Shown here: one piece after another, positions 1-64,000 of the stretch
How the letters are laid out: the number at the start of each line of letters is the position of its first letter
Position numbering within the stretch: position 1 is the first letter of the stretch
Origin: Desulfovibrio sp. G11
Lineage (GTDB): Bacteria; Desulfobacterota; Desulfovibrionia; Desulfovibrionales; Desulfovibrionaceae
Assembly (NCBI RefSeq): GCF_900243745.1
Contig: NZ_LT984798.1
Location: 3,060,001 to 3,124,000, forward strand
Reading direction: 5' to 3'
DNA: 64,000 nt
Notes under the pieces: generated by a model
Seen by the model: only the letters and a program-made list of their open reading frames with translations
What the model was told of the DNA's origin: nothing
The model's database searches: none
Made by a program: the position numbers and the translations under genes

Positions 1-559
1 CGATCCATCCTTCGGCGGTTTTATCCATGCGCAGAATCAGCGGAAAATTTTTATCCAGCAGAGGATGTCGTATCCTGGCTGTCAGCAGGGCAGTGCCTTC
101 GCTGGCTGTCTGCAAGCTGATGGTTTTTGAAAGCTGCTCCAGAAAGTCTGAGGGCAAGGCATAGAGCGGAGTTTTTAATCGTGTTTTCAGGTCCGGCTCT
201 TCTTTGGCAGCCTCCTGCTTGGAACGAAGTTGCCTGAGCAGGGCGGTTTGTATCATGTCGCTGATCTGGCGCTCCTGATCCGGGCCCGCCTTGAGGAAAG
301 GATAGCTTCGCATCAGGTTGGCCGCTAGCTGCCGGGAAAGCGCGTTGAAGTCTACCAGCTCCGCGATATTGTTTGTTTGGGCGTTTTTCAGGGCATCACG
401 CAATTCTTCATAGGCATAGAGGCTGGACTGACGGAACTGGTAATACCGCCAGCCGCTGTAAAACAGCACTGCAACGATCACGATCAATATGCCCGCGGCG
501 AACACAAGAATATGTTGCCGCACAAAGGAAATCAGCCGGGAAATAGCGGGAAAATTCAT
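1..559 (-). CDS. Membrane-anchored protein, DUF2939-like, partial
   Basis: An open frame of 186 codons runs on the minus strand from ATG at 559 off the window edge, so the C-terminus is missing. Residues about 16-36 form one strongly hydrophobic segment (HILVFAAGILIVIVAVLFY), followed by a soluble part. The stretch YEELRDALKNAQTNNIAELV followed by DFNALSRELAANL resembles the DUF2939 pattern of small anchored proteins with an Ala/Leu-rich helical region. No catalytic motif is visible. It lies downstream of and co-directional with the methyltransferase gene. The family assignment is by eye only and the function is unknown. Confidence 0.6.
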   Translation of the reverse strand, partial: MNFPAISRLISFVRQHILVFAAGILIVIVAVLFYSGWRYYQFRQSSLYAYEELRDALKNAQTNNIAELVDFNALSRQLAANLMRSYPFLKAGPDQERQISDMIQTALLRQLRSKQEAAKEEPDLKTRLKTPLYALPSDFLEQLSKTISLQTASEGTALLTARIRHPLLDKNFPLILRMDKTAEGWI

Positions 560-581
560 GACACACCTGATATTTTCTAAT

Positions 582-1322
582 TCACTGAGAGTTCAGGGAA
601 TTTTTTGAACCATACTCCAGCACCGGTTCAGGCCTGCGCAGGCGCTGCCCCTTGATCTTGAGCGGCATGGGCGTTACGGGCCGTGCAGGGCCAAGATCAA
701 GGCGAATGACGCACCATGCTCCCAGGGGAAGGGGCAGCTTGTGAACGCAACCGCCCAGCGGGCAGGAACGGTTCCAGGCGCTGCGCGGTCCGGCAAGAGT
801 GCTCATGCCGCAGGCCTTGCCGTCTCCCATATCTTTGAGCAGGCGCCAGATGCTCCACCATTGGTGCGCAGGCCCGGGCCAGGTTTTTTTTCGGCCTTGA
901 AGGCAGTGCAGCAGGTAAGCAAGGGAAGCGCTGTTCCAGAAGGTAACGGCAAGGCCGCCGGAAGAAACACGCAAGGCTTCGCGTACGGCGATTTTCACTT
1001 TTTCTCTGTCGCCGCTGGAGAGGTGCAGGACAACCCCGTCAAAGGAGCTGTCATCAAAGGGCAGGTGATCATCTGCGGCAGCGGCTATTTCTGCGCGGCA
1101 GCCCATTGCGGCGGCGGCCCGCGCCCGTAGTTCCGGGCGGAGCTCTGTTGCCGTCAGGTCGAAACCGCATTCCCACAACAAGGGTGAAAACATCCCCTGA
1201 CCGCAGTTGACCTCCAGCAGGGTTTTCCCCCTGCGAGGCCAGACCGCCAGACTGTGTTGCAGAAGGTTCTGCTGCTTGCTCAGGGCAGAGAGGCCCTTGG
1301 TCTTCCAATGCCACCGCTTCAT
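582..1322 (-). CDS. Class I SAM-dependent methyltransferase
   Basis: The 246-residue protein carries the SAM-binding motif I near residues 34-47 (TLLEVNCGQGMFSP), an acidic motif II region (LTATELRPE) and a post-motif LPFDDSSFDGVVLH, the usual order for a type 11 class I methyltransferase. The C-terminal 90 residues are rich in Arg, Pro and Trp and match no domain I know. Similar proteins in Desulfovibrio are annotated only as methyltransferases, and the substrate cannot be read from sequence. It is co-directional with the partial membrane protein 22 bp downstream. Confidence 0.75.
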   Translation of the reverse strand: MKRWHWKTKGLSALSKQQNLLQHSLAVWPRRGKTLLEVNCGQGMFSPLLWECGFDLTATELRPELRARAAAAMGCRAEIAAAADDHLPFDDSSFDGVVLHLSSGDREKVKIAVREALRVSSGGLAVTFWNSASLAYLLHCLQGRKKTWPGPAHQWWSIWRLLKDMGDGKACGMSTLAGPRSAWNRSCPLGGCVHKLPLPLGAWCVIRLDLGPARPVTPMPLKIKGQRLRRPEPVLEYGSKNSLNSQ

Positions 1323-1446
1323 GGTTCTGCCTTTTGATCAGATCGTTTGATTGTTTTTTAATATCCCACTATTTTGCAAAGAGGTCAAAATGGCAAGAAA
1401 AAACTGCCGGAAGAAAAACAGGTGAAATTTTCAGACAATGTTCCAC

Positions 1447-1492
1447 GCAAAAAAACGGTGGGAAATGCGCGTTTCGCATTTCCCACCGTTTT
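1447..1492 (-). terminator. Intrinsic terminator after ridA
   Basis: A 17-bp perfect stem (1453-1469 with 1475-1491) closes a 5-nt loop. Read on the minus strand it is followed by seven T residues. It starts 20 bp after the ridA stop, so it should end that transcript before the methyltransferase gene. Confidence 0.9.
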
Positions 1493-1511
1493 GCCGTAAA
1501 TTGCGTAAAGC

Positions 1512-1892
1512 TTATACTGCGGCGATGGATTCGATCTCCACCTTGGCTCCCAGCGGCAGGGCGCTGACCTCTACGCAGGAGCGTGCGGGGCAGGGGGCGC
1601 TGAAATACTGCTGGTACACTTCGTTGACGGCGCCGAAGGTTTTGATGTCGGTAATGAAAACTGTTGTCTTCACGACATTCGCAGTAGTCAGGCCTTGTGA
1701 TTCAAGGATTGCCAGCACATTCTTGCAGCACTGGATGGCCTGAGCCGCGGCGTCGCCTTCCACCAGTTTGCCGGTTGCCGGATCAATGGGGACCTGCCCG
1801 GAAAGAAATATGAAGTTGCCTGTTTTGATGGCCTGGCTGTACGGGCCAACGGCGGCAGGAGCCTTGTCTGTGCTGATGACTTCCTTATTCAT
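1512..1892 (-). CDS. ridA: RidA family reactive-intermediate deaminase
   Basis: This is a RidA (YjgF/YER057c/UK114) protein of 126 residues, the normal family size. The family hydrolyses reactive enamine/imine intermediates such as 2-aminoacrylate released by PLP enzymes. Visible features are AAVGPYSQA near the N-terminus, SGQVPIDP, and the CPARSCVEV stretch containing the conserved Arg that binds the substrate carboxylate. The open frame extends 19 codons further, but ATG 1892 has a GGAGCAAT Shine-Dalgarno just upstream and starts the normal family N-terminus (MNKEVIST). It follows two amino-acid-type transporter genes by only a few bases, so co-transcription is likely. Confidence 0.92.
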   Translation of the reverse strand: MNKEVISTDKAPAAVGPYSQAIKTGNFIFLSGQVPIDPATGKLVEGDAAAQAIQCCKNVLAILESQGLTTANVVKTTVFITDIKTFGAVNEVYQQYFSAPCPARSCVEVSALPLGAKVEIESIAAV

Positions 1893-1903
1893 GATTGCTC
1901 CTT

Positions 1904-3133
1904 TCAGCGGTACATGGGTAAAAGATTGAAAACAAAAAGCGTATGGCAAACAGCGACAAAGCAGCCATATGCCAGAAGCAGCGGCACTGTCAGGCGGCCG
2001 CCCGGCGTAGTGTACACGGCCTTGCCATAGCGCTTGCGGCTGTTGCTGAGCAAAAGGGCCGGTATGATGACTGCCCAGAATGCCGATGCCAGACCAGCCC
2101 AGCCGATGGCGGGCAAAAAGCCGTCAGGCCAGATAAGCCCCCCCAGGATAGGCGGAACAAAGGTGACCAACAGGGTCTTGGTTCTTCCGGAGCGGCTGTT
2201 GTCAAAATTGCACAGGTCGGCCATATAGTCAAAAAGTCCCAGGCCTGCTCCCAGAAAAGAAGTTGAAACGGCCAGAAGCGAAAATCCTTCAAGCATCCGC
2301 AGAATCAAAAAACTGCTCAGGTTGTTGCCTGCTGCGGCCATCAGGTCGCCAACGTTGCCGCCCGCTTCAATAACGCCTCTGAAGTCCGCGCGCGAAATGT
2401 TGCCGTCTGCGGCAGTCAGCCAGGATATATAGCAGACCAGAGCCACGATTGTGCCGTAGCGCAGGCTCGCATCAATGGTGCGCGGCTCTTTGCCCATATA
2501 CTTGACCAGGCTCGGAACAGAAGCGTGAAAACAGAAGGACGTCAGATAGGTGGAAACGGCCCCCCACAGAAAGATCATTTCTCCGCCGCTGCCACCACGG
2601 TCCAGCAGTGTGTCTACCCGCAAGTGGGTTATCATGCCGCTGACAGAAATAAAGTAAGATATGACCATGCCGCCCACAAGCAGGATGGAAAACTTGTCGA
2701 CCGCTTCGGAACTCCACCAGATAAATACTGTGAGCAGCAGGGCGAATACAAGGCTGTTGAGCAGCCTCGGGGGCGCGGTGCCGGTTATGGAGGTAATGCT
2801 TTGCTCGATTATGGATCCGCCCCCGCTTACATAGGCATACACCAGGGTGTAGAGCACAAAGGCAACGGCGAAGCCATTCACGAGACTCCATTTGGGTCCC
2901 AGCAGTTCGCGGACCATTGTATGGAAGCTGTCCCCGGGTTCAAAATGCATGCTCACTTCCAGCAGTGCCTGGCTTGAACGCAGCATGATGATCCAGGAAA
3001 TCAGCATCAGCCCGATTGACCACGAAAACCACATTCCGGCCGAGGCCATCGGTAAGGCCAGCATACCGGCGCCTATGGCCGTGCCGGCAACAAGAGTGGT
3101 GCCGCCAAGCACAGGAGAAAAGCGGAAGTCCAT
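1904..3133 (-). CDS. Aromatic amino acid permease (TyrP/Mtr type)
   Basis: A 409-residue polytopic protein with the hydroxy/aromatic amino acid permease signature at its N-terminus (LGGTTLVAGTAIGAGMLALP), the hallmark of the TyrP/Mtr/TnaB family. About eleven hydrophobic segments are visible. The probable role is proton-coupled uptake of tryptophan or tyrosine across the inner membrane. Start ATG 3133 overlaps the stop of the upstream gene by one base (TAATG) and is preceded by AAGGAA; the longer open frame upstream is out-of-frame overlap with that gene. ridA follows after 11 bp. Substrate preference among aromatic amino acids cannot be decided here. Confidence 0.85.
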   Translation of the reverse strand: MDFRFSPVLGGTTLVAGTAIGAGMLALPMASAGMWFSWSIGLMLISWIIMLRSSQALLEVSMHFEPGDSFHTMVRELLGPKWSLVNGFAVAFVLYTLVYAYVSGGGSIIEQSITSITGTAPPRLLNSLVFALLLTVFIWWSSEAVDKFSILLVGGMVISYFISVSGMITHLRVDTLLDRGGSGGEMIFLWGAVSTYLTSFCFHASVPSLVKYMGKEPRTIDASLRYGTIVALVCYISWLTAADGNISRADFRGVIEAGGNVGDLMAAAGNNLSSFLILRMLEGFSLLAVSTSFLGAGLGLFDYMADLCNFDNSRSGRTKTLLVTFVPPILGGLIWPDGFLPAIGWAGLASAFWAVIIPALLLSNSRKRYGKAVYTTPGGRLTVPLLLAYGCFVAVCHTLFVFNLLPMYR

Positions 3134-4086
3134 TACAGTTCCTTGTTTGGGGTGATATCCGTTGGGCGGGTATGAAAAAAATTGGAAAGCAGCGCTCCGG
3201 AAATGTTCTGCCATACGCTGTAGAGGGCGCCGGCGATGGCTGCCGCAGGTGAAAAGTGGGCCAGGGCAAGCGCAGTGGCAAGCCCGGAATTTTTGGTACC
3301 CACTGCAAGGCACAAGGCGCGGCCGGTGGTGCGGTCAAGCCGGAAAATCCGGGCCAGCAGGCTGCCCAAAGCAAGGCCGGCAAGATTGAGGCAGATGACG
3401 GCCATAAAAATATCCAGACCGGCCTGCAGGATGTTTGCGGCATTTATTGCCAGAATGCCTGCCACTACCAGTGTAATGGTCAGGGCGGAAAGCAGGGGCA
3501 AAAAGGGTAGGGCGCGACGGGTCAGGCCACCACAAAAACGGTGTGCCGCAAGGCCCATAAGTACGGGGACCACCACTATTTTGCTGATGGAAACCACAAG
3601 GCCGCCCACATCTACAGGTATCCACACGCCACCGAGAAGCCATGTAAGGGCAGGCATGAAGAGAAGAGCGAGAAAAGTACCTAGGGAGGTAAGTGTTACG
3701 GCATACGGCACATCGCCTTTGGCGATATAGGCCAGAACATTGGAGGCGGTGCCTCCGGGGGCTGTGCCAACGAGAACAAGGCCCATGGCCATGTCCGGCG
3801 GCAGGGAGCAGGCATGGCAAAAAACAAAGGCCAGCAGGGCCATCAGGCCAAACTGGGCGGCTATGCCCAGAGCGATATGGCGTGGGCGGGCCAGCACATG
3901 GCTGAAGTCTCCCACGCGTAGAGTCATGCCCATGCCGAACATGATAAGTCCGAGAAGCGGGGTAACGTATGGAGCAACCCACCGGAAAAGCTCGGGCCGC
4001 CAAAGGGCCAGAGCGGAACAGGCAATAACCACAAGGCCCATGTAGCGCGTGAGGGCGGCGCTGATGATGATCGCAAGACGCAACAA
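3133..4086 (-). CDS. Bile acid:sodium symporter (BASS) family transporter
   Basis: A 317-residue membrane protein with about nine to ten hydrophobic segments. It carries the BASS-family motifs VGTAPGGTASNVLAYIAKGD and, near the C-terminus, VGTKNSGLATALAL. Bacterial BASS proteins import organic acids such as pantoate or keto acids with sodium; the substrate here is unknown. An ATG-initiated frame begins at 4209, but those codons look non-coding and lack a Shine-Dalgarno. TTG 4086 has GGAGG ten bases upstream (4097-4101) and gives the usual family length, so I choose it; ATG 4125 and 4131 are alternatives. The stop overlaps the start of the aromatic permease, implying translational coupling. 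Confidence 0.82.
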   Translation of the reverse strand: MLRLAIIISAALTRYMGLVVIACSALALWRPELFRWVAPYVTPLLGLIMFGMGMTLRVGDFSHVLARPRHIALGIAAQFGLMALLAFVFCHACSLPPDMAMGLVLVGTAPGGTASNVLAYIAKGDVPYAVTLTSLGTFLALLFMPALTWLLGGVWIPVDVGGLVVSISKIVVVPVLMGLAAHRFCGGLTRRALPFLPLLSALTITLVVAGILAINAANILQAGLDIFMAVICLNLAGLALGSLLARIFRLDRTTGRALCLAVGTKNSGLATALALAHFSPAAAIAGALYSVWQNISGALLSNFFHTRPTDITPNKEL

Positions 4087-4243
4087 GTCAGTGTTTCCTC
4101 CGCCTGAGGCGTAGTATGCGGACATCGGCATACTGTCAGACTGGCGTGTGGATGGCAAGAGTGTGAACAAAAAAGTTACTATCAATAAATAGTTGGAAGT
4201 CATCAGCATGGCCTGCGTGGCAAATGTTCGGCCTGCGTCTCAC

Positions 4244-4272
4244 TTGAAAAAGCTGCTCCAAGCAGATACTCT
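4244..4272 (+). promoter_or_regulatory. Possible sigma-70 promoter for ettA
   Basis: TTGAAA (4244-4249) and TACTCT (4267-4272) are 17 bp apart, about 88 bp upstream of the ettA start. The -10 match is weak. A 7-bp GC stem (GCGCGCC with GGCGCGC, about 4285-4303) followed by GTTTTC lies between this site and the gene and could act as a leader hairpin. Confidence 0.3.
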
Positions 4273-4359
4273 GTCTCTTTAGGAGCGCGCCCATTTGGCG
4301 CGCGTTTTCGCACCGCACCTTTGCCAAGGCGAAAACGTCACCAAATTTTGAGGAGCATC

Positions 4360-6042
4360 ATGAGCAACGAACCGGACAAGATCATTTATTCCATGATCCG
4401 CGTGACCAAGCGCCACGGGCAGAAGGAAGTGCTGAAAGACATTTCCCTCTCCTATTTCTACGGAGCCAAAATTGGCGTGCTTGGTTTGAACGGCGCGGGT
4501 AAATCCAGCCTGCTGAGAATTCTGGCCGGTGTGGACCAGTCCTTTGACGGCAAGACCGTTCTGGCCCCTGGCTATACCATCGGCTATCTGGAGCAGGAAC
4601 CGCTTGCCCACGAAACGCGCACTGTGCGCGAGGTGGTTGAAGACGGCGTGAGCGAACTCACGGCCATTGCCCGGCAGTTTGAAGAAATCAACGCCAAATT
4701 TGCCGAACCAATGGAACCCGACGAGATGGACGCGCTCATCACGCGACAGGCTGAAGTACAGGAACTCATGGATGCCAAAAACATATGGGACCTGGATTCG
4801 CGGCTTGAAATGGCCATGGACGCCCTGCGCTGCCCCCCCGGCGATATGCCAGTGCAGCAGATTTCAGGCGGGGAGCGCCGCCGTGTGGCCTTGTGCCGCC
4901 TGTTGCTGCAGAATCCCGACATCCTGCTGCTTGACGAACCTACCAACCATCTGGATGCGGAGTCGGTAGCCTGGCTTGAGCGGTATCTCTCCACATTCCC
5001 CGGTACAGTTATCGCAGTCACGCACGACCGCTATTTTCTTGACAACGTGGCCGGATGGATCCTTGAGCTTGACCGTGGCCGGGGCATTCCCTGGAAGGGC
5101 AACTATTCCTCCTGGCTCGAGCAGAAGCAGAAGCGCCTTGCCAATGAGGAGCGCAGCGAAGCTGAAAGGCAGAAAACCCTTCAGCGTGAACTGGAGTGGG
5201 TGCGCATGTCACCCAAGGGGCGCCATGCCAAAGGCAAGGCCCGTCTTAATGCTTACGAGGCCATGCTTTCTCATGAAAGTGAAAAGCGTGCGCCTGACCT
5301 TGAAATCTATATTCCCCCGGGACCGCGCCTTGGCAAAAGCGTTGTTGAACTCAGCGGCCTCGGCAAATCCATGGGCGACAGGATGCTCATGGACGGCGCC
5401 AACGCGCTGATTCCTCCTGGGGCGATTGTGGGTATTGTCGGTCCCAACGGCGCGGGTAAAACTACTCTGTTCAGGATGCTTGTGGGGCAGGAAACCCCTG
5501 ACACCGGTACTCTCAAGGTCGGAGAAACGGTGCAGTTCGCCTATGTGGATCAGGGGCGTGAGTCTCTGACGCCCGGAAAAACCGTATACGAGCTTATCAG
5601 CGACGGTGCGGAGACCATCAGGCTCGGCAACCGTGAAGTAAATGCTCGTGCCTACTGCACCCGTTTCAATTTTCACGGCGCCGATCAGCAGAAAAAAGTG
5701 GACGTGCTTTCCGGTGGCGAACGCAACCGTCTGCATTTGGCCCGCATGCTGAAATCCGGAGCCAACGTTCTGCTGCTTGACGAACCCACCAACGACATTG
5801 ACGTCAACACCATGCGCGCCCTTGAGGATGCTCTCGACAACTTCGCGGGCTGCGTGCTGGTAATCAGCCACGACCGCTGGTTTCTCGACAGGGTGGCTAC
5901 CCACATAATGGCTTTTGAAGACGAGGCCAATGTGGTCTTTGTTGAAGGCAACTACTCGGATTACGAGGAGGACCGCAAAAAACGTCTCGGTAAAGATGCC
6001 GATACGCCGCACCGCCTCAAATTCCGCAAACTGACACGATGA
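4360..6042 (+). CDS. ettA: Energy-dependent translational throttle protein EttA
   Basis: A 560-residue ABC-F protein with two ATPase cassettes and no membrane domain. Cassette 1 has Walker A GLNGAGKSS, signature SGGERRRVAL and Walker B LLLDEPTNHLD. Cassette 2 has GPNGAGKTT, SGGERNRLHLAR and LLLDEPTNDID. The MSNEPDKIIYSMIRV N-terminus and total length match EttA rather than Uup or Rli-type proteins. EttA binds the ribosomal E site and gates the first peptide bond according to ADP/ATP ratio. Start ATG 4360 has AGGAG at 4351-4355; the ORF extension upstream is not needed. The next gene begins 56 bp after the stop. Confidence 0.95.
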   Translation: MSNEPDKIIYSMIRVTKRHGQKEVLKDISLSYFYGAKIGVLGLNGAGKSSLLRILAGVDQSFDGKTVLAPGYTIGYLEQEPLAHETRTVREVVEDGVSELTAIARQFEEINAKFAEPMEPDEMDALITRQAEVQELMDAKNIWDLDSRLEMAMDALRCPPGDMPVQQISGGERRRVALCRLLLQNPDILLLDEPTNHLDAESVAWLERYLSTFPGTVIAVTHDRYFLDNVAGWILELDRGRGIPWKGNYSSWLEQKQKRLANEERSEAERQKTLQRELEWVRMSPKGRHAKGKARLNAYEAMLSHESEKRAPDLEIYIPPGPRLGKSVVELSGLGKSMGDRMLMDGANALIPPGAIVGIVGPNGAGKTTLFRMLVGQETPDTGTLKVGETVQFAYVDQGRESLTPGKTVYELISDGAETIRLGNREVNARAYCTRFNFHGADQQKKVDVLSGGERNRLHLARMLKSGANVLLLDEPTNDIDVNTMRALEDALDNFAGCVLVISHDRWFLDRVATHIMAFEDEANVVFVEGNYSDYEEDRKKRLGKDADTPHRLKFRKLTR

Positions 6043-6098
6043 GCCTTGCCCCCCGCGTCGGACAATCCGGCGCGGGGGCTGATCGCTCCGGAGGGCAG

Positions 6099-7709
6099 AT
6101 GCATACAAGGGAAAAAACACAAAGCAGAATTCGTACACATGCAGCCGCTTCAGGCATAAGGGCTGCCCTGCTGGCCTTGCTGCTGGCAGTGATGGCAACC
6201 GGCAGCGCCTTGGCTGCCCAGGAAAAATCCTCTTCCGCCCCCATTGTCCCGGCATCTCCTGCCAGCCCGGTAGCAGCTATCCTTTCCCCCTCGGGCGGGC
6301 TGGTGCAGGTTGAAGAAACCCTGCCCGTCGTTATGAATGACGATATGGGGATCCTGAGCTTTGTGCTGCCCGGTGGCGCGGAAAATCTTCAGATCAGCGT
6401 TCCCGGTCATACCATTGCCCGCTGGACCTCCACGCCCCAGGCGTTGGAGCGTAAAGGGCATCTGGCCCATCTGCGGGCTGAATTGAGCACCGAAATAAAT
6501 CAGGTCAACGGCAAGCTGGCCGCAGTCAAGGCTCAATTGGCCCTGTGGGAAACCCCGCCCGGCAGCAGCTCGTATCAGGACCTGACACAAAGAGAAAAAA
6601 AGCAGAGCAGCGCCATTCCCGAGCTGATCATTGAACAGGCTAACCTTGAAAGCCTGGTCGCAGTGCTCCGCCAGCAGTTGGATCAGATGCCGCTAAGCCC
6701 TGAAATGGGACAGCGTATCACCATCGCCCTGCGCAAACCCGTAACCGGCAAACAGTTGAAGGTGGCGTACAGCTATCAGTTGAACAACTGCGGCTGGCGC
6801 CCTGTATACAGCTTTGATGCCAGAACCGGCAGCGGCAAGAGCAATGAAACTTCCGTGCGGCTCATGGCCGAGATATGGCAGCTTTCCGGCATTGACTGGA
6901 GTGGCGCGCAGCTTACCCTCATTTCACGCGGTGAAGGCCCACGTGAGCCTGCGAGTCTGGGCAGATGGGTGATAGATTCCCAAGTCCCTGTTCCCCAGCC
7001 TGCCCGCGCAGCGCGCAAGACTTTTACCCGGGAGGCCGCAGTGGCGCTGTCGGTCGAGGCAGATGCTGTGCCTGCAGAACCCCCGGTCGTACATGACGGC
7101 AGTGCAGTTTTTGCGCGCTGGAACCTGGCTGTGCGTGGTCTGCCCGAAGGGCGTTCGCGACTGCTTATTGTTGAAGATATGTGGAAAACGCCTTTGCAGT
7201 GGCTGGCCCGCCCCATTGTGGGCGACAGCCGTGTGTGGCTTATGGGCAAATACAGCCTGCCGTCCGAACAGTCATGGCCGGACGGCGCAGCCGAATTCTG
7301 CGTAGATGGTCAGGGCGTTGGACAAGGATTTTTTACCCCGCGCGGTGGAGAGGCGACCCTGTACTTCGGTCCCGACCCCCGTGTGCATGTTAACGTGATC
7401 GTGAACAGCAAGCGGCGGGGCGAAAGCGGTTTTATAGAAAAAAGCCGTACCTGGACCTGGGCATGGACCTATGTGCTGACGAATACGCACAAGGACGCCA
7501 TTAACGTACGGGTGGAGCGGCCCATGCCAATGATTGTCGATCAGGGTGTGTCTGTTTCCTATAATGATTCACCGGCTTCTCAGCAGGTGCCCGATGAGCA
7601 CATGCTGCTGTGGAACATTGAAGTGCCCGGCGATGGCAAGGCTGAAATAAAGCACTCCGTGTCCATCACGTCTTCCAAAGAAATGCCGATGCTTACCGAC
7701 ATTCCTTAA
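6099..7709 (+). CDS. Secreted DUF4139/DUF4140 (mucoidy-inhibitor-like) protein
   Basis: The 536-residue product starts with a basic stretch and a hydrophobic signal sequence (AALLALLLAVMATGSALA) with a likely cleavage after ALAA. It then has a DUF4140-like N-domain containing a predicted coiled coil (about residues 110-210) and a C-terminal DUF4139 beta-rich domain (VAYSYQLNNCGWRPVYSFD, WTWAWTYVLTNTHKDAINV). This is the architecture of the MuiA-like family, whose biochemical role is not established. Start ATG 6099 has GGAGGG at 6090-6095; a frame starting at 6039 would overlap the ettA stop. A GC-rich hairpin (6051-6077) sits between the genes. Export to the periplasm or cell surface is inferred. 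Confidence 0.82.
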   Translation: MHTREKTQSRIRTHAAASGIRAALLALLLAVMATGSALAAQEKSSSAPIVPASPASPVAAILSPSGGLVQVEETLPVVMNDDMGILSFVLPGGAENLQISVPGHTIARWTSTPQALERKGHLAHLRAELSTEINQVNGKLAAVKAQLALWETPPGSSSYQDLTQREKKQSSAIPELIIEQANLESLVAVLRQQLDQMPLSPEMGQRITIALRKPVTGKQLKVAYSYQLNNCGWRPVYSFDARTGSGKSNETSVRLMAEIWQLSGIDWSGAQLTLISRGEGPREPASLGRWVIDSQVPVPQPARAARKTFTREAAVALSVEADAVPAEPPVVHDGSAVFARWNLAVRGLPEGRSRLLIVEDMWKTPLQWLARPIVGDSRVWLMGKYSLPSEQSWPDGAAEFCVDGQGVGQGFFTPRGGEATLYFGPDPRVHVNVIVNSKRRGESGFIEKSRTWTWAWTYVLTNTHKDAINVRVERPMPMIVDQGVSVSYNDSPASQQVPDEHMLLWNIEVPGDGKAEIKHSVSITSSKEMPMLTDIP

Positions 7710-7739
7710 GGAATGTGCAGGTTTTGATTCGTGCGATAC

Positions 7740-7770
7740 AAGGCCGCCCCGTATTCGGGGCGGCCTTTGC
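7740..7770 (+). terminator. Terminator-like hairpin after DUF4139 gene
   Basis: An 11-bp stem (7740-7750 with 7757-7767) is followed by only a few T residues. A separate 18-bp perfect palindrome (7699-7716) overlaps the stop codon of the upstream gene. Confidence 0.65.
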
Positions 7771-7810
7771 AACAAAAGGCAGCATGGCTGTCCGTCAAAG
7801 GAGCGCTCTC

Positions 7811-8464
7811 TTGAATTTTACCCCTGTTTTTTTTGATCTGGACGGAACCATCACGGATTCTGAAGATGGAATAGTCAACTCTGTGCAGTATGCGCTGGAA
7901 CACTTTGGTGTTTCCTTACCGCGGGAAAGCCTGATTCCTTTTATCGGGCCTCCTCTGCGCGATTCATTTTCAAAAATTTTCCCCAATGATCCGAAAAAAG
8001 TGGAAAAGATCGTTGGTAAATACAGAGAATATTACACTGACCGGGGTATTTTCGAAAACCGTCTTTATGACGGCATAAGCGATCTTTTGCGCGATCTGGC
8101 AGAAGAGGGGCGTGTTCTGGCGCTTGCCACTTCCAAGCCCGAAACGTTTGCCCTGCGTATTGTGGAGCACTTTGACATAGCACGCTACTTTTCGTGTGTC
8201 GCCGGGGCAGAACTGAGTGGGCCGCGTAATAACAAGCCGGCTGTATTGCGCTACGCTTGCGATCGCCTGGGTGTGGTTCCTTCTGCATCCTGCCTGATGG
8301 TCGGGGACCGCAAGTATGATGTAGCCGGTGCGCATGAGGTAGGGATGCCGTGTGCCGCGGTTTTATACGGATATGGCCCGGAAAAGGAACTGAAAGAGGC
8401 CGGGGCCGATTGGTTGTGCCCTGACGTGAAATCCTTGCGGGTCCTTTTGCAGCAACGGAATTGA
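7811..8464 (+). CDS. HAD-family phosphatase (phosphoglycolate phosphatase-like)
   Basis: A 217-residue haloacid-dehalogenase hydrolase. Motif I FFDLDGTITDS supplies the nucleophile and acid Asp residues, motif II is LATSKP, the motif III Lys is in the GPRNNKPAVLRYA region, and motif IV is MVGDRKYDV. The helical cap between motifs I and II is of the Gph/PgmB type, and the product resembles Gph or pyrophosphatase PpaX-like enzymes. I choose TTG 7811 because AAAGGAG (7797-7803) lies 7 bases upstream and the protein then starts right at the catalytic domain. ATG 7784, just after the terminator hairpin, is the alternative. The exact substrate is undetermined. Confidence 0.82.
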   Translation: MNFTPVFFDLDGTITDSEDGIVNSVQYALEHFGVSLPRESLIPFIGPPLRDSFSKIFPNDPKKVEKIVGKYREYYTDRGIFENRLYDGISDLLRDLAEEGRVLALATSKPETFALRIVEHFDIARYFSCVAGAELSGPRNNKPAVLRYACDRLGVVPSASCLMVGDRKYDVAGAHEVGMPCAAVLYGYGPEKELKEAGADWLCPDVKSLRVLLQQRN

Positions 8465-8803
8465 AGAAAAAAGTTCAGAGCAGGCTGTGCTGCCTCTCAG
8501 CTTTTTTCAGGCTGGGTACTGCGGGGTTTTATGTCCCGGCTATTTTAGAGCAGTTAACGCTTCAAATGATTACTTGATGGTCGGCAAAGCCGCCCTACAA
8601 TCATTTGGCTACAAGGATCTGCCTCCAAATCCTTGTCGGGCATTTCAAGTGTGAAATGCGCCAAGAGCGCTCTTCGGCGTTCAACCGTGGCAGGCGCATG
8701 CTGGCAAGCTCCGTCCACAAGTACTCCGCAGGGACTGAAGCAATCGGCCATTGCGGCGAACGCCTGCTCGCGCGGCCGCCGAAACAGGACGGGGAGCATG
8801 GCC
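8465..8803. other. Gene-free convergent region with inverted repeats
   Basis: This stretch separates the convergent HAD and HD-GYP genes. A weak terminator-like stem followed by CTTTTTTC ends near 8511. From 8563 to about 8680 four successive inverted repeats follow (9, 8, 8 and 12 bases; see the repeat entry). Short frames on both strands overlap the repeats, show no family signature and have no good Shine-Dalgarno, so I do not call a gene. Confidence 0.6.
8563..8680. repeat. Cluster of four adjacent hairpins
   Basis: CAAATGATT (8563-8571) pairs with AATCATTTG (8599-8607), and its loop contains the small hairpin CGGCAAAGCCG (8582-8592). ACAAGGAT (8611-8618) pairs with ATCCTTGT (8629-8636). 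GCATTTCA (8640-8647) pairs with TGAAATGC (8652-8659). AAGAGCGCTCTT (8663-8674) is a perfect palindrome. The array could be a structured RNA, a dispersed intergenic repeat unit or a bidirectional terminator complex; sequence alone does not decide. Confidence 0.6.
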
Positions 8804-9991
8804 TTATTGCCAAGCCTGAGACAAAAGCGCTGTAATATCCATTTTTTCGGCATCAATCCCAGTAAGGGAGCGCTCAATCTCAAGTCCGTGCTCTTTGCTC
8901 AGGTCCAGAAATGCCGGACTGATAGATCTGCCGAGAGGGTCAAAGGCTATGATAACGCAGGGCTGTGCGGGAAAGCTGGGGTTTGAGCGGCAAACAATAC
9001 CCTGTTCGCCGCTGGATAGCTGTACCGGCGTACCAACGGGATAAATGCCCATCATCTTGATGAAGCGCTCCACATAACCTGGAGCCCAGGCCTGACCGCG
9101 CATCTTGTACATGACAGCCAGGGCAACATTGGCCGGCATGGGGGTTTTGTACACCCGCTTGGCCGAAAGGGCGTCATAGTTGTCGCTTACTGAAAGAATG
9201 CGTCCGTAGATGCCGATCTTTTTTCCTGCCAGCCGATAGGGATATCCTGTGCCGTTATGCTTCTCATGGTGCTGCGCAACAGCCTGCAAAACCTCCGGAG
9301 GCATGTTGTCTGCCTTTTTCAGCTGATTATAGCCCAGAATCACATGAGACTGCATGATCTCTTGTTCGTTGGGCGTAAGCCTGCGCGGAGCATTGAGAAT
9401 CTCCTGCGGAATGAACGCCTTGCCAAAATCGTGAAACAGACCGGCCATGCCCACCAGATGAAGTTTTTCTTCAGGCAGGCCAAGGTAATGCGCATAGGCC
9501 ACTGCAAAAATGGTCACATTGACCGAATGGGTAAAGGTATATTCGTCAGAACTTTTGAGCTTGGACAGTGAAACAAGCGCGTCCACATTGCGGTTAAGGC
9601 TGTTGACAATGGATTCTACGTAAGGCTGGGAAGCCGCAACATCAATAGCACCCCCTTGTGCGGCCTGCATGAGGCTGCGCACATGGTCAAAAGAGTCTGC
9701 ATAGATTGCAGTGGCTTTGGGGGTTTCTTCGTCCAGAGAGACCAGGGGGGCCTTGGGATCAGGCCAGACATCTTCTTCCTGAGCGGTTACGAGCTCATCC
9801 ATCTGGCGAAAACGTGAAGGGTCGTGATAGGCTTCTGTGTAGCCCTGGCTGATAATATGGTCGATCTCTTCACGTGACGTGATAAGCCCTTCTTCCATAT
9901 ACACTAGAGGGGCCTTGATCCATGAAAGGCCGGGATTGACGAGATACATCCCGGGTACAATGTCGGCAACAGTTATTTTTACTGACGCCAT
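8804..9991 (-). CDS. HD-GYP domain protein, probable c-di-GMP phosphodiesterase
   Basis: The 395-residue protein has an N-terminal DUF3391-type region (residues 1-about 130) and a complete HD-GYP domain. The metal ligands are visible as HS near 155, HDFGK at 187-191, QSH near 215, HHEKHNGTGYP at 241-251 and DNYDALSAKR near 275. These match active enzymes that linearise cyclic di-GMP. No membrane segment or receiver domain is present, so it is probably cytosolic and controlled by its N-terminal domain. The start ATG 9991 lies about 20 bases after a strong hairpin that separates it from lysC; the two genes are co-directional. Confidence 0.9.
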   Translation of the reverse strand: MASVKITVADIVPGMYLVNPGLSWIKAPLVYMEEGLITSREEIDHIISQGYTEAYHDPSRFRQMDELVTAQEEDVWPDPKAPLVSLDEETPKATAIYADSFDHVRSLMQAAQGGAIDVAASQPYVESIVNSLNRNVDALVSLSKLKSSDEYTFTHSVNVTIFAVAYAHYLGLPEEKLHLVGMAGLFHDFGKAFIPQEILNAPRRLTPNEQEIMQSHVILGYNQLKKADNMPPEVLQAVAQHHEKHNGTGYPYRLAGKKIGIYGRILSVSDNYDALSAKRVYKTPMPANVALAVMYKMRGQAWAPGYVERFIKMMGIYPVGTPVQLSSGEQGIVCRSNPSFPAQPCVIIAFDPLGRSISPAFLDLSKEHGLEIERSLTGIDAEKMDITALLSQAWQ

Positions 9992-10012
9992 GGCTAAAAA
10001 TACCCTATATGG

Positions 10013-10048
10013 CCGGCCACGGTACTATGCTACCGTGGCCGGGTTTTC
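10013..10048 (-). terminator. Strong hairpin between lysC and HD-GYP gene
   Basis: A 12-bp perfect stem (10013-10024 with 10031-10042) with a 6-nt loop. On the minus strand, the direction of the flanking genes, the stem is followed by a poor T tract; on the plus strand GTTTTC follows. It may reduce read-through from lysC or act as an mRNA end stabiliser. Confidence 0.5.
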
Positions 10049-10062
10049 AAATATGAGGGGGA

Positions 10063-11298
10063 TTAGCCAATGTCCCAATCAAGCCCGAAGGTATCGTGCA
10101 GGATGCGGACGGCCAGTTCAACGTATTTTTCCTGAATCAGGATTGTGATCTTGATTTCAGAGGTGCTTATCATGAGGATATTGATGCCTTCATGAGTGAG
10201 GGCAGCGAAGGTGCGGGCAGCAACTCCGGAATGGTTGCGCATGCCCACACCGATGGCGGACACCTTTGCCACACTTACGTCGTGCAGAATTTCTGAGGCA
10301 CCGGTCTTTTCGGCCACAGCTTCCATCACTTCGAGCGTTTGCTGCAGGTCTTTACGCGAGATGGTAAAGGTAATGTCTGTATGGCCATCCAGGCTCGTGT
10401 TCTGCACGATCATATCAACAAGGATGCCTTTTTCGGAAAGCGGACCGAATACGGCGGCGGCCATTCCCGGTACATCCGGCAGATCGCGAATGGTTACGCG
10501 GGCTTGATCTTTATCATAGGCGATGCCGGAAACAAGAACGGCTTCCATTGTGGAATCCTCCTGAGTAACGAGAGTGCCGGGATCACTACTGAATGTGGAG
10601 CGTACCCGTACGGGAACTTTATATTTTTTGGCAAATTCTACTGAGCGGATGTGCAGAACCTTGGCCCCCATGCTGGCCATTTCCAGCATTTCTTCATAGG
10701 CCACACGGTCCATTTTGCGGGCGGTGGAGCAGATGTTGGGGTCTGTGGTGTAAACGCCATCCACATCTGTGTAGATTTCGCATTCGGCGGAACCCATGGC
10801 CGCAGCAAGAGCCACTGCCGAAGTGTCTGATCCACCCCGTCCGAGAGTCGTGATACGGCCGTTTTCAGTACAGCCCTGAAAACCTGCAACTACCAGCACG
10901 TCATGATCTTTCAGAAAGCCATACAAGGCCTTGCTGTTGATGGAAAGAATACGCGCGCGGCCAAAATCATCATCGGTTGTAATGGGAATCTGCCAGCCCA
11001 GCAAAGACCGGGCGCGAATGCCGGCATCCTTGAGCAGCATGGTGAACAGGCTGATGGAAACCTGTTCGCCGGTGGCCACAAGGGCATCGCATTCCGCACT
11101 GTCGGGGGTGCCCGACCATTCGCCGGCCAGAGCAAGAAGCTGGTTGGTTTCGCCGGCTCTGGCCGACAGTACGGCTATAACCTTATAGCCCTTTTCCAGA
11201 CCGTGCAGAACCTTTTCCCGCACCTGCTTCATAGATTCAAGCTTGGCTACCGACGTGCCGCCAAACTTTTGCACCAAAATTTTCATGCCTGTATCCAT
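10063..11298 (-). CDS. lysC: Aspartate kinase
   Basis: Aspartokinase phosphorylates aspartate in the first step to lysine, threonine and methionine. The N-terminal kinase motif VQKFGGTSV and the GRGGSDTSAVALAAAMGS substrate-binding motif are intact. Two C-terminal ACT domains follow (VTIRDLPDVPG and VSAIGVGMRNHSGV), typical of feedback-regulated monofunctional enzymes. Length is 411 residues. ATG 11298 has AAGGA nine bases upstream; ATG 11286 (MKILVQKFGG) is an almost equally good start. The longer open frame would overlap tsaE. It ends the acpS-nnr-tsaE-lysC run, and lysine-pathway partners dapF and dapL lie elsewhere in the window. Confidence 0.95.
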   Translation of the reverse strand: MDTGMKILVQKFGGTSVAKLESMKQVREKVLHGLEKGYKVIAVLSARAGETNQLLALAGEWSGTPDSAECDALVATGEQVSISLFTMLLKDAGIRARSLLGWQIPITTDDDFGRARILSINSKALYGFLKDHDVLVVAGFQGCTENGRITTLGRGGSDTSAVALAAAMGSAECEIYTDVDGVYTTDPNICSTARKMDRVAYEEMLEMASMGAKVLHIRSVEFAKKYKVPVRVRSTFSSDPGTLVTQEDSTMEAVLVSGIAYDKDQARVTIRDLPDVPGMAAAVFGPLSEKGILVDMIVQNTSLDGHTDITFTISRKDLQQTLEVMEAVAEKTGASEILHDVSVAKVSAIGVGMRNHSGVAARTFAALTHEGINILMISTSEIKITILIQEKYVELAVRILHDTFGLDWDIG

Positions 11299-11357
11299 TG
11301 CCCACAATCCTTCACAGTGTACAACAGGCCAATTGCGCGAACGCAGTTCTGTAGCGT

Positions 11358-11843
11358 TCAGACTTTGCTTACAGTCCATTGCTCGCACAAATGGCGCAAC
11401 AGGGCCTCGGCCTTAAAGCCGGAGGCTTGCAGCGTCAATAAGTGACCTTCTTCGCATGCCTTCAAGGCGATGTCCAGATATTCTTCCGGCCGCTCCTGAT
11501 CCGGCAGAAACTCTGCCCATTCAATTATAATTAAAGTACGCAGGTTATCAAGAGCTTCCAGCAGGTCTTCGGGCAAGGATCCCGGGCAGCGGTAAAGGTC
11601 GCAGTGCAGTACGGGCGGCACTGTGGGATAATGGTTGCACAAAGTAAAAGAGGGGCTGGCGACCTCTGCCTCTGTGCCGCCGGGTAAACCCAGAACCATA
11701 AAGCGTGTCAGCGTTGTTTTGCCGCTGCCGAGATCTCCGCGCAGCAAAAGGGTTTTCACTTCGGGAGCGTTTTCCAGGGCGCGCACGAGCAGGTCGGCAA
11801 AACAGCGGGTATCATCAAGGGTGGCAAGAGTTATCTGGGCCAT
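11358..11843 (-). CDS. tsaE: tRNA t6A modification ATPase TsaE
   Basis: A 161-residue P-loop ATPase. Walker A is GDLGSGKTT (residues about 36-44), followed by the family motif SPSFTLCNHY and LHCDLYR, and IIIEWAEFLPD matching the conserved EW of TsaE. With TsaB, TsaC/TsaC2 and TsaD it makes N6-threonylcarbamoyladenosine at position 37 of ANN-decoding tRNAs. It overlaps the end of nnr by 13 bases, a pairing (yjeF-yjeE) conserved in many bacteria. Confidence 0.93.
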   Translation of the reverse strand: MAQITLATLDDTRCFADLLVRALENAPEVKTLLLRGDLGSGKTTLTRFMVLGLPGGTEAEVASPSFTLCNHYPTVPPVLHCDLYRCPGSLPEDLLEALDNLRTLIIIEWAEFLPDQERPEEYLDIALKACEEGHLLTLQASGFKAEALLRHLCEQWTVSKV

Positions 11844-13492
11844 GCAAGGTCATCTTCCTGGTCTTGGCTGATGGTGTGAAAAACATGAGGCAGGGCATCC
11901 GCGATGGCTGCGGCCGTATTGCCGCGCACGGGCCACTGATGGGCAAGTGAGCGCCCGGCCAGGGCGTGCAGGGCCACACCTTGTCCGGCCACGATAAGGG
12001 ACGGCCCTCCGGGAAAGGCGTGTTCCGGATTGGAACTATATGTGAAACCCGGCTTTGAGGCCAGCAGGCCGCCCAGGCAACCTGCCAGTACATCGCCCGA
12101 ACCGCCTATGGCCAACTGCGGCACGTCATATGGGCAAATGCCGGTAGGGCTTTCCTTTTGCCGCACCAGAGTTCCGGCTCCTTTAAGGATGTTGACTCCA
12201 CGGTTGAGCGAACAGAGTCCGTCCAGCGCAGCCCATCTGTCAGCCTGCACCGCCTGGGCGGAGAGCCCCAGGAGCATGGCGGCTTCACCGGGGTGGGGTG
12301 TGAGGATGTCCTCTTCCTGCACTGCGTCCAGGAGGTCACGCTCCTGTGCCATTACGGCCAGGGCGTCTGCGTCAAAAACCGTAGGAGGGCGGCGAAGCAT
12401 CATCAGGGCGCGTAAAAAGGCGGCGGCATCCCGGCCACGGCCCAGGCCAGGGCCTACTACCAGAGCGCTGCTGCGTTGCAGCAGGGCGGCAAGGGAGTCT
12501 GGAATGCTTGTGGGCCAATCGTGATCGCTGCCTTTCAGGGCAAGCGTCATTATTTCAGGCCAGCCGCACCTGATGTCGGCTGCTGCTCCGGCAGGGGCCG
12601 CTGCTGTTACAAGGCCGGCTCCAGCTCTTAAGGATGCGCGGGAGGCCAAGTGCGCCGCTCCGGCATACCCTGACGCGCCGCCAAGGACAAGTACATGCCC
12701 ATATGTGTTTTTGAAACTGTTTTCAGGCAGGCTGGCAGGAGAGCCAGGTTGCCCAATGCAACGCGCATCAATAAGATATGCCGAGCAGGGGGCGTTGCGG
12801 CGTACTATGGACGGTAGGCCGATGTCACATACGTGCACCCGGCCTGACCAGGGGCGTGCGCAGGGAAGGGCCAGTCCCGGTTTGCCCGCGACGAAGCTTG
12901 CGGTGGCCGTGGCCCGCACAGCTTCAGGTTGCGGTTGCCCCGTGCGCGCATTCAGCCCTGAAGGAATATCGAGCGCCAGCACCAGCCGCTGTGGGGCAAG
13001 GCTGTTGACGGTTTCAATAAGGGCCTGTGTTTGTGGGCGCAGCAAACCGCTGAAGCCCGTTCCCATGATGCCGTCAATAATAATATGGGGCAGGTGATCC
13101 GGGGGGAGCCGCCACTTGCCCCTGTTCCAGCGTAGCGGAAAAAAAGGCACGCCCGAAGCCCTGGCAATGGCGACGTGTCTGGCGCACGCGCCCTTGCAGC
13201 GGCGCAGGGGCTTTGCGTGGAGGACCACAGGACGGGCGTGGGCATCAACAAGGTGGCGCGCAAGGCAGACGGCATCGCCGCCGTTGTTGCCGCTGCCCAT
13301 GAAAAGCCATATGCTTTTTCCCGCAAGGTCCGGGCAGTAGCGGCGCAGGACATGCAGTGCAGCCCGCGCAGCATTTTCCATAAGCAGGATTTCGGGCAGG
13401 CCGAGGTCTGCCGCGCCCTTGTCCCAGGCACGCATTTCTTCAGGCAGGGGCAGGGGAGGGAAAAAGGGTGGGGGGCAGGCAGGAGCGGGCAT
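11831..13492 (-). CDS. nnr: Bifunctional NAD(P)H-hydrate epimerase / ADP-dependent dehydratase
   Basis: This 553-residue fusion repairs hydrated NADH and NADPH. The N-terminal YjeF_N epimerase half (about residues 1-230) shows MGSGNNGGDAVCLARHL. The C-terminal ribokinase-like dehydratase half shows GHVLVLGGASGYAGAA, LTPHPGEAAMLLGLS and IGGSGDVLAG, the nucleotide-binding and catalytic loops. Start ATG 13492 overlaps the acpS stop (TAATG) and has GGAGG upstream; residue 20 is another Met but lacks such a signal. The Pro-rich N-terminus is unusual but short. It sits in the acpS-nnr-tsaE cluster. Confidence 0.94.
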   Translation of the reverse strand: MPAPACPPPFFPPLPLPEEMRAWDKGAADLGLPEILLMENAARAALHVLRRYCPDLAGKSIWLFMGSGNNGGDAVCLARHLVDAHARPVVLHAKPLRRCKGACARHVAIARASGVPFFPLRWNRGKWRLPPDHLPHIIIDGIMGTGFSGLLRPQTQALIETVNSLAPQRLVLALDIPSGLNARTGQPQPEAVRATATASFVAGKPGLALPCARPWSGRVHVCDIGLPSIVRRNAPCSAYLIDARCIGQPGSPASLPENSFKNTYGHVLVLGGASGYAGAAHLASRASLRAGAGLVTAAAPAGAAADIRCGWPEIMTLALKGSDHDWPTSIPDSLAALLQRSSALVVGPGLGRGRDAAAFLRALMMLRRPPTVFDADALAVMAQERDLLDAVQEEDILTPHPGEAAMLLGLSAQAVQADRWAALDGLCSLNRGVNILKGAGTLVRQKESPTGICPYDVPQLAIGGSGDVLAGCLGGLLASKPGFTYSSNPEHAFPGGPSLIVAGQGVALHALAGRSLAHQWPVRGNTAAAIADALPHVFHTISQDQEDDLAWPR

Positions 13493-13866
13493 TATAACGC
13501 CTCCAGAACTACCACGGCCACGGCAGATGAGCGGTCATGGCTGATCGATACATGGCAAGAGGTCACGCCCATATCCCGGGCGCATTGCAGGGCGGCCCCA
13601 TGCAGGCGCAGTTGCGGTTTGCCGCCGGAAGTTGCTACTGTTTCCACAAGAGTGGGACCGATCCCCTGGCTGAAACCCGTTCCCAATGCTTTCACGGCGG
13701 CCTCCTTAACCGCAAAACGCCCGGCTATGTAATTGACGGTCAGAGTGGGCATTGCGGCCATCTCTTCGGGGCTGAGAACTTTTTCGGCAAAGCGGCGTCC
13801 GAAGCGTGTGAGGCTTTTTTCTATGCGCGCAAGCTCAACAATATCAACACCCAAGCCGACAATCAT
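13492..13866 (-). CDS. acpS: Holo-[acyl-carrier-protein] synthase
   Basis: AcpS transfers 4'-phosphopantetheine from CoA to the serine of acyl carrier protein. The 124-residue length is standard. The metal-binding [17 protein letters not shown] motif is at the N-terminus and the second signature [15 protein letters not shown] is central. The gene opens the operon, and its stop codon overlaps the nnr start by one base. The C-terminus ends with the expected beta-strand pattern [17 protein letters not shown]. Confidence 0.95.
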
Positions 13867-13926
13867 GCGTCATCGCTCCGTTGTGAAAAAAAGTATATTT
13901 CAGGGGAATACCCCCTAAAGGGCTGG

Positions 13927-13955
13927 TTGCCCAATGAAAAAAAATGTCGTATATG
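13927..13955 (+). promoter_or_regulatory. Candidate sigma-70 promoter for ugd
   Basis: TTGCCC (13927-13932) and TATATG (13950-13955) are separated by 17 bp in the acpS-ugd divergent gap, 85 bp upstream of the ugd start. Confidence 0.45.
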
Positions 13956-14039
13956 CGGCCATTCGGAAAACTATTTTGACCCGTTCCTGGCTGTAACGTC
14001 AAGGGCGCAGCCAGGTCAGGACGCAGGAGAACGTCATAT

Positions 14040-15374
14040 ATGAAATTGTGCATTATCGGCACCGGCTATGTTGGTCTGGTCAGCGCCGCCTGCTTTGCGG
14101 AAATGGGCAATACCGTAACGTGCGTTGATGTGAATCCCGAAGTGGTAAAAAAGCTGAATGCGGGATCTGTGCATATATTTGAACCCGGCCTTGAGCCGAT
14201 GGTGCGCCACAGTCGCGCAGACGGGCGGCTGACCTTCACTACCAGGCTTGAAGAAGGCATTGCCCAGGCTGATTGTGCTTTTATTTGTGTAGGCACGCCG
14301 CCGCAACCTGACGGCTCGTGCGACTTGAGCTTTGTCCGGCAGGTTGCCAGAGAAATCGGCCAGTACATGCAGAAAGACATGGTAGTTGTGGATAAGTCCA
14401 CTGTACCTGTGGGAACTGCGGACGAAGTGCGCGGCCTCATTGACAAGGAATTGAAAAAACGTGGCGTGGATTTGCGTGTGGATGTGGTTTCCAATCCAGA
14501 GTTTCTTAAAGAAGGCGATGCCATTGCCGACTTTATGAAGCCTGACCGCGTGGTCATCGGTACGGATTCGGAGAAGGCCGCTACCCTTATGCGTGAGCTT
14601 TACTCACCGTTTGCCCGCACCCGGGATAAAATCATTGTTATGGGCGTGCGCAGTGCGGAAATGACCAAGTACGCGGCCAACTGCATGCTTGCCACGAAAA
14701 TTTCATTTATCAATGAAATTGCCACCATCTGCGAACAGGTGGGCGCGGATGTGCGTGATGTGCGCACGGGCATCGGCTCGGATTCCCGTATCGGCTATCA
14801 GTTCATCTACCCCGGCGTGGGGTACGGCGGCTCGTGCTTTCCCAAGGACGTAAAGGCGCTTATCCGCACTGCGGAAAACGCGGGGGTCGAGCCGAGGCTG
14901 CTCAACGCGGTTGAGGCCGTCAATGCCAGACAGAAAAAATATATGGCTGCCCGGGTGGAAGAATACTTTGCGCCGCAGGGAGGCGTGGCAGGCAAAACCC
15001 TGACCATGTGGGGACTGGCCTTCAAGGCCAACACCGATGATATGCGTGAAGCCGCCGCCATTACCATTATCAATGAGCTGACGGCCAAGGGCATGAAAAT
15101 TCGTGCATTTGACCCCGTTGCCGCTGACAATGCCCGTAGTATCTTTGCGGATAACAAGCTGGTAGAGATCGTGGATGACCAGTACGCGGCCTGTCAGGGC
15201 GCACAGGGCCTTATGGTTGTGACGGAATGGAACCAGTTCCGCAATCCCGACTTTGAAAAAGTACGCGGGCTGCTGACGGCGCCTCTGCTGTTCGATGGGC
15301 GTAACCTGTACTCTCCTTCCGCCATGGCCGAGCGCGGCTTTGCCTATTTTTGCATCGGCCGGGCAAGCGTTTAG
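14040..15374 (+). CDS. ugd: UDP-glucose 6-dehydrogenase
   Basis: Oxidises UDP-glucose to UDP-glucuronate with NAD, feeding surface polysaccharide synthesis. The 444-residue product has the N-terminal Rossmann motif IGTGYVGLVSAACFAEMGN, the central FLKEGDAIADFMKPDR and the active-site cysteine in YGGSCFPKDVKAL. The C-terminal UDP-binding part shows LAFKANTDDMREA. All catalytic positions are present. AGGAG precedes the ATG. The gene appears monocistronic, with its own promoter candidate and a strong terminator; the related nucleotide-sugar dehydrogenase TviB/WbpA is less likely given length and motif spacing. Confidence 0.93.
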   Translation: MKLCIIGTGYVGLVSAACFAEMGNTVTCVDVNPEVVKKLNAGSVHIFEPGLEPMVRHSRADGRLTFTTRLEEGIAQADCAFICVGTPPQPDGSCDLSFVRQVAREIGQYMQKDMVVVDKSTVPVGTADEVRGLIDKELKKRGVDLRVDVVSNPEFLKEGDAIADFMKPDRVVIGTDSEKAATLMRELYSPFARTRDKIIVMGVRSAEMTKYAANCMLATKISFINEIATICEQVGADVRDVRTGIGSDSRIGYQFIYPGVGYGGSCFPKDVKALIRTAENAGVEPRLLNAVEAVNARQKKYMAARVEEYFAPQGGVAGKTLTMWGLAFKANTDDMREAAAITIINELTAKGMKIRAFDPVAADNARSIFADNKLVEIVDDQYAACQGAQGLMVVTEWNQFRNPDFEKVRGLLTAPLLFDGRNLYSPSAMAERGFAYFCIGRASV

Positions 15375-15415
15375 CTTATAAGCTGCGCCGGATTGCAATG
15401 GCCTTGCAGTACGCC

Positions 15416-15452
15416 AAGGGGGGTGAACGAATCACGTTCACCCCCCTTTTTG
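15416..15452 (+). terminator. Intrinsic terminator of ugd
   Basis: A long GC stem (AAGGGGGGTGAACG pairing with CGTTCACCCCCCTT) with a 5-nt loop is followed by a T run, 41 bp after the ugd stop. Confidence 0.92.
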
Positions 15453-15738
15453 TATATGTAAAGATGGTCGCCGTCGTGCTGTATATGGCGTTGGCCTGTC
15501 AATACGGTGCAGCACCAGCCTGCTGCAGGATAGTTTTGTCTGAAGCCCTGCCTGCTTGGCAGGTTTTTTATCCAAGCATGGACACACCTGGCACGAGCGG
15601 CACGATGGACATTGCTGCCCCTGGGTACGTGCATCCTGTAGTCAGCCCTGTTTCAGGGGCGACAACACATTGCATGCCCGGCGCTGCTGAAGTATACCTT
15701 TCAGAGTGAACAACCCTATTTTATTCGGGCAAGAAACT
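15453..15738. other. Intergenic region with a second terminator
   Basis: About 290 bp between the ugd terminator and the activator gene. A second stem-loop (CCTGCC, loop TGCTT, GGCAGG, then six T residues; 15548-15569) has no annotated gene upstream of it other than ugd. It could be a backup terminator or the end of a small RNA. No convincing coding frame is seen. Confidence 0.5.
15548..15570 (+). terminator. Second intrinsic terminator, orphan
   Basis: A 6-bp GC stem with a 5-nt loop followed by TTTTTT, about 100 bp after the ugd terminator. Confidence 0.6.
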
Positions 15739-17307
15739 ATGCAGCAGACAGATCCTGTTCATGATAGTGTAAAAAATCATCACGAGCAGCAGCTCAGCCT
15801 TTTATATGAGCTTGCGCAGCTCATGAATTTCACGACAGATTTGACTCAGGCTCTGGATAAGGCGTTAAAGCTCATGGCCAGGCAACTGCACATGATGCGC
15901 GGGGCCATTACCCTCATCTCGCCGCATACTGGCGAGATACGAACAGAGGCGGGCTACGGCCTGAAACCTGCTGAACTACGGCGCGGCCGTTACGTGCGCG
16001 GTGAAGGCATCACGGGCAGAGTTATTGAAAGCGGCCGCCCCATGTACATCTCCAATGTATCTGAAGAACCGCTGTTTCTTAACCGTACCCGTTCACGCGA
16101 TTTGAGCAAGGAAGGCATTTCCTTTATATGTGTGCCCATTCGTCTCAATGATCAGGTTGTGGGCGCGCTTTCTGTGGATCATCTGTTAGTGGATGAAGCT
16201 ACCCTTGAAGATGAAATGCGCCTTCTGACCATAGTATCCACGCTTCTTGGGCATGCCGCGCTGGAAACTCAGGGGCGCATGGACGAAGAAACGTCCTCCC
16301 CCCTGCGCCCCAGAGGGTTTGTAGGCAATTCCGAGGGGATGCAAAAAGTCTATGCCCAGATAGCCCAGGTGGCTCCCTCAGTAACAACGGTATTTCTTCA
16401 GGGTGAGTCGGGTACGGGTAAAGAGCTTGCCGCCCGTGCCATTCACTCAGGCAGCGCCCGTGCCGGTAAGCCATTTATTTCTCTCAATTGTGCGGCCTTG
16501 CCGGAAAATCTGATAGAGAGCGAACTGTTTGGTCATGAGCGCGGGGCTTTTACCGGGGCCAGCGCCACGCGCAAGGGACGGTTTGAACTGGCCCACGGCG
16601 GCACACTGTTTCTTGATGAAGTGGGCGAGCTGTCTCTCATGACCCAGGCCAAGCTTTTGCGTGTCTTGCAGGAGCGTGCCTTTGAGCGCCTGGGCGGAAT
16701 GGAAACCCATTATGTGGACGTACGTTTTATCACTGCCACCAACAGGAATCTTGAACACATGGTTGCCAAGGAAAGCTTCCGGCGCGACCTTTTTTACCGG
16801 TTGAACGTGTTTCCCATCTATCTGCCTCCGCTGCGGGGGCGGCCTGAAGATATACTTCCGCTTGCCAACCATTTTATCAGAAAATTTGCTCAGGCCAATG
16901 GACGGGAAAACGTACGTCTTTCTTTGTCTGTGATGGATATGCTGCAACGTTACGCATGGCCGGGCAACATTCGCGAACTGGAAAATGTCATGGAAAGGGC
17001 GGTACTGCTTTTGGGCCGTGAAGGCCTTGTTTTGCCGCAACACCTGCCCCCGGCTTTGCATGGAGCACACTGCGCCGGTATAAGCGGAGAGAGCGCCTGT
17101 GCAGCGCGCCCAGGATTTTCCGGCAGCCTGCAGGATCAGCTGGATGAGCTTGAACGGGCTTCCATAGTCGAAGCTCTGGAATTCAGCCAGGGCCAAATGG
17201 GCAAGGCCGCTGCGAGCCTTGGCCTGACAGAGCGTATCATGGCGTTACGCATGAAAAAATATGAGATCAATTATAAGGAATTCCGTCCCAGGCATAACCG
17301 TTCATAG
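15739..17307 (+). CDS. Sigma-54-dependent activator with GAF domain (NifA-like)
   Basis: The 522-residue protein has a GAF domain (about residues 20-180), a central AAA+ sigma-54 interaction domain and a C-terminal Fis-type HTH. Walker A is GESGTGKEL, the sigma-54 contact loop GAFTGA is intact, and [33 protein letters not shown] and [10 protein letters not shown] follow. The HTH is around [22 protein letters not shown]. This order is that of NifA and related GAF activators. The frame could begin at GTG 15706; neither start has a strong Shine-Dalgarno. Its position just upstream of a sigma-54-type amt promoter suggests it controls nitrogen assimilation, which is an inference. Confidence 0.88.
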
Positions 17308-17316
17308 CCTGTTGCA

Positions 17317-17345
17317 GCCCCGTCATTACTTTTGGGGCGGTTTTG
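17317..17345 (+). terminator. Probable terminator of the sigma-54 activator gene
   Basis: GCCCC (17317-17321) pairs with GGGGC (17334-17338), followed by GGTTTTGC, ten bases after the stop codon. The stem is short. Confidence 0.5.
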
Positions 17346-17422
17346 CTGCTGCAGATCAAAAAAATACCCCGATCCACGGCTCTGTTCAAAGAGCAAGAGT
17401 TGTCTCAGAGCAGAGGGGCGTA

Positions 17423-17584
17423 ATGTATCTCTCTGCCGCCTTTGACCTTCATTTGTATGCGCACTGGAGCATGTACGTCTGGGAAGGGCAGCTGATGTGC
17501 CTGCATGTTTTTTGGCCTGCTTTTGCCATATATTACGTGTTGATTACCTGCATTGGTACGTTACGCTGTTTCCCGCGTGATTGA
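17423..17584 (+). CDS. Possible small hydrophobic protein (53 aa)
   Basis: ATG 17423 follows GAGGGG at a spacing of about five bases and opens a 53-codon frame ending 17584. The middle is hydrophobic and aromatic (MCLHVFWPAFAIYYVLITCI), consistent with one membrane segment. A clear terminator begins about ten bases after the stop. I recognise no family. The frame continues upstream into the activator gene in a different reading, so only the ATG-to-stop part is proposed. It may be chance, as composition is not strongly coding. Confidence 0.3.
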   Translation: MYLSAAFDLHLYAHWSMYVWEGQLMCLHVFWPAFAIYYVLITCIGTLRCFPRD

Positions 17585-17592
17585 GATGCCAT

Positions 17593-17640
17593 CAAGAGCA
17601 TAAAACTACACTTATGTTGTTTTATGCTCTTATTATTTTT
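17593..17640 (+). terminator. Intrinsic terminator upstream of amt region
   Basis: AAGAGCATAAAAC pairs with GTTTTATGCTCTT around a 12-nt loop, followed by ATTATTTTT. It closes the stretch that contains the possible 53-residue frame. Confidence 0.8.
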
Positions 17641-17940
17641 CCGGCTCATTTTGTTAAAAATTCTTTAATTAAGATGAATTGTCACATTTTTCAGGGATGG
17701 GAACACAGATCATTCATAAAAAGCCACCAAAATGTATAAAAATATAATATGCTAATATAATTTTACTTTATTGATTTGTGGTCAAGAAAGCTTTTTCCCC
17801 TGTCAATAACCCTGATCTTTCCTACATAAATGTAAAAAATAATCAATCATGCACGCCAAGAAATGGAAGTTATCGTCTTTGCTTCATGTAAATACTAATT
17901 AATATAAACAAGTTATACGTGATCAAAAAGCAACGCCCGT

Positions 17941-17958
17941 CTTGGCACAGATAGTGCT
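17941..17958 (+). promoter_or_regulatory. Sigma-54 (-24/-12) promoter of amt-glnK-glnN
   Basis: TTGGCACAGATAGTGCTT has the invariant GG and GC separated by exactly ten bases, with TTGGCAC matching the -24 element in full. The transcript should start near 17967, which rules out the upstream frame start at 17962 and supports the amt start at 18067. A small hairpin (18032-18048, ACGCACA/TGTGCGT) lies in the leader just before the ribosome site. Confidence 0.88.
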
Positions 17959-18066
17959 TTTATGGAGGTAGGCAACGATATTGTATCGTCGCTGCGGATC
18001 CGGCGCCGGTCCGCTGAAGAGATTCAGCAACACGCACACCTTGTGCGTAATGATCAAGGACGCCCT

Positions 18067-19272
18067 ATGAATGCCCCTGATACTGCCTTTGTCATTATCT
18101 GCGCCACCATGGTCATGCTCATGATTCCGGCTTTGGCCCTGTTTTATGGTGGCCTGGTCCGCGCCCGCAATGTTCTTTCCACCCATATGTATAGCTACGC
18201 CTGCCTTGGGCTTGTTTCCGTCCTTTGGGCGCTTGTGGGCTACACACTGGCCTTTGGCGACGATATGGGCGGACTTGTGGGCAATTTCAGATTTGCTCTG
18301 CTTGACGGGGTGAACGGCAATCCCGCCCCTATGGCGCCGCAGCTGCCGCATACGGTTTTTATGGGCTTTCAATGTATGTTTGCCGTGCTCACGGTAGCCT
18401 TGATTTCAGGAGCGTACGCAGAACGTATGCGTTTTTCTGCCATGCTGCTTTTCTCTGCCTTGTGGCTGGTTCTTGTGTACGCTCCTATGGCTCACTGGGT
18501 GTGGGGCGGAGGCTGGATGGGCCGGATGGGCGCACTGGATTTTGCCGGTGGCGCTGTGGTGCACATGTCTTCGGGAGCCGCCGCGCTTGCCTGCGCCCAA
18601 GCCTTGGGTCCCAGGATTTCAACCGGCTCACGGCATGTTCCCCATAATCTGCCGCTGACGCTTCTCGGTGGCGGTATCCTCTGGTTCGGCTGGTTCGGCT
18701 TTAACGCCGGCAGCGCGCTGGCCGCAGGAACCCTTGCGGGGCAGGCGCTGGTGACAACGCATATGGCGGCGGCATGCGGCATTCTTGGCTGGATAATTGT
18801 TGAATGGAAGCATACGGGCAAGCCTACCAGCCTGGGAGCAATCTCCGGCGCTCTGGCAGGGCTTGTGGCCATTACCCCGGGCGCTGGTTTTGTGGATGTG
18901 CTGCCAGCCATGCTCATAGGCTTTATCGGCGGAATGGTCTGCTACGGCGGTGTATTGCTGAAGAGCCGGTTCGGTTATGACGATGCCCTTGACGTCGTGG
19001 GCATACACGGCCTCGGCGGAACCTGGGGCGCACTGGCTACAGGTTTGTTCGCCAGCGCGGCAGTCAATGGCGTGGACGGTCTTTTTTACGGAAATCCCGG
19101 CCAGGTCTGGATACAGCTTGCATCCATCGCAGGTACCTGGGCTTTTGTTTATGTTGCCACGCGCATCATTGTCCGTCTGGTGGGCGCAATGGTCGGATTG
19201 CGGGTTGCCCCCGAGGAAGAGTACAGCGGCCTTGACCTCGGCGAACACAATGAGCGCGGTTATAATCTGTAA
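18067..19272 (+). CDS. amt: Ammonium transporter Amt
   Basis: A 401-residue polytopic protein of the Amt/Mep/Rh family, which forms trimers conducting ammonia/ammonium across the inner membrane. Eleven hydrophobic segments are visible. Family signatures include MLMIPALALFYGGLVRARNVLS, the pore region AGGAVVHMSSGAAALA with its conserved His, and DDALDVVGIHGLGGTWGALATG with the second His. Start ATG 18067 has AAGGA six bases upstream and lies after the inferred sigma-54 transcription start. It lacks an obvious cleaved signal peptide. glnK follows 18 bp later, the classic amtB-glnK pair in which GlnK blocks Amt when nitrogen is plentiful. Confidence 0.93.
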   Translation: MNAPDTAFVIICATMVMLMIPALALFYGGLVRARNVLSTHMYSYACLGLVSVLWALVGYTLAFGDDMGGLVGNFRFALLDGVNGNPAPMAPQLPHTVFMGFQCMFAVLTVALISGAYAERMRFSAMLLFSALWLVLVYAPMAHWVWGGGWMGRMGALDFAGGAVVHMSSGAAALACAQALGPRISTGSRHVPHNLPLTLLGGGILWFGWFGFNAGSALAAGTLAGQALVTTHMAAACGILGWIIVEWKHTGKPTSLGAISGALAGLVAITPGAGFVDVLPAMLIGFIGGMVCYGGVLLKSRFGYDDALDVVGIHGLGGTWGALATGLFASAAVNGVDGLFYGNPGQVWIQLASIAGTWAFVYVATRIIVRLVGAMVGLRVAPEEEYSGLDLGEHNERGYNL

Positions 19273-19290
19273 TCCGGGAGAGACTGTGTC

Positions 19291-19629
19291 ATGAAGAAGC
19301 TCGAGATAATTATTCGTCCCGGTATGTTTGAAAAAGTCAGGGATGTGCTCTCAGAACTGGGCATACACGGATTGAACTACACAGAAATAAAAGGATTCGG
19401 GCGGCAACGCGGCCATACTGAAGTGTACCGCGGCGCTATAATGCAGGTGGACTGCTTGCCCAAGATAAAAATTGAAATGGTTTTGCATGACAACATGCTT
19501 GAACCGGCAGTGAACGCGGTGATGCTCACTGCACGCACAGGGCAGGTGGGAGACGGAAAGATTTTTATCAGCGCTGTGGAAGATGCCGTGCGCATCCGCA
19601 CAGGTCAACGTGGTGATGCGGCCCTGTAG
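19291..19629 (+). CDS. glnK: PII nitrogen regulatory protein GlnK
   Basis: A 112-residue PII protein. It has MKKLEIIIRPGMFEKVRDVL, the T-loop GFGRQRGHTEVYRGA with the uridylylation tyrosine (TEVYRG), the B-loop TGQVGDGKIF and the C-loop region. The T-loop after YRGA reads IMQVDCLPK. PII trimers sense 2-oxoglutarate and ATP/ADP and here should gate the adjacent Amt channel and perhaps the glutamine synthetase. Whether it is uridylylated depends on a GlnD not seen in this window. It lies between amt and glnN in one apparent operon. Confidence 0.94.
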   Translation: MKKLEIIIRPGMFEKVRDVLSELGIHGLNYTEIKGFGRQRGHTEVYRGAIMQVDCLPKIKIEMVLHDNMLEPAVNAVMLTARTGQVGDGKIFISAVEDAVRIRTGQRGDAAL

Positions 19630-19684
19630 GCCGGAAATTTTAACGGCAAAGCTTCACGTATCCAGGTGATAAAGGAGAAAAGGC

Positions 19685-21877
19685 ATGAGTTCCGTCCGCA
19701 AAAAAGCTTTATTCATGGCCATTAATACCGCCCCTGTAGTCCCCGTGCACAGCGACGGGGCCAGCTGCCGCGCGGAAGACAATTTTGGCCGTTATGTTTT
19801 CGGTCTCTCGACCATGCGAAAACGTCTGCCCAAGGATGTGTACAGCAAGCTCGCCAAAACAATTCGCGATGGCGAGCGCTTGAATCCGGACATTGCCGAC
19901 GTGGTGGCCAATGCCATGAAGGATTGGGCCATAGAAAATGGGGCAACCCATTACACGCACTGGTTTCATCCGATGACGGGTCTTACGGCCGAAAAGCATG
20001 ATGCCTTCCTGTCCCCGACGTCCGACGGGCAGGTCATCAGCGAGTTTTCAGGCAAAATGCTTATCAGCGGCGAACCAGACGCCTCGTCATTCCCTTCGGG
20101 CGGCATCCGCTCCACCTTTGAAGCTCGCGGCTATACCGCCTGGGATCCCAGTGTGCCGGTTTTTATTATTCCTGCACCTTATGGGGCGACACTGCACATC
20201 CCTACATATTTTTACTCGTATTCCGGCGAGGCTCTGGACCGCAAGATTCCGTTGCTGCGTTCCATCTCTGCCTTGTCCCGGCAGGCCATGCGCATACTTC
20301 GCCTTTTCGGCAACGAATCGGCGGCATACGTGCGCGCAATGGTAGGGCCGGAGCAGGAATATTTTCTTGTTGACAAAAACCTTGCGGCCTTGCGGCCCGA
20401 CTTGCTGCTGACAGGACGCACTTTGCTGGGAGCACCGTCAGCCAAAGGGCAGGAGATGGAAGACCATTACTTTGGCGCCATTCCGGCCCGCGTAATGAGC
20501 TTTATGCAGGATGTGGAAAAAGAACTGCTCGCTTTGGGCATTCCTGCAAAAACAAGACACAATGAGGTAGCCCCGGGGCAGTTTGAGCTGGCTCCGGTTT
20601 ACGAAGAGGCCAACATTGCCTGTGACCATAACATGCTCACAATGAACATGATGCGGCATATGGCCGCACGGCACGGCTTTATCTGCCTGCTGCATGAAAA
20701 ACCCTTTGCCGGTGTAAACGGTAGCGGCAAGCATAATAACTGGTCAATGAGTGATTCTGACGGCCAGAACCTGCTCAACCCCGGAACAACGCCGCAAGAT
20801 AATGCGCAGTTTCTGGTGTTTCTGGCCGCGGTGCTGCGTGCGGTACATAAGCACGGCACAGCTTTGCGGCTCGGAACCATCGGTGCGGGCAATGATCATC
20901 GGCTTGGCGCCAACGAGGCTCCTCCGGCCATTCTTTCCGTCTACCTCGGTGAGCAGCTCACCGGGGTGCTGGACGGCATCATCAGCGGACACGGTCCGAA
21001 AAGTAAAAAAAGTGGCTTTATGGAGGTGGGAGTTTCAACACTGCCGCCCTTGCCGGTGGATCTTTCCGACCGTAACCGGACTAGCCCTTTCGCATTTACG
21101 GGCAACAAGTTTGAATTCCGTTCCGTTGGCGCATCGCAGTCGGTTGCCCCGGTCAACATTGTCCTCAACGCCGCTGTTGCCTGCGCCCTGGATGACATCG
21201 CTACCGAGCTTGAAGCGTCCATATCTGCCGGAGCCGATCTCAATGCTGCACTTCAGGAATTGCTGCCGCGCGTGTTTAAAGCGCACATGCCGGTTGTTTT
21301 TAACGGAAACGGATATGCCGAATCGTGGAAAGCCGAAGCAGCCAGGCGCGGTTTGCCCAATCACAACAATACGGTAACAGCTCTGGAACATTATAGTGAT
21401 CCGGACGTCATGAATGTTTTTCTGCGACACGGCATACTCACAGAGCGTGAAATACTTTCGCGCCAGGAAATACTGCTTGAAAACTACTGCAAAACGATCT
21501 GCATTGAAGGAAATCTGATGCTGGACATGCTGCGCACTTCAGTCTTGCCCCAATGTCTTGAGGCGCAATCACGCGCAGCCGATGCGGTTATCAAGACGCG
21601 CGCTGTATCAGGAGAAAATATGGCTGTAGCCGAAGAAAAATATTTCAATAAATTACACACATGTATTTTCGAGCTGCAGAACAGTATGGACGATCTGGAA
21701 CATGCCATTGCCAGAACAGTTACAAGCAATGGTGTTCTGGAGGAGGCCAAAGCGGCCAGAGATGGCATTCTTACTGCCATGAACGGGTGTCGTGAACATG
21801 CCGATAGCCTTGAAGGGCTTGTTGACGACACCCTGTGGGTGCTGCCCAAATATGCAGAATTGCTGTGGTCGCATTAA
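19685..21877 (+). CDS. glnN: Glutamine synthetase type III
   Basis: At 730 residues this is far longer than GSI and matches the GSIII (GlnN) family. Visible family motifs are ATHYTHWFHPMTG, SFPSGGIRSTFEARGYTAWDP, GPEQEYFLVDK, NEVAPGQFELAP, and NGSGKHNNWSM in the ATP/glutamate-binding region. The reaction is ATP-dependent amidation of glutamate. An AAGGAG sequence precedes ATG 19685. Placement after amt-glnK under a sigma-54 promoter makes this a nitrogen-limitation operon. Downstream sequence forms nested hairpins and then an IS insertion about 275 bp after the stop. Confidence 0.95.
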   Translation: MSSVRKKALFMAINTAPVVPVHSDGASCRAEDNFGRYVFGLSTMRKRLPKDVYSKLAKTIRDGERLNPDIADVVANAMKDWAIENGATHYTHWFHPMTGLTAEKHDAFLSPTSDGQVISEFSGKMLISGEPDASSFPSGGIRSTFEARGYTAWDPSVPVFIIPAPYGATLHIPTYFYSYSGEALDRKIPLLRSISALSRQAMRILRLFGNESAAYVRAMVGPEQEYFLVDKNLAALRPDLLLTGRTLLGAPSAKGQEMEDHYFGAIPARVMSFMQDVEKELLALGIPAKTRHNEVAPGQFELAPVYEEANIACDHNMLTMNMMRHMAARHGFICLLHEKPFAGVNGSGKHNNWSMSDSDGQNLLNPGTTPQDNAQFLVFLAAVLRAVHKHGTALRLGTIGAGNDHRLGANEAPPAILSVYLGEQLTGVLDGIISGHGPKSKKSGFMEVGVSTLPPLPVDLSDRNRTSPFAFTGNKFEFRSVGASQSVAPVNIVLNAAVACALDDIATELEASISAGADLNAALQELLPRVFKAHMPVVFNGNGYAESWKAEAARRGLPNHNNTVTALEHYSDPDVMNVFLRHGILTEREILSRQEILLENYCKTICIEGNLMLDMLRTSVLPQCLEAQSRAADAVIKTRAVSGENMAVAEEKYFNKLHTCIFELQNSMDDLEHAIARTVTSNGVLEEAKAARDGILTAMNGCREHADSLEGLVDDTLWVLPKYAELLWSH

Positions 21878-22021
21878 AGCTGGTGAACCTCAGTATTGTT
21901 CCAAAAAAACATTGTGGAAAGGTAGATCAGCAACAGTTTTTGAAAAGTTGATGGCAGAAGCCTCATCCCGGGGGGGAGCGTGGCTTTCGTGTCGTCAGCC
22001 CTTGCGCATGCTGCAGGGGGC

Positions 22022-22101
22022 CTCCGGACGGCGCCGTTTGCCGCAACAAACGGACCTGGCCGGAGCCACAAGGCGGAGAGTCTGGCGGCTCTTCGCCTTT
22101 C
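22022..22101 (+). terminator. Nested and adjacent hairpins after glnN
   Basis: CTCCGG (22022-22027) pairs with CCGGAG (22060-22065), enclosing CCGTTTG (22034-22040) paired with CAAACGG (22047-22053). A second hairpin, AAGGCG-AGAG with CTCT-CGCCTT (22070-22099), ends in TTTCATT. The second is a plausible terminator for the amt operon; the first is an unexplained structured element. Confidence 0.45.
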
Positions 22102-22144
22102 ATTGCGGCGCGGGGCCACCGCGTTTACTTTTGATTTGAATGGG

Positions 22145-22153
22145 AATACTTTC
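22145..22153. repeat. Target-site duplication, left, of IS-A copy 1
   Basis: AATACTTTC is repeated directly at 23414-23422 on the other side of the element, marking a simple transposition event. Confidence 0.9.
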
Positions 22154-23413
22154 CATTGCTGTCCGGCTAAGGGGTAACAAAAAAGTCCAAAATCTCAGCA
22201 GTATGTGGTATAAGAAGTTACCACAACAACTTGCCACACAAGGAGATTTTGGACTTGAGCCATCATACTACACTCTTCTCTCAACTGCTATCCCTGATAC
22301 CGGGACATGTTTTTGAAAAACTCGAACGCAAGCACAAAACTGGCCGCTCTTCACGCCAATTTGGATTCAAGGAGCAATTCACCGTCATGGCCTTTATCCA
22401 ACTCGCTGCAAGGCGCTCTTTACGCGATGGGCTTCGCGCCTTGGAGGCGGCCAAGAGACGGCTGTATCACCTCGGCTTGAAATCAGTAGCGCGTTCCACG
22501 GTTGCCGATGCCAACAATTCAAGGCCTGTGGAATTTTTCAAAGACCTGTTCGCTGAAATGTATGGCCTGTGCCATCTTCGTGCGCCTCGTCACAAATTCC
22601 GCTTCAAGTGCAAGCTGTACAGCATGGACGCCACCACCATCAGCCTATGCCTGTCCATCTTTCCCTGGGCGTCGTTCCGGCGGAACAAGGCTGGCGTGAA
22701 AGTAAATACCGTGCTTGACCACGATGGCTACATTCCCGCTTTTCTCGATATCAACAATGCCAAAACCCACGAAAGCCGCATGGCCAAAAGTCTTTCATTG
22801 CCAAAGGGTTCCATCGTCACCTTCGATAAAGGCTATATCTGCTATTCCTGGTTTCGCATGTTGACCGCGAAGGGCATTTTCTTCGTAACCCGACTGAAGA
22901 GCAATGCTGCCTATAAGCTCGTTGATCGCCGCGCCGTAGACCGGAAAACCGGGGTCACGTCCGATCACATCATTGACGTGAGCAGCCGGGGAAAAACCAC
23001 TCGTCTACGCAGAATCGGCTATCGCGATGCGAAAACCGGCAAACGGTACGAATTTTTGACCAACCATTTCCGCCTGTCCGCCAAGACAATTGCTGATATC
23101 TATAAAGAACGCTGGCAAATTGAAATATTCTTCCGCGAAGTCAAACAAAATCTGCATATTAAAAGCTTTGTCGGGCGCTCGGAGAATGCGGTGCACATCC
23201 AGATTTATACGGCCCTGACCGTGTATTTACTCCTGGCCTATCAGAAATTCCTGAGCAAGCTTGGGCTGTCGGTGCAACAACTCTTCGAGCTCATTTGCTT
23301 GAATCTGTTCGGCAAGGATTCTCTGGAAGAACTTCTGAATCCACGAAGACGAAAAACTATAAACACCTATAGTTATAGCCTGTTAGCTATGGGTGCTTAA
23401 CCGGACAACATTG
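22154..23413 (+). mobile_element. IS4-family insertion sequence IS-A, complete copy 1
   Basis: The 1260-bp element is bounded by imperfect inverted repeats: left CATTGCTGTCCGGCTAAG, right (reverse complement) CAATGTTGTCCGGTTAAG, 15 of 18 matching. A 9-bp direct repeat AATACTTTC flanks it. It holds one transposase gene. The sequence agrees with the copy at 35567-36826 apart from one silent difference I noticed near the 3' end of the transposase, so spread within this genome is recent. It sits between glnN and dapF. Confidence 0.93.
22255..23400 (+). CDS. IS4-family transposase (IS-A copy 1)
   Basis: A 381-residue DDE transposase. The N-terminal segment (HTTLFSQLLSLIPGHVFEKL) is of the DUF4372 type. 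The catalytic Asp residues lie in LYSMDATTISL and SIVTFDKGY, and the IS4 signature Y-x2-R-x3-E-x6-K is YKERWQIEIFFREVK. The open frame begins with TTG at 22231, but AGGAG at 22241-22245 sits nine bases before TTG 22255, and the related IS-B has ATG at the equivalent place, so 22255 is chosen. The gene looks intact and probably active. Confidence 0.93.
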   Translation: MSHHTTLFSQLLSLIPGHVFEKLERKHKTGRSSRQFGFKEQFTVMAFIQLAARRSLRDGLRALEAAKRRLYHLGLKSVARSTVADANNSRPVEFFKDLFAEMYGLCHLRAPRHKFRFKCKLYSMDATTISLCLSIFPWASFRRNKAGVKVNTVLDHDGYIPAFLDINNAKTHESRMAKSLSLPKGSIVTFDKGYICYSWFRMLTAKGIFFVTRLKSNAAYKLVDRRAVDRKTGVTSDHIIDVSSRGKTTRLRRIGYRDAKTGKRYEFLTNHFRLSAKTIADIYKERWQIEIFFREVKQNLHIKSFVGRSENAVHIQIYTALTVYLLLAYQKFLSKLGLSVQQLFELICLNLFGKDSLEELLNPRRRKTINTYSYSLLAMGA

Positions 23414-23439
23414 AATACTTTCCTTATACATCATATTGT
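23411..23439 (+). promoter_or_regulatory. Candidate hybrid IS/host promoter for dapF
   Basis: TTGAAT (23411-23416) is formed by the last three bases of IS-A plus AAT of the target duplication. TATTGT (23434-23439) lies 17 bp downstream, and the dapF start is 53 bp further on. Each hexamer matches four of six consensus positions. Confidence 0.45.
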
Positions 23440-23492
23440 CAAAGATGTTTTTTAGGGGCGTTTGAGTGCCCTTGAAAGAAAAAGGAGTGACT

Positions 23493-24356
23493 ATGGCTGT
23501 GGCATTGCGCTTTACGAAGATGCAGGGCATCGGCAATGACTATGTTTATATCAACGGCTTTCAAGAGCGTATTGACAGCCCGGGAGAGCTCGCCAGAAAA
23601 ATCAGTGATCGGCATTTCGGCATCGGGTCTGACGGGCTTGTGCTTATTTTGCCATCAGCGACGGCCGATGTGCGCATGCGTATGTTCAATGCTGACGGCT
23701 CTGAATCGGAAATGTGCGGCAACGCAGTGCGTTGCGTGGGAAAATATGTTTATGATCACGGCATACAGGTCAAAGACGTTATCACGGTAGAAACCCGCGC
23801 GGGCGTCAAGATTGTTCGCCTGCTGTTTGAAGCGGGAAAAGTTTGCGGTGCGACTGTCGATATGGGGGAACCTGAACTGCATCCTGCCAGAATTCCTGTA
23901 CTCACCGAAACCTCCGGAGACGGCAGCCAGCAGCGTTTTGTGGCCCGCCCCGTGGACGTAAACGGTCAACTATACGAAATAACAGCTGTATCGATGGGCA
24001 ATCCTCACGCCGTCATTTTTATGAAGGGTATTGACGACCTTGATCTTCCCCGTATCGGGCCGCGTTTTGAACATCACCCTTTGTTCCCAAAACGCACCAA
24101 TACGGAGTTTGCGGAGGTCATCTCTTCCACCAAGGTGCGCATGCGCGTTTGGGAGCGCGGAGCAGGCGAAACGCTTGCCTGCGGAACCGGAGCCTGCGCC
24201 GTTGCCGTTGCCTGCGTGCTGAACGGGTACGCCGGGCGTGATGTGGAGGTGGAGCTTAAGGGCGGTTCCTTACATATCCACTGGGATGAAGCCAGTAACC
24301 ACGTATACATGACCGGCGGCGCGGTGACCGTTTTTTCCGGCGAATACTACATTTGA
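23493..24356 (+). CDS. dapF: Diaminopimelate epimerase
   Basis: Converts L,L- to meso-diaminopimelate for lysine and peptidoglycan synthesis. The 287-residue product has the N-terminal [15 protein letters not shown] motif and both catalytic cysteines, in [10 protein letters not shown] and [11 protein letters not shown]. Start ATG 23493 is preceded by AAAGGAG (23481-23487). dapL follows immediately. The upstream region has been altered by an IS-A insertion ending 79 bp before the start, so its native promoter may be displaced or rebuilt. Confidence 0.96.
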
Positions 24357-24376
24357 ACCAGAATGAAGAGGATGGC

Positions 24377-25603
24377 ATGGCTACCGTAAACAGCAATTTT
24401 CTCAAACTCCAGAGCAATTATCTTTTTGCGGACATCGCCCGTAAGGTTACGGCTTTTAAGAATGCCAACCCCGACAGGCGCGTGATCAGCCTGGGCATAG
24501 GCGATGTTACACGTCCCTTGCCGTCTGCTGTCATCCAGGCTTTGCACAAGGCCGTGGATGAAATGGGTGATGCTACGCTTTTTCGCGGATATGGTCCAGA
24601 ACAGGGGTATGCTTTTTTGCGTGACGTCATTATGCAGTATGACTACAAGGTGCGTGGCGTTACCCTTGCCCCCGACGAAATATTCGTCAGCGATGGCGCG
24701 AAACCCGATGTGGGAAATTTTCAGGAGCTTTTCGCTCAGGACAGCATCGTGGCAGTTACCGACCCGGTGTACCCGGTATATGTCGACTCCAATGTTATGG
24801 CAGGGCGTTCGGGCGAAATAAAGGACAGTCAGTGGAGCAGAATTGTCTATCTGCCGTGCATAAAAGAAAATGACTTCGTGCCGGACTTTCCTGCCGTCCG
24901 GCCGGATATGATCTATCTTTGCTATCCCAATAATCCTACAGGCACGGTGCTTTCACGTGCGGCTTTGCAAGGATGGGTGGAGTACGCCAGACGCGAGGGT
25001 TGCGTTATTCTGTATGATTCCGCCTATGAAGCTTTTATCACCGAAGCTGACATTCCTCACAGCATTTACGAAATTGATGGTGCGGAAGAAGTTGCAGTGG
25101 AGTTTCGCAGCTTTTCAAAAACCGCCGGATTTACCGGCCTGCGCTGCGCCTATACCGTGGTACCCAAGGCTCTGCGCATCAGTGACGGCAAGAGCGGCTC
25201 TGTAAGCCTGAACGCGCTTTGGAATCGTCGTCAATGCACCAAGTACAACGGTTGCCCCTATATTGTGCAGCGTGCCGCCGAAGCCGTGTATAGCGAACGG
25301 GGACAAAGTGAAATCATGGGGATCATTGCAGGTTATCAACGCAATGCCACCATGTTGCGCACGGCGGCAAGTGAAATGGGTTTTGCCGTATACGGTGGCG
25401 TGAACGCTCCCTATATCTGGTTACGTGTGCCTGACAACACAGATTCCTGGGGATTTTTTGACAGGCTGCTGCAGCAGGCAGGGCTGGTCTGCACTCCGGG
25501 CGCAGGTTTTGGCATTTCGGGCGAGGGCTATGTGCGCCTGACGGCATTCGGCTCGCCTGAAGATACGGAAGAAGCCATACATAGGCTGCGCTCCCTGTGC
25601 TGA
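24377..25603 (+). CDS. dapL: L,L-diaminopimelate aminotransferase
   Basis: A 408-residue PLP enzyme of the class I/II aminotransferase fold. It converts tetrahydrodipicolinate directly to L,L-diaminopimelate using glutamate, bypassing the DapC/D/E steps. Diagnostic sequence includes [50 protein letters not shown] and the PLP-lysine region [20 protein letters not shown] 24377 has a purine-rich GAAGAGG upstream; a frame from TTG 24353 overlapping the dapF stop is less likely. The dapF-dapL pair feeds meso-DAP synthesis, and the pathway starts with LysC encoded at 10-11 kb. Confidence 0.95.
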
Positions 25604-25693
25604 TATTATACTGGCCTGATTGTGGAAAATGATTGAAGGTCGCGGGCTGCCTTGCATTCGTCGCACAAGCCTTCGGGGTTTGCGGTCTCAAAC

Positions 25694-25738
25694 AGGGCGG
25701 GACAACTGTTATGCTTTGTTGTCCCGCCCTGCCTTTTT
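25694..25738 (+). terminator. Intrinsic terminator of dapF-dapL
   Basis: A 13-bp perfect stem (25694-25706 with 25718-25730) is followed by GCCTTTTT, 90 bp after the dapL stop and 20 bp before the IS remnant. Confidence 0.93.
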
Positions 25739-25758
25739 GAGCATATTATATAGCCATA

Positions 25759-25920
25759 CATTGCTGTCCGGCTAAGGGGTAACAAAAAAGTCCAAAATCT
25801 CAGCAGTATGTGGTATAAGAAGTTACCACAACAACTTGCCACACAAGGAGATTTTGGACTTGAGCCATCATACTACACTCTTCTCTCAACTGCTATCCCT
25901 GATACCGGGACATGTTTTTG
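25759..25920 (+). mobile_element. IS-A left-end remnant (162 bp)
   Basis: These 162 bp match the first 162 bp of IS-A (22154-22315), including the left inverted repeat, the TTG start and about 20 transposase codons. The match stops abruptly where IS-B begins. The rest of this IS-A copy and any target duplication are absent. Confidence 0.93.
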
Positions 25921-27183
25921 CATTGCTGTCCGGCTAAGGGTTAAGAAAAAAGTCCAAAATCTCAATGCGATGTGGTATAAAGAGTTTGCGAAAAACTTTG
26001 CCACACAAGGAGATTTTGGACATGAGTCACCATAATACACTTTTCTCCCAGATGCTATCTCTGATTCCCAGACATGTTTTTCAAAAGCTCGAACACCGGC
26101 ACAAAGTAGGGCGGGCCTCACGCAAATTCGGCTTCAAGGAGCAGTTCACCGCCATGGCCTTTATTCAGCTTGCCGCGAGGCGTTCCATGCGTGACGGGCT
26201 CCGGTGTCTGGCTGCCGCCGGAAACCGCCTGTACCATTGGGGCCTGAAAAACGTGCCCCGCTCGACTTTCGCCGACGCCAACAATTCAAGGCCCGTGGGC
26301 TTTTTCAAGGACTTGTTCGCTGAAATGTACGGACTTTGCCAGCCGCATGCGCCTCGTCACAAATTTCGCTTCAAGTGCAAACTGTACAGCATGGACGCTA
26401 CCACCATCAGCCTTTGCCTGTCCGTCTTCCCCTGGGCATCGTTCCGGCGGAACAAAGCCGGGGTGAAGGTAAATACCGTGCTTGATCACGATGGCTACAT
26501 CCCTGCCTTCGTCGATATCAGCAATGCCAAAACCCACGAAAGCCGCATGGCCAAAAGCCTTTCGCTGCCAAAAGGCTCCATTGTGACCTTTGACAAAGGC
26601 TATATAGCCTATTCCTGGTTTCAGCTTTTGGCGACAAAGGGCATCTTCTTCGTCACGCGCCTCAAAGATAACGCCGTATTCAAGCTGCTGGAACGCCGTC
26701 CTGTCAATCGTAAAACAGGCGTCACCTCTGACCATATTATCGAAGTGAAAAACAGTCGGGGAAAAACCTTGCGCTTACGCCGAATAGGCTACAGGGATGC
26801 CAAAACCGGGAAGCGTTACGAGTTCTTGACCAACCACTTTCGCCTGTCAGCGAAAACCATTGCCGACATTTACAAAGAGCGCTGGCAAATCGAAATATTC
26901 TTCCGTGAAGTCAAACAAAATCTGCACATCAAAAGCTTTGTCGGGCGCTCTGAGAACGCTGTGCTCATCCAAATTTACACGGCCCTGACAGTGTATTTGC
27001 TCATGGCGTACCAAAAAATCCTGAGCAAACTTAAGCTGTCGGTGCAGCAATTATTCGAGCTCATTTGCGTGAATTTGTTCGGCAAAGACTCCCTGGAAGA
27101 ACTCCTGAAACCGCGAAGATCAAAAACTCAAAACTCTTACAGTCTCAGCCTATTAGCTATGGTTGCTTAGCCGGACAGCATTG
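25921..27183 (+). mobile_element. IS4-family insertion sequence IS-B, complete
   Basis: A 1263-bp relative of IS-A with near-identical ends: left CATTGCTGTCCGGCTAAG and right (reverse complement) CAATGCTGTCCGGCTAAG, 17 of 18 matching. Its flanks (CATGTTTTTG on the left, ATCTGGAATG on the right) do not form a direct repeat. The left flank is the IS-A remnant and the right flank is coding sequence of the alpha-2-macroglobulin gene. This suggests a deletion or recombination at one or both ends after insertion. Confidence 0.9.
26022..27170 (+). CDS. IS4-family transposase (IS-B)
   Basis: A 382-residue transposase closely similar to the IS-A protein but clearly divergent (for example MSHHNTLFSQMLSLIPRHVF at the start and RSKTQNSYSLSLLAM at the end). 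The DDE residues are in LYSMDATTISL, SIVTFDKGY and the YKERWQIEIFFREVK signature. ATG 26022 follows AAGGAG; the frame open from 25965 includes 19 upstream codons with no start signal. The gene is intact. Confidence 0.92.
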   Translation: MSHHNTLFSQMLSLIPRHVFQKLEHRHKVGRASRKFGFKEQFTAMAFIQLAARRSMRDGLRCLAAAGNRLYHWGLKNVPRSTFADANNSRPVGFFKDLFAEMYGLCQPHAPRHKFRFKCKLYSMDATTISLCLSVFPWASFRRNKAGVKVNTVLDHDGYIPAFVDISNAKTHESRMAKSLSLPKGSIVTFDKGYIAYSWFQLLATKGIFFVTRLKDNAVFKLLERRPVNRKTGVTSDHIIEVKNSRGKTLRLRRIGYRDAKTGKRYEFLTNHFRLSAKTIADIYKERWQIEIFFREVKQNLHIKSFVGRSENAVLIQIYTALTVYLLMAYQKILSKLKLSVQQLFELICVNLFGKDSLEELLKPRRSKTQNSYSLSLLAMVA

Positions 27184-30100
27184 ATCTGGAATGAAAGACG
27201 TACTGAAGTGGTGGTTTCCGCCCCGGTCATGTCCCTGCCGGGGGACAACGCCGCTGCTGTGCTGCGTGTGCAGGGACTGCCCGGCTTTATTGAAAAAGAC
27301 GGCAAGCGTATTGTCCGGCTCGCCGGAAAAGCCGGTGCGGGAAATGTGGAAGCGCTGTTTGCAGTGGTCGGTCGCGACCGCATCATGAATATTCAGGATG
27401 TGACCGTGAAAACCGCGTACGGTCAGAGTCTGGAAAAAGAATTTCATCTGGTTGTGAAAACCAGCCTGCGTGTCCTGCCTTCAGAACTGCTGCGTCACCT
27501 TGAGGTGGTCCAGTTACCCGAAAAAATCACCCCGGAGGCTGGGCAGGAAGTCGACTGGACAAAAATGCCCGCCATCAGCACCAACGACATCAAGCGGGGC
27601 GAAAAACTGCAACTGCAGCTTCTCCAGCCAGCAGATGAAGCCTCGGATACCATTACGCTGCGCATACCGGCAGGTGCGGGACGCGGGCTGCTGGCATCTA
27701 TAAAAAGTGGACTTGTGTCCACGGGGGGGCTGTCGCTCACGGAGGCGCGCCGCTTCATACTCACCGCGCCTCCTTTGGGCGCTGAACTGGCGTTTCTGCA
27801 ACCCGGCAACATACTCACACTCAGCGGCGACAAAAAACTTGATATTTATGCCGTAGGCCTGACCGGCATAGAGTGGCGGGCTGAACGGGTGCGCGATCCT
27901 TTTCTGGCTCTTTTGGCAAAAGATTCCGGATTTGAAGAAAATGCATCGGACTTTACTGTCATGAGCGATGCTGTTCAGGGCCATCTGGACATGCGCGGTT
28001 TGGGCGGCACGAAGATGCCGGGAGAAGCCTTTTTTGGCGTTCTGGATCTGGCGCCTCTTTTGCGCGGCCAGAATGGTCCGAAACACGGCCTTATGCGTAT
28101 GACTGTTACGGGGCACAAGGCAGACAGACAAGTGGCCGAAGTTTCGCGCCTGTTGCTTGTTACTGATATGGGGCTGAGTGTAAAAACTGCTTCTGACGGC
28201 ACCCGTGCGGTATTTGTGCAAAACCTGGGTACCGGCAAACCTGCGGCCAATATCGAAGTACGCCTCTTGGGGGCTAATGGACTGCCTGTATGCAGCGCGT
28301 TTACCAACACACAGGGCAGGGCGGATCTGCCGTCCGTCGTGGGGCTTGAGCGTGAAAAACGGCCTGTGGCTGTTGTAGCGCTGGCTGCTGTTCCCGGTGG
28401 GCAGGATATGGCCTGGCTTTCTCTTGACGACAACGCCCGTAATGTGGACTACAGCAGCTTTTCCGTGTCCGGACGCCACGCCGCGGGTAATGGCCTGAGT
28501 GCTTCTGTCTTCAGCCAGCGCGGCCTGTATCTACCCGGAGAAAAATTGCATTTCGGCTGCATCGTGCGCCGGTTCGACTGGCAGCCACTGCCGCAGGACC
28601 TGCCTCTGGAGGCGGTGCTTGTCAGCCCCACCGGTGCCGAAGTCATGCGCCGTCCGTTCACATTGGGGGCTGAAGGCTTGCAGCACTTCACCTGGAAGAG
28701 CACCGAAGACGCCGCCGTGGGCCAGTATCGCCTGGACATCCGCCTGGCTTCGGGCAAGCCCGGTTCCGGCGCAAGCGGTCCTGTGCTCGGCGGAACATCC
28801 ACACGTGTCGAAGAATTCCAGCCCGACACACTGGCCCTGTCCACTTCTTTTGAGCCGGTCGCTCCCAAGGGATGGATCCGCACGGGCATGGGGGCTTCGC
28901 CTGCCGTGGCCGTTGCCAGGCTGGACAACCTTTATGGCGAACCGGCGGCCGATCATCGTATCCAAACGGCCTTTCATGCCCGCAAGGGAATGCTGCGTTT
29001 TCCGGGATACGAAGATTATGCTTTTTATGACGCTTCGCCTTCCGGTGCGCAGGATCAGTACATGGATCTGCCCGATGCCTTTACCAGCAGCAAGGGCATT
29101 GCCCGTTTGCCTCTTCCTCTCGACAGGCTTCAGGGAAATACTTTTTACGGAACCCTGATGATCGACGGCTTTGAACCTGAAGGGGGCAGGGCGGTGACCC
29201 GCCAGTTGTCGGCCCTGTTTTCGCCTCTGGAGGTGGCTCTTGGCTATAAAGGAGAAGAGCAGGCCAACAATCTGGAATATGTGCCGCAAAATTCCCGCGC
29301 CTCGTTGCGCCTTGTGGCGGTCAACAATGACCTTGCGCCGGTTGCTCTGCGTGATGCCGAGATTGTTTTTTCGGCCCGGCGCTACGTCAACAGCCTGGTT
29401 ACTGACGCCCGGGGCGAATACCATTATGACGCCACCCCCGTGGATACGGAAATAACACGACAGACTGTGAACCTGAGTCCGCAGGGTTTGTCCTGGCCCA
29501 TGCCCACGTCCGAGGCCGGCGATTTTCTTGTGACCGTGCGCCAGGCAAACGGCAACATACTGGCGCTTATTCCGTATTCTGTGGCAGGCAACAGGCTGGC
29601 GGATCCGTCTGGACTCTCCACTGCGTCGCTGGCAAAGGGCAACCTGCGGCTCAAACTTGAAAAAGAGCACTATCAGCCCGGCGAAACCATAAAAATGAGC
29701 CTTTCCACGCCTTACTCGGGAACCGGGCTCATTACCATTGAAAGGGAAAATGTACTGACGCATGCGTGGTTTACGGCACAAGCCGGAGAAAGCGTACAGG
29801 AGATACAGATTCCCGAACAGTTTGAGGGGCGCGGTTATGTCAACGTGTCCTTTGTCCGCTCTCTGGATTCAGAGGCTGTGTATATGAATCCCCATACGTA
29901 TGGGGTGGCGCCGTTTACCGTCGGCATGAACCGGCGTGATATGGGTTTGAAAATCACTGCCCCCGAGCGGGTGTTGCCCGGCGAAAAGGCAACAGTGCGC
30001 CTGACATCGCGCGTGCCCGGCAAAGCTGTGCTTTTTGCGGTTGATGAGGGCGTGTTGCAGATCACCGGCTTTGCCACGCCGGATCCGTTGCGTGAACTGC

Positions 30101-32271
30101 TCGGAGACCGCGCTCTTGATGTTTCCACCATGCAGGCTCTTGACCTTCTTATGCCTGATCATGCAAGACTGCAGGGGCGTATTCCCGGTTTCGGCGGGGA
30201 TATGGCCGGTGCGGGGGGGCGTTTTCTCAATCCGTTCAAAAGGCGTGGCGAACCCCCTTTTGCTTTCTGGCAGGAGGTAAGCGCGGTCAGCGCTGAGGGA
30301 ACAGAGATCAGCTTTGATGTACCGGCGTATGTGAGTGGCCGCATTCGGATTATGGCTGTCGGCAGTACTCCGGTCCACGATGGACGGTCCACTGCGGGAA
30401 GCGCCCGTGCAGATATGGAGGTACGGGGTACGCTTATCCTGAAGCCGCTTCTGCCTCTGGCCGTGGCGCCAGGCGATGAGTTTGACGCCGCGCTGGTCAT
30501 AGCCAATACGGTAGAAGGCAGCGGCAAGGATGCCAGGGTGTCCGTAACTATGGATTGCGGACCGGAGCTGGTTTTTTTGAGCGGGCAGAAGCCGCAGCCG
30601 GTTGCTGTCAATGAAAATGGCGAGGCAGTCTTGCGCTTTCGTATGCGGGCGCAGGACGTGCTGGGTTCCGCCGATGTTCGCTTTACCGCTACGTTGGCAG
30701 GAAAAGAAAAAGCGGGCAGCAGTATGCGCAGGCAGAGCCTGTCTGTGCGTCCGCCCGCGCCACGGATTCGTACGGAGAAGGTCGTTGCTCTTGATGGCGA
30801 TATGGACATACCTGTAAACCGTGATCTTTATCCTTACGAGGCCCGGGGGCAGGCCACTGTATCGGCGCTGCCCGTTCTTGGCTTGCGCGCATTGCTGGCG
30901 CGTCTGGATACCTATCCTTACGGTTGCACCGAACAGCTTATCAGCCGGGCCATGCCGTATGTGGCCCTGCTTGCCGTGCCGGAATTGCGCAAACAGGCGC
31001 TCAGCAGCCCGCGTACTTCTCCAGAAATACTTGCCAAGCGCGGCAATGCCGTTATCAGCGCCGCACTGGATACTATACGCAGCAACTTCAGCTATTATGA
31101 GGGGATAAGCCTCTGGCCCGGGTCCCCGACCAATGATTTTGTTACCGCCTATGCCGGGGATTTTCTGCTCACCTTGCGGGAAAGCGGCGTTGTCGTACCT
31201 GAAGGATTGACAAGAAATATTCTTGATTCGCTCGAGAACACGGTACGGCGTTCTCCGGTAGATGCAAACGACGGGCGCATCAAAGTCTATGGGGCATGGG
31301 TTCTGTTACGTGACGGGCGCATCATGACGCAGGAAGTGGAGCGGCTGGAGCAGTGGTTCAGGGAAAATACCGATGGCTGGGAAAGTGATCTGGTGGCCGT
31401 GCTGCTGGCCGATTGCTACGACATGCTGCGTTTGAAGCGCCGCGCAGAGCAACTGATGCCTTCGGCGTTCATTGCGGCAACAGGCGACTCCATGCTGGGG
31501 CAGGGCGCAGCGGCGGCCTTGCATGCGGCTGTAGTCTTGCGGCATTTTCCTGAAAAGCGCCAGCAGGTGAATACGGATGCTCTGTTGGATGAAGCTTTTA
31601 ACACTGCTGCAACCACAGTGGACATGGGGCTTATTTCTCGTGCGCTGGTCATGCTGGCGGGACAGGATGCGCCCGCTCCCGAAGGGATCTCCCTGGCTTG
31701 CACAAGCTATGCCCAGGGATTTTCCGCACTGGAACCACAAGACAGCGTGGGGTCATCTGTCCTCACGCTTGATGCTCCGGGCTGCCTCAATTATCGGGCA
31801 AGCGTGCCAAAGGGCGACAAGGGCTGGAATCTGCATGTGGCGGCCGAAGGCTTTGAACGCAAGCCGCTCACCCCCGCCTCCAGCGGCCTTGAGTTGCAGC
31901 GGCGCTACGTCAACAGCAGGGGAGAAAATGTCACCAGTGCCAGACTTGGCGAAGTGCTTACTGTGGAGTTGAGTCTGCGCTCGCCTGCCGAGTTCACCAA
32001 TGTGGTCGTGGTGGACTTGTTGCCGGGCGGATTTGAACCTGTACTGGAAAAATCTGAATCCACGGAGCCACAGGAAGGACTCATCCGTCACGAGCGGCGT
32101 GAGGACAGAGGAATCTTTTTTGTAAATACAGGTCCGCAGGCACGTACTTTTACCTATAAGGTCAGGGCCGCCACCCGCGGTCGTTTTGTGCTGCCCTCGG
32201 CCACGGCTGAGGCCATGTACGAGCCTGCTACCAATGCCCGCCTGGGCGGTGGGCATGTGAATATCGAATAA
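27184..32271 (+). pseudogene. Alpha-2-macroglobulin family protein, 5'-truncated by IS-B
   Basis: About 1695 codons of a bacterial alpha-2-macroglobulin remain. These large periplasmic protease traps work beside PBP1C, and pbpC follows here. MG-type beta domains fill the first 1000 residues, the thioester motif is YPYGCTEQ (Cys codon at 30925-30927), and an alpha-helical TED region follows. The reading frame enters directly from the IS-B end: no natural start, ribosome site or signal peptide/lipobox is present. The nominal frame opens at TTG 27163 inside IS-B, overlapping the transposase end. It is probably non-functional or mislocalised, although the remaining frame is undamaged, pointing to a recent event. 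Confidence 0.85.
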
Positions 32272-32303
32272 ACCTCAATCGGCTGCATGTTTGAAAATTG
32301 TTT

Positions 32304-32342
32304 CCTGCCCGGCGCGGATGTTTTGGAACCGCGCCGGGCAGG
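32304..32342 (+). other. Strong hairpin between A2M and pbpC
   Basis: A 14-bp perfect GC-rich stem (32304-32317 with 32329-32342) with an 11-nt loop. No T run follows, so it is not a canonical terminator. It may be an mRNA stability element or a binding-site dyad. Confidence 0.6.
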
Positions 32343-32602
32343 GGGCATAAATGCAGGTGGCCTTTTTTGACATCTCCCCAATCTGTACCCTCTGTGCTCC
32401 CTCCGATCAGAAATGAGGAGGACCATGCGCCCGGAGAATCATTTTCCGGAGAGCACGGGCGTATAAAAACCTGCTTCATAAAAAGTGTACCGCGGCCAGG
32501 ACCATGCAGAAAAAAGAAATTAAAAGCAGAGCCGCAATGGTTTCAACTTCCTTCGGGGACCAGAGAACATCCGCCAGGCCAACAGGTTCGGGAGCATCCG
32601 GC
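32343..32602. other. Upstream region of pbpC
   Basis: About 260 bp holding the possible longer pbpC N-terminus (from ATG 32504) and a short dyad near 32441 (CCGGA...TCCGG). No other gene is seen. Confidence 0.4.
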
Positions 32603-34921
32603 ATGAGTCGGGGCGGGCACAGTTTGTGGCGGCTATTCCGTCCGGCACGCTGGTATTTTGCCTCGCTGATTGCCGTTCTGGGGGCGGCTTTGCTCTGGCT
32701 GCACCATGCCCCGTGCAAATACCCCCTGGATGGCATCGGCTTTTCGCGCGTGGTCTATGATGGTAAAGGTGGCCTCATGCGCCTGAGTCTTTCCAAAGAT
32801 CAAAAATATCGTATACGTACGCGCTTGTCAGATATTCCGCCCGCTGCCGTGGATTCGGTTTTGCGTTATGAAGACCGTTATTACTGGCAGCATCCGGGGG
32901 TCAATGTCCTGGCTCTTGCCCGCGCCGGATTTGGTCTGTTGGCAGGCCGACGCATTATGGGCGGATCCACCATCACCATGCAGGTAGCGCGGCTGACACA
33001 TGGGCTGGAAACGGGAAAAATTGGCGCAAAGCTGTGGCAGATCGCTCTGGCCTTGCAACTGGAATGGCATTTCAGCAAGGAAGAGATACTTGAAGCCTAC
33101 TTCAATCTTGCGCCTTACGGGGGTAATGTTGAAGGTCTTGGGGCTGCGGCAATGGTGTATTTTCACAAGATTCCGGAGCAGCTGACCCCCGGAGAAAGCA
33201 CTGCCCTTATGCTGGTGCCGCAGAATCCTGTGCGGCGGCGGCCTGCCGGGGATAATACACATTTCATGGACGCGTTCAGCCGCCTTGAGGCTGTCTGGCA
33301 TGGCCGTCAAGAACATGCGCCCTTGCGCGTATACGGACCCGAAAATTTGCCCTTTACAGCCCCCCATTTGAGCACCGAGCTTTTGCAGCAGGATGGCAGT
33401 GACACTCTGCACACCACGCTGGACCCGGCAAGTCAGCGCCGTCTTGAGCGCCAGCTACGTTTGTTTACCGCAAGACGGCATGATTACGGCCTTGTTAACG
33501 GGGCGGCGATGCTGCTTCATTGGCCCAGTATGGAAGTGCGGGCCCTTGCCGGTTCTGCAGATTTTTTCAATGCTGCCATTATGGGGCAGGTAGACGGAAC
33601 CAGGGCGCGGCGTTCGCCCGGCTCTACACTCAAGCCTTTTATCTATGCCTTGGCTCTGGATCAGGGGCTTATCCACCCCTTGACCTTGTTGGCCGATACG
33701 CCACGCAGTTTTTCTGGTTATGATCCTGAAAATTACGACGGCAGTTTTCGAGGGCCTGTCAGCGCGAGTGAAGCGTTGAGGGCCAGCCGCAATGTGCCTG
33801 CCATTGCCCTGGCTGCCCGCTTGAGACAGCCTGGTTTTTATGAGTTTTTGAGCAGGGCCGGTGTGAATTTCGCATCCGGCGAAGAGCATTATGGCTTGAG
33901 TCTGGTGCTTGGCGGGGCAGAGGTAAGCATGCGTGAGCTTGCCGGACTTTACGCCATGCTTGCCAATAAGGGGGTTTGGCGTCCATTGCGCATGCTGCAG
34001 GGCGACAGGCGCACGGCGATTGCTCTGCCCCTGCTGTCGCCGGAAGCGTCGTATGTTGCCCTCGCCATGCTGGAGGACGGGAATCCGGATCGCCTTGTCC
34101 GTTCGCAGGGGGGGACAGTGTTGCCCTTGCGCCTTAAAACTGGCACCTCGAACGGTTTTCGGGATGCGTGGGCCGCAGGTATTGTCGGGCCGTATGTTCT
34201 TGTGGTTTGGCTCGGCAATTTTGATAACAAGCCCAATCCGCTGCTTGTGGGCGGCATCAGCGCCGTGCCGTTGTTTACGCAGATAGCCCGTGACATCGCA
34301 ATGGCCGAACCGTTGCAGGACTATCAGGCGGAGCCTGCGCACGGGCTTAATCTGGAGCGTGTGGAGGTTTGCGCGGCAACCGGAGACCTGGACACATCTC
34401 TGTGCGAAGATACGGTTAAAACGTGGTTTATACCGGGAGTATCGCCGCTGGCTTCTTCCGGTGTATTCCGTCCCATACTCATAGACAGGCAAACGGGGCT
34501 GCGGGCCTGCATGCCACAGGCAGACCGTACGGAGGTGCGTATATGGGAATTCTGGCCCACGGATATGGCGCAGATGTTTGCAAGAGCCGGAATGCCCAAG
34601 CCCGAACCGCCGCCTTTTGCCCTCGAATGCGGGCGTGAAAACATGATTACGGGCGAAGCGCCACGTATAGTGCTGCCCAAGGATGGTCTGACCTACAAAC
34701 TGAGCCTGAGCAGTCCGGGCCATGAAAACATGGTTTTTATGGCTCACGCCGATGCCGGTGTGAAAACCCTGCACTGGTTTGTCAACGGCCGTTATCTGGG
34801 CAAGGGAGTGCCGGGCGAGGTCTTTTTATGGCGAGCCGTACCCGGTGACATTGAGCTTCGTGTAGTGGATGACGCGGGTCGCGCCGGGAAAAAGCGCGTG
34901 CGTGTCCACGCTGTCCCCTAG
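32603..34921 (+). CDS. pbpC: Penicillin-binding protein 1C
   Basis: A 772-residue bifunctional peptidoglycan synthase: N-terminal membrane anchor (WYFASLIAVLGAALLWL), GT51 glycosyltransferase (RYEDRYYWQHPGVN with the catalytic Glu, GGSTITMQVAR) and transpeptidase domain (SxxK in SPGSTLKPF, SRN in RASRNVPA, KTG in LKTGTSNG). A C-terminal PBP1C-specific beta domain follows. The frame can start at ATG 32504, but that ATG has AGGA only two bases away, while ATG 32603 has GGGAG eight bases upstream, so I prefer 32603. The A2M-PBP1C pairing is widely conserved, and here the partner gene is broken. Confidence 0.92.
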   Translation: MSRGGHSLWRLFRPARWYFASLIAVLGAALLWLHHAPCKYPLDGIGFSRVVYDGKGGLMRLSLSKDQKYRIRTRLSDIPPAAVDSVLRYEDRYYWQHPGVNVLALARAGFGLLAGRRIMGGSTITMQVARLTHGLETGKIGAKLWQIALALQLEWHFSKEEILEAYFNLAPYGGNVEGLGAAAMVYFHKIPEQLTPGESTALMLVPQNPVRRRPAGDNTHFMDAFSRLEAVWHGRQEHAPLRVYGPENLPFTAPHLSTELLQQDGSDTLHTTLDPASQRRLERQLRLFTARRHDYGLVNGAAMLLHWPSMEVRALAGSADFFNAAIMGQVDGTRARRSPGSTLKPFIYALALDQGLIHPLTLLADTPRSFSGYDPENYDGSFRGPVSASEALRASRNVPAIALAARLRQPGFYEFLSRAGVNFASGEEHYGLSLVLGGAEVSMRELAGLYAMLANKGVWRPLRMLQGDRRTAIALPLLSPEASYVALAMLEDGNPDRLVRSQGGTVLPLRLKTGTSNGFRDAWAAGIVGPYVLVVWLGNFDNKPNPLLVGGISAVPLFTQIARDIAMAEPLQDYQAEPAHGLNLERVEVCAATGDLDTSLCEDTVKTWFIPGVSPLASSGVFRPILIDRQTGLRACMPQADRTEVRIWEFWPTDMAQMFARAGMPKPEPPPFALECGRENMITGEAPRIVLPKDGLTYKLSLSSPGHENMVFMAHADAGVKTLHWFVNGRYLGKGVPGEVFLWRAVPGDIELRVVDDAGRAGKKRVRVHAVP

Positions 34922-35025
34922 CGGCTGCTGCGAGATTTTTTATTTTGTGACAGCTCCAGAAGCGTTTTCAAAGCGCCTTTTCCGCCGGGTATCGAGATTC
35001 GCCTCAAGGAACTGGCGCTCTTTTG

Positions 35026-35033
35026 TGCGGATC
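35026..35033. repeat. Target-site duplication, left, of IS256-like element
   Basis: TGCGGATC at 35026-35033 is repeated directly at 37684-37691, flanking the IS256-family element. Confidence 0.85.
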
Positions 35034-35566
35034 GGTAGTGTCCAGAATTTTTCGCACATTTTGCAGCAGCCAGTCGGTGAAGCATGGTTTCGTATCGAGC
35101 CGCGAAGGCTCAGATTTTAAGCCAATATTTCTTGGTTCATGTTCATATACCGTTGCGTGCCCCACTTTTGGCCTGCCATATAGCGCAGGCGGGCAGCCAC
35201 CAACATCAGGGCGGCGTGACCATCCGGAAAGCTCCCCACAACTCTGGTTCGGCGGCGAATTTCACGGTTCAAACGCTCAAGCGGATTGTTCGTCCTTATG
35301 TGCCGCCAATGGGCTACGGGGAAATCATAGTACGAAAGCGTTTCGTCACAGCCGGATTCCACTATTCTGGCTGCCTTCTCAAGACGTTGCGCCCGTAATT
35401 TGCTTATCACTTCCACCGATTTCCGGCGTGCGGCTTCTTTATCCTCTTGGGCATGAACAGCTTTGAGCATCAAAGCAACTTCTTTGGCTTTACCGCGAGG
35501 AACCGCATGCAGTACGTTGCGATAAAAATGCACCACGCAACGCTGCCATTTGGCATCAGGGTAAAA

Positions 35567-36826
35567 CATTGCTGTCCGGCTAAGGGGTAACAAAAAAGTC
35601 CAAAATCTCAGCAGTATGTGGTATAAGAAGTTACCACAACAACTTGCCACACAAGGAGATTTTGGACTTGAGCCATCATACTACACTCTTCTCTCAACTG
35701 CTATCCCTGATACCGGGACATGTTTTTGAAAAACTCGAACGCAAGCACAAAACTGGCCGCTCTTCACGCCAATTTGGATTCAAGGAGCAATTCACCGTCA
35801 TGGCCTTTATCCAACTCGCTGCAAGGCGCTCTTTACGCGATGGGCTTCGCGCCTTGGAGGCGGCCAAGAGACGGCTGTATCACCTCGGCTTGAAATCAGT
35901 AGCGCGTTCCACGGTTGCCGATGCCAACAATTCAAGGCCTGTGGAATTTTTCAAAGACCTGTTCGCTGAAATGTATGGCCTGTGCCATCTTCGTGCGCCT
36001 CGTCACAAATTCCGCTTCAAGTGCAAGCTGTACAGCATGGACGCCACCACCATCAGCCTATGCCTGTCCATCTTTCCCTGGGCGTCGTTCCGGCGGAACA
36101 AGGCTGGCGTGAAAGTAAATACCGTGCTTGACCACGATGGCTACATTCCCGCTTTTCTCGATATCAACAATGCCAAAACCCACGAAAGCCGCATGGCCAA
36201 AAGTCTTTCATTGCCAAAGGGTTCCATCGTCACCTTCGATAAAGGCTATATCTGCTATTCCTGGTTTCGCATGTTGACCGCGAAGGGCATTTTCTTCGTA
36301 ACCCGACTGAAGAGCAATGCTGCCTATAAGCTCGTTGATCGCCGCGCCGTAGACCGGAAAACCGGGGTCACGTCCGATCACATCATTGACGTGAGCAGCC
36401 GGGGAAAAACCACTCGTCTACGCAGAATCGGCTATCGCGATGCGAAAACCGGCAAACGGTACGAATTTTTGACCAACCATTTCCGCCTGTCCGCCAAGAC
36501 AATTGCTGATATCTATAAAGAACGCTGGCAAATTGAAATATTCTTCCGCGAAGTCAAACAAAATCTGCATATTAAAAGCTTTGTCGGGCGCTCGGAGAAT
36601 GCGGTGCACATCCAGATTTATACGGCCCTGACCGTGTATTTACTCCTGGCCTATCAGAAATTCCTGAGCAAGCTTGGGCTGTCGGTGCAACAACTCTTCG
36701 AGCTCATTTGCTTGAATCTGTTCGGCAAGGATTCTCTGGAAGAACTTCTGAATCCGCGAAGACGAAAAACTATAAACACCTATAGTTATAGCCTGTTAGC
36801 TATGGGTGCTTAACCGGACAACATTG
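35567..36826 (+). mobile_element. IS4-family insertion sequence IS-A, complete copy 2, nested
   Basis: A 1260-bp copy with the same ends as 22154-23413, inserted in the IS256-type transposase and flanked by the 9-bp direct repeat AGGGTAAAA (35558-35566 and 36827-36835). Orientation is plus, opposite to the host transposase. Only one base difference from copy 1 was noticed (a silent CCA/CCG proline codon). Confidence 0.94.
35668..36813 (+). CDS. IS4-family transposase (IS-A copy 2)
   Basis: The 381-residue product is identical to that of copy 1, with intact DDE and YREK motifs. TTG 35668 is the start by the same Shine-Dalgarno argument (AAGGAG nine bases upstream). Both complete IS-A copies therefore encode an apparently functional transposase. 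Confidence 0.93.
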   Translation: MSHHTTLFSQLLSLIPGHVFEKLERKHKTGRSSRQFGFKEQFTVMAFIQLAARRSLRDGLRALEAAKRRLYHLGLKSVARSTVADANNSRPVEFFKDLFAEMYGLCHLRAPRHKFRFKCKLYSMDATTISLCLSIFPWASFRRNKAGVKVNTVLDHDGYIPAFLDINNAKTHESRMAKSLSLPKGSIVTFDKGYICYSWFRMLTAKGIFFVTRLKSNAAYKLVDRRAVDRKTGVTSDHIIDVSSRGKTTRLRRIGYRDAKTGKRYEFLTNHFRLSAKTIADIYKERWQIEIFFREVKQNLHIKSFVGRSENAVHIQIYTALTVYLLLAYQKFLSKLGLSVQQLFELICLNLFGKDSLEELLNPRRRKTINTYSYSLLAMGA

Positions 36827-37879
36827 AGGGTAAAATTCTCCTAGCGCCTCCAGAAAGCCAAGACTTTTATCAGATACAACGAGGTCTATCTGTTCAAGAC
36901 CACGCTCTCGGAGATACCGAAGAAATTGCCGCCAGCTTTCTGCATCCTCACGTGATCCTTCTGCCACGCCGAGAATTTCACGGAAGCCGCTGGTACTCAC
37001 GCCAATGGCTACTAGCACAGATACGTTTTGAACTTCACCGCCCCAAGAGCGTTTCAGCCATATTCCATCCACAAAAATGTACGGGGATTTCGGCTCAAGT
37101 GGTCGATTGCGCCATTCCTCAACCCGCTCAAAAATCTTTTGATTCAAGTCGCTTATTGTGCTTGGACTGACTCGACTGCCCCAAAGAGCCTCGGTAATGT
37201 CCTCGACCCGACGCACTGACACGCCTGCCAAGTACATCTCTACCAAGGCTTCTTCCACTGAACTTTCCCGGCGACGATACCGTTCGATTATCGCGGTTTC
37301 AAACGGCATGTGTCGCAGCTTGGGAACCTTAAGCTGAACCGTGCCAGCCTTGGTCTGCAAATTCCGCTCATAATGACCAGCGCGGGTGCTGGCTCGATCG
37401 GCATTACGCTCATAGCGTCGGGCCTGGCAGAGCGTGTCAGCTTCCGCATCAAGCAGGCCATTCAAGGTCTCCTCGACACTTTGGCGCACAACCTCGGAAA
37501 CGTGTGTCCGCAATTCTTCTTCATCGACAGCAATCACCGGAACTTTATTTTTACCGTTCGTCCTGATAGCTTCCATCTGTAGCCCTCCACGTTGGTTTGG
37601 TGGTTGTTTGGTGATAACCAAACTTAACCGACTTGGCGGGCTACTTCTATTTTTTCAATGTGCGAAAAATACCGTACGTTATCTGCGGATCTGCCTGGAG
37701 CGGCCTTTTGGTGGTCCAGTCATGCAGCGCGTGCCCTGCCCATGCCGTACTGAAACTTTCATTGGTCCACAGGGATTCACCTGTATGGGACGAAAACCTG
37801 TGCGCCAGAATTATATATGTGCAGGAGGATTTTCGGACGCAGACCGACAGCCTGTGCACACGGCTCACGGTAAAATTTT

Positions 37880-39187
37880 TTAATGGGTGGAAGATTTTTT
37901 GGGACGGCGGACAAAGTAGCCGATGATGCCAAAAACGCAGGCCGGCACTACCCAGCTCAGCCCTGAGGAATCAAAGGGAAGGTGCCGTGTGATATCCAGG
38001 GGCAAACCCCATTCTTCCAGCACGGTCACCCCGCTGGCCAGTAGCGCTCCGGCCGTGGCAAAACGGAATATATTGTCATTGTCTATATGACGATCAAAAA
38101 GGGAAAGAATAATGACTGCAAGTGTTCCCGGGTATAAAAAAGTCAGAATGGGCGCGGCAAAAGCAATGATGTTGTCGAGGCCGAAGTTGGAAACAACCAT
38201 GCTGAAAAGGCCGGTTCCCACCACGATGCTTTTATAACTGAGCCGCCCCTTGCTGAAGCGTGAGATGAAGGTTCCCGTGGTTCCGATGAGGGCCACAGAG
38301 GTGGCCATGCAGGCGACTGTTACAATAATTGCCAGCAATATGGTGCTTGCGCTGCCGAAAAGCCGGCCCACCAGGTGGGTGACCAGGGCGCCTTTTTCCG
38401 TTTCTACTGGATAGTAGGTGGATCCTGTTGCCCCAAGATAGCAAAGCCCGCAATAGATGACGAAGAGCAGAGCGCCTGCCACGAGGCTTGCTATGCCCAC
38501 AGACAGCGCCTTTTGTCTGCCGCTTTCGTACCCTTTGGCCTTCAGGGCGTTTACGATAATAAGTCCAAAAACCAGAGCCGCCATAACGTCCAGCGTCTGA
38601 TAACCTGAAAGTATGCTGTGCCACGCCACGTTATCATCGCGAACAACGTCGCTTACCGGCCCGATGGGCATAACAAAAGCCGCGGCCACGATAAGCAGGA
38701 AGCCCCCGATTTTTATGGGCGAAAGGTAGCGGGCAATTACATCTACCATGTTGGACTCCCGAAAGGCCAACAGGGTGGATATGCCGAAGAAAACTATGGA
38801 ATAAAGTATCTTGGCCGCGCTGACGCCCTTGGAGGAATAACCCAGCGGCGCGAAGGAGATGGCAAATGCCGTGGCTCCCGTGCGGGGAATGGCAAGCAGG
38901 GGGCCTATGCAGAGAATTATGGCGCACATCATAAGCATGGCTGCTGTACGCCCCAGCCTGTGCATGATGCCTTCTTCATTATCAATGCACGAAGAGGCAA
39001 GCATGGCGTAGATGGCAAGTAAGGCCAGGCCGACATCAGCCATATAGTAACAGATAAAGCCTAAAAACCATTCCGGACCTGCAGTAAGGCCGATGTAGGG
39101 TGGAAAAACGACGTTTCCTGCGCCAAACAGCATGGAAAATAACGCTGCACCAACAATAAAAGAATCGCGTACCAAAGAAGATCTCAT
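37880..39187 (-). CDS. brnQ: Branched-chain amino acid transporter BrnQ (LIVCS)
   Basis: A 435-residue polytopic protein with about twelve hydrophobic segments. The N-terminus DSFIVGAALFSMLFGAGNVVFPPYIG is the diagnostic LIVCS-family motif of sodium-coupled leucine/isoleucine/valine carriers. The C-terminus is basic (VRRPKKSSTH). ATG 39187 is chosen; a TTG codon directly before it extends the open frame by one residue. It lies downstream of and co-directional with a sodium:solute symporter gene but is separated by a terminator. Confidence 0.92.
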   Translation of the reverse strand: MRSSLVRDSFIVGAALFSMLFGAGNVVFPPYIGLTAGPEWFLGFICYYMADVGLALLAIYAMLASSCIDNEEGIMHRLGRTAAMLMMCAIILCIGPLLAIPRTGATAFAISFAPLGYSSKGVSAAKILYSIVFFGISTLLAFRESNMVDVIARYLSPIKIGGFLLIVAAAFVMPIGPVSDVVRDDNVAWHSILSGYQTLDVMAALVFGLIIVNALKAKGYESGRQKALSVGIASLVAGALLFVIYCGLCYLGATGSTYYPVETEKGALVTHLVGRLFGSASTILLAIIVTVACMATSVALIGTTGTFISRFSKGRLSYKSIVVGTGLFSMVVSNFGLDNIIAFAAPILTFLYPGTLAVIILSLFDRHIDNDNIFRFATAGALLASGVTVLEEWGLPLDITRHLPFDSSGLSWVVPACVFGIIGYFVRRPKKSSTH

Positions 39188-39354
39188 CAAAAATGCTCGC
39201 AGGATCGTGCGTTATTGAAAAATATCGCCGCTGTGCAACAGAAATAGCATAAATGAATCCGGACTGGCCGCAGCCAGTTTCGGTGGCGGCCCGCCAGAGA
39301 TAGCAGAAGTCGGTAGATCTCGCCAGCCTCAATGCCCAGCTAACGTACTTTTTA

Positions 39355-39379
39355 ATAAAAAAGCCGGGTTTCCCCGGCC
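39355..39379 (-). terminator. Terminator after the sodium:solute symporter gene
   Basis: GCCGGG (39363-39368) pairs with CCCGGC (39373-39378). On the minus strand TTTTTTATT follows the stem, about 20 bp after the symporter stop. Confidence 0.85.
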
Positions 39380-39399
39380 TATCAGAAGCGGTATGCTGG

Positions 39400-40845
39400 T
39401 CATGCATTGGGCGCCGGCCAGAACGTGGAAGCTTTGCGTCCTTCCCGGTCCAGTGCCCAACCAATAAACCAGCCCATAAGCGAAAAGGCTATACCCACAA
39501 AGAAAGGGGGGATGAGGGCTGCCTGCATTCCCAGCACAGGAGTGGGGGATACGCCTTTGTTGGCCAGCAGATACCAGAGCAGACATGAAGCAAAACCAAG
39601 GCCGCAGCTCAGCCATGCGGCTATGGGGCTGCGTTTGCCGAAACGGACAAGGGCTACATAGCTTGTAAGAACCGTAGCGCCGACGATGCTCCAACTGGTA
39701 GTGCACAGCAGGGCGATAAGCTGCCCCTTGATCTGGGCGCTGCCACCGGAAATCAATACGCAGAATACAATGCCGATGAACCATGAAAAACGTGTGGCGG
39801 GACGGCCGGGCAAGTCTTCGGCAATGGCTGATACGGCAATGTGAAAAAGGGCTGTTGCTGTGGACAGGGAGGCCGAAACAATCGCCAGCACGAAAAGCTG
39901 AAGCCCCACATCGGGCATAAGCATTTTGACAAGGTGCGGCACTACGTCATCTGCCGAGGCAACATCTGGCAGGATAAGGCGTGACAATGCCGCTACAAAA
40001 TACGTTCCGCCCACAAGAACAGTAAGTACCAGCATGGCCAGAGGGGTGATGCGGTTTATCTGGCGGGGCGAGTTGAGCGCGAAGTGCCGTTGCATCATCT
40101 GCGGTTGCGCCCATACCGCCACGGAAGTAACCATGACCAGTGATATGATGAACCAGCCCTGTTCGCCGGAAGAAAGGGCAAGAAACCCTGCATTTGCCAT
40201 GGGGGTCGGCGGCAACTGCGCCAGCTGTGCCATGCCCTCAATGGGGCCGCCAACCTTGCTGAGTACGGCTCCTATAAGCAGCACAATCCCCACCAGCATG
40301 ACAATGCCCTGCATGGCTTCAGTGTAGAGAACGCCGCGCAGTCCACCTATAAAAACCACCACCCCTACGACCACGGCTGCTATCCAGATCAGCGCCCAGA
40401 CAGGCACAGGCAATATCTGGGCCAGCATAAGGGCTGCGCCCTTGATGACTGCAGAAGCATACACGCCAAGGAATACGGCAAAAATCAGGGCAAGCGCCTT
40501 GCCCAGCAACGGGCTTTTGTGTCCTTTGGCAATAAGCTGTGTCGGCGTACGGGCCTGAAGATTGCGCTGGCAAACCCTGGTCGGCCATGCCAGATAGCGG
40601 TACACGAGCCATGTGCCGAGCCATACGTTGCCTGCGGCCACCAGGAGCATCTGCATGCCGTACATATACGAAAGTCCGCCGAAGCCCACCAGGGCCACGG
40701 CGGAAATATATGTCGCCACGTAGGCAAGTGCCTGAATGACGAAACCTACGCGCCCTGTTGCCATGGCGTCGTGTCCGCGCCCTTTTCGCGCCAGCCAGAT
40801 GAAGACGGCTATGTAACCAAGCCATATGAGAGCGTCGCCAAACAT
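39400..40845 (-). CDS. Sodium:solute symporter (SSS family)
   Basis: A 481-residue membrane protein with about thirteen hydrophobic segments. Motifs such as YISAVALVGFGGLSYMYGM, GLRGVLYTEAMQGIVMLVG and FVLAIVSASLSTATALFHIA match the SSS family near the PanF/PutP group. It probably imports an organic acid, amino acid or vitamin with sodium; the substrate is not determined. ATG 40845 follows the stop of a 39-residue membrane peptide by three bases, suggesting translational coupling, and a TetR gene lies upstream. Confidence 0.88.
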   Translation of the reverse strand: MFGDALIWLGYIAVFIWLARKGRGHDAMATGRVGFVIQALAYVATYISAVALVGFGGLSYMYGMQMLLVAAGNVWLGTWLVYRYLAWPTRVCQRNLQARTPTQLIAKGHKSPLLGKALALIFAVFLGVYASAVIKGAALMLAQILPVPVWALIWIAAVVVGVVVFIGGLRGVLYTEAMQGIVMLVGIVLLIGAVLSKVGGPIEGMAQLAQLPPTPMANAGFLALSSGEQGWFIISLVMVTSVAVWAQPQMMQRHFALNSPRQINRITPLAMLVLTVLVGGTYFVAALSRLILPDVASADDVVPHLVKMLMPDVGLQLFVLAIVSASLSTATALFHIAVSAIAEDLPGRPATRFSWFIGIVFCVLISGGSAQIKGQLIALLCTTSWSIVGATVLTSYVALVRFGKRSPIAAWLSCGLGFASCLLWYLLANKGVSPTPVLGMQAALIPPFFVGIAFSLMGWFIGWALDREGRKASTFWPAPNA

Positions 40846-40848
40846 GGC

Positions 40849-40968
40849 TTATCCTCTTTGGACCTGGCGTACCAGGGTAACAAGCGCCAGAACAAAGGAA
40901 CCGGCGAGTAGTGTCATGGCAATACGCACGGCGGCGTCCGTCAACAGTAGGGTCGAAACAATATCCAT
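40849..40968 (-). CDS. Small single-pass membrane peptide (39 aa) linked to symporter
   Basis: ATG 40968 follows a strong GGAGGG. The 39-residue product (MDIVSTLLLTDAAVRIAMTL, then LAGSFVLALVTLVRQVQRG) is one hydrophobic helix with a basic C-terminus. Its stop lies three bases before the symporter ATG. Small helper peptides encoded directly upstream are known for some SSS and NSS transporters (YhdT with PanF, MetS with MetP), so a subunit role is plausible by analogy; no homology is claimed. Confidence 0.62.
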   Translation of the reverse strand: MDIVSTLLLTDAAVRIAMTLLAGSFVLALVTLVRQVQRG

Positions 40969-40989
40969 TGGCCCTCCGGCAATAAAAGG

Positions 40990-41031
40990 CGCAGATAAAA
41001 AAAGCCGCCGACCCCTATGGTCGGCGGCTGT
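40990..41031 (-). terminator. Strong terminator just upstream of the symporter operon
   Basis: AGCCGCCGACC pairs with GGTCGGCGGCT around a 5-nt loop, and on the minus strand seven T residues follow. It lies about 170 bp after the tetR stop and about 25 bp before the small-peptide start, so it is either the tetR terminator or an attenuator in the symporter leader. Confidence 0.88.
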
Positions 41032-41201
41032 GGTACCTTGTAAGCAATTTGCCAAATATCCGCGTATCCTGGGGTCAGTTGCTGACTCCGGTAAAATAAT
41101 ATCGAAAATAGCAGATGGCGGTTGTTAGCTTCATACGTTTTGCTTATCTGTTCTTTACTTTGCTGTCAACAGAGCAGGCCGCAGGGCTGCGCAAAAATGC
41201 C

Positions 41202-41780
41202 TCAGGCCTTTATGGAACGGGCTACAAAATCCAGTACATCTTTGTACAATGTCGGCGCGGCATACGGAGTGAGAACCCGTGTGCGGTTGGCGCCTACCAT
41301 AAGTGAAATAATCACCTGAGCTGTGGACTTGCTGTCCACCGTAACCAGACTGCCGTCTTCGATGCCGCGGGAAATGACTTTTTCCAGCTCCTGATGCACC
41401 TGTGAAAACATGGAATCCATAGTGTCACGGTCTGTCTTGGTTTTCATGTCGCTGTACGGCGAACATCGTACAAGCACCAGCCAGTTGGAATCCTTGTCAA
41501 TGGAAAAATCAAGATATGCCTTGCAAAAACGCATGACGCCGTCAAAGCCCGAATCGGCATCGGCAGTGGCCTGACGCAGCTTTTGCAGAAAATGCTCCAA
41601 CACATCAAGGCCGGATGCCAGAAAAAGCTTTTCCTTGTTGCCGTAATGGTGGGTCAGCAGGCCTAGCGCGACCCCTGCCCTGTCGGAAATCTTTTTGAAA
41701 GTGGTTTCTACATAGCCACACTCGCCAAACAGATCCTTGGCCGCTTGGAGCAACGCTTCTTTTTTGCTTTTATTCATCAT
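41202..41780 (-). CDS. TetR family transcriptional regulator
   Basis: A 192-residue regulator with an N-terminal helix-turn-helix (AAKDLFGECGYVETTFKKIS followed by DRAGVALGLLTHHYGNKEKL), the classic TetR DNA-binding unit, and a divergent ligand domain. Two adjacent ATG codons (41780 and 41777) could start it. It is upstream of and co-directional with the small-peptide/symporter genes but separated from them by a terminator. Control of its own promoter or of the symporter is a reasonable inference; the ligand is unknown. Confidence 0.88.
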   Translation of the reverse strand: MMNKSKKEALLQAAKDLFGECGYVETTFKKISDRAGVALGLLTHHYGNKEKLFLASGLDVLEHFLQKLRQATADADSGFDGVMRFCKAYLDFSIDKDSNWLVLVRCSPYSDMKTKTDRDTMDSMFSQVHQELEKVISRGIEDGSLVTVDSKSTAQVIISLMVGANRTRVLTPYAAPTLYKDVLDFVARSIKA

Positions 41781-41834
41781 GATCTTCGCAGGAACAGGTT
41801 GGATAGTCCTTTGATTACTTGCTTATAGTTAAAT

Positions 41835-41863
41835 GTATTATCTGTAAAAACATGTAAAGTCAA
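41835..41863 (-). promoter_or_regulatory. Candidate promoter/operator for tetR
   Basis: On the minus strand TTGACT (41858-41863) is followed by GATAAT/TAATAC (41835-41842) at 15-17 bp spacing. The segment between and around them has an imperfect dyad (TTTACATGT ... ACATTTAA), which could be the autoregulatory operator. Confidence 0.45.
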
Positions 41864-41901
41864 TACTGCAGTGCCTTGTGATCCGCCATGTGTATGAAAA
41901 A

Positions 41902-44337
41902 TCAGCTGCGTTTGCTTCTCCTGAACGCATTTTGTGCGTAATCGCCCAGTTGTTCAAGTCTTTTGTCTACGAGGTCATACAGGCTGCCGCGTGAAAAACC
42001 ACCATTTTTCAGTCTGCGACCTGCGGCAAGGCCGGTAAGTAACAGCAGGGCCTCTTCAATGCGACGCACTGCGTAAATGCTGAACTGTTTGTTTTCCACT
42101 GCCCGGAGAACATCGGGTGAGAGCATGAGGTGGTCTGCATTATCGTAGGGAATGATGACTCCCTGGGTGCCGGTCAGACCGTGTCTGGCACAGACTTTAT
42201 AAAAGCCCTCCACCTTGCGTGTGACGCCGCCCACAGCCATGATCTGGCCCGCATGGCTGACTGCACCCGTAAAAGCCAGATCAAGCCGTACGGGAACATC
42301 GGCCAGAGCCGAAAGCAGGGCCACCAGTTCCGCGCCCGAGGCGGAATCGCCTTCAATTCCCGCATAGCTCTGCTCAAAATACAGAGAGCCGGAAAGAACA
42401 AGAGGTTTTTTGCGGGCAAAAAGGTCGGTGAGGTAGCTTTTTATGATCATCATGGCCTTGGTGTGAATGGGCCCGCCAAGCTCCGCCTCACGCTCAAGGT
42501 CGATAATACCTTCGTGTCCCACGCCTACAGTACATGAAATGCAGTGGGGCAGGCCGAACTCAAAGTTTCCATGCCAGGTTACTGAAAGGCCGTTGACCTG
42601 GCCCACGGCTGTGCCGGACGTGCGCACCTTGATGAGCTCGCGGTCGTATTCTTCCATGAAAACTTCTTCCACAAGATTGGCTCGATAAATGCGCGCGGCA
42701 TGGGTTTCTTCCATGACGGGCGCGCTGACAGCAGCGGCCCCCTTTATGTGCGCCAGAGCAGAGGCCTCTATCATCAATTCGCGCAACAGGGGAAACTTGA
42801 GCGAAAGGCGGCGTTGATCTTCGCAAAGGTGTGACCCCAGATCCACGAGCCATGCCAGGGCCGTGCGATCAAAGGGGGGAAGCTCGCAACCCCGTATGAT
42901 GTGCGCGATATGGCCGAGATAATGACGGATGTTTGCCGCATTACGCTCTGTTTCATCCGCCATGTGCGCCTTGATGCGAAAAAGCTTTGGAAAGCGGTCG
43001 TCATTGACGAGCAGCCCTTCATACAGTTCTTCGCCGCCCACGAGCACAACCTTGAGGTCAAGGGGCAGAGGGTCGGGGCTGAGCCCCTTGGTCCGGATGG
43101 CGGTGTCCGGTGCTTCGCCGGTATCTTCAATGCGCGCCTGATCAGAGCGCAGGGCACGTAAGAGTCCTTCCCAGGCTGTGGGATGCTGCAAAAGGTCTTC
43201 GACGTGCAGTACCAGAAAGCCGCCATTGGCCTTGTGCAGGCTCCCTGCACGGATCAGGGTGAAGTCCGTGACAAGCGCGCCCATTTCTGATTCGCGTTCA
43301 ATACAGCCCAGAAGGTTCACGGCCGTGGGATGGTCATCGACCACAATGGGAGCGCCTTCCTGCTTGCTGTTATCCACCAGCACGTTTACGGCGTAGCGAT
43401 ACAGGACCATGTCTGCGCTGGGGCCGCCGTGCGAATCTCCGGTAAGGGAGGGCGGTACGCCGTCCCTGTGCAGAAACGCCTCGGTATTTTTCAGCATGTC
43501 TTCGCGCATGGCCGTAAAGTAGGCGGCCAGCTCATTACCAGGGCATGCCTTGAGCAGGCGCTGTTCAAGTGGGGTAAACAGGGCATCGAGCACTTGTCCC
43601 ATGGCTTCGCGTTCAAGGCCGCGCTCGTCATCCTGAAAGCTTTCTTCAGCCTTGTTCAGCTGGCGCATAAGGCCGGCCATGGACTGCACCAGGTTGTCAC
43701 CGCGGCTTTTCAGCTTGAGGCGGATGGTGCTGTCCAGGTTGTCAAACTCTTCTTCATTGAGCCTTTTACCCTCGACAAGGGGGTAGAGCGTAAGTCCCCC
43801 GTTTTCATCCATATCCAGGTTGAAGCCCTTGTCCACAGCTACCGAGTTCATTTTGCGCAGCAGGCCCATGCGGGCTGTCTGGAATTTGTCCACGAGCTTG
43901 GCCCGGCGCTTCAGGTACGTGCTGGCCTCAAACCTGCGGGGCAGCTCCTTGACGACGGCATCCACCATCTCCACCATGTGTTGCCTGAATTTTTTCCCCA
44001 GGCCCGCAGGCAGGGAAAAAAGCAGGGGGTGGTCCGGATCCTGAAAGTTATGCACGTAGACAAGGTCCGGCGGGGTGGGAGCTTTACGGGCCTGCGGGCG
44101 CAAATAGTCAAGAAGCATACGGGTGCGGCCCAGATCAGCCTCGCCGGAAAGGTAGATATGATAGCCGCGGGCCTTGATCTGCAGGGCAAGGTCCAGCGCC
44201 TGCATGGCACGGGGCTGGAAGGGATTTTTGCGCCCGTTGCGCAGCGGAGGGATGGCATGGCTGTCATCCCAGGGGATGCGGGCTGGGTCCATGGCAGCAT
44301 GCAGTCTGGATTCGGGCAGGGGAGAGATTTTGGACAT
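41902..44337 (-). CDS. Lon-like ATP-dependent protease (AAA_32/YcbZ type)
   Basis: An 811-residue protein with an N-terminal AAA-like region and a C-terminal S16 Lon protease domain. The catalytic serine is in EGDSASGAELVAL and the lysine in GGVTRKVEGF, spaced as in Lon. The Walker A equivalent reads SGEADLGRTRML, with Arg where Lys is usual; this is common in the YcbZ/AAA_32 branch. Walker B may be in the NGGFLVLHVEDLL segment. It is not canonical Lon because the N-terminal substrate-binding domain is absent. It is the last gene of the gmhA-fmdB-hemC run, 15 bp after hemC. Substrates are unknown. Confidence 0.85.
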   Translation of the reverse strand: MSKISPLPESRLHAAMDPARIPWDDSHAIPPLRNGRKNPFQPRAMQALDLALQIKARGYHIYLSGEADLGRTRMLLDYLRPQARKAPTPPDLVYVHNFQDPDHPLLFSLPAGLGKKFRQHMVEMVDAVVKELPRRFEASTYLKRRAKLVDKFQTARMGLLRKMNSVAVDKGFNLDMDENGGLTLYPLVEGKRLNEEEFDNLDSTIRLKLKSRGDNLVQSMAGLMRQLNKAEESFQDDERGLEREAMGQVLDALFTPLEQRLLKACPGNELAAYFTAMREDMLKNTEAFLHRDGVPPSLTGDSHGGPSADMVLYRYAVNVLVDNSKQEGAPIVVDDHPTAVNLLGCIERESEMGALVTDFTLIRAGSLHKANGGFLVLHVEDLLQHPTAWEGLLRALRSDQARIEDTGEAPDTAIRTKGLSPDPLPLDLKVVLVGGEELYEGLLVNDDRFPKLFRIKAHMADETERNAANIRHYLGHIAHIIRGCELPPFDRTALAWLVDLGSHLCEDQRRLSLKFPLLRELMIEASALAHIKGAAAVSAPVMEETHAARIYRANLVEEVFMEEYDRELIKVRTSGTAVGQVNGLSVTWHGNFEFGLPHCISCTVGVGHEGIIDLEREAELGGPIHTKAMMIIKSYLTDLFARKKPLVLSGSLYFEQSYAGIEGDSASGAELVALLSALADVPVRLDLAFTGAVSHAGQIMAVGGVTRKVEGFYKVCARHGLTGTQGVIIPYDNADHLMLSPDVLRAVENKQFSIYAVRRIEEALLLLTGLAAGRRLKNGGFSRGSLYDLVDKRLEQLGDYAQNAFRRSKRS

Positions 44338-44352
44338 ATCTATGTAGTATAC

Positions 44353-45285
44353 CTATGACTGTCGATAAAGTTTTTCGAGAATGCCTTTGCCGCCCTGCTC
44401 AAGAATTTCCCCGGCAAGTTCAAGGCCCCACCGGCGCGCCTGAGAGGTGTGCCCGTCCTTGCTGCAACGCAAAATGCGGCTGCCGTCAACTTCGGCCACC
44501 AGACCTTCGAGGAGGAGGGTGTCATCGTCCAGCAGGCGGGCGTGGCCGGCAATGGGAACCTGGCAGCCGCCTTCAAGCCCGGCCAGAAAACCGCGTTCGG
44601 CCTCAACGCATACACGGGTAGCGCTGTCTTCCATCTCGGCCAGCAGGGTGAAAAGTTCATAATCGTTTTCGCGGCACTCAATGCCCAGCGCTCCCTGGCC
44701 CACTGCGGGCAAAAAAGTATGTGGGTCAAGAGCGTGCATGTGCGGCGCGGAAAGCCCCAGCCGTTTCAGGCCCGCAGAGGCAAGGATGATGGCGTCATAC
44801 ATGCCTTCCTGCAGTTTGCGCAGGCGCGTATCCACATTGCCGCGCAGGCTTTCAATGCGAAGGTCCGGCCGCTGGGCCAGCAACTGGGACTGACGGCGCA
44901 GGCTGCTCGTCCCCACGCAGGCGTTGGGGGGCAGGGCCGCTACAGAATCATATTTGTGCGAAAGCAGACAGTCTGTAGGATCTTCACGCGGAGGTACGCA
45001 GCCGAGAATCAGCCCTTCAGGCAGCTCCATGGGTACGTCTTTCATGCTGTGAACGGCCAGGTCCGCCTCGCCGTTGAGCAGGGCTTCTTCAATTTCCTTA
45101 ACAAAGAGTCCCTTGCCGCCGACCTTTGCCAGTGGAACATCAAGAATGATGTCCCCCTTTGTTTTTATGACATTAAGGCGGATCTCGAGACCGGGCCTGA
45201 TGGCCTGGAGGCAGCTTTTGACGTGTTCGGCCTGCCAAAGGGCCAGACGGCTGCCGCGTGTAGCAATGGTAAGGGTATTACGCAT
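44353..45285 (-). CDS. hemC: Porphobilinogen deaminase (hydroxymethylbilane synthase)
   Basis: Polymerises four porphobilinogens to hydroxymethylbilane in tetrapyrrole synthesis, needed for haem and sirohaem. The 310-residue product shows [42 protein letters not shown] and the dipyrromethane-cofactor cysteine in [13 protein letters not shown]. Start ATG 45285 ([12 protein letters not shown]) matches the family; the open frame extends 16 codons upstream into the spacer after the zinc-ribbon gene. It follows fmdB by 11 bp. Confidence 0.95.
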
Positions 45286-45296
45286 GATGGTACCGC

Positions 45297-45530
45297 CTAA
45301 TGACCGCAGCTCGCGCAGTTGCCGCCGGAGCACCCGGCGCAGCCGCTTCCGCCGCCGGACGTGGGCGCGTAGTCGCCAGGGTGAGAGCCGCCGCCGTGGC
45401 GGGCGCAGCAGGACATGAGCTTATGGGTTGCGTGAGAGCCGCAATGCGGGCAGGCCGGAGAAGTATCGTCAAAAACCAGTTCTTCGAAATCCCGGCTGCA
45501 TTTTTCGCAACTGTACTCATAGATGGGCAT
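45297..45530 (-). CDS. FmdB family zinc-ribbon protein
   Basis: A 77-residue protein beginning [18 protein letters not shown], with a second pair CPHCG, giving the CxxC...CxxC zinc ribbon of the FmdB/putative regulatory family. The C-terminus is rich in Gly, Ser and Cys ([19 protein letters not shown]) and could bind more metal. ATG 45530 is preceded by GAGGA; a TTG two codons earlier is an alternative. It lies two bases after the gmhA stop. The function of the family is not settled. Confidence 0.88.
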
Positions 45531-45532
45531 GA

Positions 45533-46165
45533 TCAATCCTCGTTTACGGTGTCTGCGTGCAAATAGGGCGCAAGTGCCGCCACATTCTCAAAAAGGTAAT
45601 AATCAGTCAGCTGGCACAGTAAATGTCCGGCAGTAATGTGAATTTCCTGTATAAGGGGAGTGCTCGGATTTGCCACGTCCACGAGCATGTGGCAGAGCGC
45701 GGCCATACGGCCTCCGCCCCTGCCCGTAAAGCCCAGCGTAAGCATGCCTATCCGGCGGGCAGCCTCAAGGGCGGCCAGCACATTGGGGCTGTTGCCGGAG
45801 GTGGATATGCCTACAAGAATGTCTCCCTTGCGGCCCAGTGCCTCCACCTGGCGTGAAAATACCTGGCTGAAGTCCATATCATTGGCAATGGCGGTAAGGG
45901 CCGAGGTGTCGGTGGTAAGGGCCAGAGCCGGCAGGGCAGGCCTGTCCACAAGAAAGCGGTTCACAAACTCCGCCGCAAGGTGCTGTGCATCTGCTGCGCT
46001 GCCGCCATTGCCGCAGAGCAGGATTTTTCCGCCCCGAGCAAGACAGGCTGCAATGCGCAGGGCTGTTTCCCGCAACATTGGCGCTTGTTCCGCAAAAAAA
46101 GTTTCCCTCAGCCGGGCGCCGTCACGCGCATGGGCGGTTATGATGTCAAGAGCGCTGTCGTTCAT
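45533..46165 (-). CDS. gmhA: Sedoheptulose-7-phosphate isomerase GmhA
   Basis: A 210-residue SIS-domain isomerase that starts ADP-heptose synthesis for the lipopolysaccharide inner core. Visible motifs are [62 protein letters not shown] and, at the C-terminus, [15 protein letters not shown] with the catalytic His/Glu region. It opens an apparent minus-strand operon gmhA-fmdB-hemC-lon-like, and nadK is divergently transcribed. Confidence 0.94.
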
Positions 46166-46223
46166 GGCTGTTGCGGCCTTGTTATGTGATTTTGGCTAGG
46201 AAGTTTCTGTTCATATGTCAAAG

Positions 46224-46250
46224 CGCCGGCCCTGACAAGTAAGGCCGGCG
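46224..46250. other. GC hairpin in the gmhA/nadK divergent gap
   Basis: CGCCGGCC (46224-46231) pairs with GGCCGGCG (46243-46250). It lies 40 bp before the nadK start with no T run in either direction, so a leader hairpin or protein-binding dyad is more likely than a terminator. Confidence 0.5.
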
Positions 46251-46290
46251 GGCTTGCGGTAAGAGCCTTGATAACGTAAATTGTCACCTT

Positions 46291-47160
46291 ATGCAAAATC
46301 AACTCAAGCGCCACATTCTACTGGTCTGCAAGGCCCGCCACGAACGCGCCGCTCAACTGGGTGAAGAAATTCGCGCGTGGCTTGAAGAGCGTGGTCACAA
46401 AGCACATCTTGTAGAGGCCGGGCTGGACTCTTCCCTTTACACGGATGCCCTTGACTTTGTTGTGGTGCTTGGCGGTGACGGCACCATGCTCGGGGTCGCC
46501 CGGCGCCTTGTGGGCAGTGATGTGCCGGTGCTGGGTATCAACTTCGGGCGTGTCGGTTTTCTTACAGATGCCCAGCCGGAAAACTGGCGCGAAAAGCTTG
46601 CCGAATGTCTGGATGGACACGAGCCGGTTCGCTCCTGTATGGCACTTAGCTGGTCGCTTGTACGCGACGGCGAAGAAATTCAGGGCGGGGCGGCGGTTAA
46701 TGACGTGGTTGTCAGCCGGGGTTCCCTGTCCAGGCTGGTCTGCCTTGATATATGGGTTGACGGGCAACGCATGGGGTCGTTGCGCAGCGACGGCATCATA
46801 TTGTGTACGCCTGTGGGCAGTTCGGGCTACAGCGTATCCGCTGGCGGCCCGCTTCTTTATCCTGCTATGGATGCCATCGGCTTCACGCCTGTGTGCCCTT
46901 TTTTGAATACTATTTCCCCCATGGTATTTCCCGGATCGACAGACATAGAGCTTCAGATATTGCGCGGCTCTACGGACTGCTATCTTACGGTGGACGGGCA
47001 GGAAGGGCATAAACTGAAAAAAGACGACCTTGTGCGTATTTCCGGCCTGCCTGCGGCAGTGCGTTTTATGGGAGAAGGCACATGCTTTTTTGAGCGCCTG
47101 CGCAGCCGAGGTTTTGTCTTGCAGGGATCTGTGGGGAACTGTACGGGGGAAATGCTGTGA
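46291..47160 (+). CDS. nadK: NAD kinase
   Basis: Phosphorylates NAD to NADP. The 289-residue product shows the catalytic VVLGGDGTMLGVAR, the GINFGRVGFLTD loop, NDVVVSRG, and GIILCTPVGSSGYSVSAGGPLLYP, all diagnostic. The N-terminus has HILLVCKARHERA as expected for the first strand. Its last codons overlap the next gene by four bases (GTGA), so the two are translationally coupled. Confidence 0.95.
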   Translation: MQNQLKRHILLVCKARHERAAQLGEEIRAWLEERGHKAHLVEAGLDSSLYTDALDFVVVLGGDGTMLGVARRLVGSDVPVLGINFGRVGFLTDAQPENWREKLAECLDGHEPVRSCMALSWSLVRDGEEIQGGAAVNDVVVSRGSLSRLVCLDIWVDGQRMGSLRSDGIILCTPVGSSGYSVSAGGPLLYPAMDAIGFTPVCPFLNTISPMVFPGSTDIELQILRGSTDCYLTVDGQEGHKLKKDDLVRISGLPAAVRFMGEGTCFFERLRSRGFVLQGSVGNCTGEML

Positions 47161-48902
47161 ACAAGGCTCTTGCGCCTGCAAAGGTGTGCGATATCCGTCT
47201 GGGACAAAATGTTCGTTTTGATGCATGGCTGTACAGCATGCTCATGGATAACAATCTTGCGTACCGCATGAATCCCGATATTATCGCAAGCCCGGAGCAG
47301 ATGGCTTTTATGGTGCACATGGATCAGGATCAGGTGTACTTGCCCTGTTCGGACGCCACTTTTTCAATGCTCTGCGCCGGAACCCCTTCAGCCGAACTGC
47401 GCAATCAGTATAACCGCTCGTGGCGCATTATCGCGCGGCTGGTACGCTCGTTTGTTCCCGACAAGGCGCAGCAGCGGCGCATTTTGCAGTTTTGCCGTTA
47501 CCGTTTTTCACAGTATATCGCGCAACATACCCTGATTCCGTCACGCCTGGTCAAGCGGATGACCAGCCTTGTGCTTGCCCAGGGGCATATGACAGACGAC
47601 CCGTGGGAAGAGCGCCGTCGCGAATCAACCGGCAGCCAGCAGGAAATGCTGGCATTGCCCGAAATTCACGAGAATCTTGAAGCCATGCCGGGCGGATCGA
47701 TGCCCAAAGGAATATCCATCGCCCGCCGCAGTATGGATTATGTGGAGATGGCGCGGCTGCTCTGCCTTTCGGCCATGTCCCGTGACTGGCTTGAAAAAAA
47801 ACCTTCTGGCGGGGAAGTGCGCAGGGCTATGGAAGAAGCCCAGACAGACTGTGAAAGCCTGCGCCTGTATTTTGAGGCCAATGCCGGACGTTCGGGTACA
47901 GTGCTGTTTTTATGCGATGCTGACGGCGGCGTGCTGTTCGACCTTGTTATGGCACAAAGCCTTATCCGCATGGGGCACAGGGTCATTTTCGCGGTGAAGT
48001 CCGGGTTTTATTTTTTTGCGCCTACGCTTGATGATGTGGAAACAGATCCTTCGCTCAGGCCCTGGCTGCGTGGCGGCATAGTGTTGCGGCAAAACAAGCT
48101 GAGCAAAAACGAGCTGCTGCGGCATCTGCGTGAGCATCGGCTTGTGGTAATCGGCGATGGTACACGCGAAAGGCTTAACCTGTATCGTGTGTCGGTCACG
48201 TTTTCACGAGCCTGGAAAGAGGCGGATCTGGTCCTCGGCAAGGGCTGGCGCGCGGCGGATGTGCTGCTGGGCACCAGTCAGGAGTTTACACGCGATATTG
48301 TCTGTTACTGGCGTGACAGCAACGGCTTTCATATCAAATTGCGCAAGCACGCCCGGGGGGCGCGCAAATTCAGCGAAGACGCCATTGCGGCCCAGGCAGA
48401 AACCATCATCGCGGGCATGCGCGAAGCCAAGAGCCACGGGCGAACCATCATGTTCTACAGTTGCGTTATCGGTAGCATACCCGGTGAAACGTCAACGGCC
48501 ATCAGCCTTGTGCATGCTTTTGTAGACAATCTGCGTAAAAAAATGGATAATATTCTGATTATCAACCCCGCCGAGCATTTTATCGAAGGTATGGACGGGG
48601 ATGACCTCATGTATATGTGGGAACGCGTGCAACGCAGCGGCCTCATAGATGTGTGGCGTTTTCAGACAGTTGAAGATATTGAGGAAAGCTTTGCCCTGTT
48701 GGGGCGAAAGGTGCCTCCGCAATGGTCTGGAAAAGATTCCACCTATTCGACGGGCTGCACTAAAGAAATGCGCATCGCACTTGATGTACAGAGCAAAAAC
48801 CGTGAAATGCAGCTCATTGGGCCTGAACCCAGACTTTTCTTCCGCCGGGGAGAATACGGGGTGGGCAAGTATTTTGACGCGAGCATTCCTCATCAGAGCT
48901 GA
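47157..48902 (+). CDS. ARMT1-like (DUF89) domain protein of unknown function
   Basis: A 581-residue protein starting GTG 47157, overlapping nadK. Residues about 250-400 follow the ARMT1-like/DUF89 pattern: TVLFLCDADGGVLFDLVMAQ, HRVIFAVKSGFYFFAPTLDD, VVIGDGTRERLNL and ADLVLGKGWRAADVLL. The usual DNAGE metal motif of DUF89 phosphatases reads DADGG here, so the active site may be altered. The N-terminal 230 residues resemble the helical bundle of the family. The last about 160 residues (IINPAEHFIEGMDGDDLMYM, GKDSTYSTGCTKEMRIALDV) match nothing I know. DUF89 enzymes are metal-dependent phosphatases of damaged metabolites; activity here is unproven. gatB follows 26 bp later. Confidence 0.7.
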   Translation: MNKALAPAKVCDIRLGQNVRFDAWLYSMLMDNNLAYRMNPDIIASPEQMAFMVHMDQDQVYLPCSDATFSMLCAGTPSAELRNQYNRSWRIIARLVRSFVPDKAQQRRILQFCRYRFSQYIAQHTLIPSRLVKRMTSLVLAQGHMTDDPWEERRRESTGSQQEMLALPEIHENLEAMPGGSMPKGISIARRSMDYVEMARLLCLSAMSRDWLEKKPSGGEVRRAMEEAQTDCESLRLYFEANAGRSGTVLFLCDADGGVLFDLVMAQSLIRMGHRVIFAVKSGFYFFAPTLDDVETDPSLRPWLRGGIVLRQNKLSKNELLRHLREHRLVVIGDGTRERLNLYRVSVTFSRAWKEADLVLGKGWRAADVLLGTSQEFTRDIVCYWRDSNGFHIKLRKHARGARKFSEDAIAAQAETIIAGMREAKSHGRTIMFYSCVIGSIPGETSTAISLVHAFVDNLRKKMDNILIINPAEHFIEGMDGDDLMYMWERVQRSGLIDVWRFQTVEDIEESFALLGRKVPPQWSGKDSTYSTGCTKEMRIALDVQSKNREMQLIGPEPRLFFRRGEYGVGKYFDASIPHQS

Positions 48903-48928
48903 TTACTTTACAGGGAGTGAGTTGACTT

Positions 48929-50365
48929 ATGGCCGTTTATGAAGCCGTTATCGGCCTGGAAGTGCATGTGCAACTGGCCACGGCCTCCAAACTGTTCTGT
49001 TCCTGCCCGACAACCTTCGGCCAGCCTCCGAACTCCAATGTGTGCGAAGTATGCTCCGGCATGCCCGGATCGTTGCCCGTGCCTAACGGACAGGCCATAC
49101 ATTTCGCCACGCTGGTGGGCCTTGCTACAGGCTGCACCATCAATCCGCGCTCCATTTTCGCGCGTAAAAACTATTTTTATCCGGACCTGCCCGCAGGGTA
49201 TCAGATATCGCAGTTTGAACTGCCCATCTGCGAGCACGGGCACCTGGACATTGAAGTAGATGGCGTCTGCAAAAGAGTGGGCATTACCCGCATTCATATG
49301 GAAAACGACGCGGGCAAAAACATACACGCTCAGGGAGAGAACATCAGCTACGTGGACCTGAACAGGGCCGGTACGCCGCTGGTGGAAATAGTCTCCGACC
49401 CTGATATGCGCTCTGCGGCTGAAGCTGTCGCCTACCTCAAGGACCTGTATGCCATTGTTACCTATCTTGGCGTGTGCGACGGCAACATGGAAGAAGGCAG
49501 CTTTCGCTGTGATGCCAACGTCTCTTTGCGGCCCGTGGGGGCGAAGGAATTCGGCACCCGTACGGAACTGAAAAATCTTAATTCGTTCCGTAACGTGCAG
49601 CGCGCTATTGAATGCGAAATGGCGCGCCAGCAAGACCTTCTGGATGACGGCGAAAAAGTCGTACAGGAAACACGCCTTTACGATGCGGTAAAAAATATTA
49701 CTGCCTCCATGCGCAGCAAGGAAGAGGCACATGACTACCGTTACTTCCCTGACCCGGACATCCTGCCCATAGAGATTTCTGATTCGGACATGGAACGCTG
49801 GAAAGCAGAACTGCCCGAACTGCCCAAGGCCAGGGCCGCGCGGTTTGTGGAGATGACAGGCTTGCCCGCTGCGGAAGTTGAAGTGCTGGTGCAAAGCCGT
49901 GGTCTGGCGGATTTTTTTGAATCCGCCGCCGGTCTTTCTGATGCCCGCAAAGCGGCAAACTTCATGCTTGGCCCATTGCTGCGCGAATGTAACAGCCGGG
50001 GCGTCAACGCGGCGGATCCGGCCGCATGGAACATGAAGCCCGAAGCGCTGGCAGAACTGGTGCGCATTGTGGACCAGGGGCTGATCAGCTCCAAAATTGC
50101 CAATGATATTTTTGGCGACCTGTTTGAAACAGGCGTCATGCCCGAAAGGTATGTGAAAGAAAAAGGGCTTGTGCAGATATCCGACTCTTCGGCGTTGGAA
50201 GAAGCCGTGGACGCGGTTATTGCGGCCAATCCCGCCGAGGTGGAAGCATACAGAGGCGGCAAAACCAAACTCATCAGTTTTTTTGTGGGTCAGATCATGC
50301 GCGCCACCAAGGGCAAGGCCAATCCGGCCCTGGTGAACGAGTTACTGGCAAAAAAACTGTCGTAG
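48929..50365 (+). CDS. gatB: Aspartyl/glutamyl-tRNA amidotransferase subunit B
   Basis: GatB is the kinase/tRNA-binding subunit of GatCAB, which amidates Glu-tRNA(Gln) and Asp-tRNA(Asn). The 478-residue product begins [20 protein letters not shown] and shows the conserved [20 protein letters not shown] zinc-binding and PGSLPVPN segments, [16 protein letters not shown], and the C-terminal YqeY-like tail. gatA and gatC are not adjacent, so the complex is encoded from dispersed loci. A terminator follows 40 bp after the stop. Confidence 0.97.
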
Positions 50366-50404
50366 GCAGGCGTTCGTCTGCGTTTATGCTGGGGATTTTT
50401 CATG

Positions 50405-50440
50405 AAAGAGGCTCCCTGCCACAGCGGGGAGCCTCTTTGT
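50405..50440. terminator. Bidirectional terminator between gatB and mqnA
   Basis: A 12-bp perfect stem (50405-50416 with 50427-50438) separates the convergent gatB and mqnA. Short T runs occur on both strands, so it can serve both transcripts, more clearly gatB. Confidence 0.8.
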
Positions 50441-50563
50441 CATGTTTTCAGGTAAGCAGTGTCATCCGCGTCTGTGCGGGCAAAAAACGTAAGTCTTGAA
50501 AGGTCGGGCAGTTATCGGATCTGACTGTGGTTCCTCCGCCGGGGCAGTAGATGTTCTGCCAAG

Positions 50564-51412
50564 CTATAGCCTGAAAAACTCCAGCGGCGGTGCAGAGGGA
50601 ATTATCCCGGCGGCAGCCAGTTTTTCATAAAAGAGCATAAGGCCGCGTTGTTCTTCTTCGCCCAGGCTGTAGACAAGTCCCTTGCTGTAGTAAAAGGCCA
50701 GTTCGTCCCGGTTCAGCGGGCAGCCGTGGGCTGTCAGGTCAAGAATCACATCTATATTGGCAAAGCTCCAGCTTCGTCCCTGCCGCAGCAGTTCGCCCGG
50801 ATCGCTGGTAAACAGCCCTGCATCTGCCGCTGCGCGGCTTACCACCCACAGGCCGAAAATAAAAGGCAGACCTGTCCAGTCACGCCATGCTTCGGCCAGG
50901 TCAAGGCGATAGGGATAGTCCGGATGGTTGCGCAACCGCAAGGCCTCGTCCCCAATGGCCAGAAAAGCAGTGGGCGGATCACTGCTGCGCACGGCAGGGG
51001 TGACCTGTCCTGTGGTATAGCTCACATCAAGCTTGTAGCGGTCGCGCATGAGCAGCCGCAGCAGGGCCACAGAAGTATGCGTTTCTCCGCTGATGAGGAT
51101 TTCTGCACCGTTCAGCTGGTCTAAAGGCACGCGGGAGAGCAGCAGCACGCTCATGACTGGCCCGCGTGAGCCAATGGAAAGGTCTTCCACCAGATAGTAG
51201 CGTTCGGGGCGGCAGGCGTATTCAAAGCAGGATGTGGACGAAACATGCAGTTCGCCGCGAGCCATCATGTTGTTGAGCAGGGCTGGCGGCCCGGATACCA
51301 GTTCAAAATCGTGGGGCAACAGGCCCGCTTCCAGGGGATGATAGATGGGCAGCACATTGAGATAGCCTATGCGGCCCATGCGCAGCACAGGCTGCGGCGT
51401 GACACTGGTCAT
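50564..51412 (-). CDS. mqnA: Chorismate dehydratase MqnA
   Basis: First enzyme of the futalosine menaquinone route: dehydrates chorismate to 3-enolpyruvylbenzoate. The 282-residue product has MGRIGYLNVLPIYHPLEAG, VSSTSCFEYACRPERYYL, IGSRGPVMSVLLLS and LPFIFGLWVV, all typical of the MqnA periplasmic-binding-like fold. ATG 51412 has AAGGG upstream and begins just before the fold; the open frame extends 27 codons to TTG 51493. It lies downstream of mqnE-mqnC in the same direction. Confidence 0.93.
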   Translation of the reverse strand: MTSVTPQPVLRMGRIGYLNVLPIYHPLEAGLLPHDFELVSGPPALLNNMMARGELHVSSTSCFEYACRPERYYLVEDLSIGSRGPVMSVLLLSRVPLDQLNGAEILISGETHTSVALLRLLMRDRYKLDVSYTTGQVTPAVRSSDPPTAFLAIGDEALRLRNHPDYPYRLDLAEAWRDWTGLPFIFGLWVVSRAAADAGLFTSDPGELLRQGRSWSFANIDVILDLTAHGCPLNRDELAFYYSKGLVYSLGEEEQRGLMLFYEKLAAAGIIPSAPPLEFFRL

Positions 51413-51539
51413 GGTGATACCCTTGCTGAAGTGAGCGGCGTCTGCCTGGCGAGCAAACGCCGCAAAATCCGGCGCGGAAAGGTTTGCCTGCAATGGGCAA
51501 AACGCCCGGGCACACCTTTTCCCGCTATGGTCCGTCCTG

Positions 51540-52685
51540 TTACAGTTTCACATCCGGTTGCGGGTCTACAGCCCTGTAGTCCATGGTGCGCTGTATGGGG
51601 GTGAAGCCCGCAGCGTGGATGACCTTGTGAATATCGGCCCGGCTCATATGATAGGACACGCCTGCCGCAGCCACCACGTTTTCTTCGATCATCAGGGATC
51701 CGAAATCGTTGGCCCCGTAAAAAAGAGCCAACTGGGCCACCTGTGGCCCCATGGTCACCCAGGAGGACTGGATGTTGGGCACGTTGTCCAGCACAAGACG
51801 CGAAACTGCCAGCAGGCGCAAGTAGGCCGGGGCAGGCAGGGGGGGGACCTCGATACGTGTGTGGGCAGGCTGGAAGGTCCAGGGAATGAATGCGGTAAAA
51901 CCGTGGGTGCGATCCTGTACCTCACGCACTGCAAAAAGATGGTCCAATCTGTGCGAGGCTTTTTCCTCATGGCCGAACATCATTGTGGCGGTGGTGCGCA
52001 GCCCCAGCTTGTGCGCTTCTTCCATAACATCGAGCCATTGCTCAGCAGTGCATTTATTGGGTGAAACCTGGGCGCGTATGCCAGTATGCAGGATTTCAGC
52101 CCCGCCGCCCGGCAGGGAATGCAGACCGGCCTCTTTCAGGCGGCGCAGCACTTCGGCAACAGAAATATCGAATTTTTCAGCCCAGAAGAATATTTCCGGT
52201 GGTGAAAAGGCATGAATATGCAGCTGCGGCCACGTCTGCCGCAGCCAGCGTAAAAGATCTTCATACCATTCCAGCGGCAGGTCGGGGTGGTGACCGCCCT
52301 GGAGCAATATCTGCGTACCGCCGAGAGCCAACGTTTCTTCCACTTTGCGGCTCATTTCATCCCGGCTTATGACGTAACAGTCTTCGTGATCCGGGGCGCG
52401 GAAAAAAGCGCAGAATCGGCAGGCGCACACGCATACGTTCGAATAATTGATGTTGCGGTCGCCTACATATGTAACCACGGGGTCAGGATGCAGGCGCAAG
52501 CGCATGGCATGAGCAAGCTGCGCGAGTGTGTGAAGGTCGGCCTTGTAATACAGAATTTCTGCGGCGCTGCGGTCAAGCCGTTGACCGGCTGCGGCCAGGG
52601 CTGCGGCTTCGCGCACATCGGCAAAATCCTTATCTTGTCCGCCATGTATGGCAAAGGGGCTGTGTGCGGGGGAAAAAGTGCTCAC
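51540..52685 (-). CDS. mqnC: Cyclic dehypoxanthinyl futalosine synthase MqnC
   Basis: A radical SAM enzyme that cyclises dehypoxanthine futalosine. In the 381-residue product the [4Fe-4S] ligands are in NVCVCACRFCAFFRAPDHED (CxxxCxxC), followed by LLQGGHHPDLPLEWYEDLL and LPGGGAEIL motifs shared by MqnC and MqnE. It starts with GTG 52685 overlapping the mqnE stop (GTGA), indicating coupling. Neighbours mqnE and mqnA, with mqnD divergent, make the assignment firm. Confidence 0.95.
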   Translation of the reverse strand: MSTFSPAHSPFAIHGGQDKDFADVREAAALAAAGQRLDRSAAEILYYKADLHTLAQLAHAMRLRLHPDPVVTYVGDRNINYSNVCVCACRFCAFFRAPDHEDCYVISRDEMSRKVEETLALGGTQILLQGGHHPDLPLEWYEDLLRWLRQTWPQLHIHAFSPPEIFFWAEKFDISVAEVLRRLKEAGLHSLPGGGAEILHTGIRAQVSPNKCTAEQWLDVMEEAHKLGLRTTATMMFGHEEKASHRLDHLFAVREVQDRTHGFTAFIPWTFQPAHTRIEVPPLPAPAYLRLLAVSRLVLDNVPNIQSSWVTMGPQVAQLALFYGANDFGSLMIEENVVAAAGVSYHMSRADIHKVIHAAGFTPIQRTMDYRAVDPQPDVKL

Positions 52686-53824
52686 TGGCGCGCCTCCGGA
52701 CTGTCGGTATCATTGAGGGTGTTAAACGTGGCGTTACGGCGAACAGGCGTAAAGCCCGAGGCGCGGATGACATGCTCCAGTTCGGCAATGGTCATGCCTT
52801 GCGCCGACTGGGCGCCAGCCATATGGCCGATGCGTTCTTCGATGATGGTTCCATCCAAATCATCGGCGCCGTACCACAGGGCCAGGGGGGCCAGTTTGTG
52901 GCCCATCATTATCCAGTAGGCTTTAAGGTGGGGAATATTGTCCAGCATAAGGCGGGAGACTGCCACCGTGCGCAACTGGTCAAGGCCGCGCTGCGGGCCA
53001 ACTTTGTCTTCCGGCAGCTTGAGCCGGCTGTTTTCTGTGAGGAAGGGCAGCGGAATAAAGCAGGTGAAGCCGCCGCTTTTATCCTGCTGCTCACGCAGGC
53101 GACAAAGGTGGTCGATCCGGTGTTCGTAGGTTTCCAGGTGGCCGTAGAGCATGGTGCAGTTGGTCTTGATGCCCAGGCTGTGTGCTTCGCCGGAAATGCG
53201 CAGCCATGCGGTTGCATCGGCCTTGTGAGGACAAATCTGCGGGCGCAGTTCTTCATCAAATATTTCCGCGCCACCGCCTGGCATCATGACCAGCCCGGCT
53301 GCCTGAAGCCGTCGAAGAACCTCAAGGGTGCTGATGCCTTCAAGCCGTGAGAAATGTTCAATTTCCACAGCCGTAAAAGCTTTTACAGGCAAGTTTGGAT
53401 TAAAATGCCGCACGGTGCGTATCATGTCTTCAAACCACGCAAGAGGCCGCGTGGGGTGGCAGCCGCCCACTATGTGCAGTTCGTCAAGGTGCAGTGGAGT
53501 AGAGTCCGCGTCGCGCAGGCGGTCCAGCACGTCATCAAGGCTCAGGGCAAACGCGCCTGCTTCGTTTTCCTCATCTCGCCGGAAAGCGCAAAACGTACAG
53601 CCGTTGACACAAACATTGGTATAGTTGATCTGCCGGTTTACCACGTAAAAAGCCTTGTGTCCGTGCAAACGGCAGCGCACATGCAGAGCCAGCGCTCCCA
53701 CGGCGGTAACGTCGGGACAATGGAACAGGGCAAGGCCGTCTTCAAAGCTCAGCCGCTGCCCTGAAAGCACTTTTTCATGGATGGACGAAAGGCCCAGTGC
53801 GGCGTAGTATGCAGCGTCTAACAT
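52682..53824 (-). CDS. mqnE: Aminofutalosine synthase MqnE
   Basis: A radical SAM enzyme joining 3-enolpyruvylbenzoate and SAM to give aminofutalosine. The 380-residue product has the iron-sulfur motif NVCVNGCTFCAFRRDEENE, then LHIVGGCHPTRPLAWFEDMI and MMPGGGAEIFDEELRPQICP. ATG 53824 (MLDAAYYAALGL) has AGGA eight bases upstream; the longer frame reaches into the mqnD leader. It heads the minus-strand mqnE-mqnC-mqnA set, 84 bp from the divergent mqnD start. Confidence 0.95.
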   Translation of the reverse strand: MLDAAYYAALGLSSIHEKVLSGQRLSFEDGLALFHCPDVTAVGALALHVRCRLHGHKAFYVVNRQINYTNVCVNGCTFCAFRRDEENEAGAFALSLDDVLDRLRDADSTPLHLDELHIVGGCHPTRPLAWFEDMIRTVRHFNPNLPVKAFTAVEIEHFSRLEGISTLEVLRRLQAAGLVMMPGGGAEIFDEELRPQICPHKADATAWLRISGEAHSLGIKTNCTMLYGHLETYEHRIDHLCRLREQQDKSGGFTCFIPLPFLTENSRLKLPEDKVGPQRGLDQLRTVAVSRLMLDNIPHLKAYWIMMGHKLAPLALWYGADDLDGTIIEERIGHMAGAQSAQGMTIAELEHVIRASGFTPVRRNATFNTLNDTDSPEARQ

Positions 53825-53908
53825 GATGAAATCCTGTGGGGTTGATTGGGCCGGAAGGGCCGCAAGCAGAGTAGGCCGCCCGCCGCAAGCTGTCAATGTG
53901 AGGAATAT

Positions 53909-54766
53909 ATGTCTTCAGCTTTTCCACAAAACGGTTTCCAGTCTTTAGGGTTGGGGCTTTCGCCCTGTCCCAATGACACCTATATTTTTCACGCTCTTCT
54001 GCACGGCCTTGTACCGGCCCCGGCAGCTCTGAAACCCCATATGGCTGATGTGGAAGAACTGAATACCCTTGCCCGTCGGGGACAGCTTGAGGTGACCAAG
54101 ATATCCCTTGGTGTGGTAGCTGAAATTATGGATAGCTACGCCCTGCTGTCTTCCGGCGCTGCACTTGGCTGGGGATGCGGACCACTGGTTGTTGCGCGAA
54201 AAAAACTTTCGCCCCAGGAATGGAGAAACGCCACTGTGGCAGTGCCGGGGGTGTTGACCACTGCCAACCTTCTGCTTACCTTGCATGGCGGTTTTCAAGG
54301 GGCACGGCGCGAAATGCTTTTCAGCGATGTGATGCCCGCCGTGGCGCGGGGTGAAGCGGACATGGGGCTTGTTATTCATGAGGGGCGCTTTACTTACGAA
54401 AAACTGGGTTTGACCAGGGTGCTTGATCTGGGCCAATGGTGGGAAAGCGAATTTCATCTGCCCCTGCCGCTGGGAGCCATTGCTGTGCGGCGTGATGTGC
54501 CGTTGCCGCTCGCGCGGCGCGTACAGGGAGCCATTACCGGCAGCCTGGCACACGCCAACGCGCACCCCGAAGTCTCAAGGCAGTACGTGTGCGCACATGC
54601 GCAGGAAATGACAGACAGCGTTACACAGGCACATATCAAAACATTTGTGACGAATTTCAGCCTTGACCTTGGTGGTGAAGGGCGTGCGGCCATCGAACAT
54701 CTCGTAGGTCGGGCTGCGGAGCTTTCAGGAAAAAAACTGCCGGCGGAAGGGCTGTTTTTACGCTAA
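53909..54766 (+). CDS. mqnD: 1,4-dihydroxy-6-naphthoate synthase MqnD
   Basis: Releases 1,4-dihydroxy-6-naphthoate from cyclic dehypoxanthine futalosine. The 285-residue product shows LGLSPCPNDTYIFHALLHG, LEVTKISLGV, SSGAALGWGCGPLVVARK and VPGVLTTANLLLTL, all diagnostic for MqnD. ATG 53909 has GAGGA just upstream; a longer frame from 53846 would overlap the divergent promoter region. The divergent arrangement with mqnE suggests shared regulation from the 84-bp gap. Confidence 0.94.
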   Translation: MSSAFPQNGFQSLGLGLSPCPNDTYIFHALLHGLVPAPAALKPHMADVEELNTLARRGQLEVTKISLGVVAEIMDSYALLSSGAALGWGCGPLVVARKKLSPQEWRNATVAVPGVLTTANLLLTLHGGFQGARREMLFSDVMPAVARGEADMGLVIHEGRFTYEKLGLTRVLDLGQWWESEFHLPLPLGAIAVRRDVPLPLARRVQGAITGSLAHANAHPEVSRQYVCAHAQEMTDSVTQAHIKTFVTNFSLDLGGEGRAAIEHLVGRAAELSGKKLPAEGLFLR

Positions 54767-55313
54767 GATATACTGAACAGTGCCGTATTGTTACAACAAG
54801 GCGGATGCGGCCGGGAGGCGCGTTAGGTGTAGGACAACGTGAGAAAATCGAAGCGGTTTACTTTTCCGGTAGAAACCTGAATGTTGCTTTTGCGTCACGC
54901 TGCTGGCAGGCCGCTGTCAGCAGAATATGGCATTGCAACAGTAATGAAGACTTCACTACCTGCCAGCCGGAATCCAGCGCAAGCGTTCTTGTTTTCAGCG
55001 GGGCGTGTGATGCGCGTTTGTGGTGCGTTCAGGGTTTGCAACACAGTCGTATGCCTGCCTGAACGGGCGAAACAGCCGTGCTGCATGGCCGTATTTTAAG
55101 GAGAGCCGCCGGGAAGGCTGAACTGTTCCTTGGATATGTCATCATTTTTTACGCTATAGTTTTCTAAGCGGCGCACGGGAAAAATACTTCCTTTATCGTT
55201 CGCAGTGCTGGCGATTGCGGCAGTACCGTTTCCAGGTCGGTCTTTTTTGTCTGCCGGACTTGCAGCGGCTTGCCGCTGCGCTTCGCGAACCACCTACAAC
55301 CCCCATACCTCAC
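54767..55313. other. 547-bp intergenic region between mqnD and MATE gene
   Basis: No convincing gene is seen. Small plus-strand frames (for example 54805-55062 and 54881-55099) lack family features and start signals. A possible promoter, TTGGAT (55130-55135) and TATAGT (55154-55159) with an 18-bp spacer, precedes the MATE gene by about 150 bp. No terminator with a T run is obvious after mqnD. Confidence 0.5.
55130..55159 (+). promoter_or_regulatory. Candidate promoter for the MATE exporter gene
   Basis: TTGGAT and TATAGT are 18 bp apart with an AT-rich spacer, upstream of 55314. Confidence 0.35.
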
Positions 55314-56756
55314 ATGTTTCAGAAATATTTTTCTTTTGCAGAAGCCCGCCGTTTTTACAGTATCGGCCTGCCGATTTTTATTGCGCAGCTTTCACAGACC
55401 GGCATGACATTTGTTGATACCGCCATGGCCGGGCAGTATAGCGCCGAGCACATGGCCGCTGTGGCCGTTGGCAGCAGCGTATGGGTTCCCATATCCTTGT
55501 TGGGTATCGGTTGCCTGCTGGCCTTGCCGCCCCTGAGCGCACAGGTTGTCGGGGCGGGCAGACCTGAAAAGGCGGCCCATTTATTGCGGCAGGGCTTGTG
55601 GCTGACCTTGGGGCTGAGCATCGTTCTGATGAGCCTTTTTTATACAATTTCTTGGAATATGGAATCATTTGGCCTGAATCCGGAAATGGCGCACATTTCC
55701 GGAGGCTTTTTGCGGGCCATCATGTGGGGGCTGCCGGGCTTCATGCTGTTTGTGAACTTGCGCAGTTTTCTTGAGGGCTTTGCCCGCACCCGGCCAGCCA
55801 TGATCATCGGTATGCTTGGCCTGACCGTAAACATACCTTGTAATTTTATCTTTATTTACGGCAAATTCGGCATGCCCGAACTGGGCGGCGTTGGTTGTGG
55901 GGTAGCTACGGCCATAAGTTTTTGGTCTATGGCACTGGGTATGTTTTTTTATTTGCACCGGGACCCGCAATGTGCCCAGGTGCGCCCGTTATTTATGCCA
56001 CTTTGGCGTAACTGCAGAAAAACGGGTGAAAAACCTGCCCGGGAAGCACAGGAAAACTGCCTGCCGCGTTTTGATGCACCCCTGATCTGGCGGATTTTAC
56101 GCATCGGCATGCCTGGCGCTCTGGCCTTGTTCTTTGAGGTTTCACTTTTCGCTCTCAGCGCCATCCTGCTGGCCCCCTTGGGGACCATTATGGTGGCTGG
56201 ACACCAGATCGCCCTCAACTTCGGTTCACTGGCCTTTATGGTTCCGCTTTCTCTTTGCATGACCGTGACGATCCGCGTGGGCCGCTGCCTGGGCGCACAG
56301 GACCTGGAACGAGCCAGAATGGCCGCGCGTACGGCCCTTGTACTCAGCGTTGTTTTTGCCCTGATAATTGCTGCCATCACCATATCGTTCCGGCAGAATA
56401 TCGTGCGCATTTATACGGACAATCCGGAAGTAACTGCTTTGGCCATGCACCTGTTGCTTTTTCAGGCGGCCTATCAGGTGGTGGATGGCCTTCAGGTCAC
56501 AGGTATAGGAATTTTGCGGGGCTATAACGATACACGTGTTATTTCCATCATCTGTTTTATTGCCTACTGGGTCATTGGCCTGCCCCTGGGCTTCACGCTG
56601 GCACGCACCAATATTATTGTGCCGTATCTGGGAGCTGAGGGTTTCTGGATTGCCTATATTGTAGCTTTGGGCTTCGGCGCTCTGTGCTACCTGTCGCGAG
56701 TGCGCTTTCTGCACAGTCTTGCACCGCAGGTGGTGTTCAGCCGCATAAGGCGATGA
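55314..56756 (+). CDS. MATE family efflux transporter
   Basis: A 480-residue polytopic protein with twelve predicted membrane segments, typical of NorM-type multidrug/toxin exporters driven by sodium or protons. Recognisable features include LPIFIAQLSQTGMTFVDTAM, HMAAVAVGSSVWVPISLLG in the N-half and the repeated pattern GHQIALNFGSLAFMVPLSL in the C-half. ATG 55314 is chosen because the protein then starts at the usual distance from the first helix. The frame is open from TTG 55215, but those codons look non-coding; neither has a strong Shine-Dalgarno. Substrates are unknown. Confidence 0.88.
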   Translation: MFQKYFSFAEARRFYSIGLPIFIAQLSQTGMTFVDTAMAGQYSAEHMAAVAVGSSVWVPISLLGIGCLLALPPLSAQVVGAGRPEKAAHLLRQGLWLTLGLSIVLMSLFYTISWNMESFGLNPEMAHISGGFLRAIMWGLPGFMLFVNLRSFLEGFARTRPAMIIGMLGLTVNIPCNFIFIYGKFGMPELGGVGCGVATAISFWSMALGMFFYLHRDPQCAQVRPLFMPLWRNCRKTGEKPAREAQENCLPRFDAPLIWRILRIGMPGALALFFEVSLFALSAILLAPLGTIMVAGHQIALNFGSLAFMVPLSLCMTVTIRVGRCLGAQDLERARMAARTALVLSVVFALIIAAITISFRQNIVRIYTDNPEVTALAMHLLLFQAAYQVVDGLQVTGIGILRGYNDTRVISIICFIAYWVIGLPLGFTLARTNIIVPYLGAEGFWIAYIVALGFGALCYLSRVRFLHSLAPQVVFSRIRR

Positions 56757-56812
56757 GGCAGGCCGCCTGCGCGACAATCCTTCGACAGGCGCGTCGGGCT
56801 GGCATGGAAAGG

Positions 56813-58312
56813 TCACTGTTTGCGGCGGCGGGCCATTTTCCAAGTATATTTCATGACGGACAACAGTTCGTTGAGTCCTGGTTTGCTGTTGAACAGGCCG
56901 CTTGTTCCCTCGGCTTCACTCAGTGGTTCCAGAACCGGCTCCTCACTGATTTCTTCAAGCGTGTTCCTGCCCTGTGCATGCTGCCGGGCGTCTGAAGGTG
57001 TTTGCACGAAACGCGCCGCTCCAACCTGATCCTGATCGTGCCCCCACGGCGGGACAGGTAACGGATGGGAACTCGTTTCGCGCGGCACTGCGTCCGCGGA
57101 ATTTGACCGGGAAACGGCGTCTGATGCCGCGCTGCCGGACCGGCCTGTAACGGTTCCAGCTGGTTGCGAATTTTCCATTGCCCTGGCGGCTTCAGCCTGT
57201 TCGGCATTTTCACGTTGCCGGGCCGCCTGACGTGTGGCGCGCCACTGTGTTTCCGCCGCTTCCTGTCGGCGTTTTTCTTCCTGCTGGCGGGCCAGACCTT
57301 CCAGATTGGCCCGTATGTCGTCAGCCAGTGTTCCGGCGGCGGCTCCCATGATGCGGCCAAGGCTGTCTTCCAGCTTTTCCAGCATGTGCTGTGGCTGGTC
57401 GGCGCTCAGGCAGGTCTGGGCCAGACGTTCAGTCATCTGACGGCGGGGGATAAGCTCATGCCCGTGGGATAGTACTTCTGCGGCCTCATCGTATCTTTCC
57501 TGCCGTATGAGCTGAAAAGATTCGGACAGAAAAGGGTTTTTTGCTTCGGGGTCTTCCCTGAGCAGACCCGCATAGACTGCCCGCGCGCGATGCCAGTTTT
57601 TAGCCCGCACAAAGGTCGCTGCGGCAAGGCCAAGGTAGTGACGATAGCGGGCCATATCGCCCTTGCCCTTCCACGCCACGGCCATGCCGAGCTGAGCCTG
57701 TCCCTGGATAAGGGCGCCGCCCAAAGCACGCTGAAAAGCGTTGATGGCCGTATTCCACTGCCGCTGTTGCAGGCACTGCATGCCTACGCGAAAATAATCC
57801 TCGGGCTGGCGCACTGGCTTGAGCAGCATGCCATAGGTATCAAGGGCCTGATCAAAAGCACTGGTATCCGTGTATTGCCGGGCAGCCTGCAACTGCTGCG
57901 TGCCTGATGCCGTGGCGGCAAGTGAATCCAGGTGCGTTTTCAGCACATTGATGGAGTAGGGGCGCGCAAGAAGGGCGCTGGCTCCACATCCCAGGGTTCT
58001 GAGTTGCTCGGCCTCACTGTCATTGGGCAGCAGAAGAAGAATGGGCAGTCCGAGAAGCAGGGGGTGCAGCCGCAGGATGGCACAAAACTGTTCGCCATCC
58101 ATATCAGCCAGTTTTTGGGAGCAAACTACGATGTCAGGCGTGAAACCAGGGCCGGAAGCATCGAGGCCTGCCAGCATTCGGGCAGCCTCTATGCCTGAGG
58201 TCATGCATTCAACCCGGCTGGCTCCGGCCTCTCGCAGGGCACGACGGTCAAGGCTTGACAGCGATTCACTTTCGCAGAGAAGGAGTATGTTCAGGCCGGC
58301 GGGGCGGGTCAT
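56813..58312 (-). CDS. Receiver-domain protein with TPR region and disordered tail
   Basis: A 499-residue protein. Residues about 7-130 form a CheY-like receiver: the phospho-acceptor Asp is probably in DIVVCSQKLADMDGEQF and the conserved Lys is replaced (LLARPYS). Residues about 140-320 contain TPR-like helical repeats (DYFRVGMQCLQQRQWNTAIN, AFQRALGGALIQGQ). A charged coiled coil (RQQEEKRRQEAAE) and a low-complexity tail follow, then a short conserved-looking end (GLNELLSVMKYTWKM). No output DNA-binding domain is present, so it may be a scaffold or signalling adaptor. The lost Lys suggests atypical phosphorylation. Confidence 0.75.
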   Translation of the reverse strand: MTRPAGLNILLLCESESLSSLDRRALREAGASRVECMTSGIEAARMLAGLDASGPGFTPDIVVCSQKLADMDGEQFCAILRLHPLLLGLPILLLLPNDSEAEQLRTLGCGASALLARPYSINVLKTHLDSLAATASGTQQLQAARQYTDTSAFDQALDTYGMLLKPVRQPEDYFRVGMQCLQQRQWNTAINAFQRALGGALIQGQAQLGMAVAWKGKGDMARYRHYLGLAAATFVRAKNWHRARAVYAGLLREDPEAKNPFLSESFQLIRQERYDEAAEVLSHGHELIPRRQMTERLAQTCLSADQPQHMLEKLEDSLGRIMGAAAGTLADDIRANLEGLARQQEEKRRQEAAETQWRATRQAARQRENAEQAEAARAMENSQPAGTVTGRSGSAASDAVSRSNSADAVPRETSSHPLPVPPWGHDQDQVGAARFVQTPSDARQHAQGRNTLEEISEEPVLEPLSEAEGTSGLFNSKPGLNELLSVMKYTWKMARRRKQ

Positions 58313-58415
58313 GTCATTCCTTGGCGGACAGGGAGAGTTCCTGGAGGCGAAGGGGCTGTTGCCGCCGTGCTCCTGTACTGAATGCTACAGGGATGATGGC
58401 GTATAGGCAAGGGCC

Positions 58416-58820
58416 TCAGCGGGCAAAAGGGATAATGCGGGCCTGTCTGCCTGCGGCATTACTGCTGTATTCCGCCTCATTCTGAATTCCCTGATAGGTC
58501 GCATGACAATAGGGGCAACACAGGGAGCCACGGGCGCGCTCCAGGCGAATGAGTCCGCCTTCGTATTCATAGCAGCGAGGGCAGAAGGGACCTTGGCGCA
58601 ATCCACCGGCAGACAGCCAGTAAAATCCTTTTTCAAGGGTCAGTGTTTCGGCAAGACAGATGGCATCTTCCAGATTTTTCAGGCGTGCCTTAAGCATGCT
58701 TATCTCATCGTGCAGGGCAATGCCGCGTGACTGCACTTCCATGAGCAGCCGTCGCGCCTTGTCGTGGCGCCCTGCGGCGAAGAGATCATTAATTTCTTTG
58801 AACAGGCGATAGTCCAGCAT
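58416..58820 (-). CDS. Zinc-ribbon protein of unknown function
   Basis: A 134-residue protein. The N-terminal half is helical with a predicted coiled coil (DEISMLKARLKNLEDAICLA). The C-terminal half has a rubredoxin-like knuckle pair, CPRC and CPYC, separated by about 20 residues (GPFCPRCYEYEGG ... LCCPYCHATY), which should bind one zinc. ATG 58820 has GGGGAAG six bases upstream; GTG 58835 is an in-frame alternative. It is upstream of and co-directional with the receiver/TPR gene (about 100 bp gap). No family name is recognised. Confidence 0.72.
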   Translation of the reverse strand: MLDYRLFKEINDLFAAGRHDKARRLLMEVQSRGIALHDEISMLKARLKNLEDAICLAETLTLEKGFYWLSAGGLRQGPFCPRCYEYEGGLIRLERARGSLCCPYCHATYQGIQNEAEYSSNAAGRQARIIPFAR

Positions 58821-58968
58821 ACTTTTCTTCCCCACTAGGCAGCCTATCGGAGCGGAGCTAAAAAGCTTTAGGCCGGGCCGGGAAGTGTTTTTGCTTGTTA
58901 ATTAAATAAAAACTTTATGTTAGGTGGCATTGAAAGTTTTCTAGAAAGCTTATGGAAAAGCCGTTTTC

Positions 58969-59583
58969 CTACATTTTTCGCCGTGAGATGGGTTCAAGCG
59001 AACGCAGCATTTCACGAAAGCGGCGTTCTTCTTCCGGATCAATATCATCAGAAAGAACCGTGCCGTGCAGCAGCCGGCTGTGCAGCATGTCTGCCTCTTT
59101 GCGCGCCCCGGCCTTGCGCACCATGTCGGTAGCGGCGTCAGGCACAGGGGAAAGGACTTCCTCATGCAGGCGCTGTTCGGCTTTTTCCTGAGCCTCGGCG
59201 GCACGGCGCAGCACGTCCTCGTTGACCATGATCGGTGCTTCGGCCCGCATGGCCAGAGCTATGGCATCCGAAGGGCGGCAGTCCACACGTACGCGCCCGC
59301 CGGGGCCTTGCAGCACCAGCAGGGCAAAAAATACCCCATCCTTGAGATCGGTGATTTCCACTTTGACAAGCCCGGCCTTGAGCGCCCTCAGTGCCATAAG
59401 CAAAAGATCGTGCGTAAGGGGCCGGGGCAGGTTTTCTTTATTGAGTACAAGCGAAACGGCCATGGCTTCCATTGCCCCCACCCAGACGGGCAGTACGATC
59501 TCTCCTTCCATTTCGCGCAGTATCACTATGGGGGTTTTGGTCTGCGGGTCAATGGTCAGGCCGAAAACACGCATCTCTACCAT
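58969..59583 (-). CDS. Bifunctional nuclease family protein (DUF151)
   Basis: A 204-residue protein with the DUF151/BFN domain: MVEMRVFGLTIDPQTKTPIV, LPVWVGAMEAMAVSLVL, and the conserved VDCRPSDAIALAMRAEAPI. The family includes proteins reported to have DNase/RNase activity and plant BBD nucleases. The acidic C-terminus (DDIDPEEERRFREMLRSLEP) is a typical extension. Its start overlaps the miaB stop by seven bases, so the two are translationally coupled, as seen in related genomes. Confidence 0.87.
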   Translation of the reverse strand: MVEMRVFGLTIDPQTKTPIVILREMEGEIVLPVWVGAMEAMAVSLVLNKENLPRPLTHDLLLMALRALKAGLVKVEITDLKDGVFFALLVLQGPGGRVRVDCRPSDAIALAMRAEAPIMVNEDVLRRAAEAQEKAEQRLHEEVLSPVPDAATDMVRKAGARKEADMLHSRLLHGTVLSDDIDPEEERRFREMLRSLEPISRRKM

Positions 59584-60941
59584 GGCTCCCCCGTGCGCAC
59601 GGCCAGCAGGCTGTGCTTCTTGGCCTCTGTAATGACGGTTTGCACCAGAAAACCTGTGTGATCAGCCCCGGCGGGCAACGGTACATGCACCGGTACTCCG
59701 TACGGGTCACGCCCCTGCCAGCTTGGTTCGGCACTTTCGCCCGGTTTGGGGCTTGGGCCTTCCATGAGCAGGGTTGTCTTGTCCCTGTTTTCAACCCGGG
59801 CCGCCAGCCAGCGTGCTCCCAGGTCGTCCTGGAGGGCCTGAAGCCGCCGCAGCCTGTCCTGGGCCACGTCCGGAGCGATTTTACCTGGAAAAAGCGCGGC
59901 TCTGGCTCCAGGCCTGTCGGAATATATGAAAGAAAAGCTGGACATGAAGTTGCAGGCACGCATCATGGCAAGTGTGTCCTGAAAGTCTTCTTCCGTTTCA
60001 CCGGGAAAAGCCACAATCAGGTCAGTGGACAGGGCGAGGTCCGGCCTTGCGGCGCGCAGATCGTCCACAAGGCGCAAGAAGGCCGCGCTGTCGTACCGGC
60101 GGCGCATGCTCCTGAGTACCACATCTGATCCGGCCTGCAGGGGAAGGTGCAGACGGGGGCATAGCTGGGGCAATTCCGCAAAAGCGGCTACGTCTTCCGG
60201 TCCCATATCCTTGGGGTGAGGGGTGACATAGCGCAGGCGCTCAAGCCCGGGCAGACCGGCCACCTGGCGTAAAAGCTGTGCAAAGCTTGTTCCATCGCCG
60301 CTTTTATCCTGGCCGAAGGCATTGACATTCTGCCCCAGCAGTGTGATCTCGCGCGCGCCCCGCTCGAGCACGGCGCGGCATTCATCAAGGATAGCGGCTG
60401 CCGAGCGCGATTTCTGGCGTCCCCGGGTAAAGGGAACAATGCAATACGCGCAAAAGTTGTCGCAGCCTTGCATGATGTTGACAAAGGCCACCGGGCCTGA
60501 GGAGGATCCGGATGTTCCCGGACCGGCCTCGCGTTCGATATAGTGGCTGGTGAAATCCAGCAATGACAAGTGCAGGGTCGGCTCTTCCAGCAGGCGTTCG
60601 ATTGCTGCAGGCGCACCGCTTATGCCGTCGCTGCCCGCCACCAGGCGCACCTGGCTTTCCTTGCTGAAAAACCCTTCACCCAATTGCTGCGCCACGCAGC
60701 CTGCGACCCCTACCAGCACATCGGGATTGCCGCCAGTAACGTGGCGGATGCGGCCAAGGGCGCTCATGACCTTTTGTTCCGGTTTTTCACGCACGGAACA
60801 GGTATTGACAACCACCACCTGCGCATCTTCAAGTGAAGCTTCAACAAACCCGCGAGCTGTGAGGGCACGGCCCAGCCACTGGGAGTCGTGCACGTTCATC
60901 TGGCAGCCGAACGTAATGATATGATAAGATTTTTCGATCAT
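59577..60941 (-). CDS. miaB: tRNA-2-methylthio-N6-dimethylallyladenosine synthase MiaB
   Basis: A radical SAM methylthiotransferase that makes ms2i6A at position 37 of tRNA. The 454-residue product has the N-terminal UPF0004 domain with three cluster cysteines (TFGCQMNVHDS, NTCSVREKPEQK, AGCVAQQ), the radical SAM motif GCDNFCAYCIVPFTRG, and a C-terminal TRAM domain (LLMEGPSPK...GRDPYGVPVHV). It lies between a DUF3467-like gene (five bases upstream) and the DUF151 gene (overlapping), forming a three-gene operon. Confidence 0.95.
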   Translation of the reverse strand: MIEKSYHIITFGCQMNVHDSQWLGRALTARGFVEASLEDAQVVVVNTCSVREKPEQKVMSALGRIRHVTGGNPDVLVGVAGCVAQQLGEGFFSKESQVRLVAGSDGISGAPAAIERLLEEPTLHLSLLDFTSHYIEREAGPGTSGSSSGPVAFVNIMQGCDNFCAYCIVPFTRGRQKSRSAAAILDECRAVLERGAREITLLGQNVNAFGQDKSGDGTSFAQLLRQVAGLPGLERLRYVTPHPKDMGPEDVAAFAELPQLCPRLHLPLQAGSDVVLRSMRRRYDSAAFLRLVDDLRAARPDLALSTDLIVAFPGETEEDFQDTLAMMRACNFMSSFSFIYSDRPGARAALFPGKIAPDVAQDRLRRLQALQDDLGARWLAARVENRDKTTLLMEGPSPKPGESAEPSWQGRDPYGVPVHVPLPAGADHTGFLVQTVITEAKKHSLLAVRTGEPW

Positions 60942-60946
60942 GACTA

Positions 60947-61321
60947 CTATTGTTCAATGTCCAGGTCTGCCTCGTACATGCCGGAGGCCTCTTCTTCTTC
61001 CAGGGCGGCCACGCGGTCTTCCAGCCAGTCCAGCACGGCGCGGGCGGTATGGTAATTGAGCAGGATGCGGCTGTGGATGCAGCGGGTAACTTCACGCGCA
61101 TCTTCTTCGCCCGGGATCATTTCGTGCCCGATGGAGCCGTCAGGAGCCACAAGCTGCTCGGAAAAAGCGGGCAGTGAGTCGCTTTCATGATAAAAATTCA
61201 TTTCTATTTCGCCCTGGGGGTTGATGCCCCCCCATACGCCGTGGGCCGTTTGCAGGCGGGCGTCTTCGTCCATTTTGTACCTGTAGCGGATTTTGGCGGG
61301 GTGTGCGTTGGCTTTGTTCAT
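60947..61321 (-). CDS. DUF3467-like small protein
   Basis: A 124-residue protein from ATG 61321, preceded by AAGGAA. Segments IRYRYKMDEDARLQTAHGVW followed by GGINPQGEIEMNFYHES, and CIHSRILLNYHTARAVLDWL followed by EDRVAALEEE resemble the DUF3467 fold (a beta-rich core ending with a helix after a conserved Arg). Function is unknown. Its stop lies five bases before the miaB start, so the two are probably co-expressed. The frame continues 27 codons upstream without a start signal. The family assignment is by eye and tentative. Confidence 0.65.
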   Translation of the reverse strand: MNKANAHPAKIRYRYKMDEDARLQTAHGVWGGINPQGEIEMNFYHESDSLPAFSEQLVAPDGSIGHEMIPGEEDAREVTRCIHSRILLNYHTARAVLDWLEDRVAALEEEEASGMYEADLDIEQ

Positions 61322-61502
61322 ACGGATTCCTTTTCTTCGTTCATGACGTATGGGGCAAAGGCATATGATAAAAAAGCTGTCCTGCCAAGTAAAGCCGGGC
61401 ATGACGGTCAGGAGCGCGTAAAACCGTGAACCGGCCGCTTCGCAGCCGCCGGTACATGATGGCGCGTTCGTATGAAGCCGACGGTATTTGCGCGCATGGC
61501 CC

Positions 61503-61530
61503 TTGACGATGCCCGTCCCTTGGTTAAACT
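61503..61530 (+). promoter_or_regulatory. Candidate promoter upstream of cysteine-motif protein
   Basis: TTGACG (61503-61508) and TAAACT (61525-61530) are 16 bp apart, placing transcription start after the ATG at 61472 and so supporting GTG 61622 as the translation start. The divergent gap 61322-61621 holds no other gene. Confidence 0.4.
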
Positions 61531-61621
61531 ATCAGTCGGGGAGTACGCGCGTCTGGTTGACGGATGTGGGCGTATTGCTTTGGCGGCGTGTTGCCGCGTA
61601 TTTTTCTTCCAAGGAGCGCAT

Positions 61622-62218
61622 GTGAGCGAGGTTAACAGTGCGGGCAACGAGGCCAGTGTAAAGACACACGACATCCAGCCCTATTTTGACATGGAAGGCT
61701 TCATGGTCATGAGCCAGGAAAAACGGCTCGGGGGGGCGGTGCTGGAGCGCCTGGTCGAATTGTGGGGCCAGTGGCTGCCGCAGTTGAAGGTATGTGAAAT
61801 CTCTACAGGCAAGATATCATATCTTGCGGTCTGGCTGCCGGAATCCATCGAGGTCGATGTGGACGAGGCTTGGGAAAAATCAGCATCTGACGGGTTTATG
61901 ATCAACAATCTCGCCCAGTTTATGTGCATGAGCGCTGTGCAGGCTATGCTGCCTCAGGTGGAAGATGCCGGCTGTGCTCCATCGCCCCGGCCCACGGAAG
62001 CACTGCGCGCGGCTCTGGAAAAAATGGGCCTTGAATACAGGCCCGGTTCGTCGGTGCTTATGCGCCGCTATGCAGTTGTTACGCATTTTCCTTTCCGCGG
62101 CGGCTGCGAAATCTGCCACCTTCAGTCCGAATGTCCCAAAGGGCAGGGACAGGCCGAAAGTGCCAGTATTCTGTTGCCCGGCTATGAACGCGGCTCGGAC
62201 GGCGGAATCAGCCAGTAA
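61622..62218 (+). CDS. Uncharacterised protein with C-terminal Cys motif
   Basis: A 198-residue protein starting at GTG 61622, preceded by AAGGAG (61611-61616) at a five-base spacing. The 50 codons upstream in frame look non-coding. The central part is mixed alpha/beta (GGAVLERLVELWGQWLPQLK; VWLPESIEVDVDEAWEKS). Near the C-terminus GGCEICHLQSECPKG gives three cysteines (CxxC and a third eight residues after the first) that could bind a metal or iron-sulfur cluster. No family is recognised. It is convergent with the DUF5334 gene downstream. Confidence 0.65.
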   Translation: MSEVNSAGNEASVKTHDIQPYFDMEGFMVMSQEKRLGGAVLERLVELWGQWLPQLKVCEISTGKISYLAVWLPESIEVDVDEAWEKSASDGFMINNLAQFMCMSAVQAMLPQVEDAGCAPSPRPTEALRAALEKMGLEYRPGSSVLMRRYAVVTHFPFRGGCEICHLQSECPKGQGQAESASILLPGYERGSDGGISQ

Positions 62219-62232
62219 GGTTCGGGGGGGGG

Positions 62233-62265
62233 GCGGCCTGAACGGCCGCTTCCCGCCTGTTTTTT
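62233..62265 (+). terminator. Weak terminator after cysteine-motif protein gene
   Basis: GCGGCC (62233-62238) pairs with GGCCGC (62244-62249), and a run of T follows about ten bases later. A run of ten G residues (62224-62233) immediately precedes the stem. Confidence 0.4.
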
Positions 62266-62554
62266 ACCGGCCTTCCATTACAAGGGTACGGGTTGCCCCC
62301 GCGGAGGTTCGTACCACCAGTTCCACCGTGCGCGCATTACGGGAAACGCTTTCCACCAGGCAGGTTTCGGTGGTGTCAGTGTCGTAATTGCGCACATCCA
62401 CCGTTTCGCCCGGCGAAGGGACACGGTCGGGGTTTACTTCTACAAGGTCGGTGGAGGCAGCGTCAAAACCATCCCAAGCCCGGATTTCCGGGGGAACACA
62501 CAGGGAAAAACTCAGGCTGCCCGCGAGGGCCGCTCCCATAAGCAGGTATTTCAT
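62264..62554 (-). CDS. DUF5334 family exported protein
   Basis: A 96-residue protein with an N-terminal signal sequence (MKYLLMGAALAGSLSFSLC) and a mature part beginning WDGFDAASTDLVEVNPDRV, then VRNYDTDTTETCLVESV, the DUF5334 pattern. Two cysteines are present; the one at the end of the hydrophobic stretch (SFSLCVPP) could be a weak lipobox. ATG 62554 lacks a clear Shine-Dalgarno. Its start codon shares bases with the divergent moaA start (CATG). Function unknown, likely periplasmic. Confidence 0.7.
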   Translation of the reverse strand: MKYLLMGAALAGSLSFSLCVPPEIRAWDGFDAASTDLVEVNPDRVPSPGETVDVRNYDTDTTETCLVESVSRNARTVELVVRTSAGATRTLVMEGR

Positions 62555-63647
62555 GCAGGCAGATGTAAATCCATTTCCGCTTCTTGGCAACAGGCATGAT
62601 GTTGAAGAAGGCGTGGGGACAGCTTGCGAGCGGGCAGACTTTTCTGCTCCTGCGCCTCTGGTGGACGGCCATGGCCGTGTTGTGCGTTATTTGCGACTTT
62701 CCGTCACGGATCGTTGTAATCTGCGCTGCATGTACTGCTGCAGCAATGCCAGACAGACCTGTATTCCACATACGCAGGTACTGCGGTATGAGGAAATGGC
62801 GCGTATGGTCGGCATTATGGCCCGCCTTGGGGTGACCAAGGTGCGCCTGACCGGGGGGGAGCCGTTCGCGCGAAAAGGCTGTGACGGCTTTTTATATATG
62901 CTGCACTCGCGTTTTCCGGATATGGACCTGCGCCTTACTACCAACGGAACCTTGCTTGAGCCACATATTCCGCTGTTGCGTCAGGTGGGGGTCAAAGCCG
63001 TCAACTTGTCTCTGGACAGCTTTGACCGAGAAACTTTCGCCAAGGTTACGGGGCGCGACATGCAGCCTGCCGTGTTGTCGGCACTGGACAGGCTGCTGTC
63101 TGCGGGCATCAGGGTAAAGGTGAACGCCGTGGCCATGCGGGGCGTCAATGACGGGCAGATGGACGACTTTGTCCACGCGGTACGAACCATGCCCATTGAC
63201 CTGCGTTTTATTGAATTCATGCCTATGGGCAGCGGAACGCTCTGGAATGCCGGCACATTCTGGCCGGCTGCGGATATCCGCGCCGAAGCGGAACGTCGGG
63301 TACGCCTTGTCCCCGAAAAAGAAGACAGGGCCGAGGCCGGTCCCGCCCGTATGTTCCGGGTGAAAGGCGGCAAGGGGCGTCTCGGTTTTATTACCGCAGT
63401 CAGCTGCCATTTTTGCGGCTCCTGCAATCGGCTGCGACTCACTAGCGATGGCAATCTGCGCACCTGTCTTTTTGATGACAGGGAGTATGCCTTGCGCCAT
63501 TTTTTGCGCGACCCTGCCATGACAGACGCCGATATTGAGCGGACCATACGTAAGGCCTGCACGGAAAAACCTGTGGGAGCGGAATTGCTGGCAAACCGCT
63601 CCGGAGACGAGGTGGCCGCCAGGCAGATGGTAGGCATCGGCGGCTGA
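62553..63647 (+). CDS. moaA: GTP 3',8-cyclase MoaA
   Basis: A radical SAM enzyme catalysing the first step of molybdopterin synthesis from GTP. The 364-residue product has the N-terminal cluster motif VTDRCNLRCMYCCSN, LTGGEP, the C-terminal cluster motif CHFCGSCNRLRLTSDGNLRT followed by CLF, and the terminal Gly-Gly (VGIGG) needed for activity. ATG 62553 gives about 35 residues before the usual start of the family (VDGHGRVVRYLRLSVTD); a GTG further in, after GAAGAAGGC, is an alternative. The longer frame from 62388 overlaps the divergent DUF5334 gene. A molybdenum/tungsten cofactor is expected in sulfate reducers (formate dehydrogenases). Confidence 0.93.
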   Translation: MQADVNPFPLLGNRHDVEEGVGTACERADFSAPAPLVDGHGRVVRYLRLSVTDRCNLRCMYCCSNARQTCIPHTQVLRYEEMARMVGIMARLGVTKVRLTGGEPFARKGCDGFLYMLHSRFPDMDLRLTTNGTLLEPHIPLLRQVGVKAVNLSLDSFDRETFAKVTGRDMQPAVLSALDRLLSAGIRVKVNAVAMRGVNDGQMDDFVHAVRTMPIDLRFIEFMPMGSGTLWNAGTFWPAADIRAEAERRVRLVPEKEDRAEAGPARMFRVKGGKGRLGFITAVSCHFCGSCNRLRLTSDGNLRTCLFDDREYALRHFLRDPAMTDADIERTIRKACTEKPVGAELLANRSGDEVAARQMVGIGG

Positions 63648-63757
63648 AGCCCGGTGGGGCCTATTTGAAAAAACAGGGCATTCGGTTATGCTGGCTGCGG
63701 TATGCGCACCTGTGGGGCTGCGCTGCCGGTATTATCCATCTGACCCGCAAGGAATCC

Positions 63758-64000
63758 ATGATAGCCTATCTTGAGGGCCGCCTGGCCGAAACATGGGGCA
63801 ACACCTGTCTGCTCATTACCGAAAACGGCGTGGGCTATGCAGTGGCCTTGCCTGCGCATACCCTGTCCGTCCTGCCAGGCCGGGGAGAGCACCTTGCCCT
63901 GTATACCAGTCTCGCCGTGCGCGAAGACGCGCTTGAACTTTTCGGATTTGCTACTTTTGAAGAGCGGCAGACGTTTGAGGTACTCATATCCATATCCAAG
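63758..64000 (+). CDS. ruvA: Holliday junction DNA helicase RuvA, N-terminal part
   Basis: Eighty-one codons from ATG 63758, with AAGGA just upstream, run to the window end. MIAYLEGRLAETWGNTCLLI, GVGYAVALP, VREDALELFGFATFEERQTF and LISISK match the RuvA oligonucleotide-binding N-domain and its acidic-pin region. RuvA binds four-way junctions and loads the RuvB motor for branch migration. The helix-hairpin-helix and C-terminal domains are beyond the window. Confidence 0.93.
   Translation, partial: MIAYLEGRLAETWGNTCLLITENGVGYAVALPAHTLSVLPGRGEHLALYTSLAVREDALELFGFATFEERQTFEVLISISK

Follow-up and report, generated by a model that had tools for sequence, protein, structure and literature searches.

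In the bifunctional NADP phosphatase/NAD kinase, the partner is an inositol-monophosphatase-type domain that is unrelated to DUF89. TIR domains have a C-x-x-E motif at the start of a catalytic-type helix.

PANK4 is a fusion of a DUF89 phosphatase with another half, the kinase, that is dead; mutating either of its conserved, catalytic aspartates is reported to have abolished the phosphatase activity (PMC9352595). In DNPH1, Glu104 is described as the nucleophile and Asp80 as the acid, while Glu55-His56 occupy a small helix that precedes a mobile loop; the residues of the motif order are Y24, E55, H56, D80, and E104 (PMC10603095). The GSI motif of DNPH1 was taken from PDB alignments.

The window analyzed here is a stretch of 64,000 nucleotides from Desulfovibrio sp. 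G11 (contig NZ_LT984798.1, positions 3,060,001 to 3,124,000). It carries a gene for a DUF89-type protein directly behind nadK.

Gene and locus

The gene is an ORF of 581 codons for amino acids with a GTG start (ORF list and translation). The nadK stop codon lies inside the sequence GTGA, and the two genes overlap by 4 bases; gatB starts 26 bases past the end of the DUF89-type gene. These ORF coordinates agree with a preliminary description made from the letters of this DNA, which had noted both the overlap and gatB as the next gene. The features, in window coordinates, are as follows.

46291 to 47160, + strand: nadK, ATP-NAD kinase (PF20143, 93.8 bits; PF01513, 71.8 bits)
47157 to 48902, + strand: gene for the DUF89-derived protein with a conserved C-terminal domain, 581 aa (ORF, Pfam, and AlphaFold2)
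47277 to 48359, + strand: predicted DUF89-fold module, residues ~41–401 (Foldseek and VIA-align; 1xfi, 2g8l, 2ffj, and other DUF89 structures)
47916 to 47930, + strand: D254-A-D-G-G258, where ordinary DUF89 proteins have DNxGE (alignment of 25 ordinary and 63 family proteins)
48018 to 48020, + strand: Ala288, at the site of the second metal/catalytic Asp of ordinary DUF89 proteins (Asp in 25/25 ordinary, 0/63 family)
48156 to 48170, + strand: family-specific D334-G-T-R-E338 (D334 with E338 in 63/63 family, 0/25 ordinary)
48435 to 48899, + strand: undescribed C-terminal alpha/beta domain, residues ~427–581 (alignment; AlphaFold2 model of 418–581)
48471 to 48485, + strand: G439-S-I-P-G443 loop after the first strand of the C-terminal domain (G439, S440, and P442 in 63/63; G443 in 62/63)
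48573 to 48578, + strand: E473-H474, in a short helix directly after strand 2 (E in 58/63, H in 60/63)
48594 to 48623, + strand: D480, D482, D483 and W488-E489, in or just before helix 2 (each 63/63)
48747 to 48767, + strand: S531-T-G-C-T-K-E537, start of the helix (532–547) before the last strand (each 63/63)
48929 to 50365, + strand: gatB, the next downstream gene (PF02934, 409 bits)

Fold of the DUF89 module

Pfam placed PF01937 on residues 220–363 of the window protein (score 31.2 bits, gathering cut-off 25, E = 1.7e-7). A PF01937 search of the strain's whole genome returned 0 matches and missed even the window protein; it is uninformative on other DUF89 genes. NCBIfam had no match to the whole 581-aa protein up to E 1, and the best PDB sequence match, a Slingshot phosphatase (E = 0.54), was attributed to chance.

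An AlphaFold2 model was calculated with 63 aligned relatives (mean pLDDT 89.1, pTM 0.86). When this full model was compared to the PDB in Foldseek, the top 15 chains were all DUF89-type entries. In VIA-align, the closest structures were At2g17340 (1xfi; Z 23.2, rmsd 3.2, 299 residues aligned), PH1575 (2g8l; Z 21.4), and AF1104 (2ffj; Z 21.2). Ten more DUF89-type entries followed at Z 15.0–16.5, and the next chain, glutamate 5-kinase, reached only 8.2. The range matched to DUF89 structures stops near residue 400. The model thus confirms a predicted DUF89 fold over residues ~41–401, and the DUF89 core that had been recognized in the preliminary description is borne out. Residues ~20–115 (window ~47214–47501) also gave a weak profile match to phage late transcription activator C (E = 0.004); with the DUF89 alignment spanning residues 41–398, this match is probably a chance one.

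Metal site

The 63 relatives were compared to 25 ordinary DUF89 proteins from other genomes of the phylum, the 25 being part of a longer list. The reading frames of the ordinary proteins were set from hit coordinates alone, avoiding a circular use of the motif pattern; frames chosen by the pattern gave the same 25/25. In the alignment, the complete triad Asp254/Asn255/Asp288 was present in 25/25 ordinary DUF89 proteins and in 0/63 relatives. Taken singly, Asp254 was found in 39 of the 63 relatives, Asn255 in 2, and Asp288 in none; Glu258 occurred in 12/63 relatives versus 24/25 ordinary proteins. The DADGG motif, flagged earlier as an alteration of the usual metal motif, is therefore not a quirk of this strain: as judged from the alignment, the metal site is gone in each of the 63 relatives examined. 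Residues 254 and 288 were equated with D623 and D659 of PANK4 by their spacing (36 residues in PANK4, 34 here) and surrounding motif rather than by a computed alignment. Since the triad is complete in all 25 ordinary proteins and in none of the 63 relatives, phosphatase activity of the window protein is unlikely. The role in damage control as a phosphatase, which had been thought conceivable, loses its footing with this joint absence.

Conservation of the C-terminal domain and sequence searches

The C-terminal residues had been treated as an appendage, yet no other part of the protein is as conserved as the last ~155 of them. Their mean identity to the window protein was 0.71, versus 0.42 for the DUF89 part (62 relatives), and in 62/62 relatives the C-terminal part was the nearer of the two. 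Mean column identity in the alignments was 74% for residues 418–581 and 49% for the whole protein. Among the 63 relatives, 44 positions of the C-terminal part were invariant, compared to 19 of the DUF89 module; the former include GSxP, NP, D480, D482, D483, WE489, and STGCTKE537. When folded alone in AlphaFold2, residues 418–581 had a mean pLDDT of 87.8. The tail at 565–581 is conserved yet was modeled with low confidence.

That these residues fit no known domain had been noted before, and nothing convincing was found in Pfam, NCBIfam, PHROGs, PADLOC, or the sequences of the PDB. Pfam had no match to the 164 C-terminal residues of the window protein up to E 10. When all 63 C-terminal domains were searched, the Pfam matches were scattered and weak (best: DUF4532, 0.03, three members; DUF2415, 0.12, seven members; Flavodoxin_2, 0.25, one member), and up to E 10 neither PF05014 nor TIR was among them. 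A profile of the 63 domains matched no PDB sequence up to E 10. No PADLOC match to the domain was found up to E 1, and PHROGs gave only three weak matches to it (best E = 0.14). Among the papers listed in literature searches, no title or abstract opening dealt with this protein. In a term search of the main text of the D. vulgaris mutant-library paper, “DUF89”, “nadK”, and “NAD kinase” had 0 occurrences (PMC10102598).

Structural neighbors of the C-terminal domain

When the C-terminal model was submitted to VIA-align, 18 of the 19 top rows were nucleoside deoxyribosyltransferases (NDTs), DNPH1, or TIR-bearing chains (Z 5.4–7.8, a range below 8 that may reflect merely a common arrangement). These 18 rows represent ~7 different proteins, and nine of them are one enzyme, CtNDT. 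The best neighbor was 7m5h, a nucleoside 2-deoxyribosyltransferase (Z 7.8, rmsd 3.3, 103 residues aligned); the exception among the 19 was a D-Ala-D-Ala ligase (5.7). In a library of viral structures, NDT-named proteins took ranks 2, 21, 22, 29, 36, and 48 of 50. The match at rank 2 had a probability of 0.96, none of the NDT-named matches had E <1e-3, and RecA/helicase entries were intermixed. Foldseek found nothing in the PDB at <1e-3; RecA chains came first (E = 4e-3). A RecA/P-loop reading was rejected, given a TM of ~0.3 and no Walker A lysine; residue 444, after GSIPG, is Q in 50, E in 12, and K in 1 of the 63 sequences.

Assuming no gap at the start of the alignments, F433 (residue 16 of the model) fell on Tyr7 in 9/9 CtNDT rows and on Tyr24 in one of the two DNPH1 rows. 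At this position, where NDT and DNPH1 have Tyr, Phe433 is found in 63/63 relatives; the adjoining Y434 is present in 60/63. In the model and alignment, the short helix with E473-H474 is followed by a loop of lower confidence and then by the invariant acids of helix 2.

Profile-profile comparisons were carried out in hhalign. Against a PF05014 set of 15 sequences, one of which (L189) is below Pfam's cut-off, the probability was 4.8 and the register was wrong; against eight DNPH1-like sequences (the ninth, L211, was lost in trimming), it was 0.35. The C-terminal alignment is low in diversity, with a Neff of only 1.97, so these failed tests lower the standing of the NDT/DNPH1 idea rather than exclude it. 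Because they gave no NDT/DNPH1 signal, the weak modeled resemblance to NDT/DNPH1/TIR proteins, with its similarly placed invariant residues, is treated as a suggestive lead.

Distribution

A pattern scan of 84,980 species, which alone covered phyla beyond Desulfobacterota, yielded 265 matching stretches, and 234 of these encode relatives; the relatives analyzed were the best 80 of the 234. Most titles among these 80 were Desulfovibrio, Desulfovibrionaceae, or related families. For relatives at a greater distance the names were Desulfobacteraceae, Deltaproteobacteria, Syntrophobacterales, and Desulfobacterota, and one title gave “Proteobacteria” only. Of 395 genomes sampled in the phylum, 38 carried full-length relatives (>600 bits); the other matches there covered only a portion of the model's DUF89 section, in open frames mostly of ~300 aa. 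With 234/265 stretches and 38/395 genomes carrying relatives, the gene is not a product of chance.

Among sampled genomes of the order (completeness at least 90%), 176 of 199 had the C-terminal domain, with one match each; among the matches listed, each lay in an open frame 553 aa or longer. The family was missing from the other 23 genomes. Nineteen of the 20 listed were 2.8 Mb or smaller, yet many genomes so small keep the gene. The C-terminal domain was not found on 72,556 plasmids at E 0.01, and of 20 stretches of viral contigs that fit its pattern, 0 were confirmed. No stand-alone copy occurred among the matches listed for genomes of the phylum and order, nor on the plasmids or viral contigs.

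Linkage to nadK

For the upstream survey, the best 80 of the 234 loci were used; four had too little sequence upstream, leaving 76 testable. In 61 of them nadK lay within 300 bp upstream, in two it was farther off, and in 13 it was absent. The linkage, which the preliminary description had left to be surveyed, is therefore conserved far beyond this strain. The 4-base overlap, measured from the start of the match, occurred in six loci.

In one clade, loci L072–L080, nadK linkage was found in 0/8 testable loci; the clade is monophyletic with a support of 1.0 in the tree of the 63 aligned relatives. The other five loci without nadK are L034, L040, L043, L050, and L060, and a GidA-family gene stands there in L040 and L043. 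Downstream, gatB is close in Desulfovibrio-type loci; in many others it is ~2 kb off or missing from the sequence retrieved around the locus. In L054, MltA and DUF4254 genes lie between the DUF89-type gene and gatB. Compared with these flanking genes, the nadK pair is the more stable arrangement, though not a universal one.

In L072 (243–4254), Pfam identified a nicotinate phosphoribosyltransferase (NAPRTase) gene divergent from the DUF89-type gene, with genes for an AMP-binding enzyme and a 344-aa protein beside them. The 344-aa protein had been taken by eye for a nicotinamidase, a candidate that was dropped; it has no Pfam match of any kind. NAPRTase was placed beside the gene by Pfam only in L072 and by eye in L073, L075, and L078. 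As a link of this second clade to NAD salvage it counts for little, because these loci are closely related to each other and the genes divergently oriented.

Interpretation

The C-terminal domain is almost frozen in evolution and the metal residues of the DUF89 module are lost; thus, the tail domain probably does the work. The favored reading, to which we assign a probability of roughly 0.4, is a disarmed DUF89 module joined to a new, possibly N-glycosidase-like domain, with the tail being catalytic by chemistry of the NDT/DNPH1/TIR kind. The alignments indicate descent from a metal-dependent DUF89 phosphatase whose metal site has been taken apart. The module would persist as a folded, constrained platform, probably binding either the C-terminal domain or some phosphorylated ligand, with no metal-dependent hydrolysis. 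From its extreme conservation, we infer that the C-terminal alpha/beta domain would house most of the activity, and the structural comparison suggests that it most likely works like the NDT/DNPH1/TIR group. Following the same structural lead, invariant E537 may serve as the nucleophile or catalytic Glu, the invariant acid E489 or D482/D483 as the proton donor, and the GSIPG loop may lie near the phosphate or sugar; the N-glycosidic bond of a nucleotide-type compound would be cleaved or exchanged. Because the gene pair with NAD kinase is conserved, an NAD(P)-related nucleotide is conceivable as the substrate, as a candidate and not more. Against an NDT-like tail stand the missing sequence-level support, the RecA chains at the head of the Foldseek ranking, the Z scores under 8, Phe433 in place of Tyr, and the long link before the E537 helix; the L072–L080 clade without upstream nadK counts against this reading too, as do the invariant charged residues of the DUF89 module, which would also fit activity there.

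Those residues lead to a possible, if doubtful, alternative. Of the 19 invariant positions in residues 41–401, 11 are charged or amide-bearing (R130, K133, K281, D293, K317, D334, E338, N341, R351, K354, and E355), so the module has not simply decayed. K281 and D293 are common to the family and ordinary DUF89 proteins, whereas the D334/E338 pair is confined to the family. The DUF89 cleft may therefore have been remodeled, with K281, D293, K317, D334, E338, N341, R351, K354, and E355 forming a new active site of different chemistry and the C-terminal domain closing over it as a lid or partner; yet this is by far the more variable part of the protein, and no DUF89 enzyme is known to use such a residue set.

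It is unlikely that the protein is a non-catalytic binder (regulator or scaffold) of NAD kinase or another partner, translated with nadK via the overlapping start. The stability of the nadK-first pair while flanking genes change, the very many C-terminal invariants, and the conserved, low-confidence tail would suit such a role, but the 13 testable loci with no upstream nadK do not, and in our judgment the invariant D/E/K/C clusters look catalytic.

A more specific form of the favored reading, in which the N-glycosidase with its disarmed DUF89 module would serve Desulfovibrio and its relatives as a housekeeping enzyme that cleaves NAD(P) or nucleotides, co-expressed with NAD kinase and clearing or recycling damaged or surplus NAD(P)-type nucleotides, is rather improbable in its entirety. 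It is very improbable that other residues have taken over as metal ligands and the protein remains a damage-control phosphatase: the DUF89 fold, a Pfam match above cut-off, alternative acids close to the motif in sequence, and the existence elsewhere of a fused NADP phosphatase/NAD kinase (an NCBIfam model name) speak for it, but no relative has the complete triad and the second Asp is never present.

The protein is present as a single copy in most genomes of the order, and its near-frozen domain is undescribed in Pfam, NCBIfam, PHROGs, and PADLOC. The activity suggested by its Pfam name, ARMT1-like, has probably been lost. Since the link to NAD kinase is conserved, the protein can be tested directly in Desulfovibrio by genetics and biochemistry.

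Nearby genes

The genes mqnC and mqnE of the futalosine pathway to menaquinone are adjacent (window 51540–53896, − strand). The new domain was considered as a missing futalosine hydrolase; the genome has its own elsewhere (TIGR03664, 130.6 bits against 124.7), so the idea of a missing N-glycosidase was dropped. A divergent Lon-related protease of 811 aa is encoded at window 41902–44337 (− strand; LonB model, 112.8 bits against a cut-off of 516.6).

Comparison with known systems

Relative to the DUF89/ARMT1-like phosphatases (PF01937: PH1575, AF1104, At2g17340, yeast and human ARMT1, and the C-terminal domain of PANK4), the predicted fold is kept (Z 15–23), as are G257, D262, K281, D293, and mostly K362-G363. 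Unlike them, the family has an insert of ~24 residues after D293, which includes the invariant K317, and an additional C-terminal domain, and all 63 relatives examined lack the metal triad. In PANK4 the dead half is the kinase; here it would be the DUF89 part.

The C-terminal domain resembles DNPH1 in the order of GSI-x-G, E-H in a short helix after strand 2, an acid in helix 2, and a Glu opening the helix before the last strand, and the G-x-x-x-E spacing of the last motif is that of NDT sequences (PF05014). It differs from both in having no sequence-profile match, in Phe433 where the Tyr would lie, and in its fusion to a DUF89 module; compared to DNPH1, the link before the Glu helix is also longer, with ~29 residues between strand 3 and the helix of E537. 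The TIR domains of SPARTA, RPPT, and RPS4 are structural neighbors (Z 5.4–7.1), and the window domain likewise has C-x-x-E at the start of a catalytic-type helix; unlike TIR, it has no Pfam TIR or PADLOC match and belongs to a single-copy gene found across the order rather than a patchy defense gene. In the bifunctional NADP phosphatase/NAD kinase (PRK14076 model), a second enzyme is coupled to NAD kinase as well.
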